Origin: Apibacter raozihei
Lineage (GTDB): Bacteria > Bacteroidota > Bacteroidia > Flavobacteriales > Weeksellaceae
Assembly: GCF_004014855.1 (NCBI RefSeq)
Contig: NZ_CP034930.1
Coordinates: 1,364,001 to 1,428,000, forward strand
Direction of reading: 5' to 3'
Length of the DNA stretch: 64,000 bases
Position 1 is the stretch's first letter. Every line of letters starts with the position of its first letter. The notes beneath the pieces were generated by a model. The model was not told the origin of the DNA and did no database searches. It worked only from the letters and a program-made list of their open reading frames with translations. The translations under genes and the position numbers were made by a program. Shown here piece after piece: positions 1 to 64,000 of the stretch.

Positions 1-2
1 GT

Positions 3-2297
3 ATTAATAATTATCATTCCATAAAAACAAATTCAACCTATTATATTGACTTTTGCGAAAACGAAAAATACGCAAAATCCAAATCACTTCGTGAAAACGA
101 TATCCGTGAAATAGCTCCCGAACTAATATCTATATTTTCTGATATAAAAAAGAAAATCAATCGTATAAAAATTGATGAATCCGTAAGAAGAAATTTAATT
201 ACTATTGAATTACAGTCTGAAATCGGAAGATTCCTTAATGGAAAAAAAGAAGAACAAGACATACTTTTTCTTTCCGATGTAAATCCTATTATAAGTAAGC
301 ATCTTAAAGACGAACCCGTAGCTTTTATATATGAAAAGTTAGGAGGAAGGTACAATCATTACTTTATAGATGAGTTTCAGGATACTTCACAGTTACAATG
401 GAATAATCTGACTCCGCTTATAGACAATGCTAGGGTTTCGAATGGCACTTCCATAACTTTGGTGGGTGATCCTAAGCAAGCTATATATCGTTTCAGATCA
501 GGGAAACCTGAAATTTTGATGAATCTGATTTCTTCTTCGGAGCAGCAAAATATAACGGTAATTACCTTGGGAAATAATTATAGGAGTTTACCCAACATTG
601 TAGATTTTAATAATAAATTTTATAAATTTCTGGCAGAAACAGAATTGGATTCAAAAGAATATCGTGTACTTTTTGGTGATAATTCATATCAGGTTCCAAA
701 ACAGGAAAAGGGAGGAAGAGTTCAGGTATCTTTTGTAAAACCTTCGGATGAAGAAGGTAATTATTTAGCTTCCACAGTTTTGGATATTATTAAGGAAGCA
801 ATAGAAAATGGATTTTCGTATAAAGATATTGCTGTGCTGGTACGTAATAAAAAGCATAGTTATCCTATCGTAGAGCTCTTGGCAGAAAATGATATACCTA
901 TTTTAACGGAAGAAGCCCTTTTGGTGGCTTCATCTCCTGCTGTAAAATCTATTATTGCCGCTTTTCGATGGCTAAATCAGGTTCATGATAAAGAACAGCT
1001 GGTTATTATGCTTTACTATCTCTGGAAGCTGGATAAAATCATCATTAAAGATTATACGGCAGAAATGCTGATAATAAAAAATCTGAATTTTGATGAATCT
1101 ATTGTTTATTTACAAAATCAGTTGGGAATTAATGTAAGATACCAGCAAAATAACAGTCTCAGTTTTTTTGATTTTGCCGAGGAATTGATTCAATCTTTAG
1201 GTTTTGGTAGTAAAGAAAATATGTATTTATCAGCTTTACTTGATTTAATTCTACAGATGGAAAAATCCGGAGCCATCAGTTTAAAAGAATTTTTAGAAAG
1301 TTGGGAGCTAAAAAGCCCGGGTTTATCCATCCGGTTTCCTGAAAATATGAATGCAGTTCAAATCATGACCATTCATAAATCTAAAGGTCTAGAGTTTCCG
1401 GTGGTCATTAATCCAATTATGGACAGGCGAAACATGAATGAAGAATATTGGTTTCCCTTAGATAAAAGCTTATACAATGGCTTTGAACAATACTATACAT
1501 CCACAAAATCCGGTTTGGAAGAAGTGGATGAAAATATCAAAGAAGTAGTAGATTACCAGTCATTTGAAAAGAGTATTGATGATTTATGCGTTCAATACGT
1601 TGCAACTACTCGTGCCTCACAACAATTATTTCTGATTCAGGAAAAAAAAGAAAAAAGTAAAGAAACTTTAATAGAAAAATTTTTGTCAGCAAATTCCTAC
1701 AACATTTCTGAAAAGTCTATAGAATTGTATGATCAGGATAATTACGGAAGTAAAGGTTCGGAAAATGAAAAAAATATTTCTAATGAAGAAAAAATCAACT
1801 GGAATTCTAACCGATGGAATAAAAAAATAAGAGTTAGTACGGAAATGCATAAATATTATTCTGAAGAAAACAAAGACATTCAATACGGAAACAGTATACA
1901 TACTATATTGGAGCAGGTTAATACTTATGATGATTTACAGAAAGTAATAAAAAAAATGGTACTTAACGGTATAATTCAAAAAAAAGAAGAATCATCTGTG
2001 ACTTCAATATTGCAAGCGGTTGTTACACATCCTCAACTCGTAAAATATTTTCAACAAGGAACAGAAATATTTAGCGAGCAGGAAATTCTCTTTGAAGGAA
2101 AATTTTACAGACCTGATCGATTGGTCAAAATTAATGATCAATTCACAATTATTGATTTTAAAACCGGAGATGAACTTTCTAAGCACAGTAAGCAAATTGA
2201 AGGTTATTCAAAAGCATTGGAAGCATCCGGATATGTTGTTGCTGAAAAGCTTGTCATTTATATTAATAATTCAGGCATAAAAATCAAGTATATATAA
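3..2297 (+). CDS. UvrD/RecB-like helicase-nuclease (AddA/RecB type), 5' end outside window
   Basis: The frame is open from the first bases of the window, so the gene starts upstream and about 765 C-terminal residues are visible. An ATG at 459 lies inside the helicase core and is not the real start. Superfamily 1 helicase motifs appear in order: motif II as FIDEFQDTSQLQW near 360-400, motif III as LVGDPKQAIYRFRSG, motif V as MTIHKSKGLEFPVV, and motif VI as YVATTRASQQL. The C-terminus holds a RecB-family PD-(D/E)XK nuclease with FYRPDRLV and IIDFKTG. The order helicase then nuclease is that of AddA/RecB, which processes double-strand breaks for recombination. The AddB/RecC partner would be expected just upstream, outside the window. 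The DUF2809 gene begins 18 bp downstream. Confidence 0.93.
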   Translation: MNNYHSIKTNSTYYIDFCENEKYAKSKSLRENDIREIAPELISIFSDIKKKINRIKIDESVRRNLITIELQSEIGRFLNGKKEEQDILFLSDVNPIISKHLKDEPVAFIYEKLGGRYNHYFIDEFQDTSQLQWNNLTPLIDNARVSNGTSITLVGDPKQAIYRFRSGKPEILMNLISSSEQQNITVITLGNNYRSLPNIVDFNNKFYKFLAETELDSKEYRVLFGDNSYQVPKQEKGGRVQVSFVKPSDEEGNYLASTVLDIIKEAIENGFSYKDIAVLVRNKKHSYPIVELLAENDIPILTEEALLVASSPAVKSIIAAFRWLNQVHDKEQLVIMLYYLWKLDKIIIKDYTAEMLIIKNLNFDESIVYLQNQLGINVRYQQNNSLSFFDFAEELIQSLGFGSKENMYLSALLDLILQMEKSGAISLKEFLESWELKSPGLSIRFPENMNAVQIMTIHKSKGLEFPVVINPIMDRRNMNEEYWFPLDKSLYNGFEQYYTSTKSGLEEVDENIKEVVDYQSFEKSIDDLCVQYVATTRASQQLFLIQEKKEKSKETLIEKFLSANSYNISEKSIELYDQDNYGSKGSENEKNISNEEKINWNSNRWNKKIRVSTEMHKYYSEENKDIQYGNSIHTILEQVNTYDDLQKVIKKMVLNGIIQKKEESSVTSILQAVVTHPQLVKYFQQGTEIFSEQEILFEGKFYRPDRLVKINDQFTIIDFKTGDELSKHSKQIEGYSKALEASGYVVAEKLVIYINNSGIKIKYI

Positions 2298-2315
2298 ATT
2301 TTATGAATTCAAGTA

Positions 2316-2681
2316 ATGAAAATGCAGTTTAATCTAATATCATTTATAACTTTTCTACTCATTTTAGGTATTGAGATTTTTATAGGAATTTATATAGATG
2401 ATTCTTTTATAAGACCTTTTTTTGGGGATTTTTTGGTAGTATTTTTACTTTATTATTTAGTCAGATCTTTTATTAAAATCAGGTCTAGCCACCTTATTAT
2501 ATTCGTAGTACTCTTCGCTTATGCAGTTGAGATTGCTCAGTATTTTAATATTGCCGATTTATTGCATATAAAAAATAAAGTTCTAAGAGTTATTGTAGGT
2601 ACAACCTTTAGCTGGGAAGATATAAGCGCCTACACTCTTGCGGGAGTTGTATTGTACTTAATTCCTAATCGGTATAAATAA
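2316..2681 (+). CDS. DUF2809 family integral membrane protein
   Basis: This is a 121-residue protein with about four hydrophobic segments covering nearly its whole length. It resembles the DUF2809 (VanZ-like) family in its FIRPFFGDFLVV segment after the first helix, in a middle helix with AYAVEIAQYF, and in a final segment beginning GTTFSWEDISAYTLAG. No biochemical function is known for the family. It starts 18 bp after the helicase-nuclease stop and is probably cotranscribed with it. A strong inverted repeat follows within about 30 bp. The family call rests on remembered motif pattern. Confidence 0.75.
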   Translation: MKMQFNLISFITFLLILGIEIFIGIYIDDSFIRPFFGDFLVVFLLYYLVRSFIKIRSSHLIIFVVLFAYAVEIAQYFNIADLLHIKNKVLRVIVGTTFSWEDISAYTLAGVVLYLIPNRYK

Positions 2682-2707
2682 GCAGAATTAAAAATAAGAA
2701 ATTGTAA

Positions 2708-2736
2708 AATTGTTTAAAATTAGATTTTAAACAATT
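2708..2736. terminator. Bidirectional hairpin terminator
   Basis: A perfect 13-bp inverted repeat (AATTGTTTAAAAT, loop TAG, ATTTTAAACAATT) lies between the convergent DUF2809 and lipoprotein genes. The stem is AT-rich, so strength is uncertain, but position and symmetry fit a shared terminator. Confidence 0.6.
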
Positions 2737-2759
2737 CTTAACTTCGAAAATTATGAGTT

Positions 2760-3524
2760 CTAAAAACGGGTAGACAACTTATAAGTTATTTCCAGATAGT
2801 TATTTACATCATTATCAATAATTACTTTTGTCGGGTATAGATTATGATTCAAATCGGTATACGAGTATGCAACATTTTCTTCATCAAGAGTAACGTTGTT
2901 AATAATATTTCGGCTAAATGGAAATTCTTTATAAAGAGATGAAAAAATCCATACAGGAGTTTTAGAACCGCTAAGTATACCTTTAGTAGAATCAAAGGTA
3001 AAAGTATTTGTACCGTCTCCGGTTAAATTACCTTTAGAATCATAGGTATAATTTGAAGTACCATTTTCAGCGCTTATTTTTTCATATAATTTTCCATCTG
3101 CACCAAAATTGAGAGTATTGGTAATAGGATCGTTTCCGTTGTGGGATTTATGTTCGAGAATCGTACGGTCGTCTGTATATTCATAGGTATAGTTATAATA
3201 ATCTGACGTACTATAATAAACTCCCGCAGACTTAATAGTTCCGTTGGTTTCATTGTAAGCTATGTCATACACATATATAGTAGAACCAAAAAGATATCGG
3301 TATTCAATAATTCTATCTTGATCATCGTATTTAAACGTAGTTGTATAGATGGTATAAGTATTGTTACCATTAATTACTTTTTCTGAAATTTCAACAGGAA
3401 GTAATTTTTTAGCTTTATCATACCCCTCATCCGTATAAGGATCAAGTTTCTCTTCACCACAAGATATCATTGAAATTAAAGAAAATATACCCAACGTCAA
3501 GAACAATAACTTTTTCATACCCAT
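2760..3524 (-). CDS. Secreted lipoprotein with YD/RHS-like repeats
   Basis: A 254-residue protein with a lipoprotein signal peptide. A short basic start and a hydrophobic stretch end in a lipobox whose cysteine is about residue 22 (SMISC), followed by GEEK. The mature part has repeated strands of the type FKYDDQDRIIEYRY and NYTYDSKGNLTG, resembling the YD repeats of RHS-type proteins common in Bacteroidota lipoproteins. Such proteins are usually anchored to the outer membrane, with no defined activity. The initiation codon could also be Met3. It is convergent with the DUF2809 gene and shares a terminator with it. I do not recognise a named family beyond the repeat type. Confidence 0.75.
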   Translation of the reverse strand: MGMKKLLFLTLGIFSLISMISCGEEKLDPYTDEGYDKAKKLLPVEISEKVINGNNTYTIYTTTFKYDDQDRIIEYRYLFGSTIYVYDIAYNETNGTIKSAGVYYSTSDYYNYTYEYTDDRTILEHKSHNGNDPITNTLNFGADGKLYEKISAENGTSNYTYDSKGNLTGDGTNTFTFDSTKGILSGSKTPVWIFSSLYKEFPFSRNIINNVTLDEENVAYSYTDLNHNLYPTKVIIDNDVNNYLEITYKLSTRF

Positions 3525-3598
3525 ATTTTTTGCAAAGATATTATTTTTATAAATTGAATATTCAAATTGTGAGATAAAAATTAAGAGATTTACAAATT

Positions 3599-3961
3599 AT
3601 GGCAGAACATAATGACTTCGGATACGAAGCAGAAACCGAAGCAGTCCGATATCTTAAGAGTAAAGGATATATTTTAATTGAAAGAAATTGGCGATTCAGA
3701 AAAGCTGAAATTGATATTATTATGATAGATAAAGAAGAATTGGTTGTTGTGGAAGTTAAGGCTAGAAACAGTAACTCTGTCATGGAGCCGGAGGATGCGG
3801 TGGATTATTCAAAAAAAAGGTTGATGATTTTAGCGGCGGATTACTACGTCGAAAACAATCAAATAGAGTATGACGTTCGATTTGATGTAGTTTCTATGTT
3901 AAAAATTGATAATTCATGGCAAATCAATCATATCACAGATGCCTTCGATGCAATATTATAG
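3599..3961 (+). CDS. YraN family (UPF0102) endonuclease-like protein
   Basis: A 120-residue protein matching the UPF0102/YraN family in length and motifs. The N-terminus has GYEAETEAVRYLKSKGY, followed by RNWRFRKAEIDIIM, and then VVVEVKAR, the restriction-endonuclease-like core (E-I-D ... E-V-K). The role is unproven; the fold is that of Holliday-junction resolvases and nucleases. The 3' end overlaps the convergent trmN6 gene by a few bases. Confidence 0.9.
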   Translation: MAEHNDFGYEAETEAVRYLKSKGYILIERNWRFRKAEIDIIMIDKEELVVVEVKARNSNSVMEPEDAVDYSKKRLMILAADYYVENNQIEYDVRFDVVSMLKIDNSWQINHITDAFDAIL

Positions 3962-4651
3962 GTAAAAATCTTCTGTCAAAGTTTTGTATTCAGAAGTCCA
4001 TATGCGCGGAGTTTCTTCAATATACAGACTTTCATTGGTACATGCAGCAGGAGTCAAAGAAAATTCAATAAACGAACGCTTTACTTTGCCGTTTTTTATT
4101 CCGTAGATGTGTACTACACGAATGGGCGAAAGCTGAGCCGATTCAGCAAGCTTAATTATTTCATTTTCCTGTTCGTATGGGAAAATTAGACCAGCAATGC
4201 CTTGTGAAGGAGTAAGCAATTTACTCATTTTAATAAGTAAAACTTTATAATCCATTTTTAGCTGATGCCTGGCAACAGGATATTTTTGATGTAATTGTTC
4301 TGAGACTTTAAAATAAGGAGGGTTACAAATAATGTAGTCAAAATATTCTTGATTAGATAAATCCTGTATTTTTTTATGTGATACCGAAAGATTGCTGAAA
4401 GGAGAATTTGAAAAATTTTCTTGAGCCAGCAGGTAAGATTCCATTTCTGAATCTATGGCAGATATACAAGCAGCTGGATTTCTTTGCGCACATATTAGAG
4501 CTAGTAAACCTGTACCAGTACCAATATCAAGAATTTTTTGTGCTTGAGAAATATTGGCAAGGCATCCGGCCAATACTCCGTCAGTACCTACTTTAAAAAC
4601 CTCGTTGCTTTGTTTAATGTGAAATTTCTTGAACCTGAAAATATTATTCAT
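3956..4651 (-). CDS. trmN6: tRNA1(Val) (adenine37-N6)-methyltransferase, TrmN6/YfiC type
   Basis: I chose the start at MNNIFRFKKFHIKQ, which matches the family N-terminus. A longer frame reaches 4729, but its extra 26 residues lie inside the upstream kinase gene and look unlike this family. The chosen start gives 231 residues. Class I SAM-methyltransferase motifs are visible: motif I as ILDIGTGTGLLAL and the N6-adenine motif as IICNPPYF. VGTDGVLAG precedes motif I, as in YfiC. The enzyme methylates A37 of tRNA1(Val) in gamma-proteobacteria; the exact substrate here is inferred. The start overlaps the kinase stop by 8 bp, suggesting translational coupling. Confidence 0.88.
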   Translation of the reverse strand: MNNIFRFKKFHIKQSNEVFKVGTDGVLAGCLANISQAQKILDIGTGTGLLALICAQRNPAACISAIDSEMESYLLAQENFSNSPFSNLSVSHKKIQDLSNQEYFDYIICNPPYFKVSEQLHQKYPVARHQLKMDYKVLLIKMSKLLTPSQGIAGLIFPYEQENEIIKLAESAQLSPIRVVHIYGIKNGKVKRSFIEFSLTPAACTNESLYIEETPRIWTSEYKTLTEDFYL

Positions 4652-6080
4652 TTTTAGGTATTTCAAATTTAAATATTGAACCACTACCTTCTTCTGATAT
4701 AAATGTGATGGTTCCGTTGTATTCCTCAATAAGCTTTTTAGTTATTGCTAAACCTAAACCGCTACCACTCGTTTTTGTAGAGAATTGAGGGGTGAAAATT
4801 TTAGGCTGTACATCCTGAGGAATGCCACTTCCATTATCTATGATTGAAAAATATACCATTCGCGAATCCTGTCGTATTCTAACCAAAATTCGAGGTTCTT
4901 TATTTTCAGGAATTGATTGAAATGCGTTTTTAACCAGATTAGTTAAACAACGGTTAAGCAGATTAGGATCGAGTGTTAAAAATACAGGTTCCTCCGGACA
5001 ATCAATAGTGATATACTGAGAAGGGAAAATTTCTAATGAATTTTTGGTTACCTCAACAATATTTAATTTTTGATCTTTCTTAACCGGCATTTTAGCAAAA
5101 TCAGAAAATGCCTCGGCTATGGAAGATATCGTATCTATTTGTTGAATTAAGGAACGGGTAAGTGTATTTAATTTCTCGGTAACTTCCGGATCATCCGGAT
5201 TAAAGCGTAACTGAAAACTTTGTATTTCCAGTTTCATGGGAGTTAACGGGTTTTTTATTTCATGGGCTACCTGTCTGGCCATTTCCTGCCATGCATTATC
5301 TTTTTCTGCTTTAACCAGAGCATCCGTTTGTTCTTTAAATTTAGTAAGCATAATATTATATGCTTTAATCAGAGGACTTATTTCGTCAATATAATTATAT
5401 AAAATAGGGCGGTTAAATGATAAAGCATCAGTATCACTTAAGCGAAAAGCAACTTCTTTAATTTTTCTGGTTAAGCTTTGGGAAAAGAACCATGCGAAAA
5501 TTCCACTGATAATTAAAACGATTAGCATTATAGCCAAGTACCGGTACAGTAAGCCAAAAAAGTCTTTCTTTATAAAGTAATCATCATATAAATAGGGAAA
5601 GTTAATTATGGTTATGGGTTGGTAGTCATTATTATAAATGTACCTGTAAACAGCAATGTAGTTACCTCCGGTTAAGGGCGATTTTTGAACAATTTCGATC
5701 CTATCATTATTAATATTAAGTCCTTTAAGAATTTCTTTAGGTACAAACTCAGTTTTAGCATTCGGTATTTTATTTCCCAATAAAAATTTGCCGTCCAATG
5801 AATAAAAATTAATATCCAGATTATTTATATCTGAAATTTCATAAATTTTATTCCCGATTTTTTCTTTAACTTCTTCAGGTTTGGTGTTTCTACTGGAAAG
5901 CAAATAATCAAAAGTTTCAATTATAAGTTGTTCTTTCCTCTCAAGTCGTCGTTGATTATAATTTTCAGCAATTTTAATATATTGATAAAAAGTAATGAGC
6001 CCCATAGCAAATATGGTACTCACTACAACTAATATCATTACTAAGAATATCCTTAGTGAGAGGGGGAATCTTTTATACAT
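4644..6080 (-). CDS. NtrY-like membrane sensor histidine kinase
   Basis: A 478-residue kinase. A first transmembrane helix spans residues 8-33, followed by a periplasmic sensor region of about 140 residues and a second helix near 178-200. A HAMP-like segment precedes the dimerisation domain with phospho-acceptor His273 in VAHEIKNPLTPMKL, the NPLTP variant typical of NtrY-like kinases. The ATP-binding domain has an N-box (RCLTNLVKNAFQS), DNGSGIP, and the G-box SGSGLGLAITKKL. No response regulator gene is adjacent, so its partner is unknown. It overlaps trmN6 downstream by 8 bp. All catalytic boxes look intact. Confidence 0.93.
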   Translation of the reverse strand: MYKRFPLSLRIFLVMILVVVSTIFAMGLITFYQYIKIAENYNQRRLERKEQLIIETFDYLLSSRNTKPEEVKEKIGNKIYEISDINNLDINFYSLDGKFLLGNKIPNAKTEFVPKEILKGLNINNDRIEIVQKSPLTGGNYIAVYRYIYNNDYQPITIINFPYLYDDYFIKKDFFGLLYRYLAIMLIVLIISGIFAWFFSQSLTRKIKEVAFRLSDTDALSFNRPILYNYIDEISPLIKAYNIMLTKFKEQTDALVKAEKDNAWQEMARQVAHEIKNPLTPMKLEIQSFQLRFNPDDPEVTEKLNTLTRSLIQQIDTISSIAEAFSDFAKMPVKKDQKLNIVEVTKNSLEIFPSQYITIDCPEEPVFLTLDPNLLNRCLTNLVKNAFQSIPENKEPRILVRIRQDSRMVYFSIIDNGSGIPQDVQPKIFTPQFSTKTSGSGLGLAITKKLIEEYNGTITFISEEGSGSIFKFEIPKNE

Positions 6081-6110
6081 TTAGTATTTAATACACTGAT
6101 TTATTTTGTT

Positions 6111-7454
6111 TTACTCTTCGGGTAACGCCTTCCATTTTTTTATAATTATGGTAAGCGGTAATAATAAAATGCATACAAATATAAGGTTAATACTGTTAAA
6201 TAAAGTTGAAAAAATATCAGGAGAATCTCTTGATTCTATATACATATAGTGTAAGAGCATAAATACATATGGGAGCATCCATAAAATTAAGTGTATTAAA
6301 ATAGTGGATTTGCCCTTAGGGCTTTTACAATAAATTTTACTTCCAACGTAGAAAATCATAATGAAAAAAATGACCACCCAATATATAATTGTCAAAAAGA
6401 AAAGTCCATTACCACTTCCGCCAATTATTACATGAATGGCTGAAACAATTCCGTAAATAAAAGCAAGTAATCCTATAACTACGAGTGCGATTAGCCAGGA
6501 TTTACCACTGGTTATACGGAAAGAAAGTAGAAAAAGAGATAAGCTTAAAGCTATATAAAAAATTAGAAGTAATGAAGTATAAAAGGAATCGTTATCATAG
6601 TGTGCATTATATATTTTATTATAACCGGATGTAAGGTTGTAGTATTCAACATAATAATTAGAGGAATTATTATACGAGAAATTAATTTTATTCTTAAGTA
6701 TGTAATTGGAGGGGGATATTTCGTAGGTTGGCGGATTATAAATTAGTTTCATCCAGCTGTCAACCGTTAAATTAGAAGTAAGTTTATATTTTTCCTGGAG
6801 CTTAAAATATTGATGTAATAAATTTCTTATGCTGTCTTGTTTTTCTTCTACGAGCCATCTTTTTACCTGTTGTATATCAGAACTTTCAGAGTAATCATCA
6901 AAATTTAATAGAGAAATACTAATGGAATTTGAAGTTTTATCGGTATTTGCAGAGTCAGGTACGATGGTTCGGTTGTAGTAATGAGTATCGGATTCGGGAA
7001 TTAAAATATCAATTTTATTGAGAAATTTTTTTGTTTCTAAAACCTCTTCTTTAGTAGCATAGGATCTTTCTTTAGCCTGAATTCCTTGAAAGTAACTGAA
7101 TGGATATGAGCAGATTCCAAAAAGTAGTAAAAAAGTAAGCAGCCATTCCCAATATAGAGAATTACTTTTTTTAGGATAAAAAGATTTAAAACCATTATTT
7201 TTCAGATAATAAACAAGCCATAAAATTAATGTAAGGATACTGGTAAGTATTATGACGAGGAAAAAAATGGTAAAGCTACCGTTATTATAGTAATTACTTT
7301 TTTGAAAATCGATAGCTCCTGAGATAAATCCTGAAAAAAAATAAAGAATATTAAATCCTACTACGGTTATTACCATAGGGATAACTTTTATATTCCATAG
7401 AAGAGGATAGTTTAATAATAATTTTTTTTGTATTTTTTTAAACATGATAAGCAA
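6111..7454 (-). CDS. Polytopic membrane protein, probable partner of the ABC ATPase
   Basis: A 447-residue protein with about seven or eight hydrophobic helices. There are two or three near the N-terminus (residues 25-100), then a soluble loop of about 150 residues (roughly 125-280) with many Asn, Ser and Tyr residues, then four or five more helices. The gene lies 14 bp downstream of an ABC ATP-binding gene on the same strand, so it is most simply an ABC exporter permease. I see no named permease motif, and the function assignment rests on context. Met4 is an alternative start. The kinase gene follows 30 bp later. Confidence 0.7.
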   Translation of the reverse strand: MLIMFKKIQKKLLLNYPLLWNIKVIPMVITVVGFNILYFFSGFISGAIDFQKSNYYNNGSFTIFFLVIILTSILTLILWLVYYLKNNGFKSFYPKKSNSLYWEWLLTFLLLFGICSYPFSYFQGIQAKERSYATKEEVLETKKFLNKIDILIPESDTHYYNRTIVPDSANTDKTSNSISISLLNFDDYSESSDIQQVKRWLVEEKQDSIRNLLHQYFKLQEKYKLTSNLTVDSWMKLIYNPPTYEISPSNYILKNKINFSYNNSSNYYVEYYNLTSGYNKIYNAHYDNDSFYTSLLLIFYIALSLSLFLLSFRITSGKSWLIALVVIGLLAFIYGIVSAIHVIIGGSGNGLFFLTIIYWVVIFFIMIFYVGSKIYCKSPKGKSTILIHLILWMLPYVFMLLHYMYIESRDSPDIFSTLFNSINLIFVCILLLPLTIIIKKWKALPEE

Positions 7455-7468
7455 ATTTTAGAGAAGAA

Positions 7469-8626
7469 TTAAACAAAGAATCGACGGGTAGAATTAGAGA
7501 TATTTCTGAAATACTTGATAGGGACATTATTATCAATAATTATTTGAAGGAAATTATTTATAGATATAGTATCAGGAAAATGGGAGATAAAAGAGCCTCC
7601 GTTATATTGCAATTTTGATAAAGATAATTGTTTCAAAACTGCGTATAGTTGTTCCTGAGTCCATTCTGATTCAAACTCAATAATTAATTCCTGTAGTTCA
7701 GTTTCATGATCTCCTGTGGTTTCAGATTTCAGATTTTTTTGCTCACCATGTTTTAAGAAAATTACCTGATCAGATGTTTTTTCCACCTCGTATAGCTGTT
7801 GAGAACTTAATACAATTCCCAAAGGTCTGAATGGAGATTTAGCTATAGCTTTAAAATCATCCAATACGGTTTGTTGTGCCAGAATATCCAGATTTGCCAG
7901 AGGTTCGTCAATAAGTAATAATTTTGGCTTTCTCAGGAGCATACGGACAAGTTCAAAACGCATTTTATATCCGGAAGAAAGATTTTTCCATTTATAATTG
8001 CGATAGTTTCGTAATCCCATTCGCGAAATAATGAGGTCGACTAACAACTCGTTTTCTTCTCCCATGCTATCATATGATGCAGCAGTAAATCTAAGGTTAT
8101 CCAATACAGAGCCATACCAGGTATTGGTTCTTTGAGGAATATATATAAGTTGGGATCTTAATTCATAATCATCTTTATAATCAAATAAATAGGATACTTT
8201 TCCTTCAGTAGGAAGAAGCTCTCCACATAAAGCTCGGAGTAATGTTGTTTTACCGTTTCCATTTTCACCAACTAAACCTATAATTTCGCCTTCAGCTATT
8301 TTGATATTGATAGGACCTAAAGAAAAGGAAGATTTACTGTATGCATTTTTTATATTTTCTACAATTAATAAAGGGTTTGGATTATGAATCGTTTTTTTTG
8401 AAAGGAATTGATATAATTCGTTCAAAATAGAGGAATATCTTTCTTTTTTTTCTTCCAGGTTAGATTCATTAAAGTCTACCCATTGTAAAAGTTCATAAGT
8501 TTTCCTATAAAAGGAAATATCTTCAGTATCAAGAGTAAGATCAATGATACGTTTTAAGGTTAAGGTATAATCTTCAAACTGTAAAAAGTGTAAAATCTCC
8601 TGATATTGTTTTTCGAATAAGTTCAT
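7469..8626 (-). CDS. ABC transporter ATP-binding protein with N-terminal extension
   Basis: A 385-residue protein. The ATPase domain starts near residue 85. Walker A is GLVGENGNGKTTLL (about 117-130), the signature is LSSGYKMRFELVRMLL, and Walker B is LLLIDEPLANLD. The signature replaces the usual LSGGQ with LSSGY. About 85 residues of helical sequence precede the ATPase domain and about 90 residues follow it, both longer than in a typical exporter ATPase. The membrane protein gene downstream is the likely transmembrane partner. The substrate is not evident. Confidence 0.88.
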   Translation of the reverse strand: MNLFEKQYQEILHFLQFEDYTLTLKRIIDLTLDTEDISFYRKTYELLQWVDFNESNLEEKKERYSSILNELYQFLSKKTIHNPNPLLIVENIKNAYSKSSFSLGPINIKIAEGEIIGLVGENGNGKTTLLRALCGELLPTEGKVSYLFDYKDDYELRSQLIYIPQRTNTWYGSVLDNLRFTAASYDSMGEENELLVDLIISRMGLRNYRNYKWKNLSSGYKMRFELVRMLLRKPKLLLIDEPLANLDILAQQTVLDDFKAIAKSPFRPLGIVLSSQQLYEVEKTSDQVIFLKHGEQKNLKSETTGDHETELQELIIEFESEWTQEQLYAVLKQLSLSKLQYNGGSFISHFPDTISINNFLQIIIDNNVPIKYFRNISNSTRRFFV

Positions 8627-8735
8627 ATGATAAGATAAGTTTATACTAGAAACGTTTGAAAACTTAATCTAGTATTATTTTTTTAAATTAGCAGAGAAGT
8701 GAAAAATAAGATAAAATAAGACGTTTGAAACAAAG

Positions 8736-8779
8736 AAATTCAAAGAACTACTTAACAATACTAGAAGCTCTTTGAATTT
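8736..8779 (-). terminator. Hairpin terminator downstream of the orphan gene
   Basis: AAATTCAAAGA and TCTTTGAATTT form an 11-bp perfect stem with a 22-nt loop, just past the stop of the minus-strand gene ending at 8791. The trailing run on the minus strand is T-rich but interrupted. Confidence 0.5.
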
Positions 8780-8790
8780 TTTAAGAAATT

Positions 8791-10023
8791 TTATTCCAGA
8801 GTAAATCCTGTAAAATAAGAAGCATAAACATTATCATTTATATATATGCCATACCTTCCGCTACCTTCTTTAGCAAAAGCCTGAACCGGTATTTCTATAT
8901 AGTCTATCCCGAATTTCATTTCTTTACTATCGAAAAATACTTTAATATTTTCTTTAAATGTTATCTCAAAAATTGTCGGATTTTCTTTTATTCTGTTAAT
9001 AAGACCTTCGTCCAAAGAAACTTTTAAAATATCGTTTTTCTTTAATTTGGGAGGACTCAATAAAGCATGTTTTTGAAGAGGTCTTTTCATGCGGGTTTTA
9101 ACTATCGCATCTTCAAATCCGTCTGCAAGCACTCTTACTTCAAGTTCCTCTCCTTCATTCCATTGGTCGAATCCCTTGAATCGTTCGTAATCTACAATAC
9201 CGGCTTCCAGATGATGGTCGGGCCTGTGATATATATAATCAAGCCATTCCAGGCCGTAAGAACGTATAGGACGTCGTATTTCTACTGCATAAACATATTT
9301 ACCGTAGGCGTCATGAAATTCATCGTATGTTTGGATATTGCTTTCTGGAAAATGTACTGCAAATGCGTAGGAATATTTCATCAGGTAATAATATTCTTTT
9401 TCAAAAGTTAAAGGAGAAGGCAGTGGGCGAAAGGTTTTATCTTTTAGGTTACCTACCAGTTCGCGATCATTAAAATACCCCTCCTTATTGATATACTTGA
9501 CTTTATATACTGGTAGTTTTGATTTGTCATATTCATTGTATACTGCCTTACGGTTTTTAAATTGATGCCAGTAATTAATGATTTTAAGATCTTTATCGTT
9601 TGATTTTCCTGATTTCTTTTTTATTAATGCAGTTAATAGATCATTTGTTTTTACTGCCACATCTATATTCTTTAATAAATATGTGGAATCGCCCTGATAT
9701 TTTACGATTTCTATTTTAGATGAAGTAGGAGGGAAACGTTTTAATATGGCATGATTAGTACTTGGTATATTGTAAATATCATCTGCAGCTTCAGGATCCA
9801 TCCACTTATGAAAAGTGTTTAAGGTCATATCCATACTTCCAAAATAAGAATCAGGAAGTTCATTTTCAGAATAAACAGCAATTGGGATATCTGCATTTAA
9901 CCATTTTACGTTGATTCGTTTTCCATTTACCTTAAATTTAATTTCTGCCTGTTTTTCCGGTAAAAAATAATAAAAGGCGGTTTGATCAATCATAACCGAA
10001 TCCGGAGGAGGTAATGCTATCAT
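8791..10023 (-). CDS. Hypothetical protein, 410 residues, soluble
   Basis: I do not recognise this protein. It has no signal peptide and no clear membrane segment. The start MIALPPPDSVM is preceded in frame by a stop a few codons upstream, so it is not an obvious fragment. The sequence is rich in aromatic and charged residues, with predicted beta-rich stretches. A central region is dense in Tyr, Trp and His (for example LEWLDYIYHRPDHH). It stands alone, with about 165 bp to the ABC ATPase gene downstream and 233 bp of intergenic DNA upstream, and has its own probable terminator. Codon use looks like that of its neighbours. Confidence 0.75.
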   Translation of the reverse strand: MIALPPPDSVMIDQTAFYYFLPEKQAEIKFKVNGKRINVKWLNADIPIAVYSENELPDSYFGSMDMTLNTFHKWMDPEAADDIYNIPSTNHAILKRFPPTSSKIEIVKYQGDSTYLLKNIDVAVKTNDLLTALIKKKSGKSNDKDLKIINYWHQFKNRKAVYNEYDKSKLPVYKVKYINKEGYFNDRELVGNLKDKTFRPLPSPLTFEKEYYYLMKYSYAFAVHFPESNIQTYDEFHDAYGKYVYAVEIRRPIRSYGLEWLDYIYHRPDHHLEAGIVDYERFKGFDQWNEGEELEVRVLADGFEDAIVKTRMKRPLQKHALLSPPKLKKNDILKVSLDEGLINRIKENPTIFEITFKENIKVFFDSKEMKFGIDYIEIPVQAFAKEGSGRYGIYINDNVYASYFTGFTLE

Positions 10024-10256
10024 AGTTTTTTATATTAAATAGATTATTGTATTAGTAATTGAAAATATAAAAGATAAGTTAAATATTTCTTAGTATAAAT
10101 AAATGTATAGAAATAAATCATCTTGATATTTATCTTAATTTAAATCCCTAAATTTAATTAATCTATTTAAGATATTTAAGTCTTTTTTATATTTTCTTTG
10201 AATTACCTATTATATTCCTTACATTAATTAGAACAGTCGGGCAATTAAGGTTTTAT

Positions 10257-11591
10257 TTAAATGGAACCCTTTGCTTTCAACTCAAGATATTTATTAATAG
10301 TGTTAATGGTAAGGTTTTGGGGCTCTGTAAGTATAGACTGAATACCATGTTTTTTTAGTTCACTGACTAATAATTTTTTATCAAAATCGAACTTTTCAGC
10401 AATTACTTTCTGATATATTTCCCGGGTATTTTGGCAAGGTTTTTCAATAAGTTTTCGTAGTTCTACATTTTTAAAGAAAATGACTATTAATAAATGATTT
10501 TTAGCTATAGCTTTAAGATAAGGTAATTGTCTGTGGAGTGAATCCTGATTTTCAAAATTAGTATATAGAAGAAAAAGACTTCTTTGGTTTATTTTGTGTT
10601 TAATATCCGCATATAAACGTCCAAAATCACTTTCAGAAAAATCTGTTTTTATATTATATAAAGTTTCGAGAATAAGTTGCATTTGAAATTTTCTCCTTTC
10701 TGCAACTACTCGATTTTCAACTTTACGGGAAAATGTAAAAATACCGGCTTTATCATTTTTTTGTAATGCAATATTAGATATAACTAAACTTGAATTTATA
10801 GCATAGTCAAGCAATGATAGTCCATCAAAAGGCATTTTCATAATTCTTCCCTTGTCAATAATAGAATATACAGGTTGAGCGCGTTCATCCTGATATTGAT
10901 TAACCATCAGATGATGATGTTTAGCAGTGGCTTTCCAGTTAATATTCCTGATATCATCACCAGATATATAGTTACGAATCTGCTCAAATTCTATCGTGTT
11001 TCCTATTCTACGGATTTTTTTTAAGCCATATTCCCGTAACTGATTACTGAAAGCACGTAAATCATATTTTTTTAGCTGGAGAAAGGAAGGATATACGGCA
11101 ATGTTTTTTCCTTCGGAAAATATATATCTTCTTCTAATTAATCCCAAAGGGCTCTCAGCATATACATTTAGCTTTCCAAATTGATACACACCTCTTTCAA
11201 AAGGTTGTATATGATAAACATAATCCTTGACTTCCTGAGAAAGTAAAGGTACTTTAAATAGAAAATCCCTGATTTGAAATTGAAACGGAATTTCATCAAT
11301 AACCCTGAGTTTAACAGTGAAATTATAATTATTTTCAAAAGTGATATGAACAGGATTTTTATCACCGTTACTAAATTTTTCAGGTAGAAGACGATGAGAT
11401 TTTATGCCTTTGGGGGTAAGGTATAAGAGCATTACATCCAGTACAATTGCTAAAAGAAATACAAGGAAAGTGTATTTTAGCAGGATAAATATCGGTAGAG
11501 ATAAATAAGAGGCTATAAATGCAATTATAAACCCTAAGATTATTATAAAAAGGCGTTCGGTTAAAAAAAGAGATTTATAAAATTTTAACAC
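10257..11591 (-). CDS. DUF58 domain-containing protein
   Basis: A 444-residue protein with two N-terminal transmembrane helices (about residues 13-55), then a beta-rich region, then the DUF58 core. The hallmark YISGDDIRNINWKATAKHH is at about residues 208-226. A von Willebrand A-like half follows, including VYSIIDKGR. In Bacteroidota, DUF58 proteins are encoded with MoxR ATPases and are thought to work as a chaperone-like system for envelope or protein-complex maturation; no specific substrate is known. It is the last gene of the six-gene minus-strand block and begins 2 bp after the MoxR gene. Confidence 0.92.
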   Translation of the reverse strand: MLKFYKSLFLTERLFIIILGFIIAFIASYLSLPIFILLKYTFLVFLLAIVLDVMLLYLTPKGIKSHRLLPEKFSNGDKNPVHITFENNYNFTVKLRVIDEIPFQFQIRDFLFKVPLLSQEVKDYVYHIQPFERGVYQFGKLNVYAESPLGLIRRRYIFSEGKNIAVYPSFLQLKKYDLRAFSNQLREYGLKKIRRIGNTIEFEQIRNYISGDDIRNINWKATAKHHHLMVNQYQDERAQPVYSIIDKGRIMKMPFDGLSLLDYAINSSLVISNIALQKNDKAGIFTFSRKVENRVVAERRKFQMQLILETLYNIKTDFSESDFGRLYADIKHKINQRSLFLLYTNFENQDSLHRQLPYLKAIAKNHLLIVIFFKNVELRKLIEKPCQNTREIYQKVIAEKFDFDKKLLVSELKKHGIQSILTEPQNLTINTINKYLELKAKGSI

Positions 11592-11593
11592 GT

Positions 11594-12577
11594 TTATCTG
11601 GGTATTTCAATTCCGTCAATAATTTGTTTAATAATATGCATAGGTGTTAAACCTTCCATTTCCCTTTCAGGAGTTAGTATGATTCTGTGATGTAAAACAA
11701 AAGGAGTTATGTACTTTATATCTTCAGGCGTAACAAAGTCTTTTCCCTGCAAGGCAGCATAGGATTTTGCTGCATTCAGAACTGCTATGGAAGCTCTTGG
11801 GGAAGCTCCTAAAAAAAGATTGGCATTTGTACGTGTGGATACAACGATTTTGGCAATATATTCAAATAATGAATTTTCAACATGAACACTTTTGACCAAA
11901 TTTTGTAACTGCATTATTTCCTGAGCAGAGACAACTGGTTGTATGAATCTTAAAGGATCTTCTGATTGAAAATCATTATGTTTTTTTATAATATCTATTT
12001 CTTCTTCTAAAACAGGATATTTGATATCTATTTTAAATAAAAATCTATCAAGTTGAGCTTCCGGAAGCCTGTAAGTGCCTTCCTGTTCTACCGGATTCTG
12101 GGTGGCAAGAATTATGAAAGGGCGCTCAAATGAGAAAACATTTCCGTCAATAGTTATTTGTCTTTCCGCCATTAGTTCAAATAAGGCTGCCTGTGTTTTT
12201 GCCGGGGCTCTGTTTATTTCATCTATTAATACAATGGAGGAAAAGACAGGACCTTTTTTAAATTCAAATTCTGATAATTTTTCATTGAAAACAGATGTTC
12301 CAAGCACATCGGAAGGCATTAAATCGGGAGTAAACTGTATACGGCTAAAAGGGGCGGAAATGCATTTTGCTATTAATTTAGCAGTTATTGTTTTCGCAAC
12401 TCCCGGTACACCTTCAATCAATATATGACCATCTGATAAAAGTCCTGTTAATATAAGATCGATAGAAGTGTCCTGGCCAACTATCACTTTTTTAATTTCA
12501 TTTCGTATTTGTTCGGCCACATTCTTTAATGCAGTCAAATCTATTCGGTTCTGATATTGGAACTGTTCGTTTTCCAT
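11594..12577 (-). CDS. MoxR family AAA+ ATPase
   Basis: A 327-residue protein of normal MoxR length. Walker A is EGVPGVAKTITAKL, Walker B is IVLIDEINRAPAKTQ, sensor 1 is ILATQNPVEQEG, and the arginine-finger region is RLPEAQLDRFLF; GASPRASIAVLNAAKS lies in the lid domain. MoxR ATPases are cytoplasmic and act with VWA-containing partners, here most likely the adjacent DUF58 protein. It is tightly coupled to both neighbours, one base after the DUF4350 start codon region upstream and 2 bp before the DUF58 gene. Confidence 0.96.
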   Translation of the reverse strand: MENEQFQYQNRIDLTALKNVAEQIRNEIKKVIVGQDTSIDLILTGLLSDGHILIEGVPGVAKTITAKLIAKCISAPFSRIQFTPDLMPSDVLGTSVFNEKLSEFEFKKGPVFSSIVLIDEINRAPAKTQAALFELMAERQITIDGNVFSFERPFIILATQNPVEQEGTYRLPEAQLDRFLFKIDIKYPVLEEEIDIIKKHNDFQSEDPLRFIQPVVSAQEIMQLQNLVKSVHVENSLFEYIAKIVVSTRTNANLFLGASPRASIAVLNAAKSYAALQGKDFVTPEDIKYITPFVLHHRIILTPEREMEGLTPMHIIKQIIDGIEIPR

Positions 12578-13777
12578 TTAATATGTATTTTTATAAAATA
12601 GATCTATCGTTGAATTTAAAATTTTTAAATCTTCTTCAGATGAATGGGTGGAATTTCTGTTTTTAAGTATTAAATATATGATTTTATCAGTAATTTCCTG
12701 AGAAACTCCAGATTTAAGATGAAGATTTTTTGAAAAATCTGTGTCAATCTGGTCAATGTTCAAAAAATACTTTTCTTTAACAAAATATAGAAAATACTTT
12801 ATTTTTTTATTGATGATATCCTTATGCTCCTTCTTGTTGTAATAAAGATTACCAATGGTCTTAGTAAATTCAACAGTAGTGTTGGCTAACGGAAGTATAA
12901 TCGGGATTTTTCTTTGAAGTCGCTTTCCAAAAAAAACGGCATAAAAAACAGAGCTTATAATGAGTATAACCCAGGCCCAATGTAAAGGTGGAGAATTAAA
13001 TATATAATACAAAATACCCGGTTGTGATGTACTAACGGATTTGTTGCGTTCATCCCAAAAAATATTTTTTTTATTTATATAATTTAAAGTGCTTATAGCA
13101 TAAGTATAAACAGAATCATTTAATAAAAAGTAGTTGGAATAAGCTTCCGGGAGTAAATTCACATAGAAATATCCTTCTCCGTACCTATACCTGATAAAAT
13201 TTATATGATTTTCTTTATTTAATTTATAAGTTCCAAGAACTACAGTGTTAGCTTTATCCAGTTTTTCGAAATATGCATAATCCTGAATTTTTTTGAAATT
13301 GTAAGTTTGATGGTTAAAGACAGGATTAGTTAAATATGTATTTATTTTCGAGAATTCATCTTTCAGTATATAATCGGATGTTTTAATGGTTAGATGTAAA
13401 GAATCCTGTAATGATTGGGGTAATGAAGATGAGATGATAAAGGCATCATTGCCTGTAGATACAAAATCCAATAACCAATTAGCAGAAACATCTGACATAA
13501 CTGTATTTTTATCTATAAAGAAATATAATTGATCTTGAGAGTAATAATCAACGTCTGTTAAATAAGTAGAGGGTGTTGAATTAGTAATTTCTATATTTTT
13601 ATCAGGAAATAGTTTTTTCATTTCCTTATGAAGAATATAGGAACCGAAAGGAATCTTGTCTTCAGTAGAATAAGTTTGTGTCCAGTTCACAGGTTTTGGA
13701 CTGGAGTAATCCAGATAAGCCATTATACCTATCACTAAGATAAAAATACCAAGATATATATATAATCGTTTATTCAA
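12578..13777 (-). CDS. DUF4350 domain-containing membrane protein
   Basis: A 399-residue protein with an N-terminal transmembrane helix (residues 5-23), an extracytoplasmic domain with the DUF4350 pattern (GSYILHKEMKKLFPD near residue 45), a second membrane helix near 265-285, and a cytoplasmic tail of about 110 residues. DUF4350 resembles a GATase-like fold and is typical of the Bacteroidota MoxR cluster. It overlaps the upstream DUF4129 gene by 8 bp and abuts the MoxR gene. The biochemical role is unknown. Confidence 0.87.
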   Translation of the reverse strand: MNKRLYIYLGIFILVIGIMAYLDYSSPKPVNWTQTYSTEDKIPFGSYILHKEMKKLFPDKNIEITNSTPSTYLTDVDYYSQDQLYFFIDKNTVMSDVSANWLLDFVSTGNDAFIISSSLPQSLQDSLHLTIKTSDYILKDEFSKINTYLTNPVFNHQTYNFKKIQDYAYFEKLDKANTVVLGTYKLNKENHINFIRYRYGEGYFYVNLLPEAYSNYFLLNDSVYTYAISTLNYINKKNIFWDERNKSVSTSQPGILYYIFNSPPLHWAWVILIISSVFYAVFFGKRLQRKIPIILPLANTTVEFTKTIGNLYYNKKEHKDIINKKIKYFLYFVKEKYFLNIDQIDTDFSKNLHLKSGVSQEITDKIIYLILKNRNSTHSSEEDLKILNSTIDLFYKNTY

Positions 13778-14513
13778 CTTTGTTCTCTAATTTTAAAATT
13801 AAATTCTGAATCTGATTAAATTTATTTTCTGCAATTATAAAATCATTTTCCTGTGCTTCGTGATCACCATACCAACAATAGTCAAAAACAAAAGAGACTT
13901 CTTTAAATAACTTTTTTAATTCTTCATGCTGTATTTCATAGTAATATTCATAGTTGGTCTTTTGATACTTATATTCAATGAGGTTTTTATCCGAAAGGTT
14001 TTTTAATAATTTTAGATAATAAAAGCGTAGAGCTAAACGGTAATTCTTTTGTTCCAGTGCTGATTGAATTAATTGTTCAAAATTAACTGTATGAATATTT
14101 TTTTCTGCTTCTTCAGCAGATATATTTTTGCTATCTTTTCTTTCAATAATTGAAGAATACTTTCTGTAAATAAAAACAAATCCTATAACGAGTAAAATAA
14201 TAACTATTATCGATAAGCTGATCCATAAAGCAGAAAGACCGGAAGAAGAATTGGTTTTTATATTTAGTTTAAATAATTCGTTAAGGAATTCAATGATTTT
14301 TTTTATAATCCATGAAAAAAAACGTTCTATAACAGAAGTATTTTGAACGGCTTTCTCATATTTAAACTCAGAACCGGTATAAATTTCTGAAGGTCTTTGT
14401 ACTAAAGATTCAGGAAGTATTTTTGTAGAGTCATATATAAGTGAATCGGAAGCTTTTAAAATTAAGCTAAAATTACTGATTGTAATAAGTAATAAGTACC
14501 CGATTTTTCTCAT
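13770..14513 (-). CDS. DUF4129 domain-containing membrane protein
   Basis: A 247-residue protein with an N-terminal signal or anchor segment, a short extracytoplasmic region, and one strong transmembrane helix near residues 95-117. The C-terminal cytoplasmic domain has the DUF4129 pattern YRLALRFYYLKLLKNLSD followed by TNYEYYYEI. Members of this family are regularly found between SpoIIM-like or DUF4013-like genes and DUF4350-MoxR genes in Bacteroidota. It overlaps the DUF4350 gene by 8 bp and starts 15 bp after the upstream membrane-protein gene. Confidence 0.87.
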   Translation of the reverse strand: MRKIGYLLLITISNFSLILKASDSLIYDSTKILPESLVQRPSEIYTGSEFKYEKAVQNTSVIERFFSWIIKKIIEFLNELFKLNIKTNSSSGLSALWISLSIIVIILLVIGFVFIYRKYSSIIERKDSKNISAEEAEKNIHTVNFEQLIQSALEQKNYRLALRFYYLKLLKNLSDKNLIEYKYQKTNYEYYYEIQHEELKKLFKEVSFVFDYCWYGDHEAQENDFIIAENKFNQIQNLILKLENKVE

Positions 14514-14528
14514 ATGAATTGCTCTACA

Positions 14529-15491
14529 TTAATCTTCTTTACCAATTGAATCAATTTCTTCTGAATTTTTAATACCATATCTTTCTTCCATTACACTGTA
14601 ATATGTCAGGGATATGCCTATATAGACAATACAATAAGCCAGGGTAGACATTGTCATCCCAATACCAGTTAATACATTTCCCAAGGAAGATAGAAGAGAA
14701 TGTTCCTCTCCGTTAGTCATTCCCAAAATAAGGTTTACATAAATAAGGAGCATGCCGGGCATTTGGAATATATTGCTTATTACCGAAGTTATAAGAGAAA
14801 GCAATAGAATAACTATAAATGATTTCCAGAAGATACCTTTTGTAAATTGATAACTTGCTTTTAGCGATTCTATGATCCCTTTATCTTCAGCTACTATGAA
14901 ATGTTGATAAAAAGAGATCTTTACGTTTAGATAAAAGGCGAAAATTATAAAAGCAATACTTAAAATAACCACGAGAAATATACCTGAAATGTAATTATCA
15001 CTTCCAGCTAAAATAAATAAAGGAACAAGACAGATAAAATAACCTATTATAAATACTATTAAAACTAAAACATTTCCTCCTATTATTTTTAGAATATAGT
15101 TTTTCGTACTTCGCCATACAGAAGATGTAGTTAAATCTTTTTTATCTTTATATAATTTAACATAACAGAAGGTAACTGTAATGACGAAAGACATGGAAAA
15201 ATAAACTCCGAGTAACATCAGCAAGCCATAAGGTATCAACATTAATAATTCATTAACATCCGGGCCTGCATTTGAATAGTTCAGATCGTTTATAGTTGAG
15301 AAAATTATTGCGAAGTAATTTTTAAAAAATAGAGCAGAACCGATAATAGTTACCAAGAAAGACGGACCACAAATATAAAATAAAGCGGAAAATAAAGATT
15401 TAAAATTTTCTTGTATAAAAGATAAAGTGTCACCAATAATCGATGTGGTCGATCTGATTTTTAAAAATTCAAATTTCTTTTTTGGAATCAT
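14529..15491 (-). CDS. Polytopic membrane protein of the MoxR cluster
   Basis: A 320-residue protein with six or seven hydrophobic helices spread across its length and a short basic N-terminus. It resembles the membrane-domain proteins (DUF4013/GlpQ membrane-domain type) that usually sit at this position between SpoIIM and DUF4129 genes in Flavobacteriia. No catalytic motif is visible, so I give no biochemical role. Its first 23 bases overlap the end of the SpoIIM-like gene, a sign of translational coupling. Confidence 0.8.
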   Translation of the reverse strand: MIPKKKFEFLKIRSTTSIIGDTLSFIQENFKSLFSALFYICGPSFLVTIIGSALFFKNYFAIIFSTINDLNYSNAGPDVNELLMLIPYGLLMLLGVYFSMSFVITVTFCYVKLYKDKKDLTTSSVWRSTKNYILKIIGGNVLVLIVFIIGYFICLVPLFILAGSDNYISGIFLVVILSIAFIIFAFYLNVKISFYQHFIVAEDKGIIESLKASYQFTKGIFWKSFIVILLLSLITSVISNIFQMPGMLLIYVNLILGMTNGEEHSLLSSLGNVLTGIGMTMSTLAYCIVYIGISLTYYSVMEERYGIKNSEEIDSIGKED

Positions 15492-16449
15492 ATTGATTTA
15501 TTTTTTTTTCAATTTGTCTTGGGTAAATAATATAATAAAATACAATTATGCATAAAGATACGATTATAATAGAGAAAGCCACGGCTAAAGACATGGTGGA
15601 ATAACGTGAAACAAAACTTTCAAGAAAACCAGCACAAATAAAGAAAGGGAGTGTGCTAAAACAAATTTTCATACCATCGTAAAAGCCTTTTTTTATAGAT
15701 TGCAAACGAGAAAAAGTTTTAGGAAATAAAACACTTTTACCAAGAATTATTCCAGCAGATCCGCAAACAACAATAACGAAAATTTCAAAAACTCCATGAA
15801 TCCAGATGATGGAGTTTGCCCGTATTCCAACTTCGTGCTGTATAAAGAAACCATCAAAAGCACCTAGCATGACTCCATTATAAAATAGAAGGGCTATGGG
15901 GACTGCAGGGGTTAATATACCACTGACAAATGCGTTAAAACCCACCCTTATGTTATTAATAGTTATAGTTATAAACATTTCAATTGCAGAAGAGGAATGA
16001 TAGATGCCTGCAGGGTCTCCATTTTTTATATTTTCAATCGTCGTGTCTACATAAATATCACCTAATATAATTCTTGTAAAATCCATGTTTTGGTATACTG
16101 AAAAAAAGCCGATAGCAACAGAGACTAAAAAAATTATAAAAGACAGTAATAAATCTTTTTGATAACCTCTGAAAAGAAAAGGAAGTTCATATTTCCAAAA
16201 GTCTATGATACGTCCGGAATTTTCTTTTTTATTTTTATAGATGGAAAAATGAGCTTTTCTGGCTAAATCATTTAAATATATAGTGGTTTTACTCTTCGGA
16301 TAGTAGGTCTGCGAGAAACTTAAATCGTTTATTACCTGCAGATATAAATCAGCGAGTTCATCAGGAACAAGAGGTTTAATATTTTTTAGAGCGGTTTCAA
16401 AATTACTCCAACGCTCCTTGTTTTTCTTTATGAAAGCAGCTTCTCTCAT
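15469..16449 (-). CDS. SpoIIM (stage II sporulation protein M) family membrane protein
   Basis: A 326-residue protein. About 95 soluble N-terminal residues beginning MREAAFIKKNKERW, typical of the bacterial SpoIIM-like family, precede six membrane helices. The region NNIRVGFNAFVSGILT and then IIWIHGVFEIFVIV (near residues 170-220) carries the SpoIIM signature. In non-sporulating Bacteroidota the family has no known sporulation role; it travels with RDD, DUF4129, MoxR and DUF58 genes. It is divergent from the RDD gene, with 46 bp between the two starts. Confidence 0.92.
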   Translation of the reverse strand: MREAAFIKKNKERWSNFETALKNIKPLVPDELADLYLQVINDLSFSQTYYPKSKTTIYLNDLARKAHFSIYKNKKENSGRIIDFWKYELPFLFRGYQKDLLLSFIIFLVSVAIGFFSVYQNMDFTRIILGDIYVDTTIENIKNGDPAGIYHSSSAIEMFITITINNIRVGFNAFVSGILTPAVPIALLFYNGVMLGAFDGFFIQHEVGIRANSIIWIHGVFEIFVIVVCGSAGIILGKSVLFPKTFSRLQSIKKGFYDGMKICFSTLPFFICAGFLESFVSRYSTMSLAVAFSIIIVSLCIIVFYYIIYPRQIEKKINQYDSKKEI

Positions 16450-16459
16450 GAAAAAATCT

Positions 16460-16467
16460 TACTTTTG
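16460..16467 (+). promoter_or_regulatory. Possible -7 element for the RDD gene
   Basis: TACTTTTG matches the Bacteroidota -7 consensus TAnnTTTG and lies 28 bp before the ATG of the RDD gene in a 46-bp divergent gap. No good -33 TTTG is seen at the right distance, so this is tentative. Confidence 0.35.
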
Positions 16468-16495
16468 ATGCAATATAATAAAAAAATGCAATAGA

Positions 16496-17236
16496 ATGGA
16501 TAATGTTCATATAAATACTTCGCAAAACGTCAGTATCGATTACAATTTAGCAGATATAGGAAACCGTATATTTGGATATATTCTTGATGCTATATTCGTA
16601 ATGATATATTCAGTAATAATAATTGTTTTATTCTTTTCAAATACCGATATGTTAGAATATGGATTCTTTCAGGACGGAGAAGAATTTTTATTAATACTTC
16701 TCGTTTTATTATTACTTCCAGCATTCACATATGCCTTATGGGCTCCTTATTTTATGCAGGGGCAAACATTTGGTAAAAAAATATTAAAACTTAAAATTAT
16801 AAAAGCGGACGGATCAGAAGCTAAATTCAGTACTTTTCTAATTCGTTGGTTACTAAGCCCTGTTGACACTAGTTTTTACTGTGTTATAGGATTAATAGTT
16901 ATGTCAACTAATACCCGCAGACAGAGGGTTGCTGATTTAGTAGCCGGAACTGTAGTAATATCAACACGTCAGACTTACCAGGTAGATCAGACTATTCTTT
17001 CTCAATTAGAAGAAGATTATCAACCCAAATTCACTCAGGTTTTACAGCTTTCAGATAAAGATATGTATCTGATTAAAAATACGATGGATACAGCTAGATC
17101 GACTACGGATTATCAATTAGTCAGGAAGCTACGAGAGAAAATAGAATCTGTTATTCAGGAATATAAACCTGAAATGTCTGATGTAGAGTATGTAGAAACT
17201 GTGATTAAAGATTATCAGTTCTTTTCGCAACAATAA
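16496..17236 (+). CDS. RDD family membrane protein
   Basis: A 246-residue protein. The RDD domain occupies residues 10-165: LADIGNRIFGYILDAIFV (Arg and Asp of the RDD name), a second helix, then GQTFGKKILKLKII and NTRRQRVADLVAGTVVI. An extra cytoplasmic tail of about 80 residues, mostly helical and charged, follows. Family members are membrane proteins of unclear role, some linked to ion transport. It is divergent from the SpoIIM-like gene, its usual companion in Flavobacteriia. Confidence 0.92.
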   Translation: MDNVHINTSQNVSIDYNLADIGNRIFGYILDAIFVMIYSVIIIVLFFSNTDMLEYGFFQDGEEFLLILLVLLLLPAFTYALWAPYFMQGQTFGKKILKLKIIKADGSEAKFSTFLIRWLLSPVDTSFYCVIGLIVMSTNTRRQRVADLVAGTVVISTRQTYQVDQTILSQLEEDYQPKFTQVLQLSDKDMYLIKNTMDTARSTTDYQLVRKLREKIESVIQEYKPEMSDVEYVETVIKDYQFFSQQ

Positions 17237-17269
17237 AAATGAAAACTTTAATTTTACAATAAAATAGAT

Positions 17270-18250
17270 ATGTTAAAAGCAGGATTAGTAGGAGCCGGTC
17301 ATCTGGGTAAAATTCATCTAAAATTATTGAATCAATCAGAAAAATATGATTTTATAGGATTTCATGATACTGATATTGAAAATGGAAAAAAATTACAGGA
17401 AGAACTAGGGTATAAATTTTATGAAAATTTTGAAGAGTTACTTTCTCAAATAGAAGTTCTTGATATAGTTACACCTACTTTCGCTCACTTCTATTATGCA
17501 GAAAAGGCCATTAAAGCCAACAAACATTTTTTTATTGAAAAACCTATAACAGGAACGTTGAGTGAAGCCGATCAAATTATTCAGTGGGCAGAAGAATATC
17601 AGGTGAAAGGACAGGTGGGGCATGTTGAAAGATTTAATCCTGCCTTTATTGCAAGTCAGCCTTTTATTGATAATCCTATGTTTTTGGAAATTCATCGTTT
17701 GGCAGAATTTAATCCTAGAGGAACGGATGTTCCGGTAGTATTGGATTTGATGATTCATGACTTGGATATAGTACTTTCTGTAGTAAAATCCCCTGTAAAA
17801 TCAATTCATGCTAGTGGAGTTGCTGTCGTTAGTACCACTCCCGATATAGCAAATGCCAGAATTGAGTTTGAAAATGGTTGTGTTGCCAATGTAACTACCA
17901 GCCGTATATCTATGAGGAACATGAGAAAAAGTCGTTTTTTTCAAAAAGATGCTTATATATCCATAGATTTTATGGAGAAAAAAGCTGAAATAATAAAAAT
18001 GAAAGATGCTCCCGCAGAAATTCAACCTTTCGATATGATCATTGAAAATGCAGAAGGGGATAAAAAACAAATTTTATTTCAATATCCGGAGATACATTCT
18101 AATAATGCTATTTTAGATGAACTGGATTCTTTAGCTGATTCGATTGAACAAAATACACAGATTCCTGTAACCCTGCAACAGGGTAGGGAGGCTTTACGTG
18201 TTGCTTTAGAGGTAATGGAACAGATTGAGCATAAACTGTCTGCAAAATAA
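17270..18250 (+). CDS. Gfo/Idh/MocA family NAD(P)-dependent oxidoreductase
   Basis: A 326-residue protein of normal family length. The Rossmann motif is GLVGAGHLGKIHLKLL at the N-terminus, the EKP motif is HFFIEKPITGTL near residue 90, and GQVGHVERFNPAF follows. DLMIHDLDIVLS, with the His of the catalytic region, lies near residue 163. The family oxidises or reduces sugars, inositols and related polyols, or biliverdin; the substrate here cannot be read from sequence. It lies 33 bp after the RDD gene and may be cotranscribed with it. Confidence 0.92.
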   Translation: MLKAGLVGAGHLGKIHLKLLNQSEKYDFIGFHDTDIENGKKLQEELGYKFYENFEELLSQIEVLDIVTPTFAHFYYAEKAIKANKHFFIEKPITGTLSEADQIIQWAEEYQVKGQVGHVERFNPAFIASQPFIDNPMFLEIHRLAEFNPRGTDVPVVLDLMIHDLDIVLSVVKSPVKSIHASGVAVVSTTPDIANARIEFENGCVANVTTSRISMRNMRKSRFFQKDAYISIDFMEKKAEIIKMKDAPAEIQPFDMIIENAEGDKKQILFQYPEIHSNNAILDELDSLADSIEQNTQIPVTLQQGREALRVALEVMEQIEHKLSAK

Positions 18251-18300
18251 GTATGTCATTTTGGAATAATGATTGCTGATGTTAAATTAGTTTAGAATGT

Positions 18301-18597
18301 ATGGATAAGAATACTTTAAATGAAGAAAATGAGCAGATTTTGGCAGATAAGGTTCCGGATAATTATTTAGGATTTGCTACAGTTTGTACTATAGTATGTT
18401 TTGCTCCTTTGGGTATTTTTGCATTATTTTTTTCTTTACGCGTAAACCAATTGTGGGAGGAAGGAAAAAAGGCCAAGGCAAGAAGAATGTCTGTAGTCGT
18501 ACGACATATTTGTGTATGGACCATTATTCTGGGATTTATTTTCTGGATAGGTATACTGGCAGGAACAGGATATAATATATTTGGATACAGAAGATAG
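18301..18597 (+). CDS. CD225/dispanin family small membrane protein
   Basis: A 98-residue protein with two hydrophobic segments. The pattern VPDNYLGFATVCTIVCFAPL then GIFALFFSLRVNQLWEEGKK is that of the CD225 (interferon-induced transmembrane protein-like) family, in which the first segment is a re-entrant helix. The tail after GKKAKARRMS is a second membrane helix. Bacterial members have no defined function. It follows the oxidoreductase by 50 bp. Confidence 0.85.
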   Translation: MDKNTLNEENEQILADKVPDNYLGFATVCTIVCFAPLGIFALFFSLRVNQLWEEGKKAKARRMSVVVRHICVWTIILGFIFWIGILAGTGYNIFGYRR

Positions 18598-18651
18598 AAT
18601 AAATATACTAAAAGATAGATTTAAGAGTTAATACTTTAATTATAAAAACAT

Positions 18652-19233
18652 ATGAAAACATTTAATATAATTTCTAAAGTACTTTGTTTAGCCTTTGTTT
18701 TAACAGGTTTTTTGAGTTGTGGAGATAAGGCAGCACTTTCTGAAAGCACAGCTGTAAATGCAGTTGAAAAATATTTAAAGTCGTATCCTATTTATGAGAC
18801 TACGGAAATGGAAATTGGAGAAGTTCGCTTTAAAATTAAAAGAGACGAACAAAAACTGGTTGCCTATAAAAATCTTGCTTCTAAAGGATATATAAATTTT
18901 GAATTGTCTAAGCAAAAGAAAAAATTTCTAAGTAAAGATAGTATTTATATTTATGAAGTAAAGCTTACCGATAAAGCCAGACCTTTTGTTTTTAAACAAA
19001 AAAAGGAAAAGGTTGAGGTTAAAACCTACGAATATCAATTGGACGAAAAAGAACAAGCAAAAATTGAATTATCAGGTAAAAAATCTGGAAATGCTGTAGT
19101 AACCTTACAAAAAATTAATACTGATTTTGCAGAGCTAACTGCTGATAAAAATCCGCATAGTTCATTTATTACAAAATCATTTACTTTAAAATATAAAAAA
19201 GAAGAAGGCTGGGTGGTCACAAAAGATAAATAA
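18652..19233 (+). CDS. Hypothetical lipoprotein
   Basis: A 193-residue protein with a lipoprotein signal peptide ending at about Cys23 (GFLSC, followed by GDK). The mature part is lysine-rich with alternating strands and contains no motif I recognise. It is predicted to be envelope-anchored. It lies 54 bp after the CD225 gene on the same strand and is convergent with the dihydrofolate reductase gene 26 bp later. Confidence 0.75.
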   Translation: MKTFNIISKVLCLAFVLTGFLSCGDKAALSESTAVNAVEKYLKSYPIYETTEMEIGEVRFKIKRDEQKLVAYKNLASKGYINFELSKQKKKFLSKDSIYIYEVKLTDKARPFVFKQKKEKVEVKTYEYQLDEKEQAKIELSGKKSGNAVVTLQKINTDFAELTADKNPHSSFITKSFTLKYKKEEGWVVTKDK

Positions 19234-19259
19234 TATTTTTGTTTAAGAGTTTAGAATGT

Positions 19260-19754
19260 TTAATTCTTTCGGATATAAGTTAGGAATGTGAAGTCAAAAA
19301 AGTGCTTTTCATTTTTAGCATGAAATTCTTCAAACACACTTTCCCATTTAGATAAATCAAGCTTTGGGAAAAAAGTATCCGCTTCTTTTACTTTAGTATG
19401 AACTAAAGTAAGTTCTAGGGTATCTGCAAATTCCAGCGCTTGATTATATAGGATTCCACCACCGATAATGTAAGGATTTGGGTTCTGCTTTTTTGCTAAA
19501 TCCAAAGCCTCTTGAAGTGAATGAACAAGAACAACCCCCTCCGGAACAGTGTAATTCATATTGTTAGAAATAACAATGTTAGTTCGATTGGGTAAAGGTC
19601 TTCCTAAAGACTCAAATGTATTTCTCCCCATAATGACAGGATGGTTCTGGGTTAAAGCCTTAAAACGTTTTAGATCATCAGGTAAATGCCATAAAAGCTG
19701 ATTGTCTTTTCCAATGGCTTGATTTTCGTCTATTGCTGCAATAATGGTTATCAT
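19260..19754 (-). CDS. folA: Dihydrofolate reductase
   Basis: A 164-residue enzyme reducing dihydrofolate to tetrahydrofolate with NADPH. Family motifs are clear: IAAIDENQAIGKDNQLLWHL at the N-terminus, LPDDLKRFKALT (catalytic acid Asp and folate contacts), VIMGRNTFESLGRPLPNR, and the C-terminal IIGGGILYNQAL NADPH-binding segment. Length and all motifs are typical of chromosomal DHFR. I see no sign of a plasmid-type trimethoprim-resistant variant. Confidence 0.97.
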   Translation of the reverse strand: MITIIAAIDENQAIGKDNQLLWHLPDDLKRFKALTQNHPVIMGRNTFESLGRPLPNRTNIVISNNMNYTVPEGVVLVHSLQEALDLAKKQNPNPYIIGGGILYNQALEFADTLELTLVHTKVKEADTFFPKLDLSKWESVFEEFHAKNEKHFFDFTFLTYIRKN

Positions 19755-19797
19755 ACTATTTAATACTTAACAGCGGTAAAGTTACTATAAACTAAAT

Positions 19798-19832
19798 AAA
19801 AAATGCAGTAGTTTTAAACTACTGCATTTTTT
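19798..19832 (-). terminator. Terminator of the M1 aminopeptidase gene
   Basis: AAAAAATGCAGTAGTTT pairs perfectly with AAACTACTGCATTTTTT, with T runs on both strands. It lies 16 bp past the stop of the minus-strand aminopeptidase gene. Confidence 0.85.
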
Positions 19833-19848
19833 ATTTAATATAAAGCTA

Positions 19849-22326
19849 TTATTTCAACTTAGGTATTGCTTTTGAAATATACTCCACCTGATCTTTTAAA
19901 CTTTGATTATCAGGTTCTGAGGATAATGCTTGTTGTTTCAACTGATAAGCACCTTCCATAACATGACGTAATAATTCAGTAAAATTGCTGTAATTTTTCA
20001 CCTGTGGATAAATTCTCACAATAGAATCAATTACATTTCTTGTTTCCTGAGGATAATCTCCGCTCATAATGGTTCGGATAATTTCAAAATAAGTATTAGC
20101 TTCCTCTTGCGATTCTGATTTAGCAATCAGCTCAAGAATATTTTTAGAAATTGTTTCTAGTCGTGAGTAGTCTTTATTAACAATTGCTGTTTTTACTATA
20201 GCTGATAACAGAACTTCACCCGGATTTTGATCGTCAATACTAGTAACAATTTCCTGAGCTGCTGTTTTATCAGATTCAAGTAAACCTGTGATGCAAGCCG
20301 CTTTAATAGCATAAGAAGGACTTGCTGACAATTTTTTAAATAGACCGGCATATTGAGAAGCATTTATTTTTGCAAGTTGTTTAAGAGCTTCTGCCTGAAC
20401 TAATGTTTTGGAATCTGAACTGGCCAGTTTTTCTAAAATACTGGAAGATTTTTGTTTAACTCCCGGATTTGTTTCGTCTAGCTTAGAGATAGCAAATATG
20501 CGTATACCATAAAATTTATCATTGGCTGCTGCATTTAGTAAAGTTTCTAGTGCTTGAGTATTAGATGTCTGCACATCAGCAAGTTTTTCCAGGGCAATTA
20601 TCCTTGAATAATACTCAGGGCTATGTTTATATTGAAAAATATAATTTTCGGTATTCTTCTCATCTGTTATTTCTGATAAAATTATATGATCAGGATTTAC
20701 ATTTACCAATTGAGGTTTGGTTTTATAAGGAAGTTCAAAAGTATTTGATTCCGTAGCTTTGACCCAAACCTGATGTCTGGTAGCTTTTCCATTTTCATAC
20801 ACATCTATATCAAGAGGGAACTGGAATTTAGGGTCTTGAGTTTGAATTAAAATTATTTTTACGGATTTTTTTGCTTCATCATACGAATAGGTAACTTTTA
20901 GTTTAGGGTGTCCATTGCTGAAATACCATTGATTAAAAAACCAGTTCAGATCCTTACCTGTTACTTCTTCTAAAGCAAGACGAAGTTGGTGAGCTTCAAC
21001 CGCTTTGTACTCATTAGTTTTCAGAAAATTATTAAGTCCGGCAAAAAAAGCTTCATCTCCCAAATAATTTCTTAGCATATGTAGAATCAGGCCTCCTTTT
21101 TGGTAAGAAACAGCATCAAACATATCTTCTCTATTGGCATAATGAAAACGTACTAAATCTTTAGGGAAATTATCTCCTCCTAGTAAATAAGATTGTCTTT
21201 CTTCTCTTCTATGCTCTTCTGCTTTATCTTTTCCGTATTTATGTTCAAACCATAAATACTCTGAGTAATTAGCAAATGATTCATTAACAGTTAAGTTAGA
21301 CCAGCTTTCGGTAGTAGTAAGATCTCCAAACCAGTGGTGAAACAATTCATGAGCAATTACTGATTCCCAGCTGTTTTCATCAATAAGTTGTCCTGGTTTT
21401 TGTTGAGCTTTTTCCATATGTAAGGTAGCTGTGGTATTTTCCATAGCACCACTAACATAATCTCTACCTACCATTTGGCTGTATTTATCCCATGGGTAAG
21501 GATAATTTAACAAGTTGGAAAAGAATTCTATCATTGCCGGAGTATCACCGAAAATTTGTTTAGCATAAGGTTCATATTCTCTTTCAACATAATAGTCAAC
21601 AGGAATATTTTTCCATTTGTCTTTAACAACGGCGAAATCACCTACCCCCATAAAGAAAAGGTACGGAGCGTGTTTTTTGTCAAATTTCCAATAATCCGTA
21701 CGTGTTCCGTCAGAATTTTTAGTCTGGCTTTTTAGTGTACCATTAGAAAGTGTAACATACTTATCAGGAACGGTCATATAAATTTCCTGAGATGTTTTTT
21801 GGTTAGGAGTATCTAAAGTAGGAAACCAGCAGCTGCTTGATTCAGTTTCACCTTGCGTCCATATTTGCGTTGGCTTACCTTTTTCCTCTCCTCTCGGATT
21901 GATAAAATAAAGTCCTTTGGCGCTATTAATAGCAGCACTTCCTTCTTGGGTTACTTCAGATGGAATGGCTGTATATTTTATATAAACAGTATATTGCTCA
22001 TCTTTTTTATAATTTTTATCTAGCTGAACTTTTATTTTCGAATTTTTATAAGAGTATTTTAAACTTTTACCTCCGTTAAGCGTCACTTTTTCAATGACCA
22101 TTCCCTTGGCATCAAGAGCTAAGGAATCGGTGGTATAAAAATGTGGTTTAAGCGTTATCCAGGCTTCACCTAGAAGTTTTTCGTTAGGATAATCAAAACT
22201 TACTTTTAATTTGGTATGTACTAGATCGTTAACTAGTGTAGCCGATGGCCTATAATTAGAATAGTCTTGCGCTTTAATAAATAACAAAGCACTAAGAAAG
22301 ACCAGAAGTAAAATGCCTTTTCTCAT
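19849..22326 (-). CDS. Secreted M1 family zinc aminopeptidase with HEAT-like C-terminus
   Basis: An 825-residue protein with a signal peptide (about residues 1-19, ending IKAQ). M1 features: the exopeptidase motif SGAMENTTATLH, the zinc motif HELFHHWFGD starting at His326, and the third ligand Glu in NLTVNESFANYSEYLW. The C-terminal 250 residues are helical and look like HEAT/ERAP1-type repeats. Likely a periplasmic or exported aminopeptidase for peptide nutrition. It is monocistronic, with its own terminator. No T9SS sorting tail is visible, so it is likely periplasmic. Confidence 0.94.
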   Translation of the reverse strand: MRKGILLLVFLSALLFIKAQDYSNYRPSATLVNDLVHTKLKVSFDYPNEKLLGEAWITLKPHFYTTDSLALDAKGMVIEKVTLNGGKSLKYSYKNSKIKVQLDKNYKKDEQYTVYIKYTAIPSEVTQEGSAAINSAKGLYFINPRGEEKGKPTQIWTQGETESSSCWFPTLDTPNQKTSQEIYMTVPDKYVTLSNGTLKSQTKNSDGTRTDYWKFDKKHAPYLFFMGVGDFAVVKDKWKNIPVDYYVEREYEPYAKQIFGDTPAMIEFFSNLLNYPYPWDKYSQMVGRDYVSGAMENTTATLHMEKAQQKPGQLIDENSWESVIAHELFHHWFGDLTTTESWSNLTVNESFANYSEYLWFEHKYGKDKAEEHRREERQSYLLGGDNFPKDLVRFHYANREDMFDAVSYQKGGLILHMLRNYLGDEAFFAGLNNFLKTNEYKAVEAHQLRLALEEVTGKDLNWFFNQWYFSNGHPKLKVTYSYDEAKKSVKIILIQTQDPKFQFPLDIDVYENGKATRHQVWVKATESNTFELPYKTKPQLVNVNPDHIILSEITDEKNTENYIFQYKHSPEYYSRIIALEKLADVQTSNTQALETLLNAAANDKFYGIRIFAISKLDETNPGVKQKSSSILEKLASSDSKTLVQAEALKQLAKINASQYAGLFKKLSASPSYAIKAACITGLLESDKTAAQEIVTSIDDQNPGEVLLSAIVKTAIVNKDYSRLETISKNILELIAKSESQEEANTYFEIIRTIMSGDYPQETRNVIDSIVRIYPQVKNYSNFTELLRHVMEGAYQLKQQALSSEPDNQSLKDQVEYISKAIPKLK

Positions 22327-22492
22327 TGTATATAAATTTTACAGATTAGTAAGTATAAATACCTGTTTTGTTACAAATGTAAAAATATTAATGAGTGCTT
22401 AGTTGTTTTTTTGATAAAATGTAAAATTAATTATTTTAAAAATACTGATTTATATATGCTATTTGGTGTAAATTAAAGTAATTATTTGATTT

Positions 22493-22786
22493 TTAAACAA
22501 ATTTGATGGATTTAAAGTATTTTTTTTCAAGTTTATTATGAATAGCCTCTAATATTTTATTTTTATTTAAATGAAGTTCATTTCTTATAACTGCGGAATC
22601 CATAAATAGAAATAAATTCTGGTTTTCGGTATGTATTTTTTTTGTATGAGATGTAATAGATGGCCCCATTAATTCTTTCCAAATTATCTCAGTTTTAACT
22701 AGCAATAAACGTTCTTCCATACCTAAATCATGAATTAAACTTTTTAAAGCAGAATTACATGTTTGTTCTTTTCTACGTATACTCAT
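22493..22786 (-). CDS. DUF721 (DciA-like) protein
   Basis: A 97-residue protein beginning MSIRRKEQTCNSALKSLIHD, with VKTEIIWKELMGPSITSHTK and a following LFLFMDSAVIRNELHLNKNK segment. This is the DUF721 pattern, related to the helicase loader-like DciA family. Members bind nucleic acid or replicative helicase in other bacteria; the role in Bacteroidota is not proven. In many Bacteroidota the gene sits directly beside recF. Here recF lies about 10 kb away on the same strand. Confidence 0.8.
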   Translation of the reverse strand: MSIRRKEQTCNSALKSLIHDLGMEERLLLVKTEIIWKELMGPSITSHTKKIHTENQNLFLFMDSAVIRNELHLNKNKILEAIHNKLEKKYFKSIKFV

Positions 22787-22894
22787 TTATGGATTAATTT
22801 ATTAGCAAAAATACATATTAAACTATAGTTATATAAATTTTTGTCAAATAAAATTTGAGGATTTTTTTAAAACATTTATTGCTTAAGATTAAAT

Positions 22895-22936
22895 AAAAAA
22901 AGGAAAAGGCTCTGCACAGAGCCTTTTCCTTTTTTT
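22895..22936 (-). terminator. Strong intrinsic terminator of the T9SS cargo gene
   Basis: A 20-bp perfect stem with GGAAAAGGCTCTG at its core, closed by a CA loop and flanked by A and T runs, lies 14 bp past the stop of the minus-strand gene ending at 22951. Confidence 0.9.
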
Positions 22937-22950
22937 ATTTAATAGCTTAT

Positions 22951-25900
22951 CTATTGATTTTTAATTATTTTTCTGCTCATGGTTTTGCCCTGAAGTTTTA
23001 CCTGAGCTATATATACTCCAGTAGGTAAATTTTGGATATTTACATCAAGATTGTTATCTCCTCTAAAATCTTGTGTATGAACTACGGAACCATTCATGTT
23101 ATATAATTGAACAGAACCTTCTGAAACCTTAGTCATTTTAATTTTAAAAACACCTGTAGTAGGATTAGGAGTAACTAAAATTTCTTCTTCAGATTGCTGA
23201 ACAATCGGAGTTGTAATTTCAGGCTCATCAGTTCCTAGTGAAGATTCTTGTTTAGTAATAGATTGTTGAGTAAATCTTATTTCATCTTTAGCGCATCTTA
23301 CTGGTAGTGCAGTTCTTGGTCTGACAAGATTGGAAGGGTTTATTCCGTCTTTTCCGGTACCAAAAGCCATAGCTAGTGGTCTTAGATTGCTCTGGCTGCT
23401 ACCGTACATAGTTGCAGACCAATTTTGACCATATATTAACAATCCGTCCAAGTAAAAAGGTCTGGTTTCTTCAATTCCTCTACCTCCATCAGAAGGAAAA
23501 TGTCCTAAATTATATTTAGCTGATGTGAGCATAACCCCTATAGTTCCTAATTTATTAGACATGGATTTTCCGGATAAAGCCTCTAAGGAAGTCGTTTGTG
23601 AAGGGGTCTCAAAATTCCATGAACCGCTCCATTTCCATGAACCCATTCCCTCTTTGTACCAAGGGGAACCAGAAGTTCCTGCATTTGCAAAATCCGGTAC
23701 TCTCCATCCTTCTGGACATGGATCGAAAGGAGATTTTTTTTCAGCATGTCCCCACATGTTTTGGTATACGTCTGGTAACCAACCTCTATCTGTTCCTCGA
23801 TAAATATGAGATAAAGGATTTCTTGTTGCTTGAAGAAGTACATTTTCTAACTTTTTTTCTGTAGAAAGAAGAATGTATTGTTTTTCATAATCATCTATTC
23901 GTTCTATTTTACTATTGAATTGTTGCTTACCACTGTTATTTGAACCTAAATATATATTATCATGATATCCCCAATAACCTTGATCGAATAATATAAATAC
24001 GGGCATCGGATCTTTTCTTCCCCATTGAAAAAGTAAACCTCTTGTATTTTCAAAAGCATTTGATTTGTCAGAAGATAAATCGTAATCTATAGCACCTAAA
24101 TTTCTGTCCATAAAAGTCGTTGTTAAAGGTACTGACCCGCTAGATGTATTAAAAGCAAGATAGTTTTCATTTTTTTTAGAATATCTTTCCTGATTGCTGT
24201 AAGTAGCTGTATTAGTTGTAGGATCGGAATTGGATACCCATATATGCCAGCTCCAAAGAATAGGATCTTCAGAGTTTCCTTTACTTCCAGAGTGTAAGGA
24301 TACTACAGCATTTCCTGATTTGTTGGGATTAACTTTTACTACAATATTTCCATTTTCATTATTACCACTAAGGGTCACTTTCTCGATTAATTCAACATCA
24401 GTACTCCAATAAATGTTTGTTGATAGTTTTCCTTCCGGCCATTGTTGTTCGGTTAAATATTGATTGTATACTGCAAAAGCTTTATTTACAGGAATATTAA
24501 TTTGTTGTGCATTGCTACTTTTAACCAATAAATAACTGTTAGGATTTTCCAATCCTGTTGTGTAGGTTCTGCCTTCTTCCATTATATATTGTGTTGTAAA
24601 ACTTGAAACAGGAGTATCTTCTTTCACACATCGTATTGCATTTAATGTTGAAGTTTGACCAGAATCAAAGTCTCTTGTGTAAACAGAATAAGAACCATTT
24701 TGATTATCTTGTAAGAAGTCAGCAACCAAATGTAAAAGCGATGCTGTTCCCCATTCATTTAAAGTACCGCTCCATAAGTATGCTTCAGATCCTTCATCCT
24801 GAAATACTAATTTATTGCTGTAAATTGTGAAATGTCCAGTAGTTGGTATCTGTCCTAAATTATATCCTTTAGTACTGCTAAAGTCAAATCCTAGTCCCGG
24901 ATAAATTTTAACACCAGAATACTTCTGTTGATTTACCAATCCTTCTTTTGAATTATTGAAGGTAACTTGTGGAGTAGAGCCAGATTTTCCCCATGGAGAT
25001 GAGTCGTATTGATCTGTAAATTGATGAGCGTAAGTAGGAACTCTCCATCCTGAGGGGCAAGGATCATAAGGCGATTTTTGCTTTTGTGTATAAACTTTAT
25101 AATTTAATCTCTTTCCGTCCGTATTATCAGACCATAAGTTTAATACTTTATTGTTTTTTCTGTAATATTCAGATAGACTATTGGTTACCCAGGAAACTGA
25201 GTCTGGAACGTAATTTACGGTTTGGCCTGATGAATTTTTAATCGTTACTAAATCACTTTTGAGTGGAGTTAAAATTGTAAATGGATTTTTAATGCTCTCT
25301 TGAATATTAGCATTGATTTCCTTGTAGGGTCTATCCTTTTCAATTTTATTCATGTAATCCATATTTGATATTCTTCCGTAAGGTAAAGAGTTTATTGTAG
25401 GAGCTGATCCGTCTTTATATACAAAAGAAGGAAACGGATCTTTTCTGCCCCACTGATACATTAATCCTCCGGAACGATTCCAGTCATTACCCACAAAAGC
25501 ATTGGAAACAGCACCTAAATTTCTGTCCATAAAATTTGAAACTAAATGCTCTTTGCTTCCTGGATTATTATCATAAGTAATTCCTTTGGTAGGATCATCG
25601 GTCACCCAGATATGCCAGCTCCAATAAACAGGATCTTTAGCAGGGGTTCCTGAATCACCTATATGTAAAGCAATAACGGCATTACCTTTTCCTTTAATAT
25701 TATTAATAATAACTTTTATTTTTGAATCTTTACCATTTTGGTCAATGGTTGTAGAACGTATTAAACCTTCCACATCTTCCCAATATATAGAAGCTGAAAG
25801 TTTTCCTTGTGGCAAAGGCTTTTGTAAGTATTCATTATTTTTCCACATTGCAAAAGCCTTTGCCACAGGGATTTCCAATCCTCCGTATGAATTATTTCTA

Positions 25901-26067
25901 GCAATATCTACATCATAGATATAACTATTGGGTGCATTAAGTTCTAAAAGTTCTGATTCGTCAAGTTTTTGAGTGTTAATATTACTATTTTTTTCAATTG
26001 ATTGTCCTAAACTAAAAGTAGAACTTACCAAAAAGCAAAGAAACAGTAAATAATAATTTTTTTTCAT
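22951..26067 (-). CDS. Large secreted protein with duplicated FISUMP-like modules and T9SS tail
   Basis: A 1038-residue protein with a signal peptide (residues 1-22). It contains two tandem copies of one module. Each has a strand block ending DPVYWSWHIWVTDD or DPILWSWHIWVSNS, then FMDRNLGAV or FMDRNLGAI, a YQWGRKDPFP or FQWGRKDPMP motif, and finally PYDPCPSGWRVP or PFDPCPEGWRVP. The CPxGWRVP pattern is that of the Fibrobacter-succinogenes-type paralogous domain found in Bacteroidota surface proteins. The last 75 residues, from VTPNPTTGVFKIKM to SRKIIKNQ, are a type A T9SS sorting domain. It is probably exported to the cell surface. The activity is unknown; such modules are often adhesive or carbohydrate-linked. 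Confidence 0.9.
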   Translation of the reverse strand: MKKNYYLLFLCFLVSSTFSLGQSIEKNSNINTQKLDESELLELNAPNSYIYDVDIARNNSYGGLEIPVAKAFAMWKNNEYLQKPLPQGKLSASIYWEDVEGLIRSTTIDQNGKDSKIKVIINNIKGKGNAVIALHIGDSGTPAKDPVYWSWHIWVTDDPTKGITYDNNPGSKEHLVSNFMDRNLGAVSNAFVGNDWNRSGGLMYQWGRKDPFPSFVYKDGSAPTINSLPYGRISNMDYMNKIEKDRPYKEINANIQESIKNPFTILTPLKSDLVTIKNSSGQTVNYVPDSVSWVTNSLSEYYRKNNKVLNLWSDNTDGKRLNYKVYTQKQKSPYDPCPSGWRVPTYAHQFTDQYDSSPWGKSGSTPQVTFNNSKEGLVNQQKYSGVKIYPGLGFDFSSTKGYNLGQIPTTGHFTIYSNKLVFQDEGSEAYLWSGTLNEWGTASLLHLVADFLQDNQNGSYSVYTRDFDSGQTSTLNAIRCVKEDTPVSSFTTQYIMEEGRTYTTGLENPNSYLLVKSSNAQQINIPVNKAFAVYNQYLTEQQWPEGKLSTNIYWSTDVELIEKVTLSGNNENGNIVVKVNPNKSGNAVVSLHSGSKGNSEDPILWSWHIWVSNSDPTTNTATYSNQERYSKKNENYLAFNTSSGSVPLTTTFMDRNLGAIDYDLSSDKSNAFENTRGLLFQWGRKDPMPVFILFDQGYWGYHDNIYLGSNNSGKQQFNSKIERIDDYEKQYILLSTEKKLENVLLQATRNPLSHIYRGTDRGWLPDVYQNMWGHAEKKSPFDPCPEGWRVPDFANAGTSGSPWYKEGMGSWKWSGSWNFETPSQTTSLEALSGKSMSNKLGTIGVMLTSAKYNLGHFPSDGGRGIEETRPFYLDGLLIYGQNWSATMYGSSQSNLRPLAMAFGTGKDGINPSNLVRPRTALPVRCAKDEIRFTQQSITKQESSLGTDEPEITTPIVQQSEEEILVTPNPTTGVFKIKMTKVSEGSVQLYNMNGSVVHTQDFRGDNNLDVNIQNLPTGVYIAQVKLQGKTMSRKIIKNQ

Positions 26068-26806
26068 AAAATGAGATTTGATTTTGTTTGAATATTTATT
26101 TTTTAGTGTTTTTTTTGAAAAAAAATGTTAAGGCTTGCTTACGATATAGCTTATCTATCAATAAAATATAGAGGTAAGATTTTTTAGTGGTTAGTTAGTA
26201 GGGCATCTAATAAATAATCATGATTTGCTTTGTTTTTTACAACCAGGCAATTAAGATTTTTAAAGAGGTAAATCTTAAATGAAAATTTTTAGTTTCTATA
26301 TAGTTTTTTAGTCAAATTTTTATTTTAAATTAATTATAAAGTTTTTTGTTGTGTAATTATTCAATAAGTAAGGAACAAATTCAGTAGTAGTTAAAAAGAA
26401 TGTAAATTATATAATCAGCAGAAGTATGTATATAATTTATAAGTTTAAATAGTGTTAAAATTATTTGTCTTTTAATATCAAAATGTTTCTTGTAATTTTA
26501 TGTTGACATTAAAAAACAGGCAAATTTAATAATAATTATAATACAAATGGTAAAAAATGTGTATATTTTTTTTGTTAAATAATAATTATTGTCTGCAACT
26601 CGCTGTAGAAAAGAGAAAAAAGATCTTTATATCATAAATATTTTACCTTAAATTCAGGTAAAGTAATGAAGAATTAATAAAAAACAGACTTTTTCTGGAT
26701 AAAAAAGGTAGCAAAATTCTATCTTATTAACGTTTTTTTAATAAAATTTTTTATTTTTTAACTAATTATTTTTTGATTGATTATTAAATTTAGATTGTTA
26801 AAACTT
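26068..26806. other. 739-bp AT-rich intergenic region with small hairpins, no gene seen
   Basis: No convincing open reading frame occurs on either strand. Two perfect small inverted repeats are visible: TTAAGATTT/AAATCTTAA at 26251-26278 and TTTACCT/AGGTAAA at 26642-26662. The region must hold the promoter of the T9SS cargo gene (minus strand) and the 3' end of the LytTR operon. No clear TTTG/TAnnTTTG pair was found. It is a natural place for LytTR binding sites, which need experimental mapping. Confidence 0.5.
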
Positions 26807-27508
26807 TTATTTCTTGAAAAAAAGATCTAAAAAATTATTTCTATATATGTTTCCAATTGAAATTTCATAAGATTGGATATGTACATCATTGCTGTCAAAT
26901 GAATCAATATGATGAGTATTTATAATATAGGATTTGTTAATCCTGAAAAATATATTTTTAGGAAGATATGCGTGAATATTTTTCAAATTCATTTTGGTTA
27001 TTATACGTTGTTTGTCAGTTTGTATAATTACGTAATCTTTCAGTCCTTCAATAAAAAGAATTTCTTCAAAATTTATCTTAAAATATCTACGTTCAGATTT
27101 TACAAAAATATATTTTTCATTTATAGTGGCAAGTTGTTCTTTTTCTGCGCTTTTAAGAAGTTTATTATATGAAGTTGCTTTATTTACTGCTTTAAAAAAA
27201 CGATTCTCATCAATAGGTTTTAATAGATAATCTATTGCATCAACTTCATAACTTTCACAGGCATATTCAGTGTAGGCAGTAGTGAAAATAATAAGAGTAT
27301 TTTTTGATATGGATTTTGCAAATTCAATTCCGCTGGTACCAGGCATGCGAATATCAAGAAAAATTAAATCAACATTATTTAATATTAAAAAATTTTGCGC
27401 AGAATCAGCATTATTAAACGACCCTAATAATTTAAGAGATGTTTTTTCAACCATGAGCTGAATTCCTTCACGAGCAAGTGGTTCATCATCTACGATTATA
27501 CAATTCAT
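26807..27508 (-). CDS. LytTR family response regulator
   Basis: A 233-residue regulator. The receiver domain (1-115) has the acidic pair in IIVDDEPLAREG, phospho-acceptor Asp52 in IFLDIRMPGTSG, and Lys in DYLLKPIDE. The C-terminal LytTR DNA-binding domain (about 130-233) has YFKINFEEILFIEGLKDYVI and FFRINKSYIINTHHID. It overlaps the LytS-type kinase gene by 23 bp, so the two are a cognate pair. The nearest possible target is the T9SS cargo gene downstream. Confidence 0.94.
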   Translation of the reverse strand: MNCIIVDDEPLAREGIQLMVEKTSLKLLGSFNNADSAQNFLILNNVDLIFLDIRMPGTSGIEFAKSISKNTLIIFTTAYTEYACESYEVDAIDYLLKPIDENRFFKAVNKATSYNKLLKSAEKEQLATINEKYIFVKSERRYFKINFEEILFIEGLKDYVIIQTDKQRIITKMNLKNIHAYLPKNIFFRINKSYIINTHHIDSFDSNDVHIQSYEISIGNIYRNNFLDLFFKK

Positions 27509-28562
27509 TAGAAATAGTTAAGTTTACAATGTACAGGTCCGATTTATTCTCCATATATAGTATATGCTTGTCAGGATACAATAATTCCAGTCTTCTTTTA
27601 ATATTTAGTAATCCTAAACCTCCGTTTAAATAGTTTTTTCTTTTTTCAGGCTGAGAATTAATACATGAAAATATAAGTGTATTTTCTGAAATCTCAAAAT
27701 TTATATGGATAAAAGTACTTTTTTCACTATCAATATTGTGCTTTACAGCATTTTCTACAAAAGGAATGAAAAGTAAGGGAGGAATTGTAATGAAGTTGTT
27801 TCCCTTTACAGATAAAGAAAATTCAAAATAATCACGACGTATCTTTTCCAGATTTAAAAAATCAGTAAGAAATTGAATATCCTCATTTAGAGAAATAACA
27901 TGCTTAGAGCTATTATGAATTTGATATTTTAATAAATCGCTCAGTTTATGTAGGACAATAGATGCCTCCTTAGGATTTTTTTTTGTTAGTACGTTCACAT
28001 TGTTTAACATATTAAATAAAAAGTGAGGATTAATCTGATTTTTTAATTGCTCTATTTCAGATTGTGAATTTATATTTTTTAATTCTTGAATTCTTTGTTC
28101 ATTAAATATCCATTGTTGAAACAATAAAAATGTGGATGAGGAGACACATCCAAATCCTAATATAATTAAAGCAGAAAAAATATTGATTAGAGATGTACTA
28201 TATAAGTAAGTTTTACGATCAATGGAATCTAACAAATTAACAAAATATTGACTTATTATAATTAAAGTAAATGCAAAAAATATGGATATTAGTAATAAAC
28301 TGAAATATCTTGTAAGTTTATTCTTTAATAAATATTTGGGAGCTAAGTAATATAAATTAAAAAGAATAAGAAATAAGGTAATAAAAATAAAGGAAATGAA
28401 AATACACCATTGACCTATAAAACCATCATATAAACCATTAAAAGCTATTTCTGCAGATATAATTAGTATAATTAGTAAAAACAGAATATTTCTTTCTAAG
28501 ATAAATTTTTTATCTGTAAAAAAAATGAAAATAGGATTTGTTTGATTTTGTTTATAATTCAT
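27486..28562 (-). CDS. LytS-type membrane sensor histidine kinase, intact
   Basis: A 358-residue protein with four transmembrane helices in the first 150 residues, then the His_kinase domain of the LytS/YehU type. The phospho-acceptor His180 is in LKNQINPHFLFNML. The N-box is present as IPFVENAVKHNI and the G-box as GGLGLLNIKRRLELLY. It overlaps the regulator gene downstream and the degenerate kinase gene upstream (4 bp). The signal is unknown; the membrane helices leave only short external loops, so sensing is probably within the membrane or through a partner. Confidence 0.93.
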   Translation of the reverse strand: MNYKQNQTNPIFIFFTDKKFILERNILFLLIILIISAEIAFNGLYDGFIGQWCIFISFIFITLFLILFNLYYLAPKYLLKNKLTRYFSLLLISIFFAFTLIIISQYFVNLLDSIDRKTYLYSTSLINIFSALIILGFGCVSSSTFLLFQQWIFNEQRIQELKNINSQSEIEQLKNQINPHFLFNMLNNVNVLTKKNPKEASIVLHKLSDLLKYQIHNSSKHVISLNEDIQFLTDFLNLEKIRRDYFEFSLSVKGNNFITIPPLLFIPFVENAVKHNIDSEKSTFIHINFEISENTLIFSCINSQPEKRKNYLNGGLGLLNIKRRLELLYPDKHILYMENKSDLYIVNLTISNELYNRR

Positions 28563-29632
28563 ATGCGTATATCTAATCGCAATCCATATTCGTTTTTATT
28601 ATTTTCTGATTTTAACTCATATTCATCATGGGTATAAAGCAAATCCAGTCTTTGTTTTACTATATCTAAATTCCATTTTATATTTAAATTTGGCGTTTGT
28701 TTATATTTACATATAAATGAAAGCATAGTTTCCTCTTTTTTCAATAGTATGTATATACTGGTAATTTTCCTCTTTTGAATTTCTTTAATATATTCTTCCA
28801 ACAAAGAGATATACAATAGAGGAGGAACCATGAAAAACAAATTTTCAGTAGATTCTATTTTAAAATGAAATTCTTTATATAATAATTTTATAAGTGTTAA
28901 AAAATCACTGAGAAATTGTATTTCAGATGATAAAGGTACTTTTTCTTTAGAACCTTCATAAAGCTGATATCTAAGTAATTTGCTGAGTTTTAAAACAATT
29001 TCTGAAGTTTCTGAAGGATTTTTGATTGCGAGTAAACTAGCTTGATCCAATATTTCAAATAAAAAATCCGGATTAATACTTCCTTTAAGTTGTTCTAATT
29101 CTTTTTTTAATTGTATTTGTTCAAGATTATAAACCTTTTTTGTATTAATAAACCAGTTTTTTAACAATGCAGTAATTGGTAAACTGGAAAAACAAACAAA
29201 AAGGATTAAAAAATTAAATGATAACCGAATAATCGGAAATCTGGCTGTATTTAATGAAAAGCTTTTTAAAGGAATGTGATATATATTTAAAATTATATAT
29301 TCAAAAAGTAAAATAATCAATGTTAATAAGATAGAACCACCCAATAAAAAAATAATAGATGTAGTGTATTTTTTTTTAATTAAGTATTTAGGTATCATAC
29401 TATAAAGTATGGAATAAGCAAAAAGAAGATACATAAGGGTAAATCCTGTTCCCCATGCAATTAATAGAGAAATAGAAGGATGGTACATAGCAAGATCATC
29501 CTGAAAAGCAAATAGGGCCGCGTTAAATGCAATAATAAAAAAGAATAAAATAAGCAACAAATATCTGAGAATCTTGTAACTAGGTTCTAAAAGTATATTT
29601 TTCAAAAAATTACTTAAAAGAATGGGGGACAT
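28559..29632 (-). CDS. LytS-like pseudokinase (catalytic residues lost)
   Basis: A 357-residue paralogue of the adjacent kinase with the same layout: four membrane helices, then a His_kinase-like domain. The phospho-acceptor position is Asp189 (INPDFLFEIL instead of INPHFLFNML). The N-box reads YISLLEEYIKEI instead of FIPFVENAVKHN, and the G-box has lost its glycines (LNIKWNLDIVKQRLDLLY). It therefore should neither bind ATP normally nor phosphorylate itself. The frame is intact and overlaps the active kinase by 4 bp, so it is probably a maintained regulatory subunit that dimerises with it. Partner role is inference. Confidence 0.9.
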   Translation of the reverse strand: MSPILLSNFLKNILLEPSYKILRYLLLILFFFIIAFNAALFAFQDDLAMYHPSISLLIAWGTGFTLMYLLFAYSILYSMIPKYLIKKKYTTSIIFLLGGSILLTLIILLFEYIILNIYHIPLKSFSLNTARFPIIRLSFNFLILFVCFSSLPITALLKNWFINTKKVYNLEQIQLKKELEQLKGSINPDFLFEILDQASLLAIKNPSETSEIVLKLSKLLRYQLYEGSKEKVPLSSEIQFLSDFLTLIKLLYKEFHFKIESTENLFFMVPPLLYISLLEEYIKEIQKRKITSIYILLKKEETMLSFICKYKQTPNLNIKWNLDIVKQRLDLLYTHDEYELKSENNKNEYGLRLDIRI

Positions 29633-29683
29633 TTGTTGCTGATTTATAAATTTGTAGCTAACAAAAATAATGTAATTTTTAAA

Positions 29684-31999
29684 TTAAAAATCTATTTTAT
29701 AACTGATATTCATTGCTGAAATGTTATTTTTTATCAGCTTTATAGTATTTTCCTTATAGTTGAATTGATATCCGATAAAATCGTTGTCACGTGTGGTATT
29801 AATAGATTTTATAGCAAATTCATGACTTACTTTTGGTCGGTTAATTCTGTATTTAATTGTAAAATTAGTTAAAAACATAGAAGGTTGTTGTTTTTCAAAT
29901 GCCCGGGTCTCATCATATTGTATTTCCTTATCCGGATGTAGCAGGGTCGCTTGTTCATCAATAGGAGAATAGCGTAAACCTCCTTGCAAAGTAAGTTTTA
30001 CATTTACTCCTAATACATTTTGTTTATTACGTCCAACCATCCATTCCTTACCTCCTAATACATTGAAAATGTAATTCCGATTAAATCGGGTATTATACCA
30101 CTTTCCATTCCCCCCTTTATATTTTGAATCAAATATAGAACCTGTAAACATATAATAGTATCCTTTATCCAGATAACGTTCTATAGTAATGTCTATGCCT
30201 AGATTTCTACCTTTCCCTTTATTTACCAGTGCATCCTCTACATACAGCAGATTTCGGTTTATCACAGAATAAGAACTATCAGCAATTACAGGGACATTAT
30301 ATAGATGTTGAAAATACGGCTCTATACGTAGAGATAGATTTTTAGATAATTTCTGATGATAAGAAATAAGGAAATGGTGAGCTTTGGTGAAGTCTAAATT
30401 TTTATTGACCAGATTGTCTCGGGTTTTAGAAGTTTTCGTAAAATATACGTCCATTTTTTCCATACGGCTATGTAGGCCATACGCAAAAGTTAAGTCATGT
30501 GAATTATCAGGAAGCCATTTAATGCTGGCTCTGGGTTCAATAGTCCAATAATTGTTAAGTGTAAGGAGTTGTGTATTAATACCTAATGAGGTAATTATGT
30601 TATCACTTAAGTTTATATATGAGTTGCTATATCCGGAAAAAAGAGTAGTAGAGCCACTTCCGTTGGAAATAGTTTTCATAGGCTGCGTTTCAAAAGGGCT
30701 TACTCTGTAATTCATATCATAGAATAAATTGAGGATAGAAATACCAGTTTTGTTACTATGTTTTGGCGAAAATTTTTGAGTAAGTGATGTAGATAAAGAG
30801 ATGTTGTTGTTACTACTTTTTAAATCAAGATAAGGACTATATTGAATATCATAGCCTAAAACATTTTGTTGTGTTGTATACTCAGAAGTGGTGAATCCTG
30901 CAAAACTTTCCAATAAAGATTTTTCAGAAATATTATATTTATAAGTTATACCTAAAGCACCCATATATTGTTTTAAATCACTGGTAAAACGATCTCCGTT
31001 GTTTTCCCATTTTTCTTTATTTTCCTCTGCATTTTCCTTATATTTATCTATAGAACCAATTCCCCAAAATGAAAATGTTCCTGATTTTTTGGTTGGAAAA
31101 TTTAATTTAAAAGACAAATCCTGAAAATTTAAGCCTTTGATAATGGAATGCCTGTAGTTGGCAATATAAGAAGATCCGGTAGATTTGCTTACAGGTCCTT
31201 CTGAGGATAAATTAATACCTGTAACACCTATTTCCGCAGTATGTTCATATTTACGATTGTTTCCTTTTTTTAAATTCATATCAAATATTCCAGATATGGC
31301 ATTATTATATTCCGCAGGAAAAGCCCCGGTTAGAAAGTCCGAATTTCCCAGAATAAAACTACTTATAGAAAAAAAAGTACCACCACCTACAGTAGAAAGG
31401 TCTGCAAAATGGTTAGGATTAGGAATTTCTATTCCTTCCAGTCTCCATTGCAATAAATGAGGAGCATTTCCATGTATGGATATACCATTACTTGAAACTC
31501 CGCCTGCTACCCCTGCGAAAGCACTGGCAAGTCGAGCAGGGTCATCAAAGCCTCCGGCATAACGATTAGCTTCCTCTGTACTGAACATTCTTCCTCCAGC
31601 CAAAGCCATTTTATTTAGTATTTTATCCTTTTTTATCTCTGCATTTATAACTATTTCCTCTATTTCCTTTTCTACAAAGTTCTCCCTTAACAAAATTTCC
31701 AAATACGTTTCTTTAGATGAGGTAACCTGTATTTCTGCAATCGTAGCTGGTTCATACTTATTATGAAATACTCTCAAAGTATAACGCCCAACTGGTATAT
31801 TGAAAAAATGAAATTCTCCCGATTCGTTACTTAATACATTTCTTTCAGGATAGGTATCAATAATAATTTTAGCATTAGGTATAGTTGTCTCCAAAGTTTC
31901 ATCCATAATAATTCCTCTTAACGTTTGTTTAGGGAGGTTTTCTTGGGCTGACAAGTAAATTGAGAAAAATAGGAATAAAAGAGTGAGAAGTGATTTCAT
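29684..31999 (-). CDS. TonB-dependent outer membrane receptor with carboxypeptidase-like domain
   Basis: A 771-residue protein with a signal peptide (about 1-18). Residues 22-110 form a carboxypeptidase regulatory-like beta domain (TLRGIIMDETLETTIPNAKI). A plug domain follows with AGGFDDPARLASAFAGVAGG and GNAPHLLQWRLEGIEIPN. The remainder is a long beta-barrel ending in an aromatic Phe (MNISYKIDF). It lies 51 bp upstream of the pseudokinase gene on the same strand, so the receptor and three signalling genes probably form one operon. The substrate is not evident, and no SusD partner is present. Confidence 0.92.
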   Translation of the reverse strand: MKSLLTLLFLFFSIYLSAQENLPKQTLRGIIMDETLETTIPNAKIIIDTYPERNVLSNESGEFHFFNIPVGRYTLRVFHNKYEPATIAEIQVTSSKETYLEILLRENFVEKEIEEIVINAEIKKDKILNKMALAGGRMFSTEEANRYAGGFDDPARLASAFAGVAGGVSSNGISIHGNAPHLLQWRLEGIEIPNPNHFADLSTVGGGTFFSISSFILGNSDFLTGAFPAEYNNAISGIFDMNLKKGNNRKYEHTAEIGVTGINLSSEGPVSKSTGSSYIANYRHSIIKGLNFQDLSFKLNFPTKKSGTFSFWGIGSIDKYKENAEENKEKWENNGDRFTSDLKQYMGALGITYKYNISEKSLLESFAGFTTSEYTTQQNVLGYDIQYSPYLDLKSSNNNISLSTSLTQKFSPKHSNKTGISILNLFYDMNYRVSPFETQPMKTISNGSGSTTLFSGYSNSYINLSDNIITSLGINTQLLTLNNYWTIEPRASIKWLPDNSHDLTFAYGLHSRMEKMDVYFTKTSKTRDNLVNKNLDFTKAHHFLISYHQKLSKNLSLRIEPYFQHLYNVPVIADSSYSVINRNLLYVEDALVNKGKGRNLGIDITIERYLDKGYYYMFTGSIFDSKYKGGNGKWYNTRFNRNYIFNVLGGKEWMVGRNKQNVLGVNVKLTLQGGLRYSPIDEQATLLHPDKEIQYDETRAFEKQQPSMFLTNFTIKYRINRPKVSHEFAIKSINTTRDNDFIGYQFNYKENTIKLIKNNISAMNISYKIDF

Positions 32000-32133
32000 A
32001 CTAGTGGGTGATTTTGTTTTGAATACAAATTTAATTGAGGCAGATACTGTTTTTAAGCCAAAGTATTTTATTGAATTTTTATTTGTTCCTTATGATTAGA
32101 TAAGAGAAATTACTTTTACCTCAGCTTTTAAAA

Positions 32134-32325
32134 TTAATTTTTATCCTTTCTTCTTTTAATAAAGCTCATTAGTTGATAAACTTTATCAAATGCATTACCG
32201 ACTCCTTTTGAATTTGAAATTTTTTCATCCAGTATATTCTCAAAAGAATCTAGTACTTTTTCACAATCTTCTACTTTAATTCCCGTGTCTTTAGAAATTT
32301 TAATTAATACTTCAGCTCTGTTCAT
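32134..32325 (-). CDS. Small protein resembling the N-terminal half of HU
   Basis: A 63-residue basic protein starting MNRAEVLIKISKDTGIKVED and continuing CEKVLDSFENILDEKI. This matches the helix-turn-helix start of HU/IHF proteins (MNKAELIDAIAKDTG type). The DNA-gripping beta arms with the conserved RNPRTG are missing, replaced by about 25 basic residues. It may be a genuine small protein or the remains of an HU gene. It sits between the TonB receptor gene (134 bp away) and recF. Confidence 0.6.
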   Translation of the reverse strand: MNRAEVLIKISKDTGIKVEDCEKVLDSFENILDEKISNSKGVGNAFDKVYQLMSFIKRRKDKN

Positions 32326-32479
32326 ATTGTATTTATTTTTGATTTGTATTTCAAAAATATAAAGGACTTAAAAGCAAATATTCATTAGTATATATACATG
32401 GGAATAAAGTATACAAGTGAAGTGATTAGGTATACTTTTTAATTATAATTAGTAAAGGTAAGCTGTATAATATGAATGA

Positions 32480-33562
32480 CTACAGGTCAAAGATTCGATA
32501 ATCCGAGCTGATTTGCTTTACAATTTTCTCAATTCTTTCTTTATGCGTATCTGAAAGGAAAATTTGACCAAACTCTTCCTTGTGAACGAGCTTTACCAGC
32601 TGAGAAACTCTATGCTCATCTAGCTTGTCAAAGATATCGTCCATTAAGAGAACCGGGTTTTTACTGGATTTTTCTTTTATATGTTGAAGCTGTGCAAGCT
32701 TTAAAGATATTAAAAATGATTTTTGCTGGCCCTGAGAACCATATTTTTTTATAGGATAATCAAATAATGTGAATAGAAGATCATCCTTATGAATTCCTTG
32801 AGTTGTATAGCTGGCAGCACGGTCTCGTCCCAACGAATCTTTTAAAATCTGCTCAAACGGTTTGTCATCTAAATCGGATATATAACGAATAGCTACATTC
32901 TCTTTTAGTCCGGATAATATTGAGTAAAATTCAATGAATTTAGGAACATAGGTGATAATAAACTCTTTTCTCAGTTTATGAATTATGGTTCCGTTTTTTA
33001 TAAGTTCAGAATCATAAATTTCAAGGCTGAACTCATCATAAAAATTATTGGTTATGAATAATTTAAGTAATGCATTCCTTTGAGCCAAAGCTTTTTGGTA
33101 TCGTATAAGTACATGCATATATTCCGGATTGATCTGGCAGATCATTCCGTCCATAAATTTTCTTCTGTACTCACTTCCCTCAGTTATAAGATTTTGATCA
33201 TACGGAGAAATCATAACACAAGGGTATTTTCCTATATGATCAGATAATTTTTCGTAAGCTTTATTATTTTTCTTTATTATTTTTTTTTGACCCGACTGAA
33301 CTTGTAATTTGATAATATCCTCACTACTTTCATCAGCAAATTTACCTTCTATGGAGAAAAAGTTCTCTCCGAAACGAATATTATTCAGATCAGAATGGTT
33401 TAAATAACTTTTAGTTAATGATAAATAATGAACAGCATCTAATAAGTTGGTCTTTCCAATTCCGTTATTACCCACAAAACAATTTATCTTTTCAGAGAAG
33501 GAAAATTGTCTTTCAATAATATTTCTGAAATTAAATACTCTTAAATCCTTGAGATACATCAT
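32480..33562 (-). CDS. recF: DNA replication and repair protein RecF
   Basis: A 360-residue protein. The N-terminus MMYLKDLRVFNFRNI leads into Walker A NCFVGNNGIGKTNLLDAVHY. Later come the signature region YGSQGQQKSFLISLKLAQL and Walker B PVLLMDDIFDKLDEHR. RecF loads RecA at single-strand gaps with RecO and RecR. Met2 is an alternative start. It lies 5 bp downstream of the 2-oxoacid dehydrogenase gene, so the two are probably cotranscribed. Confidence 0.97.
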   Translation of the reverse strand: MMYLKDLRVFNFRNIIERQFSFSEKINCFVGNNGIGKTNLLDAVHYLSLTKSYLNHSDLNNIRFGENFFSIEGKFADESSEDIIKLQVQSGQKKIIKKNNKAYEKLSDHIGKYPCVMISPYDQNLITEGSEYRRKFMDGMICQINPEYMHVLIRYQKALAQRNALLKLFITNNFYDEFSLEIYDSELIKNGTIIHKLRKEFIITYVPKFIEFYSILSGLKENVAIRYISDLDDKPFEQILKDSLGRDRAASYTTQGIHKDDLLFTLFDYPIKKYGSQGQQKSFLISLKLAQLQHIKEKSSKNPVLLMDDIFDKLDEHRVSQLVKLVHKEEFGQIFLSDTHKERIEKIVKQISSDYRIFDL

Positions 33563-33567
33563 AAGGA

Positions 33568-36027
33568 TTAGCTGGTTTTAGGGTATTCACCAGGATTAGC
33601 CTCATTCATAATGTCATAAATTCCTTCAACAATGTCATCTAAAGACGGTTTAGAAAAATAATCACCATCGGAACCGTAGGCAGGTCTATGTTCTTTAGCT
33701 GTTATTGTTTTAGGTGCTGAGTCTAAATATCTGAAAGCATCTTGTTCTTCCAATATTTTTTGCATCAAATAGGCACTGGCACCTCCGGGAACGTCTTCGT
33801 CAATCACAATTAAACGATTGGTTTTCTTAACACTCTCAGCCACCTGATGTTTAATATCGAAAGGCACTAAAGATTGTGCATCAATTATTTCTATATCTAT
33901 CCCTAAAGTTGAGAGTTCTTTAGCCGCTTCTGTAACGATTTTCCACGTAGCTCCGTAAGTAACTACTGTAATATCATTTCCTTCTTTGGTAATCTCAATT
34001 TCACCAACTGTAGTTGTAAACTCACCAAGATTATTAGGTAAAGCTTCCTTCAATCTGTATCCGTTAAGACATTCAATAATGATACAAGGCTCATCTGCTT
34101 GTAGCATGGTGTTGTAAAAACCGGCGGCTTTAATAAAATTTCTGGGAACCAAAATAAAAATACCTCTCAAAAAATGAATTAATCCACCCATAGGTGAACC
34201 TGAGTGCCAAATACCTTCAAGTCTGTGTCCACGCGTACGGATAATTAACGGAGCTTTTTGCTTGCCTTTTGTTCTGTAACTAAGGCTGGCTAAGTCGTCA
34301 CTCATCGTTTGTAATCCATATAACATGTAATCCAGATATTGAATTTCAGCTATAGGTCTTAATCCTCTCATAGCCATCCCTATTCCTTGGCCGATGATGC
34401 TAGCCTCCCGTATTCCGGTATCTGTTATTCTGATTTTACCAAATTTTTCCTGTAAACCTTCAAAACCTTGATTAACATCGCCTATTTTTCCTACATCTTC
34501 TCCAAAAGCTATAATTTCCGGATATTTTTCAAATAATCGTTCAAAATTATCTCTGACAATAATTCTTCCATCTACCGATTTTGGATTTTCATCATATTCA
34601 GGGGATATTGATTTAACTTTTAAAGCGGACCATTGACTATCTGAGTATAATTTAGAATTGTAATTTTCATTTTCTTTTTGAAAAGCTTTATCATACCATT
34701 CCAATAACAGCGCCTTACTCGTTAACTTTTCCTCTCTTACGATACGTAAAACTTTCCTTACAAAATGAAAGATATCTTTTTTGTATAAGGTTGAAATACC
34801 TAAAAAAGATTCTTTCTCTTTATTGATAAAAGGTTTCTTAGAACTTTCGTTCATAAGGTTATCAATATGAACTAATACTTCTTTTTTAAGAATATCAATA
34901 TCAGTTCTGAAATTTTTCCAGGCATTCCTCTGGTGCTCTTTAACTAATTCCTTGATTTCATTTTCAATAGTTTCGAGTTCAGTTTCAGACGCTATATGAA
35001 TTTCAAGATTGCCTTTGTCGTCATACACAACATAATCAAGAATCCATTGCCGGAATTTTTTTATACAATCATGTTCTTTTTCCCATTCTAGTCTTTCGGC
35101 GGATTTATACCTTTCATGTGATCCTGAGGTTGAATGTCCTTGAGGTTGAGTTAACTCATTTACATGTACAATTACCGGAATATGTTCTTTGCGGGCAATA
35201 GCTTCAGCTTTGGCATATGCATCAATTAAGCCGGCATAATTCCATCCCTGTACTTTAATTATTTCACAACCACTGGTGGAATTTTGGGAGCTTCTTTGGA
35301 AACCTTGTAGCAATTCAGAAAAATCCTTTTTAGCCCGTTGTTTAGATGATGCCACCGATATACCATATCCGTCATCCCATATAGATAAAATCATTGGGAC
35401 ATGTAAAGCACAAGCTGCATTTAAAGTTTCCCAGAAATGTCCTTCAGCTGTACTGGCATCACCAATGGTTCCAAAAGCAACTTCATTTCCATTGTTAGAA
35501 AACTGAATTTTATTTTTAAGTTTTTCTTCAGATTTGTAAACTTTTGAAGCATAAGCCAGCCCTAATAGTCTGGGTATTTGTGCAGCAGTCGGAGATAGAT
35601 CAGCCGCATTATTTTTTTGTTCAGTTAAGTTTTTCCACGATCCATCTTCATTAACTAAGTGAGTTGCATAATGGCAATTCATCATTCTTCCTCCCGATTC
35701 AGGTTCACGGTTTTCATCCGTATCAGCATATAGCTGTGCAAAGTAATTTTCAATTGTGATTTCTCCTATACTTAAAGCAAATGTCTGATCCCTGTAGTAT
35801 CCGGAACGAAAATCTCCATTTCGAAAAATTTTAGCCATTGCTATTTGAGGTAGTTCTTTCCCATCACCTAAAATTCCAAATTTAGCTTTTCCGGACAAGA
35901 CTTCCTTTCTTCCTAATAAACTACATTCACGACTAATTAAACACATTTTATAATCATTAAGTATTTCCTTTCTAAATTCCTGAAAGCTTAGGTTATTTTC
36001 TGTGTCTGAAACTGTTTCCTGAATCAC
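33568..36027 (-). CDS. Fused E1 alpha/beta subunit of branched-chain 2-oxoacid dehydrogenase
   Basis: An 819-residue fusion, common in Bacteroidota. The alpha half (about 1-400) has the thiamine-diphosphate motif GDASTAEGHFWETLNAA and LSIWDDGYGISV. The beta half (about 480-819) starts with GRIIVRDNFERLF and has FGEDVGKIGDVNQGFEGL, TDTGIREASIIGQGIGMA and VIDEDVPGGASAYLM. The enzyme decarboxylates branched-chain 2-oxoacids and passes the acyl group to E2 lipoamide. The E2 and E3 genes are not in this window. Substrate choice within the 2-oxoacid family is inferred. Confidence 0.93.
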   Translation of the reverse strand: MIQETVSDTENNLSFQEFRKEILNDYKMCLISRECSLLGRKEVLSGKAKFGILGDGKELPQIAMAKIFRNGDFRSGYYRDQTFALSIGEITIENYFAQLYADTDENREPESGGRMMNCHYATHLVNEDGSWKNLTEQKNNAADLSPTAAQIPRLLGLAYASKVYKSEEKLKNKIQFSNNGNEVAFGTIGDASTAEGHFWETLNAACALHVPMILSIWDDGYGISVASSKQRAKKDFSELLQGFQRSSQNSTSGCEIIKVQGWNYAGLIDAYAKAEAIARKEHIPVIVHVNELTQPQGHSTSGSHERYKSAERLEWEKEHDCIKKFRQWILDYVVYDDKGNLEIHIASETELETIENEIKELVKEHQRNAWKNFRTDIDILKKEVLVHIDNLMNESSKKPFINKEKESFLGISTLYKKDIFHFVRKVLRIVREEKLTSKALLLEWYDKAFQKENENYNSKLYSDSQWSALKVKSISPEYDENPKSVDGRIIVRDNFERLFEKYPEIIAFGEDVGKIGDVNQGFEGLQEKFGKIRITDTGIREASIIGQGIGMAMRGLRPIAEIQYLDYMLYGLQTMSDDLASLSYRTKGKQKAPLIIRTRGHRLEGIWHSGSPMGGLIHFLRGIFILVPRNFIKAAGFYNTMLQADEPCIIIECLNGYRLKEALPNNLGEFTTTVGEIEITKEGNDITVVTYGATWKIVTEAAKELSTLGIDIEIIDAQSLVPFDIKHQVAESVKKTNRLIVIDEDVPGGASAYLMQKILEEQDAFRYLDSAPKTITAKEHRPAYGSDGDYFSKPSLDDIVEGIYDIMNEANPGEYPKTS

Positions 36028-36134
36028 TGTATGTAAATTTTTTTAAGATTGAACAAAGTTACAGCTTTTTTTATAACGTAAAATTTTTGATTATTAATTT
36101 GTTTCAAAATAAATTAGTATTGAATTAAAATTTC

Positions 36135-36142
36135 TAAATTTG
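36135..36142 (+). promoter_or_regulatory. Possible -7 element for ppc
   Basis: TAAATTTG matches TAnnTTTG and lies 20 bp before the ppc ATG. No TTTG is found at the expected -33 spacing, so support is partial. Confidence 0.35.
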
Positions 36143-36162
36143 GTAAATCAACATAAAACATT

Positions 36163-38721
36163 ATGAATAAGGACATAGCTGAAAACACATTCAGGCAAGA
36201 GGTTGAAAATAAATATATTGTTTACAATAGTTTGTTTTCAAATTTACCCTATGATGACATGGGGAAGATTGGGGCATTAACACCAATGTTGTATGATTTA
36301 AGCAGTAAGGAGCTAAAAAAATCTAAAAACCCCAAAGATATTATCGAAACTTTTCTAACTAAGTTTGCCCATATAAAGAATGATGAAGATAGAAGAAATT
36401 TATTGTTCAGAATTATTCAGTTTATAGAAAGAGAAGTCGTTTTATTTGATTCTGTAGAAGATGCATCATTTGATAATATAATTGCTTTAAACCATCAGAA
36501 AGGAACACTTGAAAACTTATATCAGGTAGCACAGCAGCAAAAAAAGCTGGATGAAGTTTTTGAAGAATTAAAGACGTTTAAAGTCAGAGTGGTATTTACT
36601 GCTCACCCTACTCAGTTTTATCCTAATCCAGTTTTAAGAATTATAGCTGACTTAACAGATGCTATTCAAAAAAATGATATTAACCGTATCAATGATTTAC
36701 TTCAGCAATTAGGTAAAACTCCTTTTATTAATAAGACGCAACCAACACCTTTGGAAGAGGCCGATAGTATAATTTATTATTTGCGTTATGTTTATTATGA
36801 TGCCATCGGTCAGCTTCATGAAAAATTATTTTTAGAGCATTATAAACAAGAACAGGAATTTATCCCGGTAATGGAATTAGGGTTTTGGCCGGGTGGCGAC
36901 AGGGATGGAAATCCTTTTGTAACAGCTGAAATAACTAAAAAGGTTACAGAAGAATTAAGAACAAGCATTATGAAATGCTATTATAACGATCTGAAAAAAA
37001 TTTCCAGAAGATTAACTTTCAGAGGGGTTTATGAAAAATTAGGAGAATTATCAGATTCAATTTATGAAAACTCTTTTGGTGTTCGTAGTGATTTGACAAC
37101 CGGTATCATTTTATCGAAAATTGCGGAGGTACGCGAAATTTTAATTAAAGAGCATGATGGTATCTTTCTTAATGAGCTTGACAGATTCTCAAGGCAGGTT
37201 AAAACTTTCCGAAGACATTTTGCATCATTAGATATTCGTCAGGATAGTGGAATTCATAATCACATAATAAATGCTATTGTTAAAAGGTATAATCTATCTG
37301 ACAAATCTTATAATGAGATGGATAAGGAAGAAAAGTTTTATATACTTTTTCAATCCAATATTTTAATCCAGGAAGAAGATTTCGAAGAAGAAATTATTAA
37401 AGATACTATCAGGAATATCAAGCAATTACAACAAATACAAAAAGATAACGGAGAGCAGGCTATTCATAGATATATAATCAGCAATTCAACAACTATTTTT
37501 AGTGTGTTGGAAGTTTTAGCACTATTTGAATTTTGCGGATATAAAAGCTATGAGATAAATATGGATATTATTCCGCTTTTCGAAACCGTTGAGGGGCTTG
37601 ATAATGCTGAAGATGTAATGTCTCAGCTATATAATTTACCGTTATACAGAAATCACTTGATGAGAAGAAATGAACGACAAACAATCATGTTGGGATTTTC
37701 TGACGGAACAAAAGACGGAGGTTATGTAAAAGCAAATTGGGGAATATTTAAAGCTAAAGAAAAGTTAACGACAGTTTCAAAAGAAAATAAAGTAGAAGTA
37801 TTGTTTTTTGATGGTAGAGGAGGTCCTCCGGCAAGAGGCGGAGGTAAAACAAGACAGTTTTATGCTTCTCAGGGTCCTACTATAGCCTCTAATCAGATAC
37901 AGCTGACTATCCAGGGGCAAACCATATCATCATCTTATGGTTCAGTAAACCAGGCAAAACATAATTTTGAGCAATTAATTACTGCAGGAATATCTAATCG
38001 GGTCTTTGAAAACAAAAAATTGAACTTAACTGAAGAAGATAGGAATATCCTGGATGAATTATCGAAAATTAGTTATCAGAAATACCAGGAATTAAAAGAA
38101 CATCCACAGTTTATTTCTTATCTTGAAGAAAGAACCACTGTTGAATATTACGGTAAAGCGAATATTGGAAGTCGACCTTCTAAAAGAAAAAAAACAAGCG
38201 GATTACAGTTTAAAGACTTAAGAGCTATTCCTTTTGTAGGTTCATGGAGTTTATCCAAACAAAACGTTCCCGGTTATTTCGGTTTTGGTTTTGCTGTAAA
38301 ACAGCTTAAAGAAGAAGGCAAAATGCATGAACTTCAAGATTTGTATCAAAGATCGTTATATTTCAGAACTTTAGTACAAAATAGTATGATGTCCATGATT
38401 AAGTGTAATTTTCAGTTAACTTCCTATATGAAGAATAATGATAAATTTTCGGATTTTTGGAATGAATTAAACAATGAATTTATTTTGACCAAGGATCTAT
38501 TATTGGAGGTAAGTAAACAAAATCTTTTGATGGAAAAAGAAGAAATGAATCGTTTGTCTGTTCTTTGTCGTGAAAAAATTATGCTGCCATTACTTATTAT
38601 ACAGCAATATTCTTTGCAGAAAATACATGAAGCAGAAACTGATGAGGAACGCCTAACCTATGAAAGGATGTTAGTACGTACATTGTTTGGTATTATAAAC
38701 GCTAGTAGAAACTCAGCGTAA
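36163..38721 (+). CDS. ppc: Phosphoenolpyruvate carboxylase
   Basis: An 852-residue enzyme that carboxylates phosphoenolpyruvate to oxaloacetate to replenish the TCA cycle. Motifs: the catalytic His in VVFTAHPTQFYP, LGFWPGGDRDGNPFVTAE, the second catalytic region LFFDGRGGPPARGGGKT, and the hydrophobic FVGSWSLSKQNVPGYFGFGF. The usual FHGRGGS reads FDGRGGP, and the C-terminus ends in RNSA rather than RNTG, both within the pattern I expect for Bacteroidota enzymes. Monocistronic, with a shared downstream terminator. Confidence 0.96.
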   Translation: MNKDIAENTFRQEVENKYIVYNSLFSNLPYDDMGKIGALTPMLYDLSSKELKKSKNPKDIIETFLTKFAHIKNDEDRRNLLFRIIQFIEREVVLFDSVEDASFDNIIALNHQKGTLENLYQVAQQQKKLDEVFEELKTFKVRVVFTAHPTQFYPNPVLRIIADLTDAIQKNDINRINDLLQQLGKTPFINKTQPTPLEEADSIIYYLRYVYYDAIGQLHEKLFLEHYKQEQEFIPVMELGFWPGGDRDGNPFVTAEITKKVTEELRTSIMKCYYNDLKKISRRLTFRGVYEKLGELSDSIYENSFGVRSDLTTGIILSKIAEVREILIKEHDGIFLNELDRFSRQVKTFRRHFASLDIRQDSGIHNHIINAIVKRYNLSDKSYNEMDKEEKFYILFQSNILIQEEDFEEEIIKDTIRNIKQLQQIQKDNGEQAIHRYIISNSTTIFSVLEVLALFEFCGYKSYEINMDIIPLFETVEGLDNAEDVMSQLYNLPLYRNHLMRRNERQTIMLGFSDGTKDGGYVKANWGIFKAKEKLTTVSKENKVEVLFFDGRGGPPARGGGKTRQFYASQGPTIASNQIQLTIQGQTISSSYGSVNQAKHNFEQLITAGISNRVFENKKLNLTEEDRNILDELSKISYQKYQELKEHPQFISYLEERTTVEYYGKANIGSRPSKRKKTSGLQFKDLRAIPFVGSWSLSKQNVPGYFGFGFAVKQLKEEGKMHELQDLYQRSLYFRTLVQNSMMSMIKCNFQLTSYMKNNDKFSDFWNELNNEFILTKDLLLEVSKQNLLMEKEEMNRLSVLCREKIMLPLLIIQQYSLQKIHEAETDEERLTYERMLVRTLFGIINASRNSA

Positions 38722-38769
38722 TAACACGTTTGCAGTTTATTATATTTATATATAGTTACTAATAAAATT

Positions 38770-38803
38770 AAAAAGAGAGTATATTTCAGTATACTCTCTT
38801 TTT
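38770..38803. terminator. Bidirectional terminator between ppc and a membrane-protein gene
   Basis: AAAAAGAGAGTATA and TATACTCTCTTTTT form a 14-bp perfect stem with a 6-nt loop and a T run on each strand, between two convergent genes. Confidence 0.88.
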
Positions 38804-38804
38804 T

Positions 38805-39236
38805 TTATAAGTTGTTAGTAGGTTTAACTTTAGAATAAGGAGTAACCAGAAAATACAAATTAGAAGAAATCCATCCAATCCAGAACAAATATCCGCCCAA
38901 ATGGAAACGTTCTTTCATTAGTCTGTGTTCATATACAGTTGAAAAATCATAATAGGTATATCCTATTCCAACAATTCCGGTTAAAAGTAAAAGAAAAAAA
39001 ATCAGTCTGGCTGTATTTAATCTGCAAGTTCTTTTAACAATCCATTGTAAGAAGATGAGAAAAACCTGAATAGCAAAAATTACAAGCGCAGTTTTCCACC
39101 AGGTTTTAAAAATTTTATATTCAGTTCGTATTAAATTAATTCCCATTCGCCCCAGCCAAGACATCTTTGACATTAAAAAACCGGCACTAAGCGAAATAAG
39201 AAGTTCGAAAATAAGCAGAAGAGAGAGTCTTTTCAT
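38805..39236 (-). CDS. Hypothetical four-helix membrane protein
   Basis: A 143-residue protein with four hydrophobic helices. A conserved-looking segment SWLGRMGINLIRTEYKIFKTWW lies between helices one and two (only its start, SWLGRMGINL, and end, FKTWW, are noteworthy). No known domain is recognised. Similar small membrane proteins are common in Flavobacteriia with no assigned role. It is convergent with ppc and divergent from the HAD phosphatase gene. Confidence 0.7.
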   Translation of the reverse strand: MKRLSLLLIFELLISLSAGFLMSKMSWLGRMGINLIRTEYKIFKTWWKTALVIFAIQVFLIFLQWIVKRTCRLNTARLIFFLLLLTGIVGIGYTYYDFSTVYEHRLMKERFHLGGYLFWIGWISSNLYFLVTPYSKVKPTNNL

Positions 39237-39338
39237 TATTAATTTTTTAATTCATAACTAAAAAAACGGATTTTTATTTCATTTAAAATCGTGTTTCTAA
39301 AAATAATAAGAATTACATTTGATTTTTATATAATAAAT

Positions 39339-40109
39339 ATGATAAAGGCTATTTTTTTTGATATAGACGGAACATTGATAAGTTTTAACACTCATAAAAT
39401 ATCATCCCATACATTAGATGCCCTTCATCAAGTTAAGCAAGACGGTATTAAACTTTTTATTGCTACAGGAAGGCACAAGTTGGAAGTAGATCGTTTTGAA
39501 GGATTTGAATTTGAGGGGCATGTGACCATGAATGGTCAATATTGTTATAATGATAAAGAGATAATATATAAAAAGCCGATAGATAAAAATACGGTTCAAT
39601 CGGTAATAAAACTTGCTGAAGATACCGGGGAAGCGTATATGTTTTTTGAAGAAAATAATGTTTATCTTAACAAAATAAATCATAAAGTAGAAAAAGTCCT
39701 TGAAGAAGTAAAAGTTAATAATATACAGATAGAAGAATTAAGTCAGTTTTCTGATAAAGAAATATTCCAAATTGTATGTTTTGTTACTGAAAAAGAAGAA
39801 AAAGAAGTGAAAAGCAAGCTTCCTTTATGTGAAATAACTCGTTGGCATCCTTTGTTTATGGATATAAATCCTAAAGGAGGGAATAAAAAAAACGGAATTT
39901 TAAAAATGTTAGATTACTATCATATTTCCCCAGATGAGATTATGGCAATAGGTGATGGGGAAAATGATATATCCATGCTGGAAGTGGCTAAATATAGTGT
40001 TGCAATGGAAAATGCTTCAGAGCAAGTAAAGTCTCATGCAGGATTTATTACCTCACATGTAGATGATGACGGAGTGGTTAATGCATTAAAGCACTATGGC
40101 TTAATTTAA
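39339..40109 (+). CDS. Cof-type HAD-superfamily sugar-phosphatase-like hydrolase
   Basis: I chose the internal ATG because the HAD motif follows at once: MIKAIFFDIDGTLISF. The longer frame from 39291 adds 16 residues unlike the family. The chosen protein has 256 residues. Motif I is FDIDGT, motif II LFIATGRHKLE, a C2-type cap occupies the middle, and motif IV is MAIGDGENDISML, with KGGNKKNGI supplying the motif III lysine. Such enzymes remove phosphate from sugar phosphates, nucleotides or flavin precursors; the substrate cannot be read. Confidence 0.92.
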   Translation: MIKAIFFDIDGTLISFNTHKISSHTLDALHQVKQDGIKLFIATGRHKLEVDRFEGFEFEGHVTMNGQYCYNDKEIIYKKPIDKNTVQSVIKLAEDTGEAYMFFEENNVYLNKINHKVEKVLEEVKVNNIQIEELSQFSDKEIFQIVCFVTEKEEKEVKSKLPLCEITRWHPLFMDINPKGGNKKNGILKMLDYYHISPDEIMAIGDGENDISMLEVAKYSVAMENASEQVKSHAGFITSHVDDDGVVNALKHYGLI

Positions 40110-40627
40110 AACTAGAAATACGTCGTTTATATAAATCCTTCAAAGATAATTATATGAGTTTTCAATTATTATATATTTGAATAATTGGTAGATGTAGAGT
40201 TTAGTAATTTTTTCTGCCTTCTTTAGACCAGATTAAAAAGTATTTTTCGTAAAATAACACCTTTATATGACGAAGATATATGCGTTTACAATATAATTTT
40301 GATAAAGACAATTATTTTTCACTTTATAATTCATAAGATGTTTTATACATAAAATGTTTTAATATTTTGCGCTTTTTCAATAAACTTAAGTGACGTATAA
40401 TAACGAGGCTGTTATGTAGATGGAATAATTTGTGTAATATAAATAAAATGGTAATAATATTGAAAAAAATAAAATACAAAAAAAATGTAATTGGTTGTTG
40501 TATAAACAGATATAAATGATATAAGCCAGCCCGAATCTTTTTTATAAAAATTTTTAAAAATTATTTATGGAAAAATGTTAAAAATTGAATCTAATAAGAA
40601 AAATTAATAAATCTTAAATAAAATACA
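40110..40627. other. 518-bp AT-rich intergenic region before ecotin
   Basis: No plausible gene is seen on either strand. The plus strand carries TATTTTGC near 40360, a match to TAnnTTTGC without a clear -33 partner, and the motif AGCCCGAATC at 40528-40537, which recurs upstream of rtcB. A small ATAAC/GTTAT repeat is present near 40400. The size suggests a long leader or regulatory region for ecotin. Confidence 0.45.
40529..40537 (+). promoter_or_regulatory. GCCCGAATC motif upstream of ecotin
   Basis: GCCCGAATC followed by a T run lies 90 bp upstream of the ecotin ATG. The same nine bases, in a similar CCA(A)GCCCGAATCnTTTTT context, lie 96 bp upstream of the rtcB ATG in the same orientation. 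A shared regulatory site is possible but rests on two copies. Confidence 0.3.
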
Positions 40628-41128
40628 ATGAAACTAGTAACAAAAATTTTAGTAGTAGCAGTTTTAGGAAGTCTTATTATGTCTTTCGGTAAACATTCTA
40701 AAGATCAAATTATTGATGAAAATGATCCTAAAAAAGAACTTTCACATTTCCCGGCAGCTAAAGAAGGAATGGTACGTTATGTTATTTTTTTAGATAAAAA
40801 GTCAAACGAAGATTTATATAAGGTAGAATTAATTCCTGGAAAAGTAATGAATGTTGATTGTAATATTCATAGGTTAATAGGGAAAACAGAAGAAAAAGAT
40901 TTGGAAGGATGGGGATATACCTATTTTGAATTTTCTTCAGAAGGTAATGCTATTTCGACACGCAAAGGATGTCCTAACCAAACAAATAGCAACAAATTCA
41001 TATCATCAGAATCAATGATGGTAAGGTATAACAGTAAGTTGCCGATTGTTGTTTATGCACCTAAAGGGTATGAAATTAAGTATAAAATATGGGAAGCAGG
41101 AAAGCTTAAAAATTCATCAGCTAACTAA
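40628..41128 (+). CDS. eco: Ecotin family serine protease inhibitor
   Basis: A 166-residue protein with a signal peptide (about 1-20). It aligns along its length with E. coli ecotin: HFPAAKEGMVRYVI, LYKVELIPGKVMNVDCNIHR, DLEGWGYTYFEF, then the reactive loop AISTRKGCP, and RYNSKLPIVVYAP near the end. The two disulfide cysteines are Cys78 and Cys115. The P1 residue of the inhibitory loop is Arg112, where E. coli has Met. Ecotin inhibits trypsin-fold proteases in the periplasm or outside the cell, often those of a host. An Arg at P1 predicts preference for trypsin-like enzymes. Monocistronic, with its own terminator. Confidence 0.93.
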   Translation: MKLVTKILVVAVLGSLIMSFGKHSKDQIIDENDPKKELSHFPAAKEGMVRYVIFLDKKSNEDLYKVELIPGKVMNVDCNIHRLIGKTEEKDLEGWGYTYFEFSSEGNAISTRKGCPNQTNSNKFISSESMMVRYNSKLPIVVYAPKGYEIKYKIWEAGKLKNSSAN

Positions 41129-41148
41129 AAAAATTTTAAAACCTATAC

Positions 41149-41183
41149 AAAAAACCTTCTTAGAATTTCTAAGAAGGTTTTTT
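41149..41183. terminator. Bidirectional terminator between ecotin and YdhR-like genes
   Basis: AAAAAACCTTCTTAGAA and its perfect reverse complement lie between two convergent genes, with A and T runs suited to termination in either direction. Confidence 0.9.
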
Positions 41184-41199
41184 TATAATAACATAGGGT

Positions 41200-41499
41200 T
41201 TAAATTCCACGATTAATTTTAGAGAGAGTTTCATTTACTGAAAAGTATTGTACATCAAACTTTTCAATTCCTAAGCCTTGAATTCTTTTGGCGTGCATAT
41301 CCATATAATTTTCAGCCGTTTCCTTATTTTCAAATAAATAAATGCCACCAGCCTTTCCTGTTTCCGGGTTTTCCGTCCATATTTTAGAAATAAAACCAGC
41401 CTCATTATTAATACTGTCAGCAAGATCTTTACCTACTTTTACCAGTTCTTCTCCCATCATGGACGGAGGAAAATCAAAACTTAATTGAATTAAAATCAT
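41200..41499 (-). CDS. YdhR family putative monooxygenase
   Basis: A 99-residue protein matching E. coli YdhR in length and in motifs: ILIQLSFDFPPS at the start, ADSINNEAGFISKIWTENPE, GGIYLFENKETAENYMDMH, and the C-terminal FSVNETLSKINRG. The family adopts a dimeric ferredoxin-like fold related to antibiotic-biosynthesis monooxygenases, but activity has not been shown for most members. It is divergent from the efflux operon and has a terminator in common with ecotin. Confidence 0.9.
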   Translation of the reverse strand: MILIQLSFDFPPSMMGEELVKVGKDLADSINNEAGFISKIWTENPETGKAGGIYLFENKETAENYMDMHAKRIQGLGIEKFDVQYFSVNETLSKINRGI

Positions 41500-41666
41500 A
41501 GTTTAATTTTTATGTTATTTTAACACAAATATAAGCAGATTTTGTACATCCGTTATGTTATAATTAATGCTTACAAAAACCGTAAATAAATATTTTCTAA
41601 TCTATTTCTAATGTTGGATTAATAAGAAATTAATTTACATTAAACCGCTTTTTAATATATGTAGAA

Positions 41667-41675
41667 TATCTTTGC
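41667..41675 (+). promoter_or_regulatory. -7 promoter element of the Czc-type efflux operon
   Basis: TATCTTTGC is an exact match to the Bacteroidota -7 consensus TAnnTTTGC, 24 bp before the ATG of the TolC-like gene. A -33 TTTG is not obvious, which would fit an activated promoter controlled by the downstream two-component system. Confidence 0.5.
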
Positions 41676-41699
41676 TCGAGATAAAATATTCCACCTATA

Positions 41700-42977
41700 A
41701 TGTACAAATACGGATTTTTAATACTAAGTTTTTTTACTGCCATTTACGTTTCCGCTCAAAAGCAGGATAGCATAAAGATAAGCCAGGAACAGATTGAGTC
41801 CCTGTTTCTAAATCAAAACCTTGAATTGCTGGCTGAGCAAATGAATATCGGTATTGCAGAAGCAGCAGTTATACAGGCGAAATTATGGGAAAACCCTTCT
41901 TTTTCTTTAGGAGACTTTAATTTGTGGACAACCGAGGCACAAAAAGAATCGGTGTTACCACTATTTGGTAAAACAGGTAGAAAGCAGTTTTCATTAGAGT
42001 TGAGCCAGTTAGTACAAACTGCCCGAAAAAGAGGTAAATTGATTAGCAGGGAAAAAGTTTCTAAAGAAATGGCTATACAGGATTTCGAAGAAGTGATCAG
42101 AGCTTTAAAGTTAGAGCTGAGAACTTCCATTCAGGAAATAATTTATTTACAGGATTATCAGAAAATCTTATCTAAACAAGAAGAATTAATAAGAGGATTA
42201 ATATCTGCATACAAAAATCAGGTTTCACAAGGTAATATTGCGAAAAATGAATTGATACGTTTACAATCATCATTGTTAGAGTTAACCAATGAAATTTACG
42301 AAGTAAAAACAGACTTTAATGAGAAGCAGAGAGTGTTAAAATCACTTTTGAGTATGGAATCAACTAGTATGTTGGTCATCGATGAAAATAATCAGGATAT
42401 AAAATCACCGGATATCTTAAATATAGATACATTGCTGAATCAAGCAGCTGAAAACCGGCCGGATGTTAAAAAAGCAAATTTACAAATCGAATATTTTGAT
42501 AAAGATCTGGCTTATGAAAAAGCACAGCGTGTACCCGATTTAACTTTTTCAGCAGGATATGACAGAGCAGGTGGAGTATGGAAAGATTATGTAGGTTTTG
42601 GTGTGAGTTTCGATTTACCCATATTAAACAGAAATAAAGGAAATATCAAAGCAGCTCAGTTAGGAAAAGAACAAAGTAAATATTTAGCTCAAAATCAAGT
42701 AAATGTTGCCAGGCAAGAAGTTGCAGAAGCATTTAATAACTATAAAATTACTTATGATTTACAAAAAGAGATCGAAAATGAAAATCTGTCACAGGATTTG
42801 GATTTCATGATTGATGCATACACAAGAAATTTAATGAAAAGAAATATCAGCATGCTCGAATATATTGATTTTATGGAAGCCTATAAAACCAATAAGCAAA
42901 CCATGTTAAATACAAGAAAAAATATGTTTGTACAATTTGAACAATTACAATACGCTACAGGTGTTGAAATAAAATAA
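41700..42977 (+). CDS. TolC/CzcC-like outer membrane efflux protein
   Basis: A 425-residue protein with a signal peptide (about 1-19, ending VSAQ). The mature part is mostly long coiled-coil-like helices with the twofold repeat of outer membrane efflux proteins. A conserved strand region reads DLTFSAGYDRAGGVWKDYVG and FGVSFDLPILNRNKGNI, the usual second-repeat signature. It forms the outer membrane channel for the adaptor and pump encoded next. It starts the operon, and the adaptor gene begins 4 bp later. Confidence 0.92.
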   Translation: MYKYGFLILSFFTAIYVSAQKQDSIKISQEQIESLFLNQNLELLAEQMNIGIAEAAVIQAKLWENPSFSLGDFNLWTTEAQKESVLPLFGKTGRKQFSLELSQLVQTARKRGKLISREKVSKEMAIQDFEEVIRALKLELRTSIQEIIYLQDYQKILSKQEELIRGLISAYKNQVSQGNIAKNELIRLQSSLLELTNEIYEVKTDFNEKQRVLKSLLSMESTSMLVIDENNQDIKSPDILNIDTLLNQAAENRPDVKKANLQIEYFDKDLAYEKAQRVPDLTFSAGYDRAGGVWKDYVGFGVSFDLPILNRNKGNIKAAQLGKEQSKYLAQNQVNVARQEVAEAFNNYKITYDLQKEIENENLSQDLDFMIDAYTRNLMKRNISMLEYIDFMEAYKTNKQTMLNTRKNMFVQFEQLQYATGVEIK

Positions 42978-42981
42978 AATT

Positions 42982-44061
42982 ATGAGGAGAATATCATTTA
43001 TACTTACAGCCACTTATTTATTTGTCGCATGTTCCGGAGAAGGAGAGAAAGATAAGAAAAATCAGGAAACTCCCGTTAGCGAAGCATTTTTAAAAAATGT
43101 AAAAACTGTTTCTGCAGTATTGAAATCTCAGGAAGAAGATTTGGTTCTTACCGGTAAAGTAGAATACGATCCGGATAGAATAGTCGAATATTCACCCATA
43201 ATTAACGGAGTAGTAACTAATACATTTTTTTCTTTAGGAGATAAAGTAGGAAGAGGTCAGGTACTTGCCTATGTTAAAAGTATGGAGGTAAATTCACTGA
43301 AATCTGAAAAAGCCTCCTTGCAGGCTGAGTTGATGACTGCTAAAAGAGAATTGCAAAGTGCAGAATCCATGCATAAAGACAATATGTTGTCAGATACAGA
43401 ATTAGCAGAAGCTCGTGCAAAAGTAAGGCAGGCATCCGCTGAACTTGGAAGGGTAAATTCAGACATGCAGGTAACCGGAACAAATAGCAAAGGTGGGTTT
43501 TCAATTACATCACCCATGTCCGGATATATTGTGAGTAAAAATATAGCTTCTGGTATGAGTATCTCTCCAGATTCCGATCCTCTTTTTACTGTAGCCGACT
43601 TAAGTCAGGTTTGGATAAGTGCGAATGTATATGCAAGCAATTTACAGTTTGTAAAAGAAGGAATGCCGGTTGAAATGACATCATTGTCTTATCCGGGAGA
43701 AGTTTTTGAAGGTCGTGTCACTCATATTTCCCAGGTTTTTGATTCTGAAGAAAGAGTTTTAAAAGCACGTATTGTGATGGCTAATCCGGAGCTTAAATTC
43801 AAGCCGGAAATGTCAATGATTATTAAATTAAAAAACAATACAGAAAACATGAAAGTTTCAGTGCCTGTAAAAGCACTTATTTTCGATGAAAACAAAGACT
43901 TTGTTATTGTAGAAGAATCCAATCATAATTTTAAAATAAAAGAAATTAAGTTATTAGGGCATAATGAAGATACCGCTTATATAGCATCCGGAATTTCTGA
44001 AGGAGAAAAAGTGGTTATCAAAGATCAGTTGCTTATCTATTCACACTTAAAAAATAAATAA
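42982..44061 (+). CDS. RND efflux periplasmic adaptor lipoprotein (CzcB-like)
   Basis: A 359-residue protein with a lipobox at Cys17 (LFVAC, followed by SGEG), so it is anchored in the membrane by lipid. The membrane-fusion pattern is clear: the lipoyl half-motif VVTNTFFSLGDKVGRGQVL, a helical hairpin (about 100-155), the second lipoyl half ITSPMSGYIVSKNIASGMS, and then beta-barrel domains. It links the RND pump to the TolC-like channel. I see no His-rich or Met-rich metal-binding N-terminus. Confidence 0.92.
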   Translation: MRRISFILTATYLFVACSGEGEKDKKNQETPVSEAFLKNVKTVSAVLKSQEEDLVLTGKVEYDPDRIVEYSPIINGVVTNTFFSLGDKVGRGQVLAYVKSMEVNSLKSEKASLQAELMTAKRELQSAESMHKDNMLSDTELAEARAKVRQASAELGRVNSDMQVTGTNSKGGFSITSPMSGYIVSKNIASGMSISPDSDPLFTVADLSQVWISANVYASNLQFVKEGMPVEMTSLSYPGEVFEGRVTHISQVFDSEERVLKARIVMANPELKFKPEMSMIIKLKNNTENMKVSVPVKALIFDENKDFVIVEESNHNFKIKEIKLLGHNEDTAYIASGISEGEKVVIKDQLLIYSHLKNK

Positions 44062-44066
44062 ATCCC

Positions 44067-47000
44067 ATGCATAAGTTTGTAGAGAAATGTATTGCATTTT
44101 CGCTCCGTAACCATATATTAGTACTATTCCTAACTGTGCTTTTAGCCATAGGAGGAGTTGTCTGTTATTTCAATACCCCTATAGAAGCTTATCCGGATGT
44201 TACCAACACACGGGTTAGAATTATCACTCAATGGCCGGGAAGAAGTGCAGAAGAAATAGAAAAATTTGTAACACTTCCTGTGATGAGGGAGATGAATACC
44301 ATACCCAGGAAAACAGATGTAAGATCAACTTCGTTATTTGGGTTGTCGGTGGTTACAGTGATTTTTGAAGATGGTGTTGATGACTTTTTTGCACAACAGT
44401 ATGCATCTAACCGAATGCAGGGACTTGATCTCCCGGATGGAGCAGATGCAGGAATAGAACCCCCGTCAGGAGCTACCGGAGAAATTTACCGGTACGTTGT
44501 TAAAAGTGATTTACCTATCCGGGAAGTAGCAGCATTAAATGAATGGGTAATAGAAAGAGAATTGCTTTCAGTTCCCGGAGTAGCCAGTATCAATAGTTTT
44601 GGTGGCGAAGAAAAAATTTATGAAATAAAAGTTAATCCTATCGAATTAGCAAACTATGATCTGTCTCCTTTAGAAGTATACGAAGCAATTTCAAACAGTA
44701 ATATAAATGTAGGAGGAGATGTTATTCAAAAAGGTAATCAGGCCTACGTTGTAAGAGGGATCGGTCTTTTAGAAAGTGTGAAAGATATAGAGAACATACT
44801 GATAGAAGTAAAAGGAAGTACACCAGTCAGAGTAAAGCAGGTAGCGACTGTGAGTGTAGGAGCAAAACCGAGATTAGGTCAGGTTGGGCTTGATGATAAA
44901 GATGATGTTGTACAGGGAATTGTAGTCATGTTACGAGGGCAGAACCCTGGAGAAGTAATCAAAAATCTTAAAGAAAAAATATCAGAATTAAATGAGCGGA
45001 TATTACCGGAAGATGTAAAAATGGAACCATTTATCGATAGAACTAATCTTGTCGATTCTACGGTGCATACAGTAATGAAAAACCTTATAGAAGGGATTAT
45101 ACTGGTTTCAATCGTTGTATTTATATTCCTTTTTAACTGGAGAACCACTCTAATTGTAGCAACAGTAATTCCATTGTCTTTCCTTTTTGCAATTATTATG
45201 CTTAGAATTCAGGGATTACCTGCTAACTTAATTTCCATGGGAGCACTTGATTTTGGACTGTTACTCGAAGGAACATTGGTAATTGTTGAGATCATATTTG
45301 TGGCAATGGTCAAAAAAACAGATCAATTGGGAGATGTACGTTACACAAAATTAGCTAAAGGTGGTCTTATAAAGAAAAGCTCCGGTTCTGTTGCTTCTCA
45401 TATCTTTTTTGCGCAGATTATTCTGGTTGTTGCACTATTCCCTATTTTTTCTTTTCAGAAGGTCGAAGGTAAAATGTTTTCACCCTTGGCATTTACCTTA
45501 GGATATGCTTTGTTAGGATCGTTAATTTTAGCAATCACATATGTGCCGGTTATGTGTAAAATATTGCTAAACAAGCCTATGAAAGAAAAAACCAATAAGA
45601 TAAGTCGATTTTTTACATCCAACCTATATAAAATATATGAATTTGCGTCCAGGCATCGAAAAGCAAGTATAGCAGCATTTTTAATAGTATTAGTTGCTTG
45701 TGCTGCCAGGTTTAGCTTTTGGGGAACCGAATTCATACCGAGTATGAATGAAGGGGCTATATATATCAGGGCTACCCTTCCCAATAGTATTAATCTGGAC
45801 GAATCGGTACGGATTACCAAAGAAATGAAGAAAAAGCTGAGGAAATTTGATGAAGTTAAGTTCGTTTTAACACAAACAGGAAGACCCAATGACGGAACTG
45901 ATGCAACAGGATTTTTCAATATTGAATTTCATACGGAATTAAAACCGGAAAACCAGTGGAAAAGAAAAATTTCAAAAGATGACCTGATTGCTGAGATGAA
46001 AGAAGCACTCGATATTTATCCCGGTACTATATTCGGTTTCAGCCAGCCGATTCAGGATAATGTGGAAGAGTATGTAGCAGGTGTAAAAAGTTCGTTGGTA
46101 ATTAAAATATTCGGGGATGATCTTCATCAGTTAGAAAAGCTAGCAGACCAGACAGCATCCATCATTAAAAATGTAAATGGTGTTGACGATGTTAATGTTT
46201 TCAGAAGTATAGGTTTACCTGAATTACAGATTAAATTGTCTGAGTCACGTATGGCAAGATATGCGGTATCTATGAATGATGCACAAGCGGTAGTTGAAAT
46301 GGCTATTGGGGGTAAAGCAGCTACTGAGTTTTATGAAGGAGAACGTATTTTTGATGTAAGGGTTCGTTTTCAAAAAGAATACAGAGATAATGAAGACAAA
46401 ATTGGCGAAATTCTTATTCCTACCATGGATGGTAAATATGTTCCGTTGAAAGAAATAGCAGATATAACGTTTGTTTCTGGTCCTACCTTTATATATAGAG
46501 ATGGTAGCAGCAGATATGTTGGAGTAGGTTTTAGTATCCGGGACAGGGATTTAGGTTCTACCATAGCCGAAGCAAGAGAAAAAGTAGATAAGGGAGTAAA
46601 GCTGGAACATGGAAATAAAATGGTTTGGGCCGGGGAATTTGAAAGTCAGCAAAGAGCTACACATAGGCTTATGGTGATAGTTCCCTGTGTAATTTTACTT
46701 ATACTATTTTTACTATATATGAATTTCCGCACAGTTAAAGATACTTTAATAGCAGCCAGCGCCATGCCATATGCATTCATTGGTGGATTTATATCGCTTT
46801 GGGCAACAGGTACTATTTTTGGAATCTCGGCAGGTATTGGTTTTATTATACTTTTCGGAATTACGGCTATTGACAGTATATTGCTTATAGCATTGATGAA
46901 AAAGAAAATGAGTACCATGAGAAATTTAAGAGAAGCTATAGATAGTGCAGTAAAAAGTAGAATCAGACCTGTTTTAATGATTGCCTTGATGGGGTCTATG

Positions 47001-47165
47001 GGGCTATTGCCGGCAGCCATGTCTAACGGTATGGGGTCAGAAGTGCAAAAACCATTAGCAATTATGATTGTAGGAGGGATAGTAGTATGTATGTTGTTGT
47101 CATTTACTATTTTACCTCAGGTTTTCTACTTCGCATATAGAAGAAATAAAAAACTAAAACCATAA
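44067..47165 (+). CDS. CzcA/CusA family heavy-metal RND efflux pump
   Basis: A 1032-residue inner membrane proton-driven pump with 12 membrane helices and two large periplasmic loops. Heavy-metal family features: VTNTRVRIITQWPGRSAEEI near the N-terminus, VPGVASINSFGGEEK, and the helix-4 motif ALDFGLLLEGTLVIVE. Aligned to CzcA of Cupriavidus (Asp402, Asp408, Glu415), the three acidic positions are Asp395, Glu401 and Glu408. The middle one is Glu instead of Asp, and the Asn that normally follows VE is Ile. The exported cation (Zn, Co, Cd, Ni or Cu) cannot be decided. Confidence 0.93.
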   Translation: MHKFVEKCIAFSLRNHILVLFLTVLLAIGGVVCYFNTPIEAYPDVTNTRVRIITQWPGRSAEEIEKFVTLPVMREMNTIPRKTDVRSTSLFGLSVVTVIFEDGVDDFFAQQYASNRMQGLDLPDGADAGIEPPSGATGEIYRYVVKSDLPIREVAALNEWVIERELLSVPGVASINSFGGEEKIYEIKVNPIELANYDLSPLEVYEAISNSNINVGGDVIQKGNQAYVVRGIGLLESVKDIENILIEVKGSTPVRVKQVATVSVGAKPRLGQVGLDDKDDVVQGIVVMLRGQNPGEVIKNLKEKISELNERILPEDVKMEPFIDRTNLVDSTVHTVMKNLIEGIILVSIVVFIFLFNWRTTLIVATVIPLSFLFAIIMLRIQGLPANLISMGALDFGLLLEGTLVIVEIIFVAMVKKTDQLGDVRYTKLAKGGLIKKSSGSVASHIFFAQIILVVALFPIFSFQKVEGKMFSPLAFTLGYALLGSLILAITYVPVMCKILLNKPMKEKTNKISRFFTSNLYKIYEFASRHRKASIAAFLIVLVACAARFSFWGTEFIPSMNEGAIYIRATLPNSINLDESVRITKEMKKKLRKFDEVKFVLTQTGRPNDGTDATGFFNIEFHTELKPENQWKRKISKDDLIAEMKEALDIYPGTIFGFSQPIQDNVEEYVAGVKSSLVIKIFGDDLHQLEKLADQTASIIKNVNGVDDVNVFRSIGLPELQIKLSESRMARYAVSMNDAQAVVEMAIGGKAATEFYEGERIFDVRVRFQKEYRDNEDKIGEILIPTMDGKYVPLKEIADITFVSGPTFIYRDGSSRYVGVGFSIRDRDLGSTIAEAREKVDKGVKLEHGNKMVWAGEFESQQRATHRLMVIVPCVILLILFLLYMNFRTVKDTLIAASAMPYAFIGGFISLWATGTIFGISAGIGFIILFGITAIDSILLIALMKKKMSTMRNLREAIDSAVKSRIRPVLMIALMGSMGLLPAAMSNGMGSEVQKPLAIMIVGGIVVCMLLSFTILPQVFYFAYRRNKKLKP

Positions 47166-47200
47166 ATATAGTATCTTTATAAGATTAAAAAATCTAGATT

Positions 47201-47878
47201 ATGCAGTTGTTATTGGTCGAAGATAATAAGAAAATAAGTGAATTCATGGTTAAAGGTCTGGAAGAAAGCGGTTTTTCTATAACCTTGGCGGAAAACGGGG
47301 TTGAAGCCAGAAGTCAGATTAATGAAGGAAAATGGGATGTCATATTATTAGATATTATGTTGCCTGATATAGACGGTATAGAGATATTACAGTATATAAG
47401 GTATAAAAAAATTACCGTTCCGGTATTAGTGATTAGCGCCTTAGGAGATCCTGATGATAAGGTTCGTGCATTGGATTATGGAGCTGATGATTATTTATCT
47501 AAGCCCTTTCATTTTAAAGAATTGATTGCCAGAATCCATGCACTAGACCGAAGGGTGAAAATGAGTTATGACTCTTCATCAGAAATGCTGGTATGTGATG
47601 ATTTGATAGTGCACGTAGATGAGCACAAAATAATGAGAGGAGACGTAGAAATAAATCTTACGATTCAGGAATTTAAATTGTTGAAATTTCTGATGGAAAA
47701 TAAAAATAAAGTAGTTTCCAGAACGCAGATTTTGACCAATGTATGGGGCGTAAACCATGACATAAATACTAATATTGTTGATGTATATATTTCTTATCTC
47801 AGGAATAAAATAGATTGGGAAGGCAAAAATAAAATTATTGAAACCATCAAAGGAAGAGGATACAGAATCAAATCATAA
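47201..47878 (+). CDS. OmpR-family response regulator of the efflux operon
   Basis: A 225-residue regulator. The receiver domain has LLLVEDNKKISEF, phospho-acceptor Asp51 in VILLDIMLPDIDG, and Lys in DDYLSKPFHFKEL. The winged-helix DNA-binding domain follows with LTIQEFKLLKFLMENKNKVV and the C-terminal IIETIKGRGYRI. It lies 35 bp after the pump gene and 20 bp before its kinase, so it most likely controls the efflux genes in response to metal, as CzcR and CusR do. Confidence 0.95.
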   Translation: MQLLLVEDNKKISEFMVKGLEESGFSITLAENGVEARSQINEGKWDVILLDIMLPDIDGIEILQYIRYKKITVPVLVISALGDPDDKVRALDYGADDYLSKPFHFKELIARIHALDRRVKMSYDSSSEMLVCDDLIVHVDEHKIMRGDVEINLTIQEFKLLKFLMENKNKVVSRTQILTNVWGVNHDINTNIVDVYISYLRNKIDWEGKNKIIETIKGRGYRIKS

Positions 47879-47898
47879 ATGAAAAATAAAAATGTCCG

Positions 47899-49245
47899 AT
47901 GAAAATACAGACACGTTTGAGCATAATTAGCTCAGCTTTATGGGGGATTGTTTTTATCGTTGTTTCCCTTTTAATTTTTGGACTTTATAAAAGGAACATC
48001 GAAAATTCTGTCTACAGAAATCTTAAAAAGACGTCTCAGATCATCGGACATTATTTTTTTGAAGAAGATGAAGTAAGTCCCAAGGAATTCCTGAAGATCA
48101 AAAAACAATATGAAAAAATGGCCGATCCTGATTACGAAATCTACGATGAAGATAATCAGCTGGTTTATGGTAATACTCCTGATATTTCTGTTAGTATCAT
48201 AGAAAATATCCGGTTAAAAAAGAAATTGATGTTTACCACGGAAAATTTTTTATGTTATGGAGTTTATTATAATGATAATCAGGGGGACTTTGTTATTATA
48301 ACCAAAGAAAAGAAAAAAGATGTATATAACTATATAAATCCGTTAATATGGATTCTTTTGTCAGCTTTTATATTAGGTTTGTTAGCCACCGTTTTACTAA
48401 ATAAATGGATTGCAAATATTGCTTACCGCCCCATAAGAGATACTATAAAACAAGTGAAAGAAATGTCGCCGGGAGACAGTATGCAGTTAACAACTACTCA
48501 TACGGTTCAGGATGAGCTCTATGATTTAACCGAAACTTTTAATGAATTACTCAGTAAAATTTCAGATACATTTAAAATACAGCAAAATTTTGTGAGTTAT
48601 GTTTCCCATGAGTTTAAAACACCTTTAACAGCAATTCAGGGTAACCTCGAAGTGTTTTCTCTTAAAGACAGAACGCCCGAAGAATACCATACGCTTACTG
48701 ATACTTTAATAAGTGAAATTCAGCAGTTGGAAGAAATTCTTGAAACTCTACTTATAGTTTCTGATTTAAGAAAAAATACTGATATTTCTGAGCAAATCAG
48801 AATTGATGAAATGATTTTTGAAATTATAAAAAAAGTTTCCGGTAAATATCCGGATTATACTGAGAAGCTAAATTTTGAATGGGAGATTTCTCCTGAAAGA
48901 GAAGATCTATTACAAATAAATATAGATAAAACCCAGTTGTTCATAGCCTTGTTCAACCTTATTGAAAATGCTGTAAAATTTTCGAAAGGAAATGGAGTTA
49001 ATATTAAATTATTTGAAGTAAATAAAAAATTAGGATTGACCATACAGGATCATGGAATAGGTATTCCGGAAAAACAATTGAGTGAAATAAGTAAGCCTTT
49101 TTATCGTGCTGAAAATGCAGGAAATATTTCAGGTAAGGGGATTGGTTTATCCATTGCTTTGCGAATATTTGAAAAAAATAGCATCAACTATAAAATTAAT
49201 TCAATAGAAAATAAAGGAACAGAAATTAATTTATCTTTTTTATAA
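47899..49245 (+). CDS. Sensor histidine kinase of the efflux operon
   Basis: A 448-residue kinase with membrane helices at about 10-30 and 147-168 and a periplasmic sensor region of about 115 residues between them. A HAMP-like linker leads to phospho-acceptor His237 in SYVSHEFKTPLTAIQGN. The N-box is ALFNLIENAVKFS, followed by IQDHGIGIPEKQL and the G-box GKGIGLSIALRI. The architecture is that of CusS/CzcS-type metal sensors. The periplasmic domain contains few histidines, so metal identity is not evident. A terminator follows. Confidence 0.94.
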   Translation: MKIQTRLSIISSALWGIVFIVVSLLIFGLYKRNIENSVYRNLKKTSQIIGHYFFEEDEVSPKEFLKIKKQYEKMADPDYEIYDEDNQLVYGNTPDISVSIIENIRLKKKLMFTTENFLCYGVYYNDNQGDFVIITKEKKKDVYNYINPLIWILLSAFILGLLATVLLNKWIANIAYRPIRDTIKQVKEMSPGDSMQLTTTHTVQDELYDLTETFNELLSKISDTFKIQQNFVSYVSHEFKTPLTAIQGNLEVFSLKDRTPEEYHTLTDTLISEIQQLEEILETLLIVSDLRKNTDISEQIRIDEMIFEIIKKVSGKYPDYTEKLNFEWEISPEREDLLQINIDKTQLFIALFNLIENAVKFSKGNGVNIKLFEVNKKLGLTIQDHGIGIPEKQLSEISKPFYRAENAGNISGKGIGLSIALRIFEKNSINYKINSIENKGTEINLSFL

Positions 49246-49280
49246 TAAAACAGAGTTTAAACTCATCTGATTTTTTTAAA

Positions 49281-49321
49281 TTACCCTCAATTTATAAATT
49301 TTAATTTTAAATTGAGGGTAA
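49281..49321 (+). terminator. Terminator of the efflux/two-component operon
   Basis: TTACCCTCAATTTA and TAAATTGAGGGTAA form a 14-bp perfect stem 35 bp past the kinase stop. The following run is A/T-rich (AAATTTTAT) rather than pure T. Confidence 0.65.
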
Positions 49322-49386
49322 AATTTTATAAAATATTCAGATAAAATAATATTATATGCATTACTTTTACGGATAAAAAGTAACGT

Positions 49387-51186
49387 ATGAAAATTTTTTA
49401 CAGTTTATTTTCAATTCTTTGGATTTCCTTAAGTCTTTCTGCACAAGAAAATATTTATCACACATTTTGTGGTGCAGAAGAGGTAAATAAAGAATTAATG
49501 GAGCTAGATCCCGGATTTAAAGATAGGATACAGAAATTTAACAAAGAACTTTCTGTGTTAGCTAAGTCAGGGCGTTTGCAACAAGTATACAAATCGGATA
49601 ACGGAATATACGAAATTCCGGTGGTAGTCCATGTTTTTCATGATGGATCACCGATAGGTACCCAGTATAATAAGACAGATGAACAAATTCAATCTTGGAT
49701 TGATGCAACTAATAAAATATATGAAGGTACAGCACCCGGATTTGACGGTCCAGGCACGGGAGGTACACGTATACCCATACGATTGGTTTTAGCAAAAAGA
49801 GATATGAATTGTAACCCTACTTCAGGTATTATCCGTATTGATGGTTCTCAGCTTCCGGATTATGTTGAATACGGTGTGAAAAGAAACGGAAACAATGGAG
49901 TTACTGAAAGTCAGTTATATAATCTGAGCCAATGGGATCGGGTTTTTTATTATAATATTTATGTAATAAACAAATTTGATGGAAACGATGCTTCGAAAGG
50001 AGGTTTAGCGGGGTATGCATATTATCCTGGGGGTTCTAATGACAGAACATTAATGGTGTCTACTATAGTTAAAAATACAGATACCACCTTATCACACGAA
50101 TTCGGGCACGCAATGGGATTAAAGCATACGTTTGGAGACGTAAGCGGTAACGGGGGAGTATGCCCACCAAGTACAGGCGATTGTACGGTAGATGATGATT
50201 TTGTATGCGATACAGAACCTACGCAAAGTCTATTAAATACCTATCCTGTACCTACCAATTCAGATATAAACCCATGTACAGGAACGTATTATCAAGGTAC
50301 TCAATACAATATCATGAACTACGGATATAAACTCACCCGATTTACCGATGGTCAAGGACAGCGAGCGATTGCTCATATATTGGCGTTTAGAGCTTCTCAT
50401 ATTAATTCAAAGGGAGGAGAACAACCTGATGATAAAAAACTAATTCAGCCCGTTAAAGCTTGTGTACCTACATCTATTGCAAATCCTGAAAATGAGTATC
50501 AAATGGGGCCTGCCAATGTAACTTTTGGTGATATGAATTACAAATCAGGGGGATATAATGTTGATGGATTTCTTTTTTATATAGATAATCCTGCTAAATG
50601 CTATGCAGATAAAGCAACGACAAGTATTCCTGTAGGTGTCGAAACACCTCTTTCTATCTCAGTAAATATAAATGATCAAAATGTAAAAGCTTATATAGAC
50701 TATAATAACGATGGAGTGTTTGACGAAGTGAATGAACTGGTTTTTTCAAAAAGAATAATTAAAAATACAACTGAAACAATCAACGTTACTCCTCCTTCAG
50801 ATGTAGTAGTTAATTCACCTTTGCGAATGAGAGTTGTCGCTGACTGGGTATCAGAAAACATAACTGCATGCAAAAATTTGTTGTATGGACAGGCGGAAGA
50901 TTTTGCTGTTACTTTCACGAAAACTTTGGATATTGATGAGCCATTGAAAAAAGAGAATATTAAAATTTTCACACATAATAAATCAATAATTATTAAATCA
51001 GAGCAATTACTCATTAAAAAAGTAGATGTTTTTGATATATATGGAAAAAGACTAGTTTCAGAAGAATTTTCACCAAACTCTCTTTATGAAATATCCCAAG
51101 ATAAACTTTTAGGTGCGACTATTGTCTTTCTCGTAATACAATCTGAAAACGGAGCTACTTATAAAGAAAAAGTTTTAGTTCATTAG
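49387..51186 (+). CDS. Secreted M43 (pappalysin-type) zinc metalloprotease with GEVED and T9SS tail
   Basis: A 599-residue protein with a signal peptide (about 1-19, ending LSAQ). The catalytic domain has the extended zinc motif HEFGHAMGLKH at residues 237-247 and the Met-turn IMNYGYK about 70 residues later, the metzincin pattern of family M43. A GEVED-type beta domain follows (VKAYIDYNNDGVFDEVNE). The last 70 residues (IKIFTHNKSIIIKS to EKVLVH) resemble a T9SS sorting domain with the terminal Lys-Val-Leu-Val pattern. It is likely exported to the surface or medium. The gene has its own strong terminator. Confidence 0.93.
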   Translation: MKIFYSLFSILWISLSLSAQENIYHTFCGAEEVNKELMELDPGFKDRIQKFNKELSVLAKSGRLQQVYKSDNGIYEIPVVVHVFHDGSPIGTQYNKTDEQIQSWIDATNKIYEGTAPGFDGPGTGGTRIPIRLVLAKRDMNCNPTSGIIRIDGSQLPDYVEYGVKRNGNNGVTESQLYNLSQWDRVFYYNIYVINKFDGNDASKGGLAGYAYYPGGSNDRTLMVSTIVKNTDTTLSHEFGHAMGLKHTFGDVSGNGGVCPPSTGDCTVDDDFVCDTEPTQSLLNTYPVPTNSDINPCTGTYYQGTQYNIMNYGYKLTRFTDGQGQRAIAHILAFRASHINSKGGEQPDDKKLIQPVKACVPTSIANPENEYQMGPANVTFGDMNYKSGGYNVDGFLFYIDNPAKCYADKATTSIPVGVETPLSISVNINDQNVKAYIDYNNDGVFDEVNELVFSKRIIKNTTETINVTPPSDVVVNSPLRMRVVADWVSENITACKNLLYGQAEDFAVTFTKTLDIDEPLKKENIKIFTHNKSIIIKSEQLLIKKVDVFDIYGKRLVSEEFSPNSLYEISQDKLLGATIVFLVIQSENGATYKEKVLVH

Positions 51187-51190
51187 ATAG

Positions 51191-51236
51191 TTATAATAAA
51201 AAAGGAGGATAAAAACATTCTCCTTTTTTATTATAA
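51191..51236. terminator. Bidirectional terminator after the M43 protease gene
   Basis: TTATAATAAAAAAGGAG and its perfect reverse complement form a 17-bp stem with a 12-nt loop just past the M43 stop, facing the end of the minus-strand rtcB operon. Confidence 0.88.
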
Positions 51237-51317
51237 TTGATTTACATAAGGTTAATAATATTGTATTATAAAATATGTAAAATAAAATGATATAAAAAAA
51301 TATCTTTCTCGTTTTCA

Positions 51318-51812
51318 TTATTTGGATTTTTCATTACTTTTCTTTTTCAGTTTAATTTGTTTTTCACGGGATTCCAGATAAGTCATGAAATTGCTGTTAT
51401 ATGTATGCAAACGAGCGTTGTTAATCATATTTAAAGCTTTTTTATATTTTTTCTGATATTCTAAAAGAAGAGATTTTTTGTTCAGGATGACTGCTTTATC
51501 AATACCTTTAACAGTCAATGCAAAGTTAATAAGTTTTTTTGCTTCCTTATAATCGTCATTCCATAACAAACAATCTATGAAGTAAGGATATAAATTTAAA
51601 GAATGAATATTGATAGACATAGCTTCTTCAAAATATTCTTTAGCAGTTTCATAATCATTTAAAATTTCAGAATATACTCTGGCTAGCAAACATAAACAAT
51701 CTGCATTTTTTTCATAAGACAAAGCATAATTCAAGGCCTCTATGGTTTCTTCCATATTATAAGGGAAGTTGTCTAATGCCTGAAAGTAATATTTATTTTG
51801 TATAGTGTTCAT
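51318..51812 (-). CDS. TPR-like protein, last gene of the rtcB operon
   Basis: A 164-residue soluble helical protein. At least three tetratricopeptide-like repeats are visible, for example EEALNYALSYEKNADCLCLL-type helices (residues about 20-45), DYETAKEYFEEAMSINIHS, and KKYKKALNMINNARLHTYNS. The C-terminus is strongly basic (KLKKKSNEKSK). TPR proteins act as binding scaffolds; no partner is known. It starts 3 bp after the stop of a 59-residue gene and appears to be the last member of the operon. Confidence 0.8.
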   Translation of the reverse strand: MNTIQNKYYFQALDNFPYNMEETIEALNYALSYEKNADCLCLLARVYSEILNDYETAKEYFEEAMSINIHSLNLYPYFIDCLLWNDDYKEAKKLINFALTVKGIDKAVILNKKSLLLEYQKKYKKALNMINNARLHTYNSNFMTYLESREKQIKLKKKSNEKSK

Positions 51813-51815
51813 GGT

Positions 51816-51995
51816 TTATTCAATTATGTATTTTATTTCGTTTTCCCAATCGGGATAGTCAATTTGTTCTAAGTACTCACTTACTTCTTTAATCCAAACA
51901 GCTTCAGATTTTATTCTTCCTTTAGAAAAAGTTTGTAAATTAAATTTAGGGCGATTATCAAAAGCCTGTATTAAAGTGTTATTTATCCCTTTCAT
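51816..51995 (-). CDS. Small 59-residue protein between ParB-like and TPR genes
   Basis: This short frame runs from ATG at 51995 to TAA at 51816. It begins MKGINNTLIQAFDNRPKFNL and ends YPDWENEIKYIIE. It fills exactly the gap between its neighbours: 6 bp after the ParB-like gene and 3 bp before the TPR gene, the same tight spacing as the rest of the operon. It is acidic at its C-terminus and has no membrane segment. The motif is not recognised. The coding call rests on position and intact length. Confidence 0.65.
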   Translation of the reverse strand: MKGINNTLIQAFDNRPKFNLQTFSKGRIKSEAVWIKEVSEYLEQIDYPDWENEIKYIIE

Positions 51996-52001
51996 AGTTT
52001 T

Positions 52002-52754
52002 TTAACTTAATTGATCTTTATTTTTTAAAGCGGTTTGAACTGAATGCATTATAGCTTGTCGTTTTTTTGGATTCTCAATATTTTCTTTATAATAACCAGA
52101 ATATGCGGCAATAACTGAAACAGGTTTATTTTCTAAAATAGCAGCTTTTAACCGGTAATTTCCATCTATAATCCAATAATCACCAATCGAAGGAATAAAC
52201 CAGGCAAATACAGGAGGAAGTTGGTCTTGTTTAGCCAATTTTCGCCACCATTTCATCCTTGAAGAATCAACATCTACTTTTTTTGAAAATAAAAGATTCT
52301 GATCCCATTCGCCCGTATGAATTGAATCAAAAGAGTCTTTCTCTATAAAAATACAGTTAGATTGAATACATCGGGTATTACTCTCATATCCTTTCAAAAT
52401 CCATAGGGAAGTGTTAAAAAAATGATTTTCGCTTTTTAGAAGAATATTTGCATAATATCTACTCCATGATTTGTATTTTTCTTCTGTTGATAAATCTTTC
52501 CTTTTTTCAATTTCCTGTGAGTTGATATTACCTATAAAAGTATATCTATCACTGAAAGTTCTTATAACAGAAACATCCCAATAGTCTTTGTCAATAGCAG
52601 CCCAAAATAATATTTGATTTTTACATTTTAATTTCATTTTCCTGTTGTTTCCACTTTCCAATAAAAGATTAGGTGTAGAAATCTTCTCAATAGTAAGTTC
52701 CAGTCCATCCCATTTTTGATCATATGTATATAAGTCTTTCCAATAATAGTTCAT
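52002..52754 (-). CDS. ParB/sulfiredoxin-like fold protein
   Basis: A 250-residue protein with no membrane segment. Near residues 175-215 it has PPVFAWFIPSIGDYWIIDGN, then YRLKAAILENKPVSVIAAY. This resembles the ParB/sulfiredoxin-like signature, in which a D-G-N/H-x-R-L-x-A segment binds nucleotide or nucleic acid. The first 170 residues are aromatic-rich and not recognised. ParB-fold proteins include nucleases, CTPases and small-molecule kinases, so activity cannot be assigned. It overlaps the upstream HAD gene by 4 bp, an ATGA-type coupling. Confidence 0.7.
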   Translation of the reverse strand: MNYYWKDLYTYDQKWDGLELTIEKISTPNLLLESGNNRKMKLKCKNQILFWAAIDKDYWDVSVIRTFSDRYTFIGNINSQEIEKRKDLSTEEKYKSWSRYYANILLKSENHFFNTSLWILKGYESNTRCIQSNCIFIEKDSFDSIHTGEWDQNLLFSKKVDVDSSRMKWWRKLAKQDQLPPVFAWFIPSIGDYWIIDGNYRLKAAILENKPVSVIAAYSGYYKENIENPKKRQAIMHSVQTALKNKDQLS

Positions 52755-53194
52755 TTTGAATTAATTTTATTTAAAATTACAGAGCTCCAATCGGCTTCAT
52801 TCTTTATAATTAAAGTTTCGAAGTTATAAACAAGACCTTCTTTTTTTACTCCTTCGGAATCATCAATATGTAAATCTATATTGAACATAGGAGGGTATTT
52901 TGAGCATCTAAATGATTTATTTTTCATTATTTTATTATGCGTGTTTGCATTAATGACCTTATTTATTAATATACCATAAGAAAGAAAATTAAGTTTTATC
53001 AGCAATGGATTTCTATAAGAAGTTGTATAAATATAAACTTGATGTCCATCTTGGGATAATTTTCTAAATAATGATACAGTTCCTAAGCGTATTTTTTCAA
53101 AACCGATAATTTTTTGTACTATATTTTGTTTCTCAACAGGAAAAGTAATTTTTCCGTTAATCAGGGTGTCATCTAAATCAAAAGAAAGTATCAT
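52751..53194 (-). CDS. HAD-superfamily phosphatase-like protein
   Basis: A compact 147-residue HAD protein. Motif I is FDLDDTLING (nucleophile Asp6, acid Asp8). Motif II is IYTTSYR. Motif IV is IDLHIDDSEGV with paired Asp residues. There is a short or no cap, so large substrates such as nucleic-acid ends or proteins could reach the site. It overlaps both neighbours by 4 bp. In an RNA-repair setting it might trim terminal phosphates, but this is inference from context. Confidence 0.82.
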   Translation of the reverse strand: MILSFDLDDTLINGKITFPVEKQNIVQKIIGFEKIRLGTVSLFRKLSQDGHQVYIYTTSYRNPLLIKLNFLSYGILINKVINANTHNKIMKNKSFRCSKYPPMFNIDLHIDDSEGVKKEGLVYNFETLIIKNEADWSSVILNKINSK

Positions 53195-54018
53195 AATTTT
53201 ATATATAAAGATTCACTTATTCTTATTAGCACTGCTTGTTTTTCCATTTCCTGAAAAGTGTTTTGTAGATCTTCCACACTATTAAAAAAATGTCTGCTGA
53301 GGAAAGAATATTTTTCTGTTTTAATTAAAAAATTAAGAAAAGTCAAAGGTTCTAAATACTCTTCAGGAAATTCATTAATAGCTGTAATAATTTTCTCTTC
53401 AAATTCAGGTATTTCAAATTCCGGATTCAGTATTCGGGTAATTTTCCCTTTACCGACCGTACGATTTCCTTCTCTTATTAAAAAGGTTTTTCCCATAAAA
53501 AAATTTCCAAAATGAAAAACAGGATTAAGGGTAGTTAAAAACACTTTTATACTTTCACCGGGTTGACAGGTTTCTTTATTAATAAAGTTTTGTGGTGCAT
53601 CCCAATCTTTGTCATTATAAAAAAATTGTCCCCTGTAACCATTTGCTATTGCTGTTTTTCTACCCCCTTCTTCTTCTTTAAAATAATAGATCTCTGCTTC
53701 CAGGTCAGGAAGTTTATTATTTTTTTCAGAAAATAGAAACATCTTGTTTTTATACTTGATAGAAAGTTGCTTGAATCTTTTTTTCCATCCATTATCTAAA
53801 GCAAAAATAATTGCATCATGTACAAATTGAGGTGTAACCTGCCATAATTCACAGTCATCCGGAGGTAATGAATTTATATAAAGCCAAACATCATACCAGC
53901 CTATATCAACAGTTAAAGTATAAGAGGAATTATTTTTAACTTTAATTCGGATTACAGTTAAAAATTGCCATTCATAAGTTTCTTTTTTTACTGTTATATC
54001 TCTAAATTTTTTTTTCAT
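53191..54018 (-). CDS. Protein with stand-alone EF-Tu domain 3-like module
   Basis: A 275-residue protein with three parts. Residues 1-90 are a domain also seen in the upstream gene (KFRDITVKKETYEWQFLT). Residues about 103-197 match EF-Tu domain 3: AEIYYFKEEEGGRKT, NGYRGQFFYN, CQPGESIKVFLTTLNPV and FLIREGNRTVGKGKITRIL. EF-Tu has EVYILSKDEGGRHT, KGYRPQFYF and FAIREGGRTVGAG at these places. The last 75 residues are helical. No GTPase domain or domain 2 is present. In EF-Tu, domain 3 helps to hold aminoacyl-tRNA by its T-stem and to bind EF-Ts. The module here may bind tRNA or a translation factor (inference). It overlaps the upstream gene by 17 bp and the HAD gene by 4 bp. Confidence 0.85.
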   Translation of the reverse strand: MKKKFRDITVKKETYEWQFLTVIRIKVKNNSSYTLTVDIGWYDVWLYINSLPPDDCELWQVTPQFVHDAIIFALDNGWKKRFKQLSIKYKNKMFLFSEKNNKLPDLEAEIYYFKEEEGGRKTAIANGYRGQFFYNDKDWDAPQNFINKETCQPGESIKVFLTTLNPVFHFGNFFMGKTFLIREGNRTVGKGKITRILNPEFEIPEFEEKIITAINEFPEEYLEPLTFLNFLIKTEKYSFLSRHFFNSVEDLQNTFQEMEKQAVLIRISESLYIKL

Positions 54019-54397
54019 ACTCTTTGATTAAAATATTCTCTAACTTATTTTCTTTATACCCCAGCTGCTCTAATGTTTTTAGACCATCAATAGCATATTC
54101 TTTATTTGCTGTTAAACTTATATTTTCATATTTTAAAATATGTAATAAAAACTCATTAATAAATCTAGGTTGATTTAAATTAATAACTATAGTTTCATTA
54201 CCTTTTTTAAAAGGCAATCCTTCGTTAAAGGGATTTCCTCCGGTGTAGGTTAAATTATATCTGAAAAGAATGCGTATTCTGCATGTTTTATTTTCAGCTG
54301 GGAATATTAAAACATGAGAAACTCGAGAATTAAGTGTCCGGAATCTCCAGTTTAAAATCTGTTTATTAACAATAATTTGACGTATTTTATTCTTCAT
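54002..54397 (-). CDS. Small protein sharing the N-terminal domain of the EF-Tu D3-like protein
   Basis: A 131-residue soluble protein. Its start KIRQIIVNKQILNWRFRTLN parallels KFRDITVKKETYEWQFLTVI of the next gene, with the same spacing to a later helix (FINEFLLHILKYENI against FVHDAIIFALDNGWK). The two genes therefore carry paralogous N-terminal domains and overlap by 17 bp. The function of the domain is not known to me. The C-terminus is helical and basic. The pair could form a heterodimer. Confidence 0.75.
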   Translation of the reverse strand: MKNKIRQIIVNKQILNWRFRTLNSRVSHVLIFPAENKTCRIRILFRYNLTYTGGNPFNEGLPFKKGNETIVINLNQPRFINEFLLHILKYENISLTANKEYAIDGLKTLEQLGYKENKLENILIKEYEKKI

Positions 54398-54454
54398 TTT
54401 GCTATTGTCTACTAAGATAAATCAATTTTATTTCAAAGAAGATGGCGGCTATAC

Positions 54455-55303
54455 TTATAAGTATTTCCAGTGTTCTTTAGTAAATGGAAGAATAATTTTT
54501 TGATCTACTATTTCCAAATTCAAATGATCCATCTCTTTTTCCAGGATGATCATACAACCATAAGGAAGGGAACCTGAGCTGTCAAATTCCAGTTCTTTTA
54601 TTTTAATGTGATTGGTAATTCCATTTGGAGAGACTTGTTGATTGAAATCTTCACCCGTATGTCCATAAAAATGATAAGGAATGCAAATACTATCAGTTAT
54701 TTTTCTTAATTCAGGCATTCCGTATCCTCTTTGGGAAGAATCATCTTTATCATGAGAAATAAGCAGATCCAGATAACTGTGTTTTTTTATTAGCTTGTTT
54801 ATTTGTCTTTTCTCATATTCCTGTACGAATCTTTTATCCTTACGGTTTTTAAGGTCTCCAATTCTTCCGATTCCGGTAAAAGTCAGACATTCCTCACCTT
54901 TACAAAAAGTCTGTAAATACCCAGATTTACAAATCCAGACCCTGTTGTATATATCAATAGGAAAAAGAGGAGCATCTGAAGCATTTTCTAACTCATCCAG
55001 ATACTCATGATCCTCATGATTTCCTCTCACACATATCATATCCAGATCAAGTTGTTGAAGGAAATTTTTAATTTCTTTATTCTCTTGTACAAAGTCATCA
55101 TGGAAACCTAATTCATTTCTATCATATTTCTGATGCCTGAGTGTAGCTTTGTCAAGGTTTTCCAGCTTGGGGAAAGCACCCAAATCTCCACATTGAAAAA
55201 TAGCATCTACTTTTTTATGACTCATTTTCTGATAATAATCGGTAAGTTTAAAAGGAAGTAATATTTTTCCGTGTATATCTGCAAATATTGCAATACGTAT
55301 CAT
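54455..55303 (-). CDS. Calcineurin-like metallophosphoesterase
   Basis: A 282-residue protein with all five metallophosphoesterase motifs in order: D-x-H in FADIHGK (Asp9, His11), GD in QCGDLG, GNHED in VRGNHEDHEY, the His in LISHDKDD, and GHxG in YGHTGED. These residues bind two metals and hydrolyse phosphate esters of nucleotides, nucleic acid or proteins. Position between prfH and the EF-Tu D3-like genes suggests a role in RNA-end or signal-nucleotide processing, but the substrate is unknown. It lies 13 bp after prfH. Confidence 0.9.
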   Translation of the reverse strand: MIRIAIFADIHGKILLPFKLTDYYQKMSHKKVDAIFQCGDLGAFPKLENLDKATLRHQKYDRNELGFHDDFVQENKEIKNFLQQLDLDMICVRGNHEDHEYLDELENASDAPLFPIDIYNRVWICKSGYLQTFCKGEECLTFTGIGRIGDLKNRKDKRFVQEYEKRQINKLIKKHSYLDLLISHDKDDSSQRGYGMPELRKITDSICIPYHFYGHTGEDFNQQVSPNGITNHIKIKELEFDSSGSLPYGCMIILEKEMDHLNLEIVDQKIILPFTKEHWKYL

Positions 55304-55316
55304 TGTTTGTTTTTTA

Positions 55317-55964
55317 TTAATTGATAAATAAATCTTTCTCTGAAAAAATGCGAGTCGGATTACCTCTTTCCAGATTCAGGTGTTGATTCCATTTTTCCTG
55401 AATTTGCTCTTTAACTAAAGTAAGATTTAGTTCGGATAATTTTTCCAACAGGCGTTTTTTTGCCAGTTTCTTGTTTTCCAGTTGTGATCGGGAGTCCATA
55501 GCAAAAACGGAAACCAGAGTAGGGGAGTGAGTAGCACGCACCGCTGTATTCACTTTGTTTACATTTTGCCCTCCGGCACCGCGTGCACGAACAGCCTGAT
55601 ATTTAATATCGGAATCTGATATTTGAATTTCTGACAGGTTCGATACTTCATGAACACCTACAAACCAGTTTTTTCGTTTATGAAATTTTCGATACATGCT
55701 TTTACCTGTAAATTGAATAACTCCTTTCCAGTTTTTTAAAAATGGTTCTATTATTTTATCTTCTCCATATAATTCCAGAGTAACAGATTGTAATGTACCT
55801 GCTTGTTGTCCCAATGTCGATTCTAATACTTTATATTCTATTTGTTTTTCTTCCAGTTCTTTATAAAATAGTTTAATCAACCGTGCCACTACCCATTCAC
55901 ATTCTACAGGGCCTCTGCCGGAAGAGAATTGTACAATTTTTTTATATTTTTTTGATGAATTCAT
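55317..55964 (-). CDS. prfH: Peptide chain release factor homologue PrfH
   Basis: A 215-residue class I release-factor-like protein. The catalytic GGQ is at residues 131-133 in ARGAGGQNVNKVNTAVRATH, followed by a basic tail region (KKLAKKRLLEKLSELN). It is about 140 residues shorter than RF1/RF2 and lacks the N-terminal helical domain and the stop-codon reading loop. PrfH is known to be encoded with RtcB and to release peptides from ribosomes whose 16S rRNA decoding centre has been cut, so that RtcB can reseal the RNA. That link is established for other bacteria and inferred here. Its start overlaps the zinc-ribbon gene by 4 bp. Confidence 0.93.
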   Translation of the reverse strand: MNSSKKYKKIVQFSSGRGPVECEWVVARLIKLFYKELEEKQIEYKVLESTLGQQAGTLQSVTLELYGEDKIIEPFLKNWKGVIQFTGKSMYRKFHKRKNWFVGVHEVSNLSEIQISDSDIKYQAVRARGAGGQNVNKVNTAVRATHSPTLVSVFAMDSRSQLENKKLAKKRLLEKLSELNLTLVKEQIQEKWNQHLNLERGNPTRIFSEKDLFIN

Positions 55965-56551
55965 TTTTTTAATAAATAATCTATGGTTTTCACTATAATT
56001 TCACGGTTTTTAGAATCCTTGATAAATTGAGGTAAACGTTCAACCATGCTCATGCCATATTTCCAATGCCGTTCCCGTAATTCGGATTCCACATAGGCTT
56101 GTATTTCCAATAGATGTTCCCGGTTATAACCCCAAAATAAATTGCCTCGAATATCTGACTGATACCAGAGGGGGAATCCGAAAATCGGATCATGTTTAAT
56201 TCCCTGCACTTTCCCTGTGAGTATATATTTTTCAGTTCTTGGTTTTATAGTCAGACTTATGGAACATTCAGGACATGTAACTAAATATTTTTTAGGTTTT
56301 TCTTTTAATTTACCCCGTTCTTGATGTATTGTTTTTCCGCAATTCGGACAGTTTATATTTACTATTGCTTTATAGAAGATGAAATCTTCCGTTGTTCTCT
56401 GGTAAGAACAATGAGCACATGTAATAACAGAATTATTATAAGAATATTCATGGCTAACTGTAGCATTTTTTTTACAGGTAGGACATTCTACGGTAAATTT
56501 ACCGAAATGGGAATATCCTTTTTCTTTATATCTTTTTTGTTCTTTTTTCAT
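55961..56551 (-). CDS. Zinc-ribbon protein with four CxxC pairs
   Basis: A 196-residue protein. Four CxxC knuckles are visible: Cys23/26 (CPTC), Cys45/48 (CAHC), Cys68/71 (CPNC) and Cys93/96 (CPEC), enough for two zinc-ribbon units. The C-terminal 90 residues contain GIKHDPIFGFPLWYQSDIRG and YNREHLLEIQAYVESELRER, not a domain I can name. Zinc ribbons of this kind bind nucleic acid or ribosomes. The 4-bp overlap with prfH implies coupled translation and perhaps a joint function on the ribosome (inference). Confidence 0.85.
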   Translation of the reverse strand: MKKEQKRYKEKGYSHFGKFTVECPTCKKNATVSHEYSYNNSVITCAHCSYQRTTEDFIFYKAIVNINCPNCGKTIHQERGKLKEKPKKYLVTCPECSISLTIKPRTEKYILTGKVQGIKHDPIFGFPLWYQSDIRGNLFWGYNREHLLEIQAYVESELRERHWKYGMSMVERLPQFIKDSKNREIIVKTIDYLLKK

Positions 56552-56592
56552 TAGTCATAAATATTTATAAATTTTCCTTTACTCATCATAAA

Positions 56593-57225
56593 TTATGAGA
56601 TTTCAATAAAGGGTTCATTAGAAGTAAGAACTGAAATATGTTTTGTAATTTTTTCAATGTCCCAGTTCCACCATTCTATTTCTAATAAATGGTTAATTTG
56701 ATTTTCAGTAAATCTCTTTTTAATCATAGTAGCTGGATTACCACCTACAATGGAGTAGGGGGGTACGTTTTTAGTAACTACAGCATATGCAGCAATTATG
56801 GCTCCGTCTCCAATGGTTATTCCAGGCATAATGGTAGCCTTATAACCAATCCAGACATCATTACCAATTACAGTATTCCCTTTGTTTGGGTAATCCTTGC
56901 CCTCCATACTTTTGCTCCAGTCTCCTCCAAAAATAGCGAAAGGATAAGTGGTAACAGATTCCATAAGATGGTTTGCTCCATTCATAATAAAGGTTACTCC
57001 AGAAGCAATAGCACAGAACTTACCGATAATTAACTTATCACCTATAAAATCAAAATGATATTTCACATTTTTCTCAAAATTCATGATATCTTCAAAATCA
57101 TCATAATATGTGTAATCTCCGATACTAATGTTTGGATTCTTAATAACATTCTTTAAAAAACATAAATTTGAATAATGTTTTAATGGAAATATTTTATTAC
57201 AGTCAGGAATATTTTTTAATTTCAT
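56593..57225 (-). CDS. Vat/CatB-type xenobiotic O-acetyltransferase
   Basis: A hexapeptide-repeat (left-handed beta-helix) acetyltransferase. I chose the ATG at 57225 ([13 protein letters not shown]), giving 210 residues like Vat proteins. An ATG at 57303 would add 26 lysine-rich residues overlapping the upstream gene. Motifs: [32 protein letters not shown] followed by the catalytic His (NHLMES), [36 protein letters not shown], and [11 protein letters not shown]. The family acetylates streptogramin A or chloramphenicol, both ribosome-targeting drugs. Similarity looks closer to Vat than to CatB, but the substrate is not settled. It lies 41 bp before the zinc-ribbon gene. Confidence 0.88.
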
Positions 57226-57277
57226 ACTAAATACTTTTAGTTTTTTCTTTATATCTTTTTTTTCATTAGTACCATTC

Positions 57278-58048
57278 TTAATTAAGGTGTTTTTCTTCTT
57301 CATAGCTTTCCCATATTTTGGATAAGGGAATATTTTGTGTAGGATCTGGATTTAGTTGATATTTTTCTTTTTCACCCAACCAGGATTTCCAGCGGTTAGA
57401 TCTGGATTTTATTTTTTGTAACCGAAGAGAGTTAATTTTGTCTTCATATATAATACGGTCTATCTCATCTCGTCTTTTTTCTAATTCCCAATCTTTTTTT
57501 CTTATTTTGGTAATAAAATAAGGACGTACTTTTAATACAAATCTCCAGGGTTCACTAAAAACATATTTTTCTTTCCATTTTCTAGATTGATAATCATAAT
57601 ATTGTATGAGGATAAATAATTTTTTTTCATCTTCTTTAAACGTTAGCTTCTCAAAATGATGCTTTTCCGGTTCTAACAAAATTTGCTGTATTTCAGCTAG
57701 TTTATACTTGTGCTTAGAAAGTCTTTTTTTTCTTTTTCTTTTTGCAAATTTTTTTTCATTACTATACCGGTACGTATTTATCTTGTTTAGTATGTTTTGA
57801 TAAAAATCAGATTTTTTATTTTCTCTTACATCCTCCCTTAACACAAATAAGCGTTCATATCCTTTCCGGATAGGAGTTTCTAACTCTTCAAATCCAAGAT
57901 TTTCTATAATCATTCTAATTTTGTCAGATTCTTTTCTAAGTTGAATTAAGCGTTTGTCTTTTCCCTTTATTATTCGTCTTTTTCTCCATCGAAAAGAAGG
58001 CAGCCTATAAGTTTCTATCCACTGCCTTTCTTCGTTTGTATATTTCAC
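57278..58048 (-). CDS. Very basic protein of unknown function next to rtcB
   Basis: A 256-residue protein unusually rich in Lys and Arg, with clusters such as [15 protein letters not shown] near the N-terminus and [18 protein letters not shown] in the middle. Tyr and Trp are also frequent ([21 protein letters not shown]). It is soluble, with predicted helices, and shows no domain I recognise. The charge strongly suggests RNA or ribosome binding. It starts 8 bp after the rtcB stop. Its end overlaps an upstream alternative start of the acetyltransferase gene. Confidence 0.8.
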
Positions 58049-58056
58049 TTACTCTC

Positions 58057-59454
58057 TTATTTTTTATCCATCCGTACCAACCTCGGCATAAAGGTTCCCA
58101 AGATATCTACCAATTCCGTTTGCGCATTCATTACTTCATTAATATTCTTATAAGCCATAGGGGCTTCTTCTTTGCTTCCACCGATAAGTTCCACCTTATG
58201 AAGTTTCAGTTCTTTCTTAATTTCAGAAGCTGAAATAGAGTTGGATGCCTTATGTCTTGAAAGCAGCCTTCCGGCACCGTGTGAAGCAGAATTTAGAGAT
58301 TCTTCGTTTCCTCGTCCTCGCACAATAAATCCTTTAGAACTCATCGAACCAGGAATAAAGCCTAGTTGCCCTTCGGCTGCGGGAGTTGCTCCTTTTCGGT
58401 GAACGATTACTTCTTTTCCCTTGTGTTCTTCTTTCCAGGCAAAGTTGTGATGATTTTCAATGCGAGCTACTAATCTACCGCCAGTTATCTTCATTAGTCT
58501 TCTATGAATATCGGAATGACAGGCAGAAGCATATTCTCCTGCAAGGTTCATAGCTATCCAGTATTCTGTTCCTAAATGAGAGTTAAGATCCAGCCAGGCC
58601 AGATGTTGTGCTTCTTTAGGTAGCGGACATTGTTCAATAGCTACCCGGGTATAATATTGTGCAATTTCTGCTCCTAATGCCCGTGAACCGCTGTGAGATA
58701 ATATTCCGGTATACTTGCCTTTAGGTAAATTAAACTCATTTTTCTCATCCGTTATTTCTACTTCTCCAAATTCCACAAAGTGATTTCCTCCTCCCGAAGT
58801 ACCCATTTGTTTGATGGCTTTGGCTTTTAAACGTCTTAAAATCGGAATCATAGAGAAAGCTTCATTTTCAAAAACCAAATATTCTATATGGGTTTTATGA
58901 GTTTCATACATTCCAAACTTTGTATTTTCTTGTAAAGCATTAAGATATTTATCCTTGCTTCCTTCCAAATAAGAAACTGGTATATCTAATATGCTCAGAC
59001 ACATTCTGCACCCTATATCCACACCTACCCCGTAAGGGATAATAGCATTTTCAGTAGCCAGAACTCCACCAATAGGCAAACCATAGCCTACATGTCCGTC
59101 AGGCATTAATGCTCCCTGAACAGATACCGGAAGTTTTAAAGCGGTATATAACTGCTTTATTGCTTCTTCTGCAATTTGCTCTTCACCAAAAATGGTGAAT
59201 GGGGCCCTTTGACTTTCCAGATTTCTTTTTTCTACTTTGGTTAATTGCAGAAATTCTTCTGCAATTTGTCCCAGCATTAAGTTTTCTTTGTATTCTTCCG
59301 GTTTTTTTTGAATATCTTTAAGAATACTTAAGACGTATGCTTTATTTCTTTTATCGAAGTTTTTCTGCATTACTTCGATCGCTGTATTTATTATTTTTGT
59401 ATTGGGATATCCGATTTTTAGGATATCTTTTCCTTTTAATTTTAACTTGCCCAT
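58057..59454 (-). CDS. rtcB: RNA-splicing ligase RtcB
   Basis: A 465-residue GTP-dependent RNA ligase joining 2',3'-cyclic phosphate or 3'-phosphate ends to 5'-OH ends. Signature regions: LMPDGHVGYGLPIGGVLA, YGVGVDIGCRM with metal-ligand Cys149, GGGNHFVEFG (His225), LSHSGSRALGAE (His254), ENHHNFAW (residues 333-340), and the guanylylated histidine His392 in NSASHGAGRLLSRHK. All metal and GMP-binding residues appear present. It heads the operon and lies downstream of a structured leader. Physical linkage to prfH makes 16S rRNA repair its most likely job; tRNA repair is the alternative. Confidence 0.96.
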   Translation of the reverse strand: MGKLKLKGKDILKIGYPNTKIINTAIEVMQKNFDKRNKAYVLSILKDIQKKPEEYKENLMLGQIAEEFLQLTKVEKRNLESQRAPFTIFGEEQIAEEAIKQLYTALKLPVSVQGALMPDGHVGYGLPIGGVLATENAIIPYGVGVDIGCRMCLSILDIPVSYLEGSKDKYLNALQENTKFGMYETHKTHIEYLVFENEAFSMIPILRRLKAKAIKQMGTSGGGNHFVEFGEVEITDEKNEFNLPKGKYTGILSHSGSRALGAEIAQYYTRVAIEQCPLPKEAQHLAWLDLNSHLGTEYWIAMNLAGEYASACHSDIHRRLMKITGGRLVARIENHHNFAWKEEHKGKEVIVHRKGATPAAEGQLGFIPGSMSSKGFIVRGRGNEESLNSASHGAGRLLSRHKASNSISASEIKKELKLHKVELIGGSKEEAPMAYKNINEVMNAQTELVDILGTFMPRLVRMDKK

Positions 59455-59550
59455 GATATTTGTTTTTATATTAGGCCGTTATGATGTACTTTTTTACGAA
59501 TACATAACAGAGTGTTGATTTTTTTATAAAATCAAGTAACAATCAAAAAC

Positions 59551-59559
59551 GATTCGGGC
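59551..59559 (-). promoter_or_regulatory. GCCCGAATC motif upstream of rtcB
   Basis: On the minus strand, CCAAGCCCGAATCGTTTTT lies about 96 bp upstream of the rtcB ATG. The nine-base core is identical to one found 90 bp upstream of ecotin in the same orientation. The same GCCCGAA could also pair with the 3' arm of the attenuator terminator. Confidence 0.3.
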
Positions 59560-59591
59560 TTGGATTATTTTATGATAACCAGTAAATTAGT

Positions 59592-59626
59592 AGAAAAATA
59601 AAACCCGAAACATTTGCTTCGGGTTT
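59592..59626 (-). terminator. Intrinsic terminator in the rtcB leader
   Basis: Minus strand AAACCCGAA (59626-59618) pairs with TTCGGGTTT (59609-59601), an 8-nt loop, followed by TATTTTT. It lies 147 bp upstream of the rtcB start codon, so it would stop transcription before rtcB unless an alternative fold wins. It also could serve the M48 protease gene upstream. Confidence 0.8.
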
Positions 59627-59629
59627 ACT

Positions 59630-59764
59630 TTAAACATATTGTTTATTTATTTTGAAGAAAATACCCGAAGCTATGATTTTCCACTGGTAGGAAAACCGTT
59701 CATTATTTGTAGATGTGATACATTGAACATTTTGCTTCGTTATTTAAAAAGGTTATACTTATTT
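59630..59764 (-). ncRNA. Candidate structured leader (attenuator or riboswitch-like) of the rtcB operon
   Basis: On the minus strand the leader can fold as a three-way junction. P1 is CGAAGC (59739-59734) with GCTTCG (59671-59666). P2 is TGTTCA (59729-59724) with TGAACG (59702-59697). P3 is TTTTCC (59695-59690) with GGAAAA (59682-59677), loop TACCAGT. The 3' strand of P1 extends to GCTTCGGGT and can instead pair perfectly over 9 bp with ACCCGAAGC (59624-59616), the 5' arm of the following terminator. P1, antiterminator and terminator are thus mutually exclusive, the classic attenuation layout. It may alternatively be an independent small RNA. I know no named class with this fold. Confidence 0.55.
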
Positions 59765-59770
59765 GAACTG

Positions 59771-59803
59771 CAAATTTATAAAATAAATTATTAAATATCC
59801 AAA
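59771..59803 (-). promoter_or_regulatory. Consensus Bacteroidota promoter for the rtcB leader RNA
   Basis: On the minus strand, TAAATTTGC (59778-59770) matches TAnnTTTGC exactly, and TTTG at 59803-59800 is 21 bp upstream. Transcription would begin near 59764, about 25 nt before P1 of the structured leader and about 310 nt before the rtcB ATG. Confidence 0.6.
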
Positions 59804-59839
59804 TTTATTTTATGTGATTTTATTAATACGTATTGCAGC

Positions 59840-61900
59840 TTATAACTCAACTAATTCCGCCTGAAATTCTAAAAAGTCTTTTTTAGTATCAAACATAAGT
59901 TGGGCTAAAAAATCTGAAAATTCTTGAATACAGATAAACAATAATAGGATGGCATCATTGTTATATATATCTTCTTTTTCTACGAAATAAATTTGTTTGT
60001 CTGAAATATATTTTTCAAAACTTGTTTTTGTGTCATCAGAAAGTTTTGAAGCATAATGACTATTGTTAAGAATACCATTAATATTCTTTTTAAATTCTTC
60101 TTCCAGTTTATATAGTTTGCTTACATGTTCTTTTATCTTAGCGGTAGAAGTTTCATATTGAAAAAAATTAGTCTTTTCAATAAAATCATTTAAAAAATCG
60201 TTCTTGATGTTAAAAAAGTCCTCGGTATTAGTGAAAAGAATATGCTTTTCTGTAAACTGTTTTTCTTTTCCTGTTTTTAATGCCAGATTATTAAATGCAG
60301 CAAATATTTGTTTATCGTTTTCTTCATTGAGAAGATTACATTCTTCCAGTTCTATACTAAGCTTTTCAATTAATTCTTTTACATTCTTCCGTGTATACTT
60401 AATACCGTCATAATCAAATGACTTTATTTTATTTCTTTTATCTCCTATATGTTTTAAACTTTCAATGTCATTGTTTAGTGCCTGTGAAATGTAAATGTTT
60501 TCAATCTTTTGCGTCGAGAATAAATCACTTATATTACCGTCGAAAGATATTTGTTTATATTCTTCCTTAAATTTTATAGGATTTCTGGAATCGTAATAAT
60601 TGTTGTAAAATTTGTTGTAGCTGTTTGTATAAAAATCAGAAGTATATGCTTTCGTAAAGTCACCTAACGAGTATTGTGTAACTGAATCTTTGTATTGTAC
60701 TTTTGAAAATATTTGGTCTGTAACTGTTTCCTGTAAAATTTCAATATTTGAAAACAATTGATTGGCTGGTTTAAAATCATCGTTTTCTTTAACTATATTA
60801 GTCTTTTCCAAAGCTGAAATTCTATCTTTTAGGGAAGGATGAGATGTCCACTGAGAAGTAAAATTCAGCTTGGATTTGTTATATTTATTAATATGTTCAA
60901 AAGTAACTAACGGATAACTTTCTTTAATTTCAAGATTTATTTCGCTAGCTAAAAATTTCATGACCGAGTGTTGTTCTTTAAAAACATTTTTACTTCTTAT
61001 ACAATCAGATACTTTTCCAGAGTAAAATTTTATGACTGAACTATAAGAATGCTCAGCCAGATCTAATCTTAATAATGACGTTTTTAAAGGCATATATCCG
61101 GTAACGTGTGCAGCAACTTCATCTGCATGAAATTCCATTTCTCTGGAAAGCTTTAAATAGCGAATATTGATGATAGAATACATTTTTTGCAAAATCCATT
61201 GGATGACTTTTATAAATCCAACGGCTATATAAGAAGCTAGAGCTGTTAAATTGTTGATGCTAGCAAATCCTTGTATGAAGCTACTGTAAGAAGTATTTTC
61301 ATAGAGCATATTATAAATTATCTGGTTTACATTATGCACATAGCTACCTACTTTCATGCTTTTCTGAGAAAAATGACCGAATTCATGTGCTAAAATGGCT
61401 TTTAATTCCATTTGGGATACAATATTGATCAAGCCCAATCCTATTTGCAGGTTTTTTTTTACTGGCAGAAACATGCTCCAAAAGGTAGAGTCGTAAAATA
61501 CAGCAGCATTCACGTCTTCACTAAGATAAACTCGTTTGGGGAAATCTGTGCCAACCTCTTCAACGATGGTATCAATTAAGGAAAATAATTGAGGTTCTTC
61601 CTGGCGGGTTATTTCAATAAAATTTGACTTATCTGTTGCATTTTCTTTAAATATAAATTTAATTAAAAAAACTAAAATTAATATTCCTAACCCAATAAGT
61701 GATATTCCTATAGCCAGAGTAGTATAATGAAAATGACTAACCATAATCATGATACCAAAATATCCGCAAAATAAAGTTAGAAGTATTGAAAAACTAAGTA
61801 GTATAACATAAACGATGATAAATAAAAAGACAGATAAAATAGCCCATACGGTATTTTTTTTAAAGTCATCGGAGACTGTGGCAGTATATTTCATGATCAT
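59840..61900 (-). CDS. M48 family membrane zinc metalloprotease
   Basis: A 686-residue protein. Two membrane helices near residues 15-75 precede the M48 catalytic domain, with HEFGHFSQ starting at His172 and the third ligand region EMEFHADEVAAHVTGY. A further hydrophobic segment lies near 205-240. The C-terminal 300 residues are helical and lysine/glutamate-rich, longer than in HtpX or Ste24. The start could also be Met3 at 61894. The role is probably membrane protein quality control; the substrate is unknown. It lies upstream of the rtcB leader on the same strand. Confidence 0.9.
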   Translation of the reverse strand: MIMKYTATVSDDFKKNTVWAILSVFLFIIVYVILLSFSILLTLFCGYFGIMIMVSHFHYTTLAIGISLIGLGILILVFLIKFIFKENATDKSNFIEITRQEEPQLFSLIDTIVEEVGTDFPKRVYLSEDVNAAVFYDSTFWSMFLPVKKNLQIGLGLINIVSQMELKAILAHEFGHFSQKSMKVGSYVHNVNQIIYNMLYENTSYSSFIQGFASINNLTALASYIAVGFIKVIQWILQKMYSIINIRYLKLSREMEFHADEVAAHVTGYMPLKTSLLRLDLAEHSYSSVIKFYSGKVSDCIRSKNVFKEQHSVMKFLASEINLEIKESYPLVTFEHINKYNKSKLNFTSQWTSHPSLKDRISALEKTNIVKENDDFKPANQLFSNIEILQETVTDQIFSKVQYKDSVTQYSLGDFTKAYTSDFYTNSYNKFYNNYYDSRNPIKFKEEYKQISFDGNISDLFSTQKIENIYISQALNNDIESLKHIGDKRNKIKSFDYDGIKYTRKNVKELIEKLSIELEECNLLNEENDKQIFAAFNNLALKTGKEKQFTEKHILFTNTEDFFNIKNDFLNDFIEKTNFFQYETSTAKIKEHVSKLYKLEEEFKKNINGILNNSHYASKLSDDTKTSFEKYISDKQIYFVEKEDIYNNDAILLLFICIQEFSDFLAQLMFDTKKDFLEFQAELVEL

Positions 61901-62062
61901 TAGTAATTGAGTTTACAAAGGTAGACTTTATTTGCTTAAATTGTTAAAATATCAACTATAATGTTTTATTTATGTAATAAATATTTAAGTTGTCCTATGA
62001 AATATATTTTTATTTATATCATTTGTAATGGATTAGCTATTGTTGTTGGTAATTGTGCGGAT

Positions 62063-64000
62063 TTATGAAATTTTCTTTACACAAAGTCTGAAAATAAATA
62101 TAACCCCACTGAATATACCCACAGCAAATATAGTATCACCCACTGAGCGTAACCATTTTAAAAGAATCATTTCCGGTTTTTGCATCAATTCTGAAGAGCG
62201 GGCATACCACATCCCTTTATCAATACTTTCTATAGCTTGCCAAATCCCTATAGGAAGCAAACTCAATATTCCCATTAGTAATAATCCTATATTCAGACTC
62301 CAAAAACATAACTTAAGAAGTGTATCGTTCCATTTAACATTTCTATACATACTTCTTAATACAAATAATATAAATCCTATGCCCAACATGCCATAAACTC
62401 CGAATAATGCAGTATGAGCATGTAAAGCCGTTGTGTTTAAGCCTTGTAAGTAATATAATGCTATTGGAGGATTAATCAAAAAACCAAAAACACCGGCTCC
62501 TAAAAAATTCCAGAAAGCTACGGAAACCATAAAATAAATAGGCCATTTATAATCTTTCATCCATTCATTTACCTGTGAGGCTTTATAATTTTCAAAGGCC
62601 TCAAATCCTATTAAAGTCAGTGGCACCACTTCTAAAGCACTAAAGCATGCACCTAGAGCCATTACCGCTGGTGTTGTTCCGGTGAAATATAAATGATGGA
62701 ATGTTCCTATAATTCCGCCGGAGAGAAAGATGATGGTAGAAAACAGTACATTAATGGTGGCTGTTTTTTCTTTTAAAAGTCCCATCCGAACAAATAAAAA
62801 GGCAATAACAACGGTGGCAAAGACTTCAAAAAATCCTTCAACCCATAAGTGAACAACCCACCACCTCCAGTATTCAGAAATACTCAAATGTGTGTGCTGT
62901 CCCCACATCAGTCCTGCAGCATAAAACAGTGCAATTGAAATGCATGATATTAGAAATAAAAGTAGCAGGCTTCTTTTTTTTGGATTTTCTTTAAGTACAG
63001 GTATGATAGGACGAGTCATAAGTATCAGCCAAATAAGTAATCCGATAAATAGAAATAATTGCCAGAATCTACCTAAGTCAACATATTCAAATCCTTGATG
63101 TCCCAGCCAAAAGTTAGTGTTTGGATTTAATTTTTGCATAATGGCCAGCCATTGTCCAGTCATTGAGCCAAATACTATGATAAGTAAGGCGTAGAAAAGA
63201 AAATCTACTCCCAGACTTTGAAATTTCGGATCTTTACCTGATAGAGCCGGTGCCATATACAAACCTGTTGCCAGCCATGCAGTAGCTATCCAAAAAATAG
63301 CCAATTGTGTATGCCAGGTACGTGTAACAGAGTAAGGGAGAATTTTGTTTAAAGGAATGCCGTATAATCCTGATCCTTCTACACCGTAATGCGCTGTTAT
63401 AATTCCGAGCATTACCTGTAATATCATAAGAAGTCCTACAACAACTACATATTTTTTTATGCGCTTCATAGATGGAGTTGTTTTTTCTTGAATTAAAGGA
63501 TCATTAAGTAACGAAATAAAACTATCCTCTTTGGATTGAGCATGGTAAAAAGCTAAAATACCAATGCACAAAATTAATAATATGATACTTACTCCAGACC
63601 AGATTAAAATATCTGCAGTGGCATTATTACCAACTAATTCATCGTAAGGCCAATTATGAGTATATGATATATCGGTGCCAGGTCTCTCCGTAACAGTGGC
63701 CCAGGTGGCCCAAAAAAAGAAAGCATTCATTTGTCTCATTTTTTCCGGATCTTTAATAGTGTTTTCCGGAATAGCATAATGGTCCCTAAGCTGAGAATAT
63801 TCAGGATTATCCATAAATAATCCCTGATAATAGTCACATAAATTTTTTATTGCTCTTGCCCTGTTATCTGAAACAATGATATTTCCGTTTTCCTTGCTAT
63901 ACGTATTAGCCCGTAATTCTTTTTGAAGTCTGTTTTTTAATAGACTTTTTTTGTCAGAATCTAGTTTATCATAGGGAATAAAATATATTTTTTCCGAATA
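62063..64000 (-). CDS. norB: Quinol-dependent nitric oxide reductase (qNOR), 5' end outside window
   Basis: The frame remains open to the right edge, so the N-terminus is missing; 645 residues are visible. An ATG at 63814 lies within the N-terminal extracytoplasmic domain and is not the start. The visible part begins in that domain (LRDHYAIPEN, then NAFFFWATWAT and the YTHNWPYDELVGN motif) and continues into 12-13 membrane helices with haem-ligand histidines in TRTWHTQLAIFWIAT, WWVVHLWVEGFFEVFA, and HHLYFTG, and the late HAHTALFGVYGMLG. It reduces NO to N2O using quinol. Absence of a separate NorC gene downstream is consistent with the single-subunit type. Confidence 0.95.
   Translation of the reverse strand, partial: YSEKIYFIPYDKLDSDKKSLLKNRLQKELRANTYSKENGNIIVSDNRARAIKNLCDYYQGLFMDNPEYSQLRDHYAIPENTIKDPEKMRQMNAFFFWATWATVTERPGTDISYTHNWPYDELVGNNATADILIWSGVSIILLILCIGILAFYHAQSKEDSFISLLNDPLIQEKTTPSMKRIKKYVVVVGLLMILQVMLGIITAHYGVEGSGLYGIPLNKILPYSVTRTWHTQLAIFWIATAWLATGLYMAPALSGKDPKFQSLGVDFLFYALLIIVFGSMTGQWLAIMQKLNPNTNFWLGHQGFEYVDLGRFWQLFLFIGLLIWLILMTRPIIPVLKENPKKRSLLLLFLISCISIALFYAAGLMWGQHTHLSISEYWRWWVVHLWVEGFFEVFATVVIAFLFVRMGLLKEKTATINVLFSTIIFLSGGIIGTFHHLYFTGTTPAVMALGACFSALEVVPLTLIGFEAFENYKASQVNEWMKDYKWPIYFMVSVAFWNFLGAGVFGFLINPPIALYYLQGLNTTALHAHTALFGVYGMLGIGFILFVLRSMYRNVKWNDTLLKLCFWSLNIGLLLMGILSLLPIGIWQAIESIDKGMWYARSSELMQKPEMILLKWLRSVGDTIFAVGIFSGVIFIFRLCVKKIS

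Follow-up and report, generated by a model that had tools for sequence, protein, structure and literature searches.

A putative ribosome-mediated transcription attenuator upstream of rtcB-prfH operons in Apibacter raozihei and related bacteria

We found that the rtcB gene of Apibacter raozihei is preceded by an RNA leader that is probably a transcription attenuator of the ribosome-mediated (trp) type, controlling an RtcB-PrfH operon for ribosome rescue and repair. RtcB-PrfH acts in the rescue and religation of cleaved ribosomes, and no description of the cue that tells cells when to make this pair was found in the portions of the literature available to us.

The leader and its operon

The window is the whole stretch of DNA analyzed here (64,000 nucleotides of contig NZ_CP034930.1). 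The leader and the operon behind it lie on the minus strand and include the following features.

59771..59803, minus strand: putative promoter of the Bacteroidota type, TTTG (59803-59800) and TAAATTTG (TANNTTTG; 59778-59771), assigned from sequence
59734..59740, minus strand: arm A, ACGAAGC (6-bp pairing part CGAAGC, 59739-59734), directly 5' of the leader ATG; pairs with arm B to form P1
59671..59730, minus strand: leader reading frame of 19 codons plus TAG, MFNVSHLQIMNGFPTSGKS, with its ATG at 59730
59675..59697, minus strand: P3 hairpin, GGTTTTCC/GGAAAATC, within the reading frame and inside P1
59663..59671, minus strand: arm B, GCTTCGGGT; partner of A (off state) or of C (antiterminator)
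59616..59624, minus strand: arm C, ACCCGAAGC; 5' arm of the terminator, or partner of B
59593..59626, minus strand: intrinsic terminator (C:D) from the terminator scan, with 11 pairs in its hairpin (59626-59601) and a T-rich tract behind it
58057..59454, minus strand: rtcB, RNA ligase, the first gene after the leader, starting at 59454 (Pfam PF01139, 279 bits)
57278..58048, minus strand: basic protein without a family; relatives occur in the same operon elsewhere
56593..57303, minus strand: Vat-like streptogramin A O-acetyltransferase (NF000311, 295.3 bits, just below the cut-off of 300)
55961..56551, minus strand: zinc-ribbon-like protein with weak zinc-ribbon matches; relatives adjoin rtcB/prfH in some loci
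55317..55964, minus strand: prfH, release factor H (TIGR03072, 207.5 bits, cut-off 166.65)

The minus-strand promoter and the pairings A:B, B:C, and C:D were found as claimed in the original prediction, with helices of 6 bp for A:B and 9 bp for B:C and with the C:D terminator also present. The TTTG/TANNTTTG assignment follows the Bacteroidota promoter consensus, and 60 of the 87 distinct leaders have an exact TANNTTTG at most 90 nt upstream, compared with a background of 0.064 per 90 nt. Placed between promoter and terminator, the leader frame begins just past arm A and finishes at arm B. The fold of the 179-nt leader RNA has a z-score of -4.43 (0/200 shuffles equally stable), and a terminator scan of both strands gave two sites, one of them the leader terminator, where shuffled sequences gave a mean of 0.1. 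Helices A:B and B:C with a common B and at least the observed lengths occurred in none of 1,000 dinucleotide shuffles. Rfam gave no match at the gathering score in the window, the leader having sub-threshold matches only (E 0.19 to 9.7), and a plasmid search using the leader DNA gave no match.

The operon reads in the order rtcB, basic protein, Vat-like, zinc-ribbon-like, prfH, and a metallophosphatase-like protein. The window RtcB matches the NCBIfam models for the E. coli-type PrfH-linked RtcB below their cut-off (TIGR03073, 129.9 versus 271.8 bits). Of 80 rtcB loci taken from named genomes, 71 contain prfH and 58 contain a TPR gene; the window yielded no TPR gene. This gene content suggests that the signal is damage to, or a block of, the ribosome, and the position of the Vat-like gene inside the rtcB-prfH string indicates that the leader may also control a kind of gene associated with ribosome-targeting drugs. 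Two proteins at such loci are recorded here as separate observations. One, at 53191-54018 near the operon, has a stretch like domain 3 of EF-Tu; the other, in a Capnocytophaga rtcB locus (L045:4409-4975), presumably resembles RNA 2'-phosphotransferase, another RNA-repair enzyme.

Distribution among rtcB loci and genomes

Searched with the leader DNA, two of the eight further genomes of the genus contain full-length relatives, and other genera contain partial ones. Regular expressions applied to the 80 rtcB loci found leaders in Chryseobacterium, Kaistella, Capnocytophaga, Flavobacterium, Myroides, Tenacibaculum, Polaribacter, Aquimarina, and Sphingobacterium. Extraction gave 71 candidates, of which 42 were aligned without reference to structure (alignment A3); this alignment gave covariance model R1, whose training leaders had been selected with a frame requirement that somewhat biases frame counts. 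The covariance search of related rtcB leaders proposed as a check was positive: R1 matched above 60 bits at 69 of the 80 loci, although 34 of these 69 belong to the training set. Such matches were found in 67 of 71 loci with prfH versus two of nine without it. Model matches under about 51 bits were not counted, except for divergent leaders confirmed by eye or by scan.

The loci without a strong R1 match are of several kinds. A scan for the layout that disregards sequence found it with other letters at L059, L060, L061, and L118, and it was seen by eye at L058 and L062; at L114, B and C appear by eye to be separated by an insert. L065, L111, and L117, with upstream stretches of only 142, 635, and 1089 nt, gave no leader, and neither did L070, where a lone scan match with a 39-aa frame was not counted. 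The sequence-free scan was positive in 52/80 upstream regions, 0/80 antisense regions, and 1/160 downstream strands, and it overlooks many leaders that the covariance model finds.

At the genome level, R1 matched at E 0.01 or better in 231 of 316 genomes of the family, weak matches included. Model R2, trained on leaders of this genome and its relatives and used with stricter filters, matched above 60 bits in 26 of 395 genomes drawn from the phylum. An RtcB with at least 58% identity is present in 27 of these 395 genomes, and 26 of the 27 (the window's own included) have the leader on the same strand at most 1 kb upstream; the remaining one (G646) has a divergent leader (L216, 48.2 bits). The remaining 368 genomes lack any leader match above 60 bits. 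A second RtcB, with 49-51% identity, occurs in nine of the 27 genomes, and no R2 match is listed at any of the nine. Among 29 hand-picked genomes, six have an RtcB with at least 50% identity and five of these six have a strong leader; in three others of this set, a strong leader occurs although no RtcB reaches this identity. It stands before prfH in G294 and before a TPR gene in G242, and the third genome is G001. At the locus level, a leader lies directly before prfH in a genome without an rtcB match (L156) and before a TPR gene at L157.

This distribution bears on the idea that termination chiefly serves to make an independent small RNA, with read-through into rtcB being incidental. Its own promoter box and strong terminator would suit such an RNA. 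However, its tie to rtcB, prfH, and TPR genes (26/27 versus 0/368 genomes) and the covariation of the antiterminator described below make this very improbable.

Several individual loci were also observed. Second leader-like places were found in Sediminicola (L063:7843-7990, before a TPR gene, 47.2 bits) and in Tenacibaculum (L086:3664-3802, divergent, with an LRG peptide, 37.7 bits). Within the genus of the window, rtcB decays and the leader stays (L002:1290-1390; L003). G001 has no RtcB match and by eye retains only a start remnant of rtcB, and the rtcB of G003 has one in-frame TGA.

Covariation and folding of the alternative helices

The geometry of transcription attenuation claimed ahead of rtcB was borne out by compensatory changes in the antiterminator. 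Among the 42 leaders of A3, 90.9% of the B:C cells are paired, and 43 cells have changes on both sides (shuffled mean 12.6; reached in 0/500 shuffles). The covariation score of B:C is 0.262 versus 0.129 for shuffled alignments (0/500), and helices slid along the alignment reach at most 0.087. The number of B:C pairs with double changes (five) is not outstanding, since 42/500 shuffles reach it. For P1 and terminator together, 94.8% of cells are paired, six pairs and 46 cells changed on both sides, and the score is 0.203 versus 0.107 shuffled (slid helices at most 0.069); relatedness inflates covariation scores of this kind, and the clades are few. Further pair types are at shuffle level for both (reached in 211/500 shuffles for P1 and terminator and 337/500 for B:C). 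The changes follow clades: arm B reads CTTCG followed by -GG, -GAC, or -GC, and arm C varies to match.

A3 was cut at the P1 arm and row L066 remains out of register; in this alignment, P1 alone has double changes in two of seven pairs. In 23 Chryseobacterium-type leaders, a hairpin at the P3 site was predicted de novo with compensatory changes and P1 was not predicted, probably because the alignment shifts the P1 arm. By eye, P1 is not evident in the divergent leaders L059, L062, L118, and L235. The alternative 1:2, 2:3, and 3:4 helices are all present, with 2:3 and 3:4 well supported and 1:2 (P1) resting on two varying pairs of seven. The original prediction had described three mutually exclusive helices; the helices exist, but P1 and the terminator are able to coexist, so that only the antiterminator excludes the others. 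It had also described a three-way junction. P2 (GTTCA/TGAAC) is not kept, by eye, in two same-genus leaders, which leaves a conserved junction unsupported, unlike the P3 hairpin inside P1.

Folding calculations gave a consistent ordering of states. As long as D is missing, B:C is favored, with a mean gain of 6.4 kcal/mol; once D is present, the off state has the advantage, with a mean of 6.0 kcal/mol, and is the better state in 83 of 89 leaders. P1 is weak, contributing a mean of 3.0 kcal/mol. With a mask over the first codons, B:C remains in 88/88 leaders, and a mask over B abolishes B:C by construction. As modeled, these energetics match the requirements of a ribosome-mediated attenuator. 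At equilibrium without a ribosome, however, B:C also beats P1 in 84 of 88 leaders.

A ligand riboswitch, in which P1 and the inner helices would form an aptamer and a small molecule would set the terminator, shares the terminator/antiterminator geometry and would account for a hairpin enclosed by P1. Yet, the interior of P1 varies in sequence and length, and what persists there is an open frame and a hairpin whose own sequence varies; the invariant columns of A3 fall within the pairing arms, at the start codon, and in the T tract. The alignment thus has no conserved aptamer core, in line with the lack of an Rfam match at the gathering score. The ligand trigger raised in the original prediction is therefore very unlikely, and the reading frame between arms A and B makes translation, not a ligand, the likely input.

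The leader reading frame and its peptide

A set of 89 model matches from 92 sources (A5; L065, L070, L111, L114, L117, and L118 are not sources) contains 87 distinct leaders. The start codon, just past arm A, is ATG in 86 of them and GTG in one (L097, at the same place). From ATG to arm B the distance is 54, 57, 60, or 63 nt, a multiple of three, in 81 of 86 leaders. A stop codon ahead of B occurs in frame 0 in only three of 86 leaders, compared with 69 in frame 1 and 36 in frame 2; the three are the window and two same-genus leaders, whose TAG abuts B. These counts come from the 86 or 87 leaders, as a larger set of 114 frames is biased for open-frame counts by its own frame requirement.

Among 68 near-neighbor pairs, substitutions at codon positions 1, 2, and 3 numbered 74, 91, and 92, and synonymous changes made up 52/213 in frame versus 48/215 and 50/210 in the shifted frames. 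Substitutions are thus spread evenly over codon positions, and the peptide is not visibly selected. The leaders thus maintain an open frame without conserving the peptide sequence.

Two alternatives would give the peptide or its codons a specific role. The first is attenuation by an amino acid or a specific tRNA, with Phe, Ser, or Leu control codons. Of the 114 frames, 100 encode Phe at codon 2 and 71 encode Ser at codon 8, and the peptides are richest in Leu, Ser, and Phe, so a specific codon, above all the Phe at codon 2, could matter. Nevertheless, no conserved run of control codons was seen in the leader frames, where only single positions are enriched; 14/114 frames have Leu, Thr, Arg, Tyr, or another residue in place of the Phe; substitutions are unbiased by codon position; and the genes behind the leader are not biosynthetic. 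We consider this alternative unlikely. The second is an arrest peptide, drug-dependent or intrinsic, whose residues stall the ribosome. The Vat-like gene within the operon would fit it, and the peptides often read LRG, LRD, or LRA at arm B. Against it, amino-acid-altering changes are as frequent as in the shifted frames, and CTTCG is read in another frame in 5/86 leaders, so that the LR may be a mere consequence of the RNA pairing. An arrest peptide seems about equally improbable.

Proposed mechanism of attenuation

From the sequences, we infer leader translation, terminator function, read-through, and the trigger. For the ribosome-mediated attenuator, the short leader frame would be translated during its own transcription. 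Ribosomes that run through the frame would cover B when C and D emerge, C:D would pair, and transcription would stop. A ribosome that starts and stalls early would cover A and leave B free, in which case B:C would pair and the operon would be read. Without initiation on the leader frame, P1 (A:B) may be the first helix to form and may sequester B long enough for the terminator to prevail; as B:C wins without a ribosome at equilibrium, the outcome of this untranslated state depends on kinetics and may be on rather than off. With a peptide that is free to change, the switch would read the success of elongation and not one amino acid, and its likely trigger would be damaged or drug-blocked ribosomes. 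If the leader measures completed translation, ribosome damage would be linked straight to repair, and such a leader could be used as a simple means of reporting ribosome damage or drug block.

Leads beyond the matched leaders

In E. coli (L218:1150-1400) and Proteus (L220:600-905), rtcB2-prfH is preceded by a 15-codon frame with a strong SD (MTNPLSMTLCRPFQD in E. coli, with its strong SD, and MTTTNMNTLCGQSQK in Proteus) and flanks in the A, B, C layout. The start is preceded by CTGCAA, the frame has TTTGCAG or TTTGCGG close to its end, and GTCTGC or GTCCGC lies downstream; the change from GCAGAC:GTCTGC to GCGGAC:GTCCGC is compensatory. No intrinsic terminator was seen before rtcB2-prfH of E. 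coli or, by eye, of Proteus, so the output step would differ. Among eight rtcB-prfH loci, the layout was found in E. coli (three records), Proteus (with one G-U pair), and Aureibacter (by eye); Klebsiella has a short frame without it, and Skermanella and Shinella have no frame with an SD by the rule used.

A shuffle test of the layout gave 0/1000 for E. coli. Under the strict rule (A and C share B, no G-U), Proteus, Aureibacter, L237, Flexithrix, and L235 score 0; Flexithrix and L235 nonetheless have B:C runs of 9 and 10. For RtcB genes in other families of the phylum, outside Flavobacteriales, the layout was seen by eye in two of 15 upstream regions of about 620 nt (L235 and L242, of one genus), and upstream of second RtcB genes in none of five regions (by eye). 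We regard the divergent Bacteroidota Flexithrix (L118) and L235/L242, together with E. coli and Proteus, as leads, in which the A-B-C layout or parts of it occur in unrelated sequence. It is thus conceivable, at slightly less than an even chance, that a translation sensor independent of the peptide controls RtcB-PrfH operons beyond a single phylum; its leader would directly signal the failure of ribosomes to complete a short frame, and damage would turn on its own repair.

A different type of RNA was observed at other loci. Repeated YrlA-like (Y RNA-like) RNAs lie upstream of rtcB in L232, L234, L236, and weakly L228, the last being the second rtcB of a Flavobacteriales genome; these matches are below the Rfam gathering score (best 40.1 versus 69 bits, E 2.9e-6). 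No tRNA genes were found in the nine loci scanned.

Comparison with known systems

The attenuators of trp and his operons have their own promoter, a short reading frame, alternative hairpins, and an intrinsic terminator. The window leader shares all four. It differs from them in lacking a run of control codons, in its unconserved peptide, and in standing before rescue and repair genes rather than genes for amino-acid biosynthesis.

RtcR and sigma54 control rtcBA, which encodes an RNA ligase of the RtcB family. A ligase of this family is under control in both cases; here the control would lie in an RNA leader. RtcR and sigma54 had both been stated to be absent: RtcR was indeed not found in the genome (the E. 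coli control was positive), but sigma54 is present (G000:C1:2268354-2268830, 172 bits).

The RtcB2-PrfH module gives E. coli protection against colicin E3, which cleaves 16S rRNA (PMC9223846). It is the same gene pair as in the window and has its own short frame upstream. In the main texts of the sources, the word "leader" is absent from PMC9223846, and both "leader" and "attenuat" are absent from the paper on the PrfH hypothesis (PMC1586002). A transcriptome study of Flavobacterium psychrophilum reported leader-peptide attenuation before amino-acid operons and 64 structured 5' regions (PMC9723704), and its main text does not mention rtcB. Among the open-licence literature matches listed, none describes this leader.

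The closest functional precedent is PA5471.1-armZ of Pseudomonas aeruginosa, as described in the parts of two sources consulted (PMC12057347, PMC13041342). There, a short leader frame is combined with alternative hairpins and a terminator, and drugs that target the ribosome make it stall, which opens the gene; a 2025 review regards this attenuation as still in need of confirmation (PMC12057347/PMC13041342). ArmZ is described as an RtcB-like RNA ligase that acts as an anti-repressor of MexZ (PMC12057347, PMC13041342). Compared by description, both systems have a short frame, alternative hairpins, and a terminator before an RtcB-like gene. PA5471.1-armZ differs in belonging to another phylum and in its MexZ anti-repressor product, whereas rtcB in the window is linked to prfH. 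The leader described here is best read as an attenuator that senses translation, with a close functional precedent in PA5471.1-armZ.
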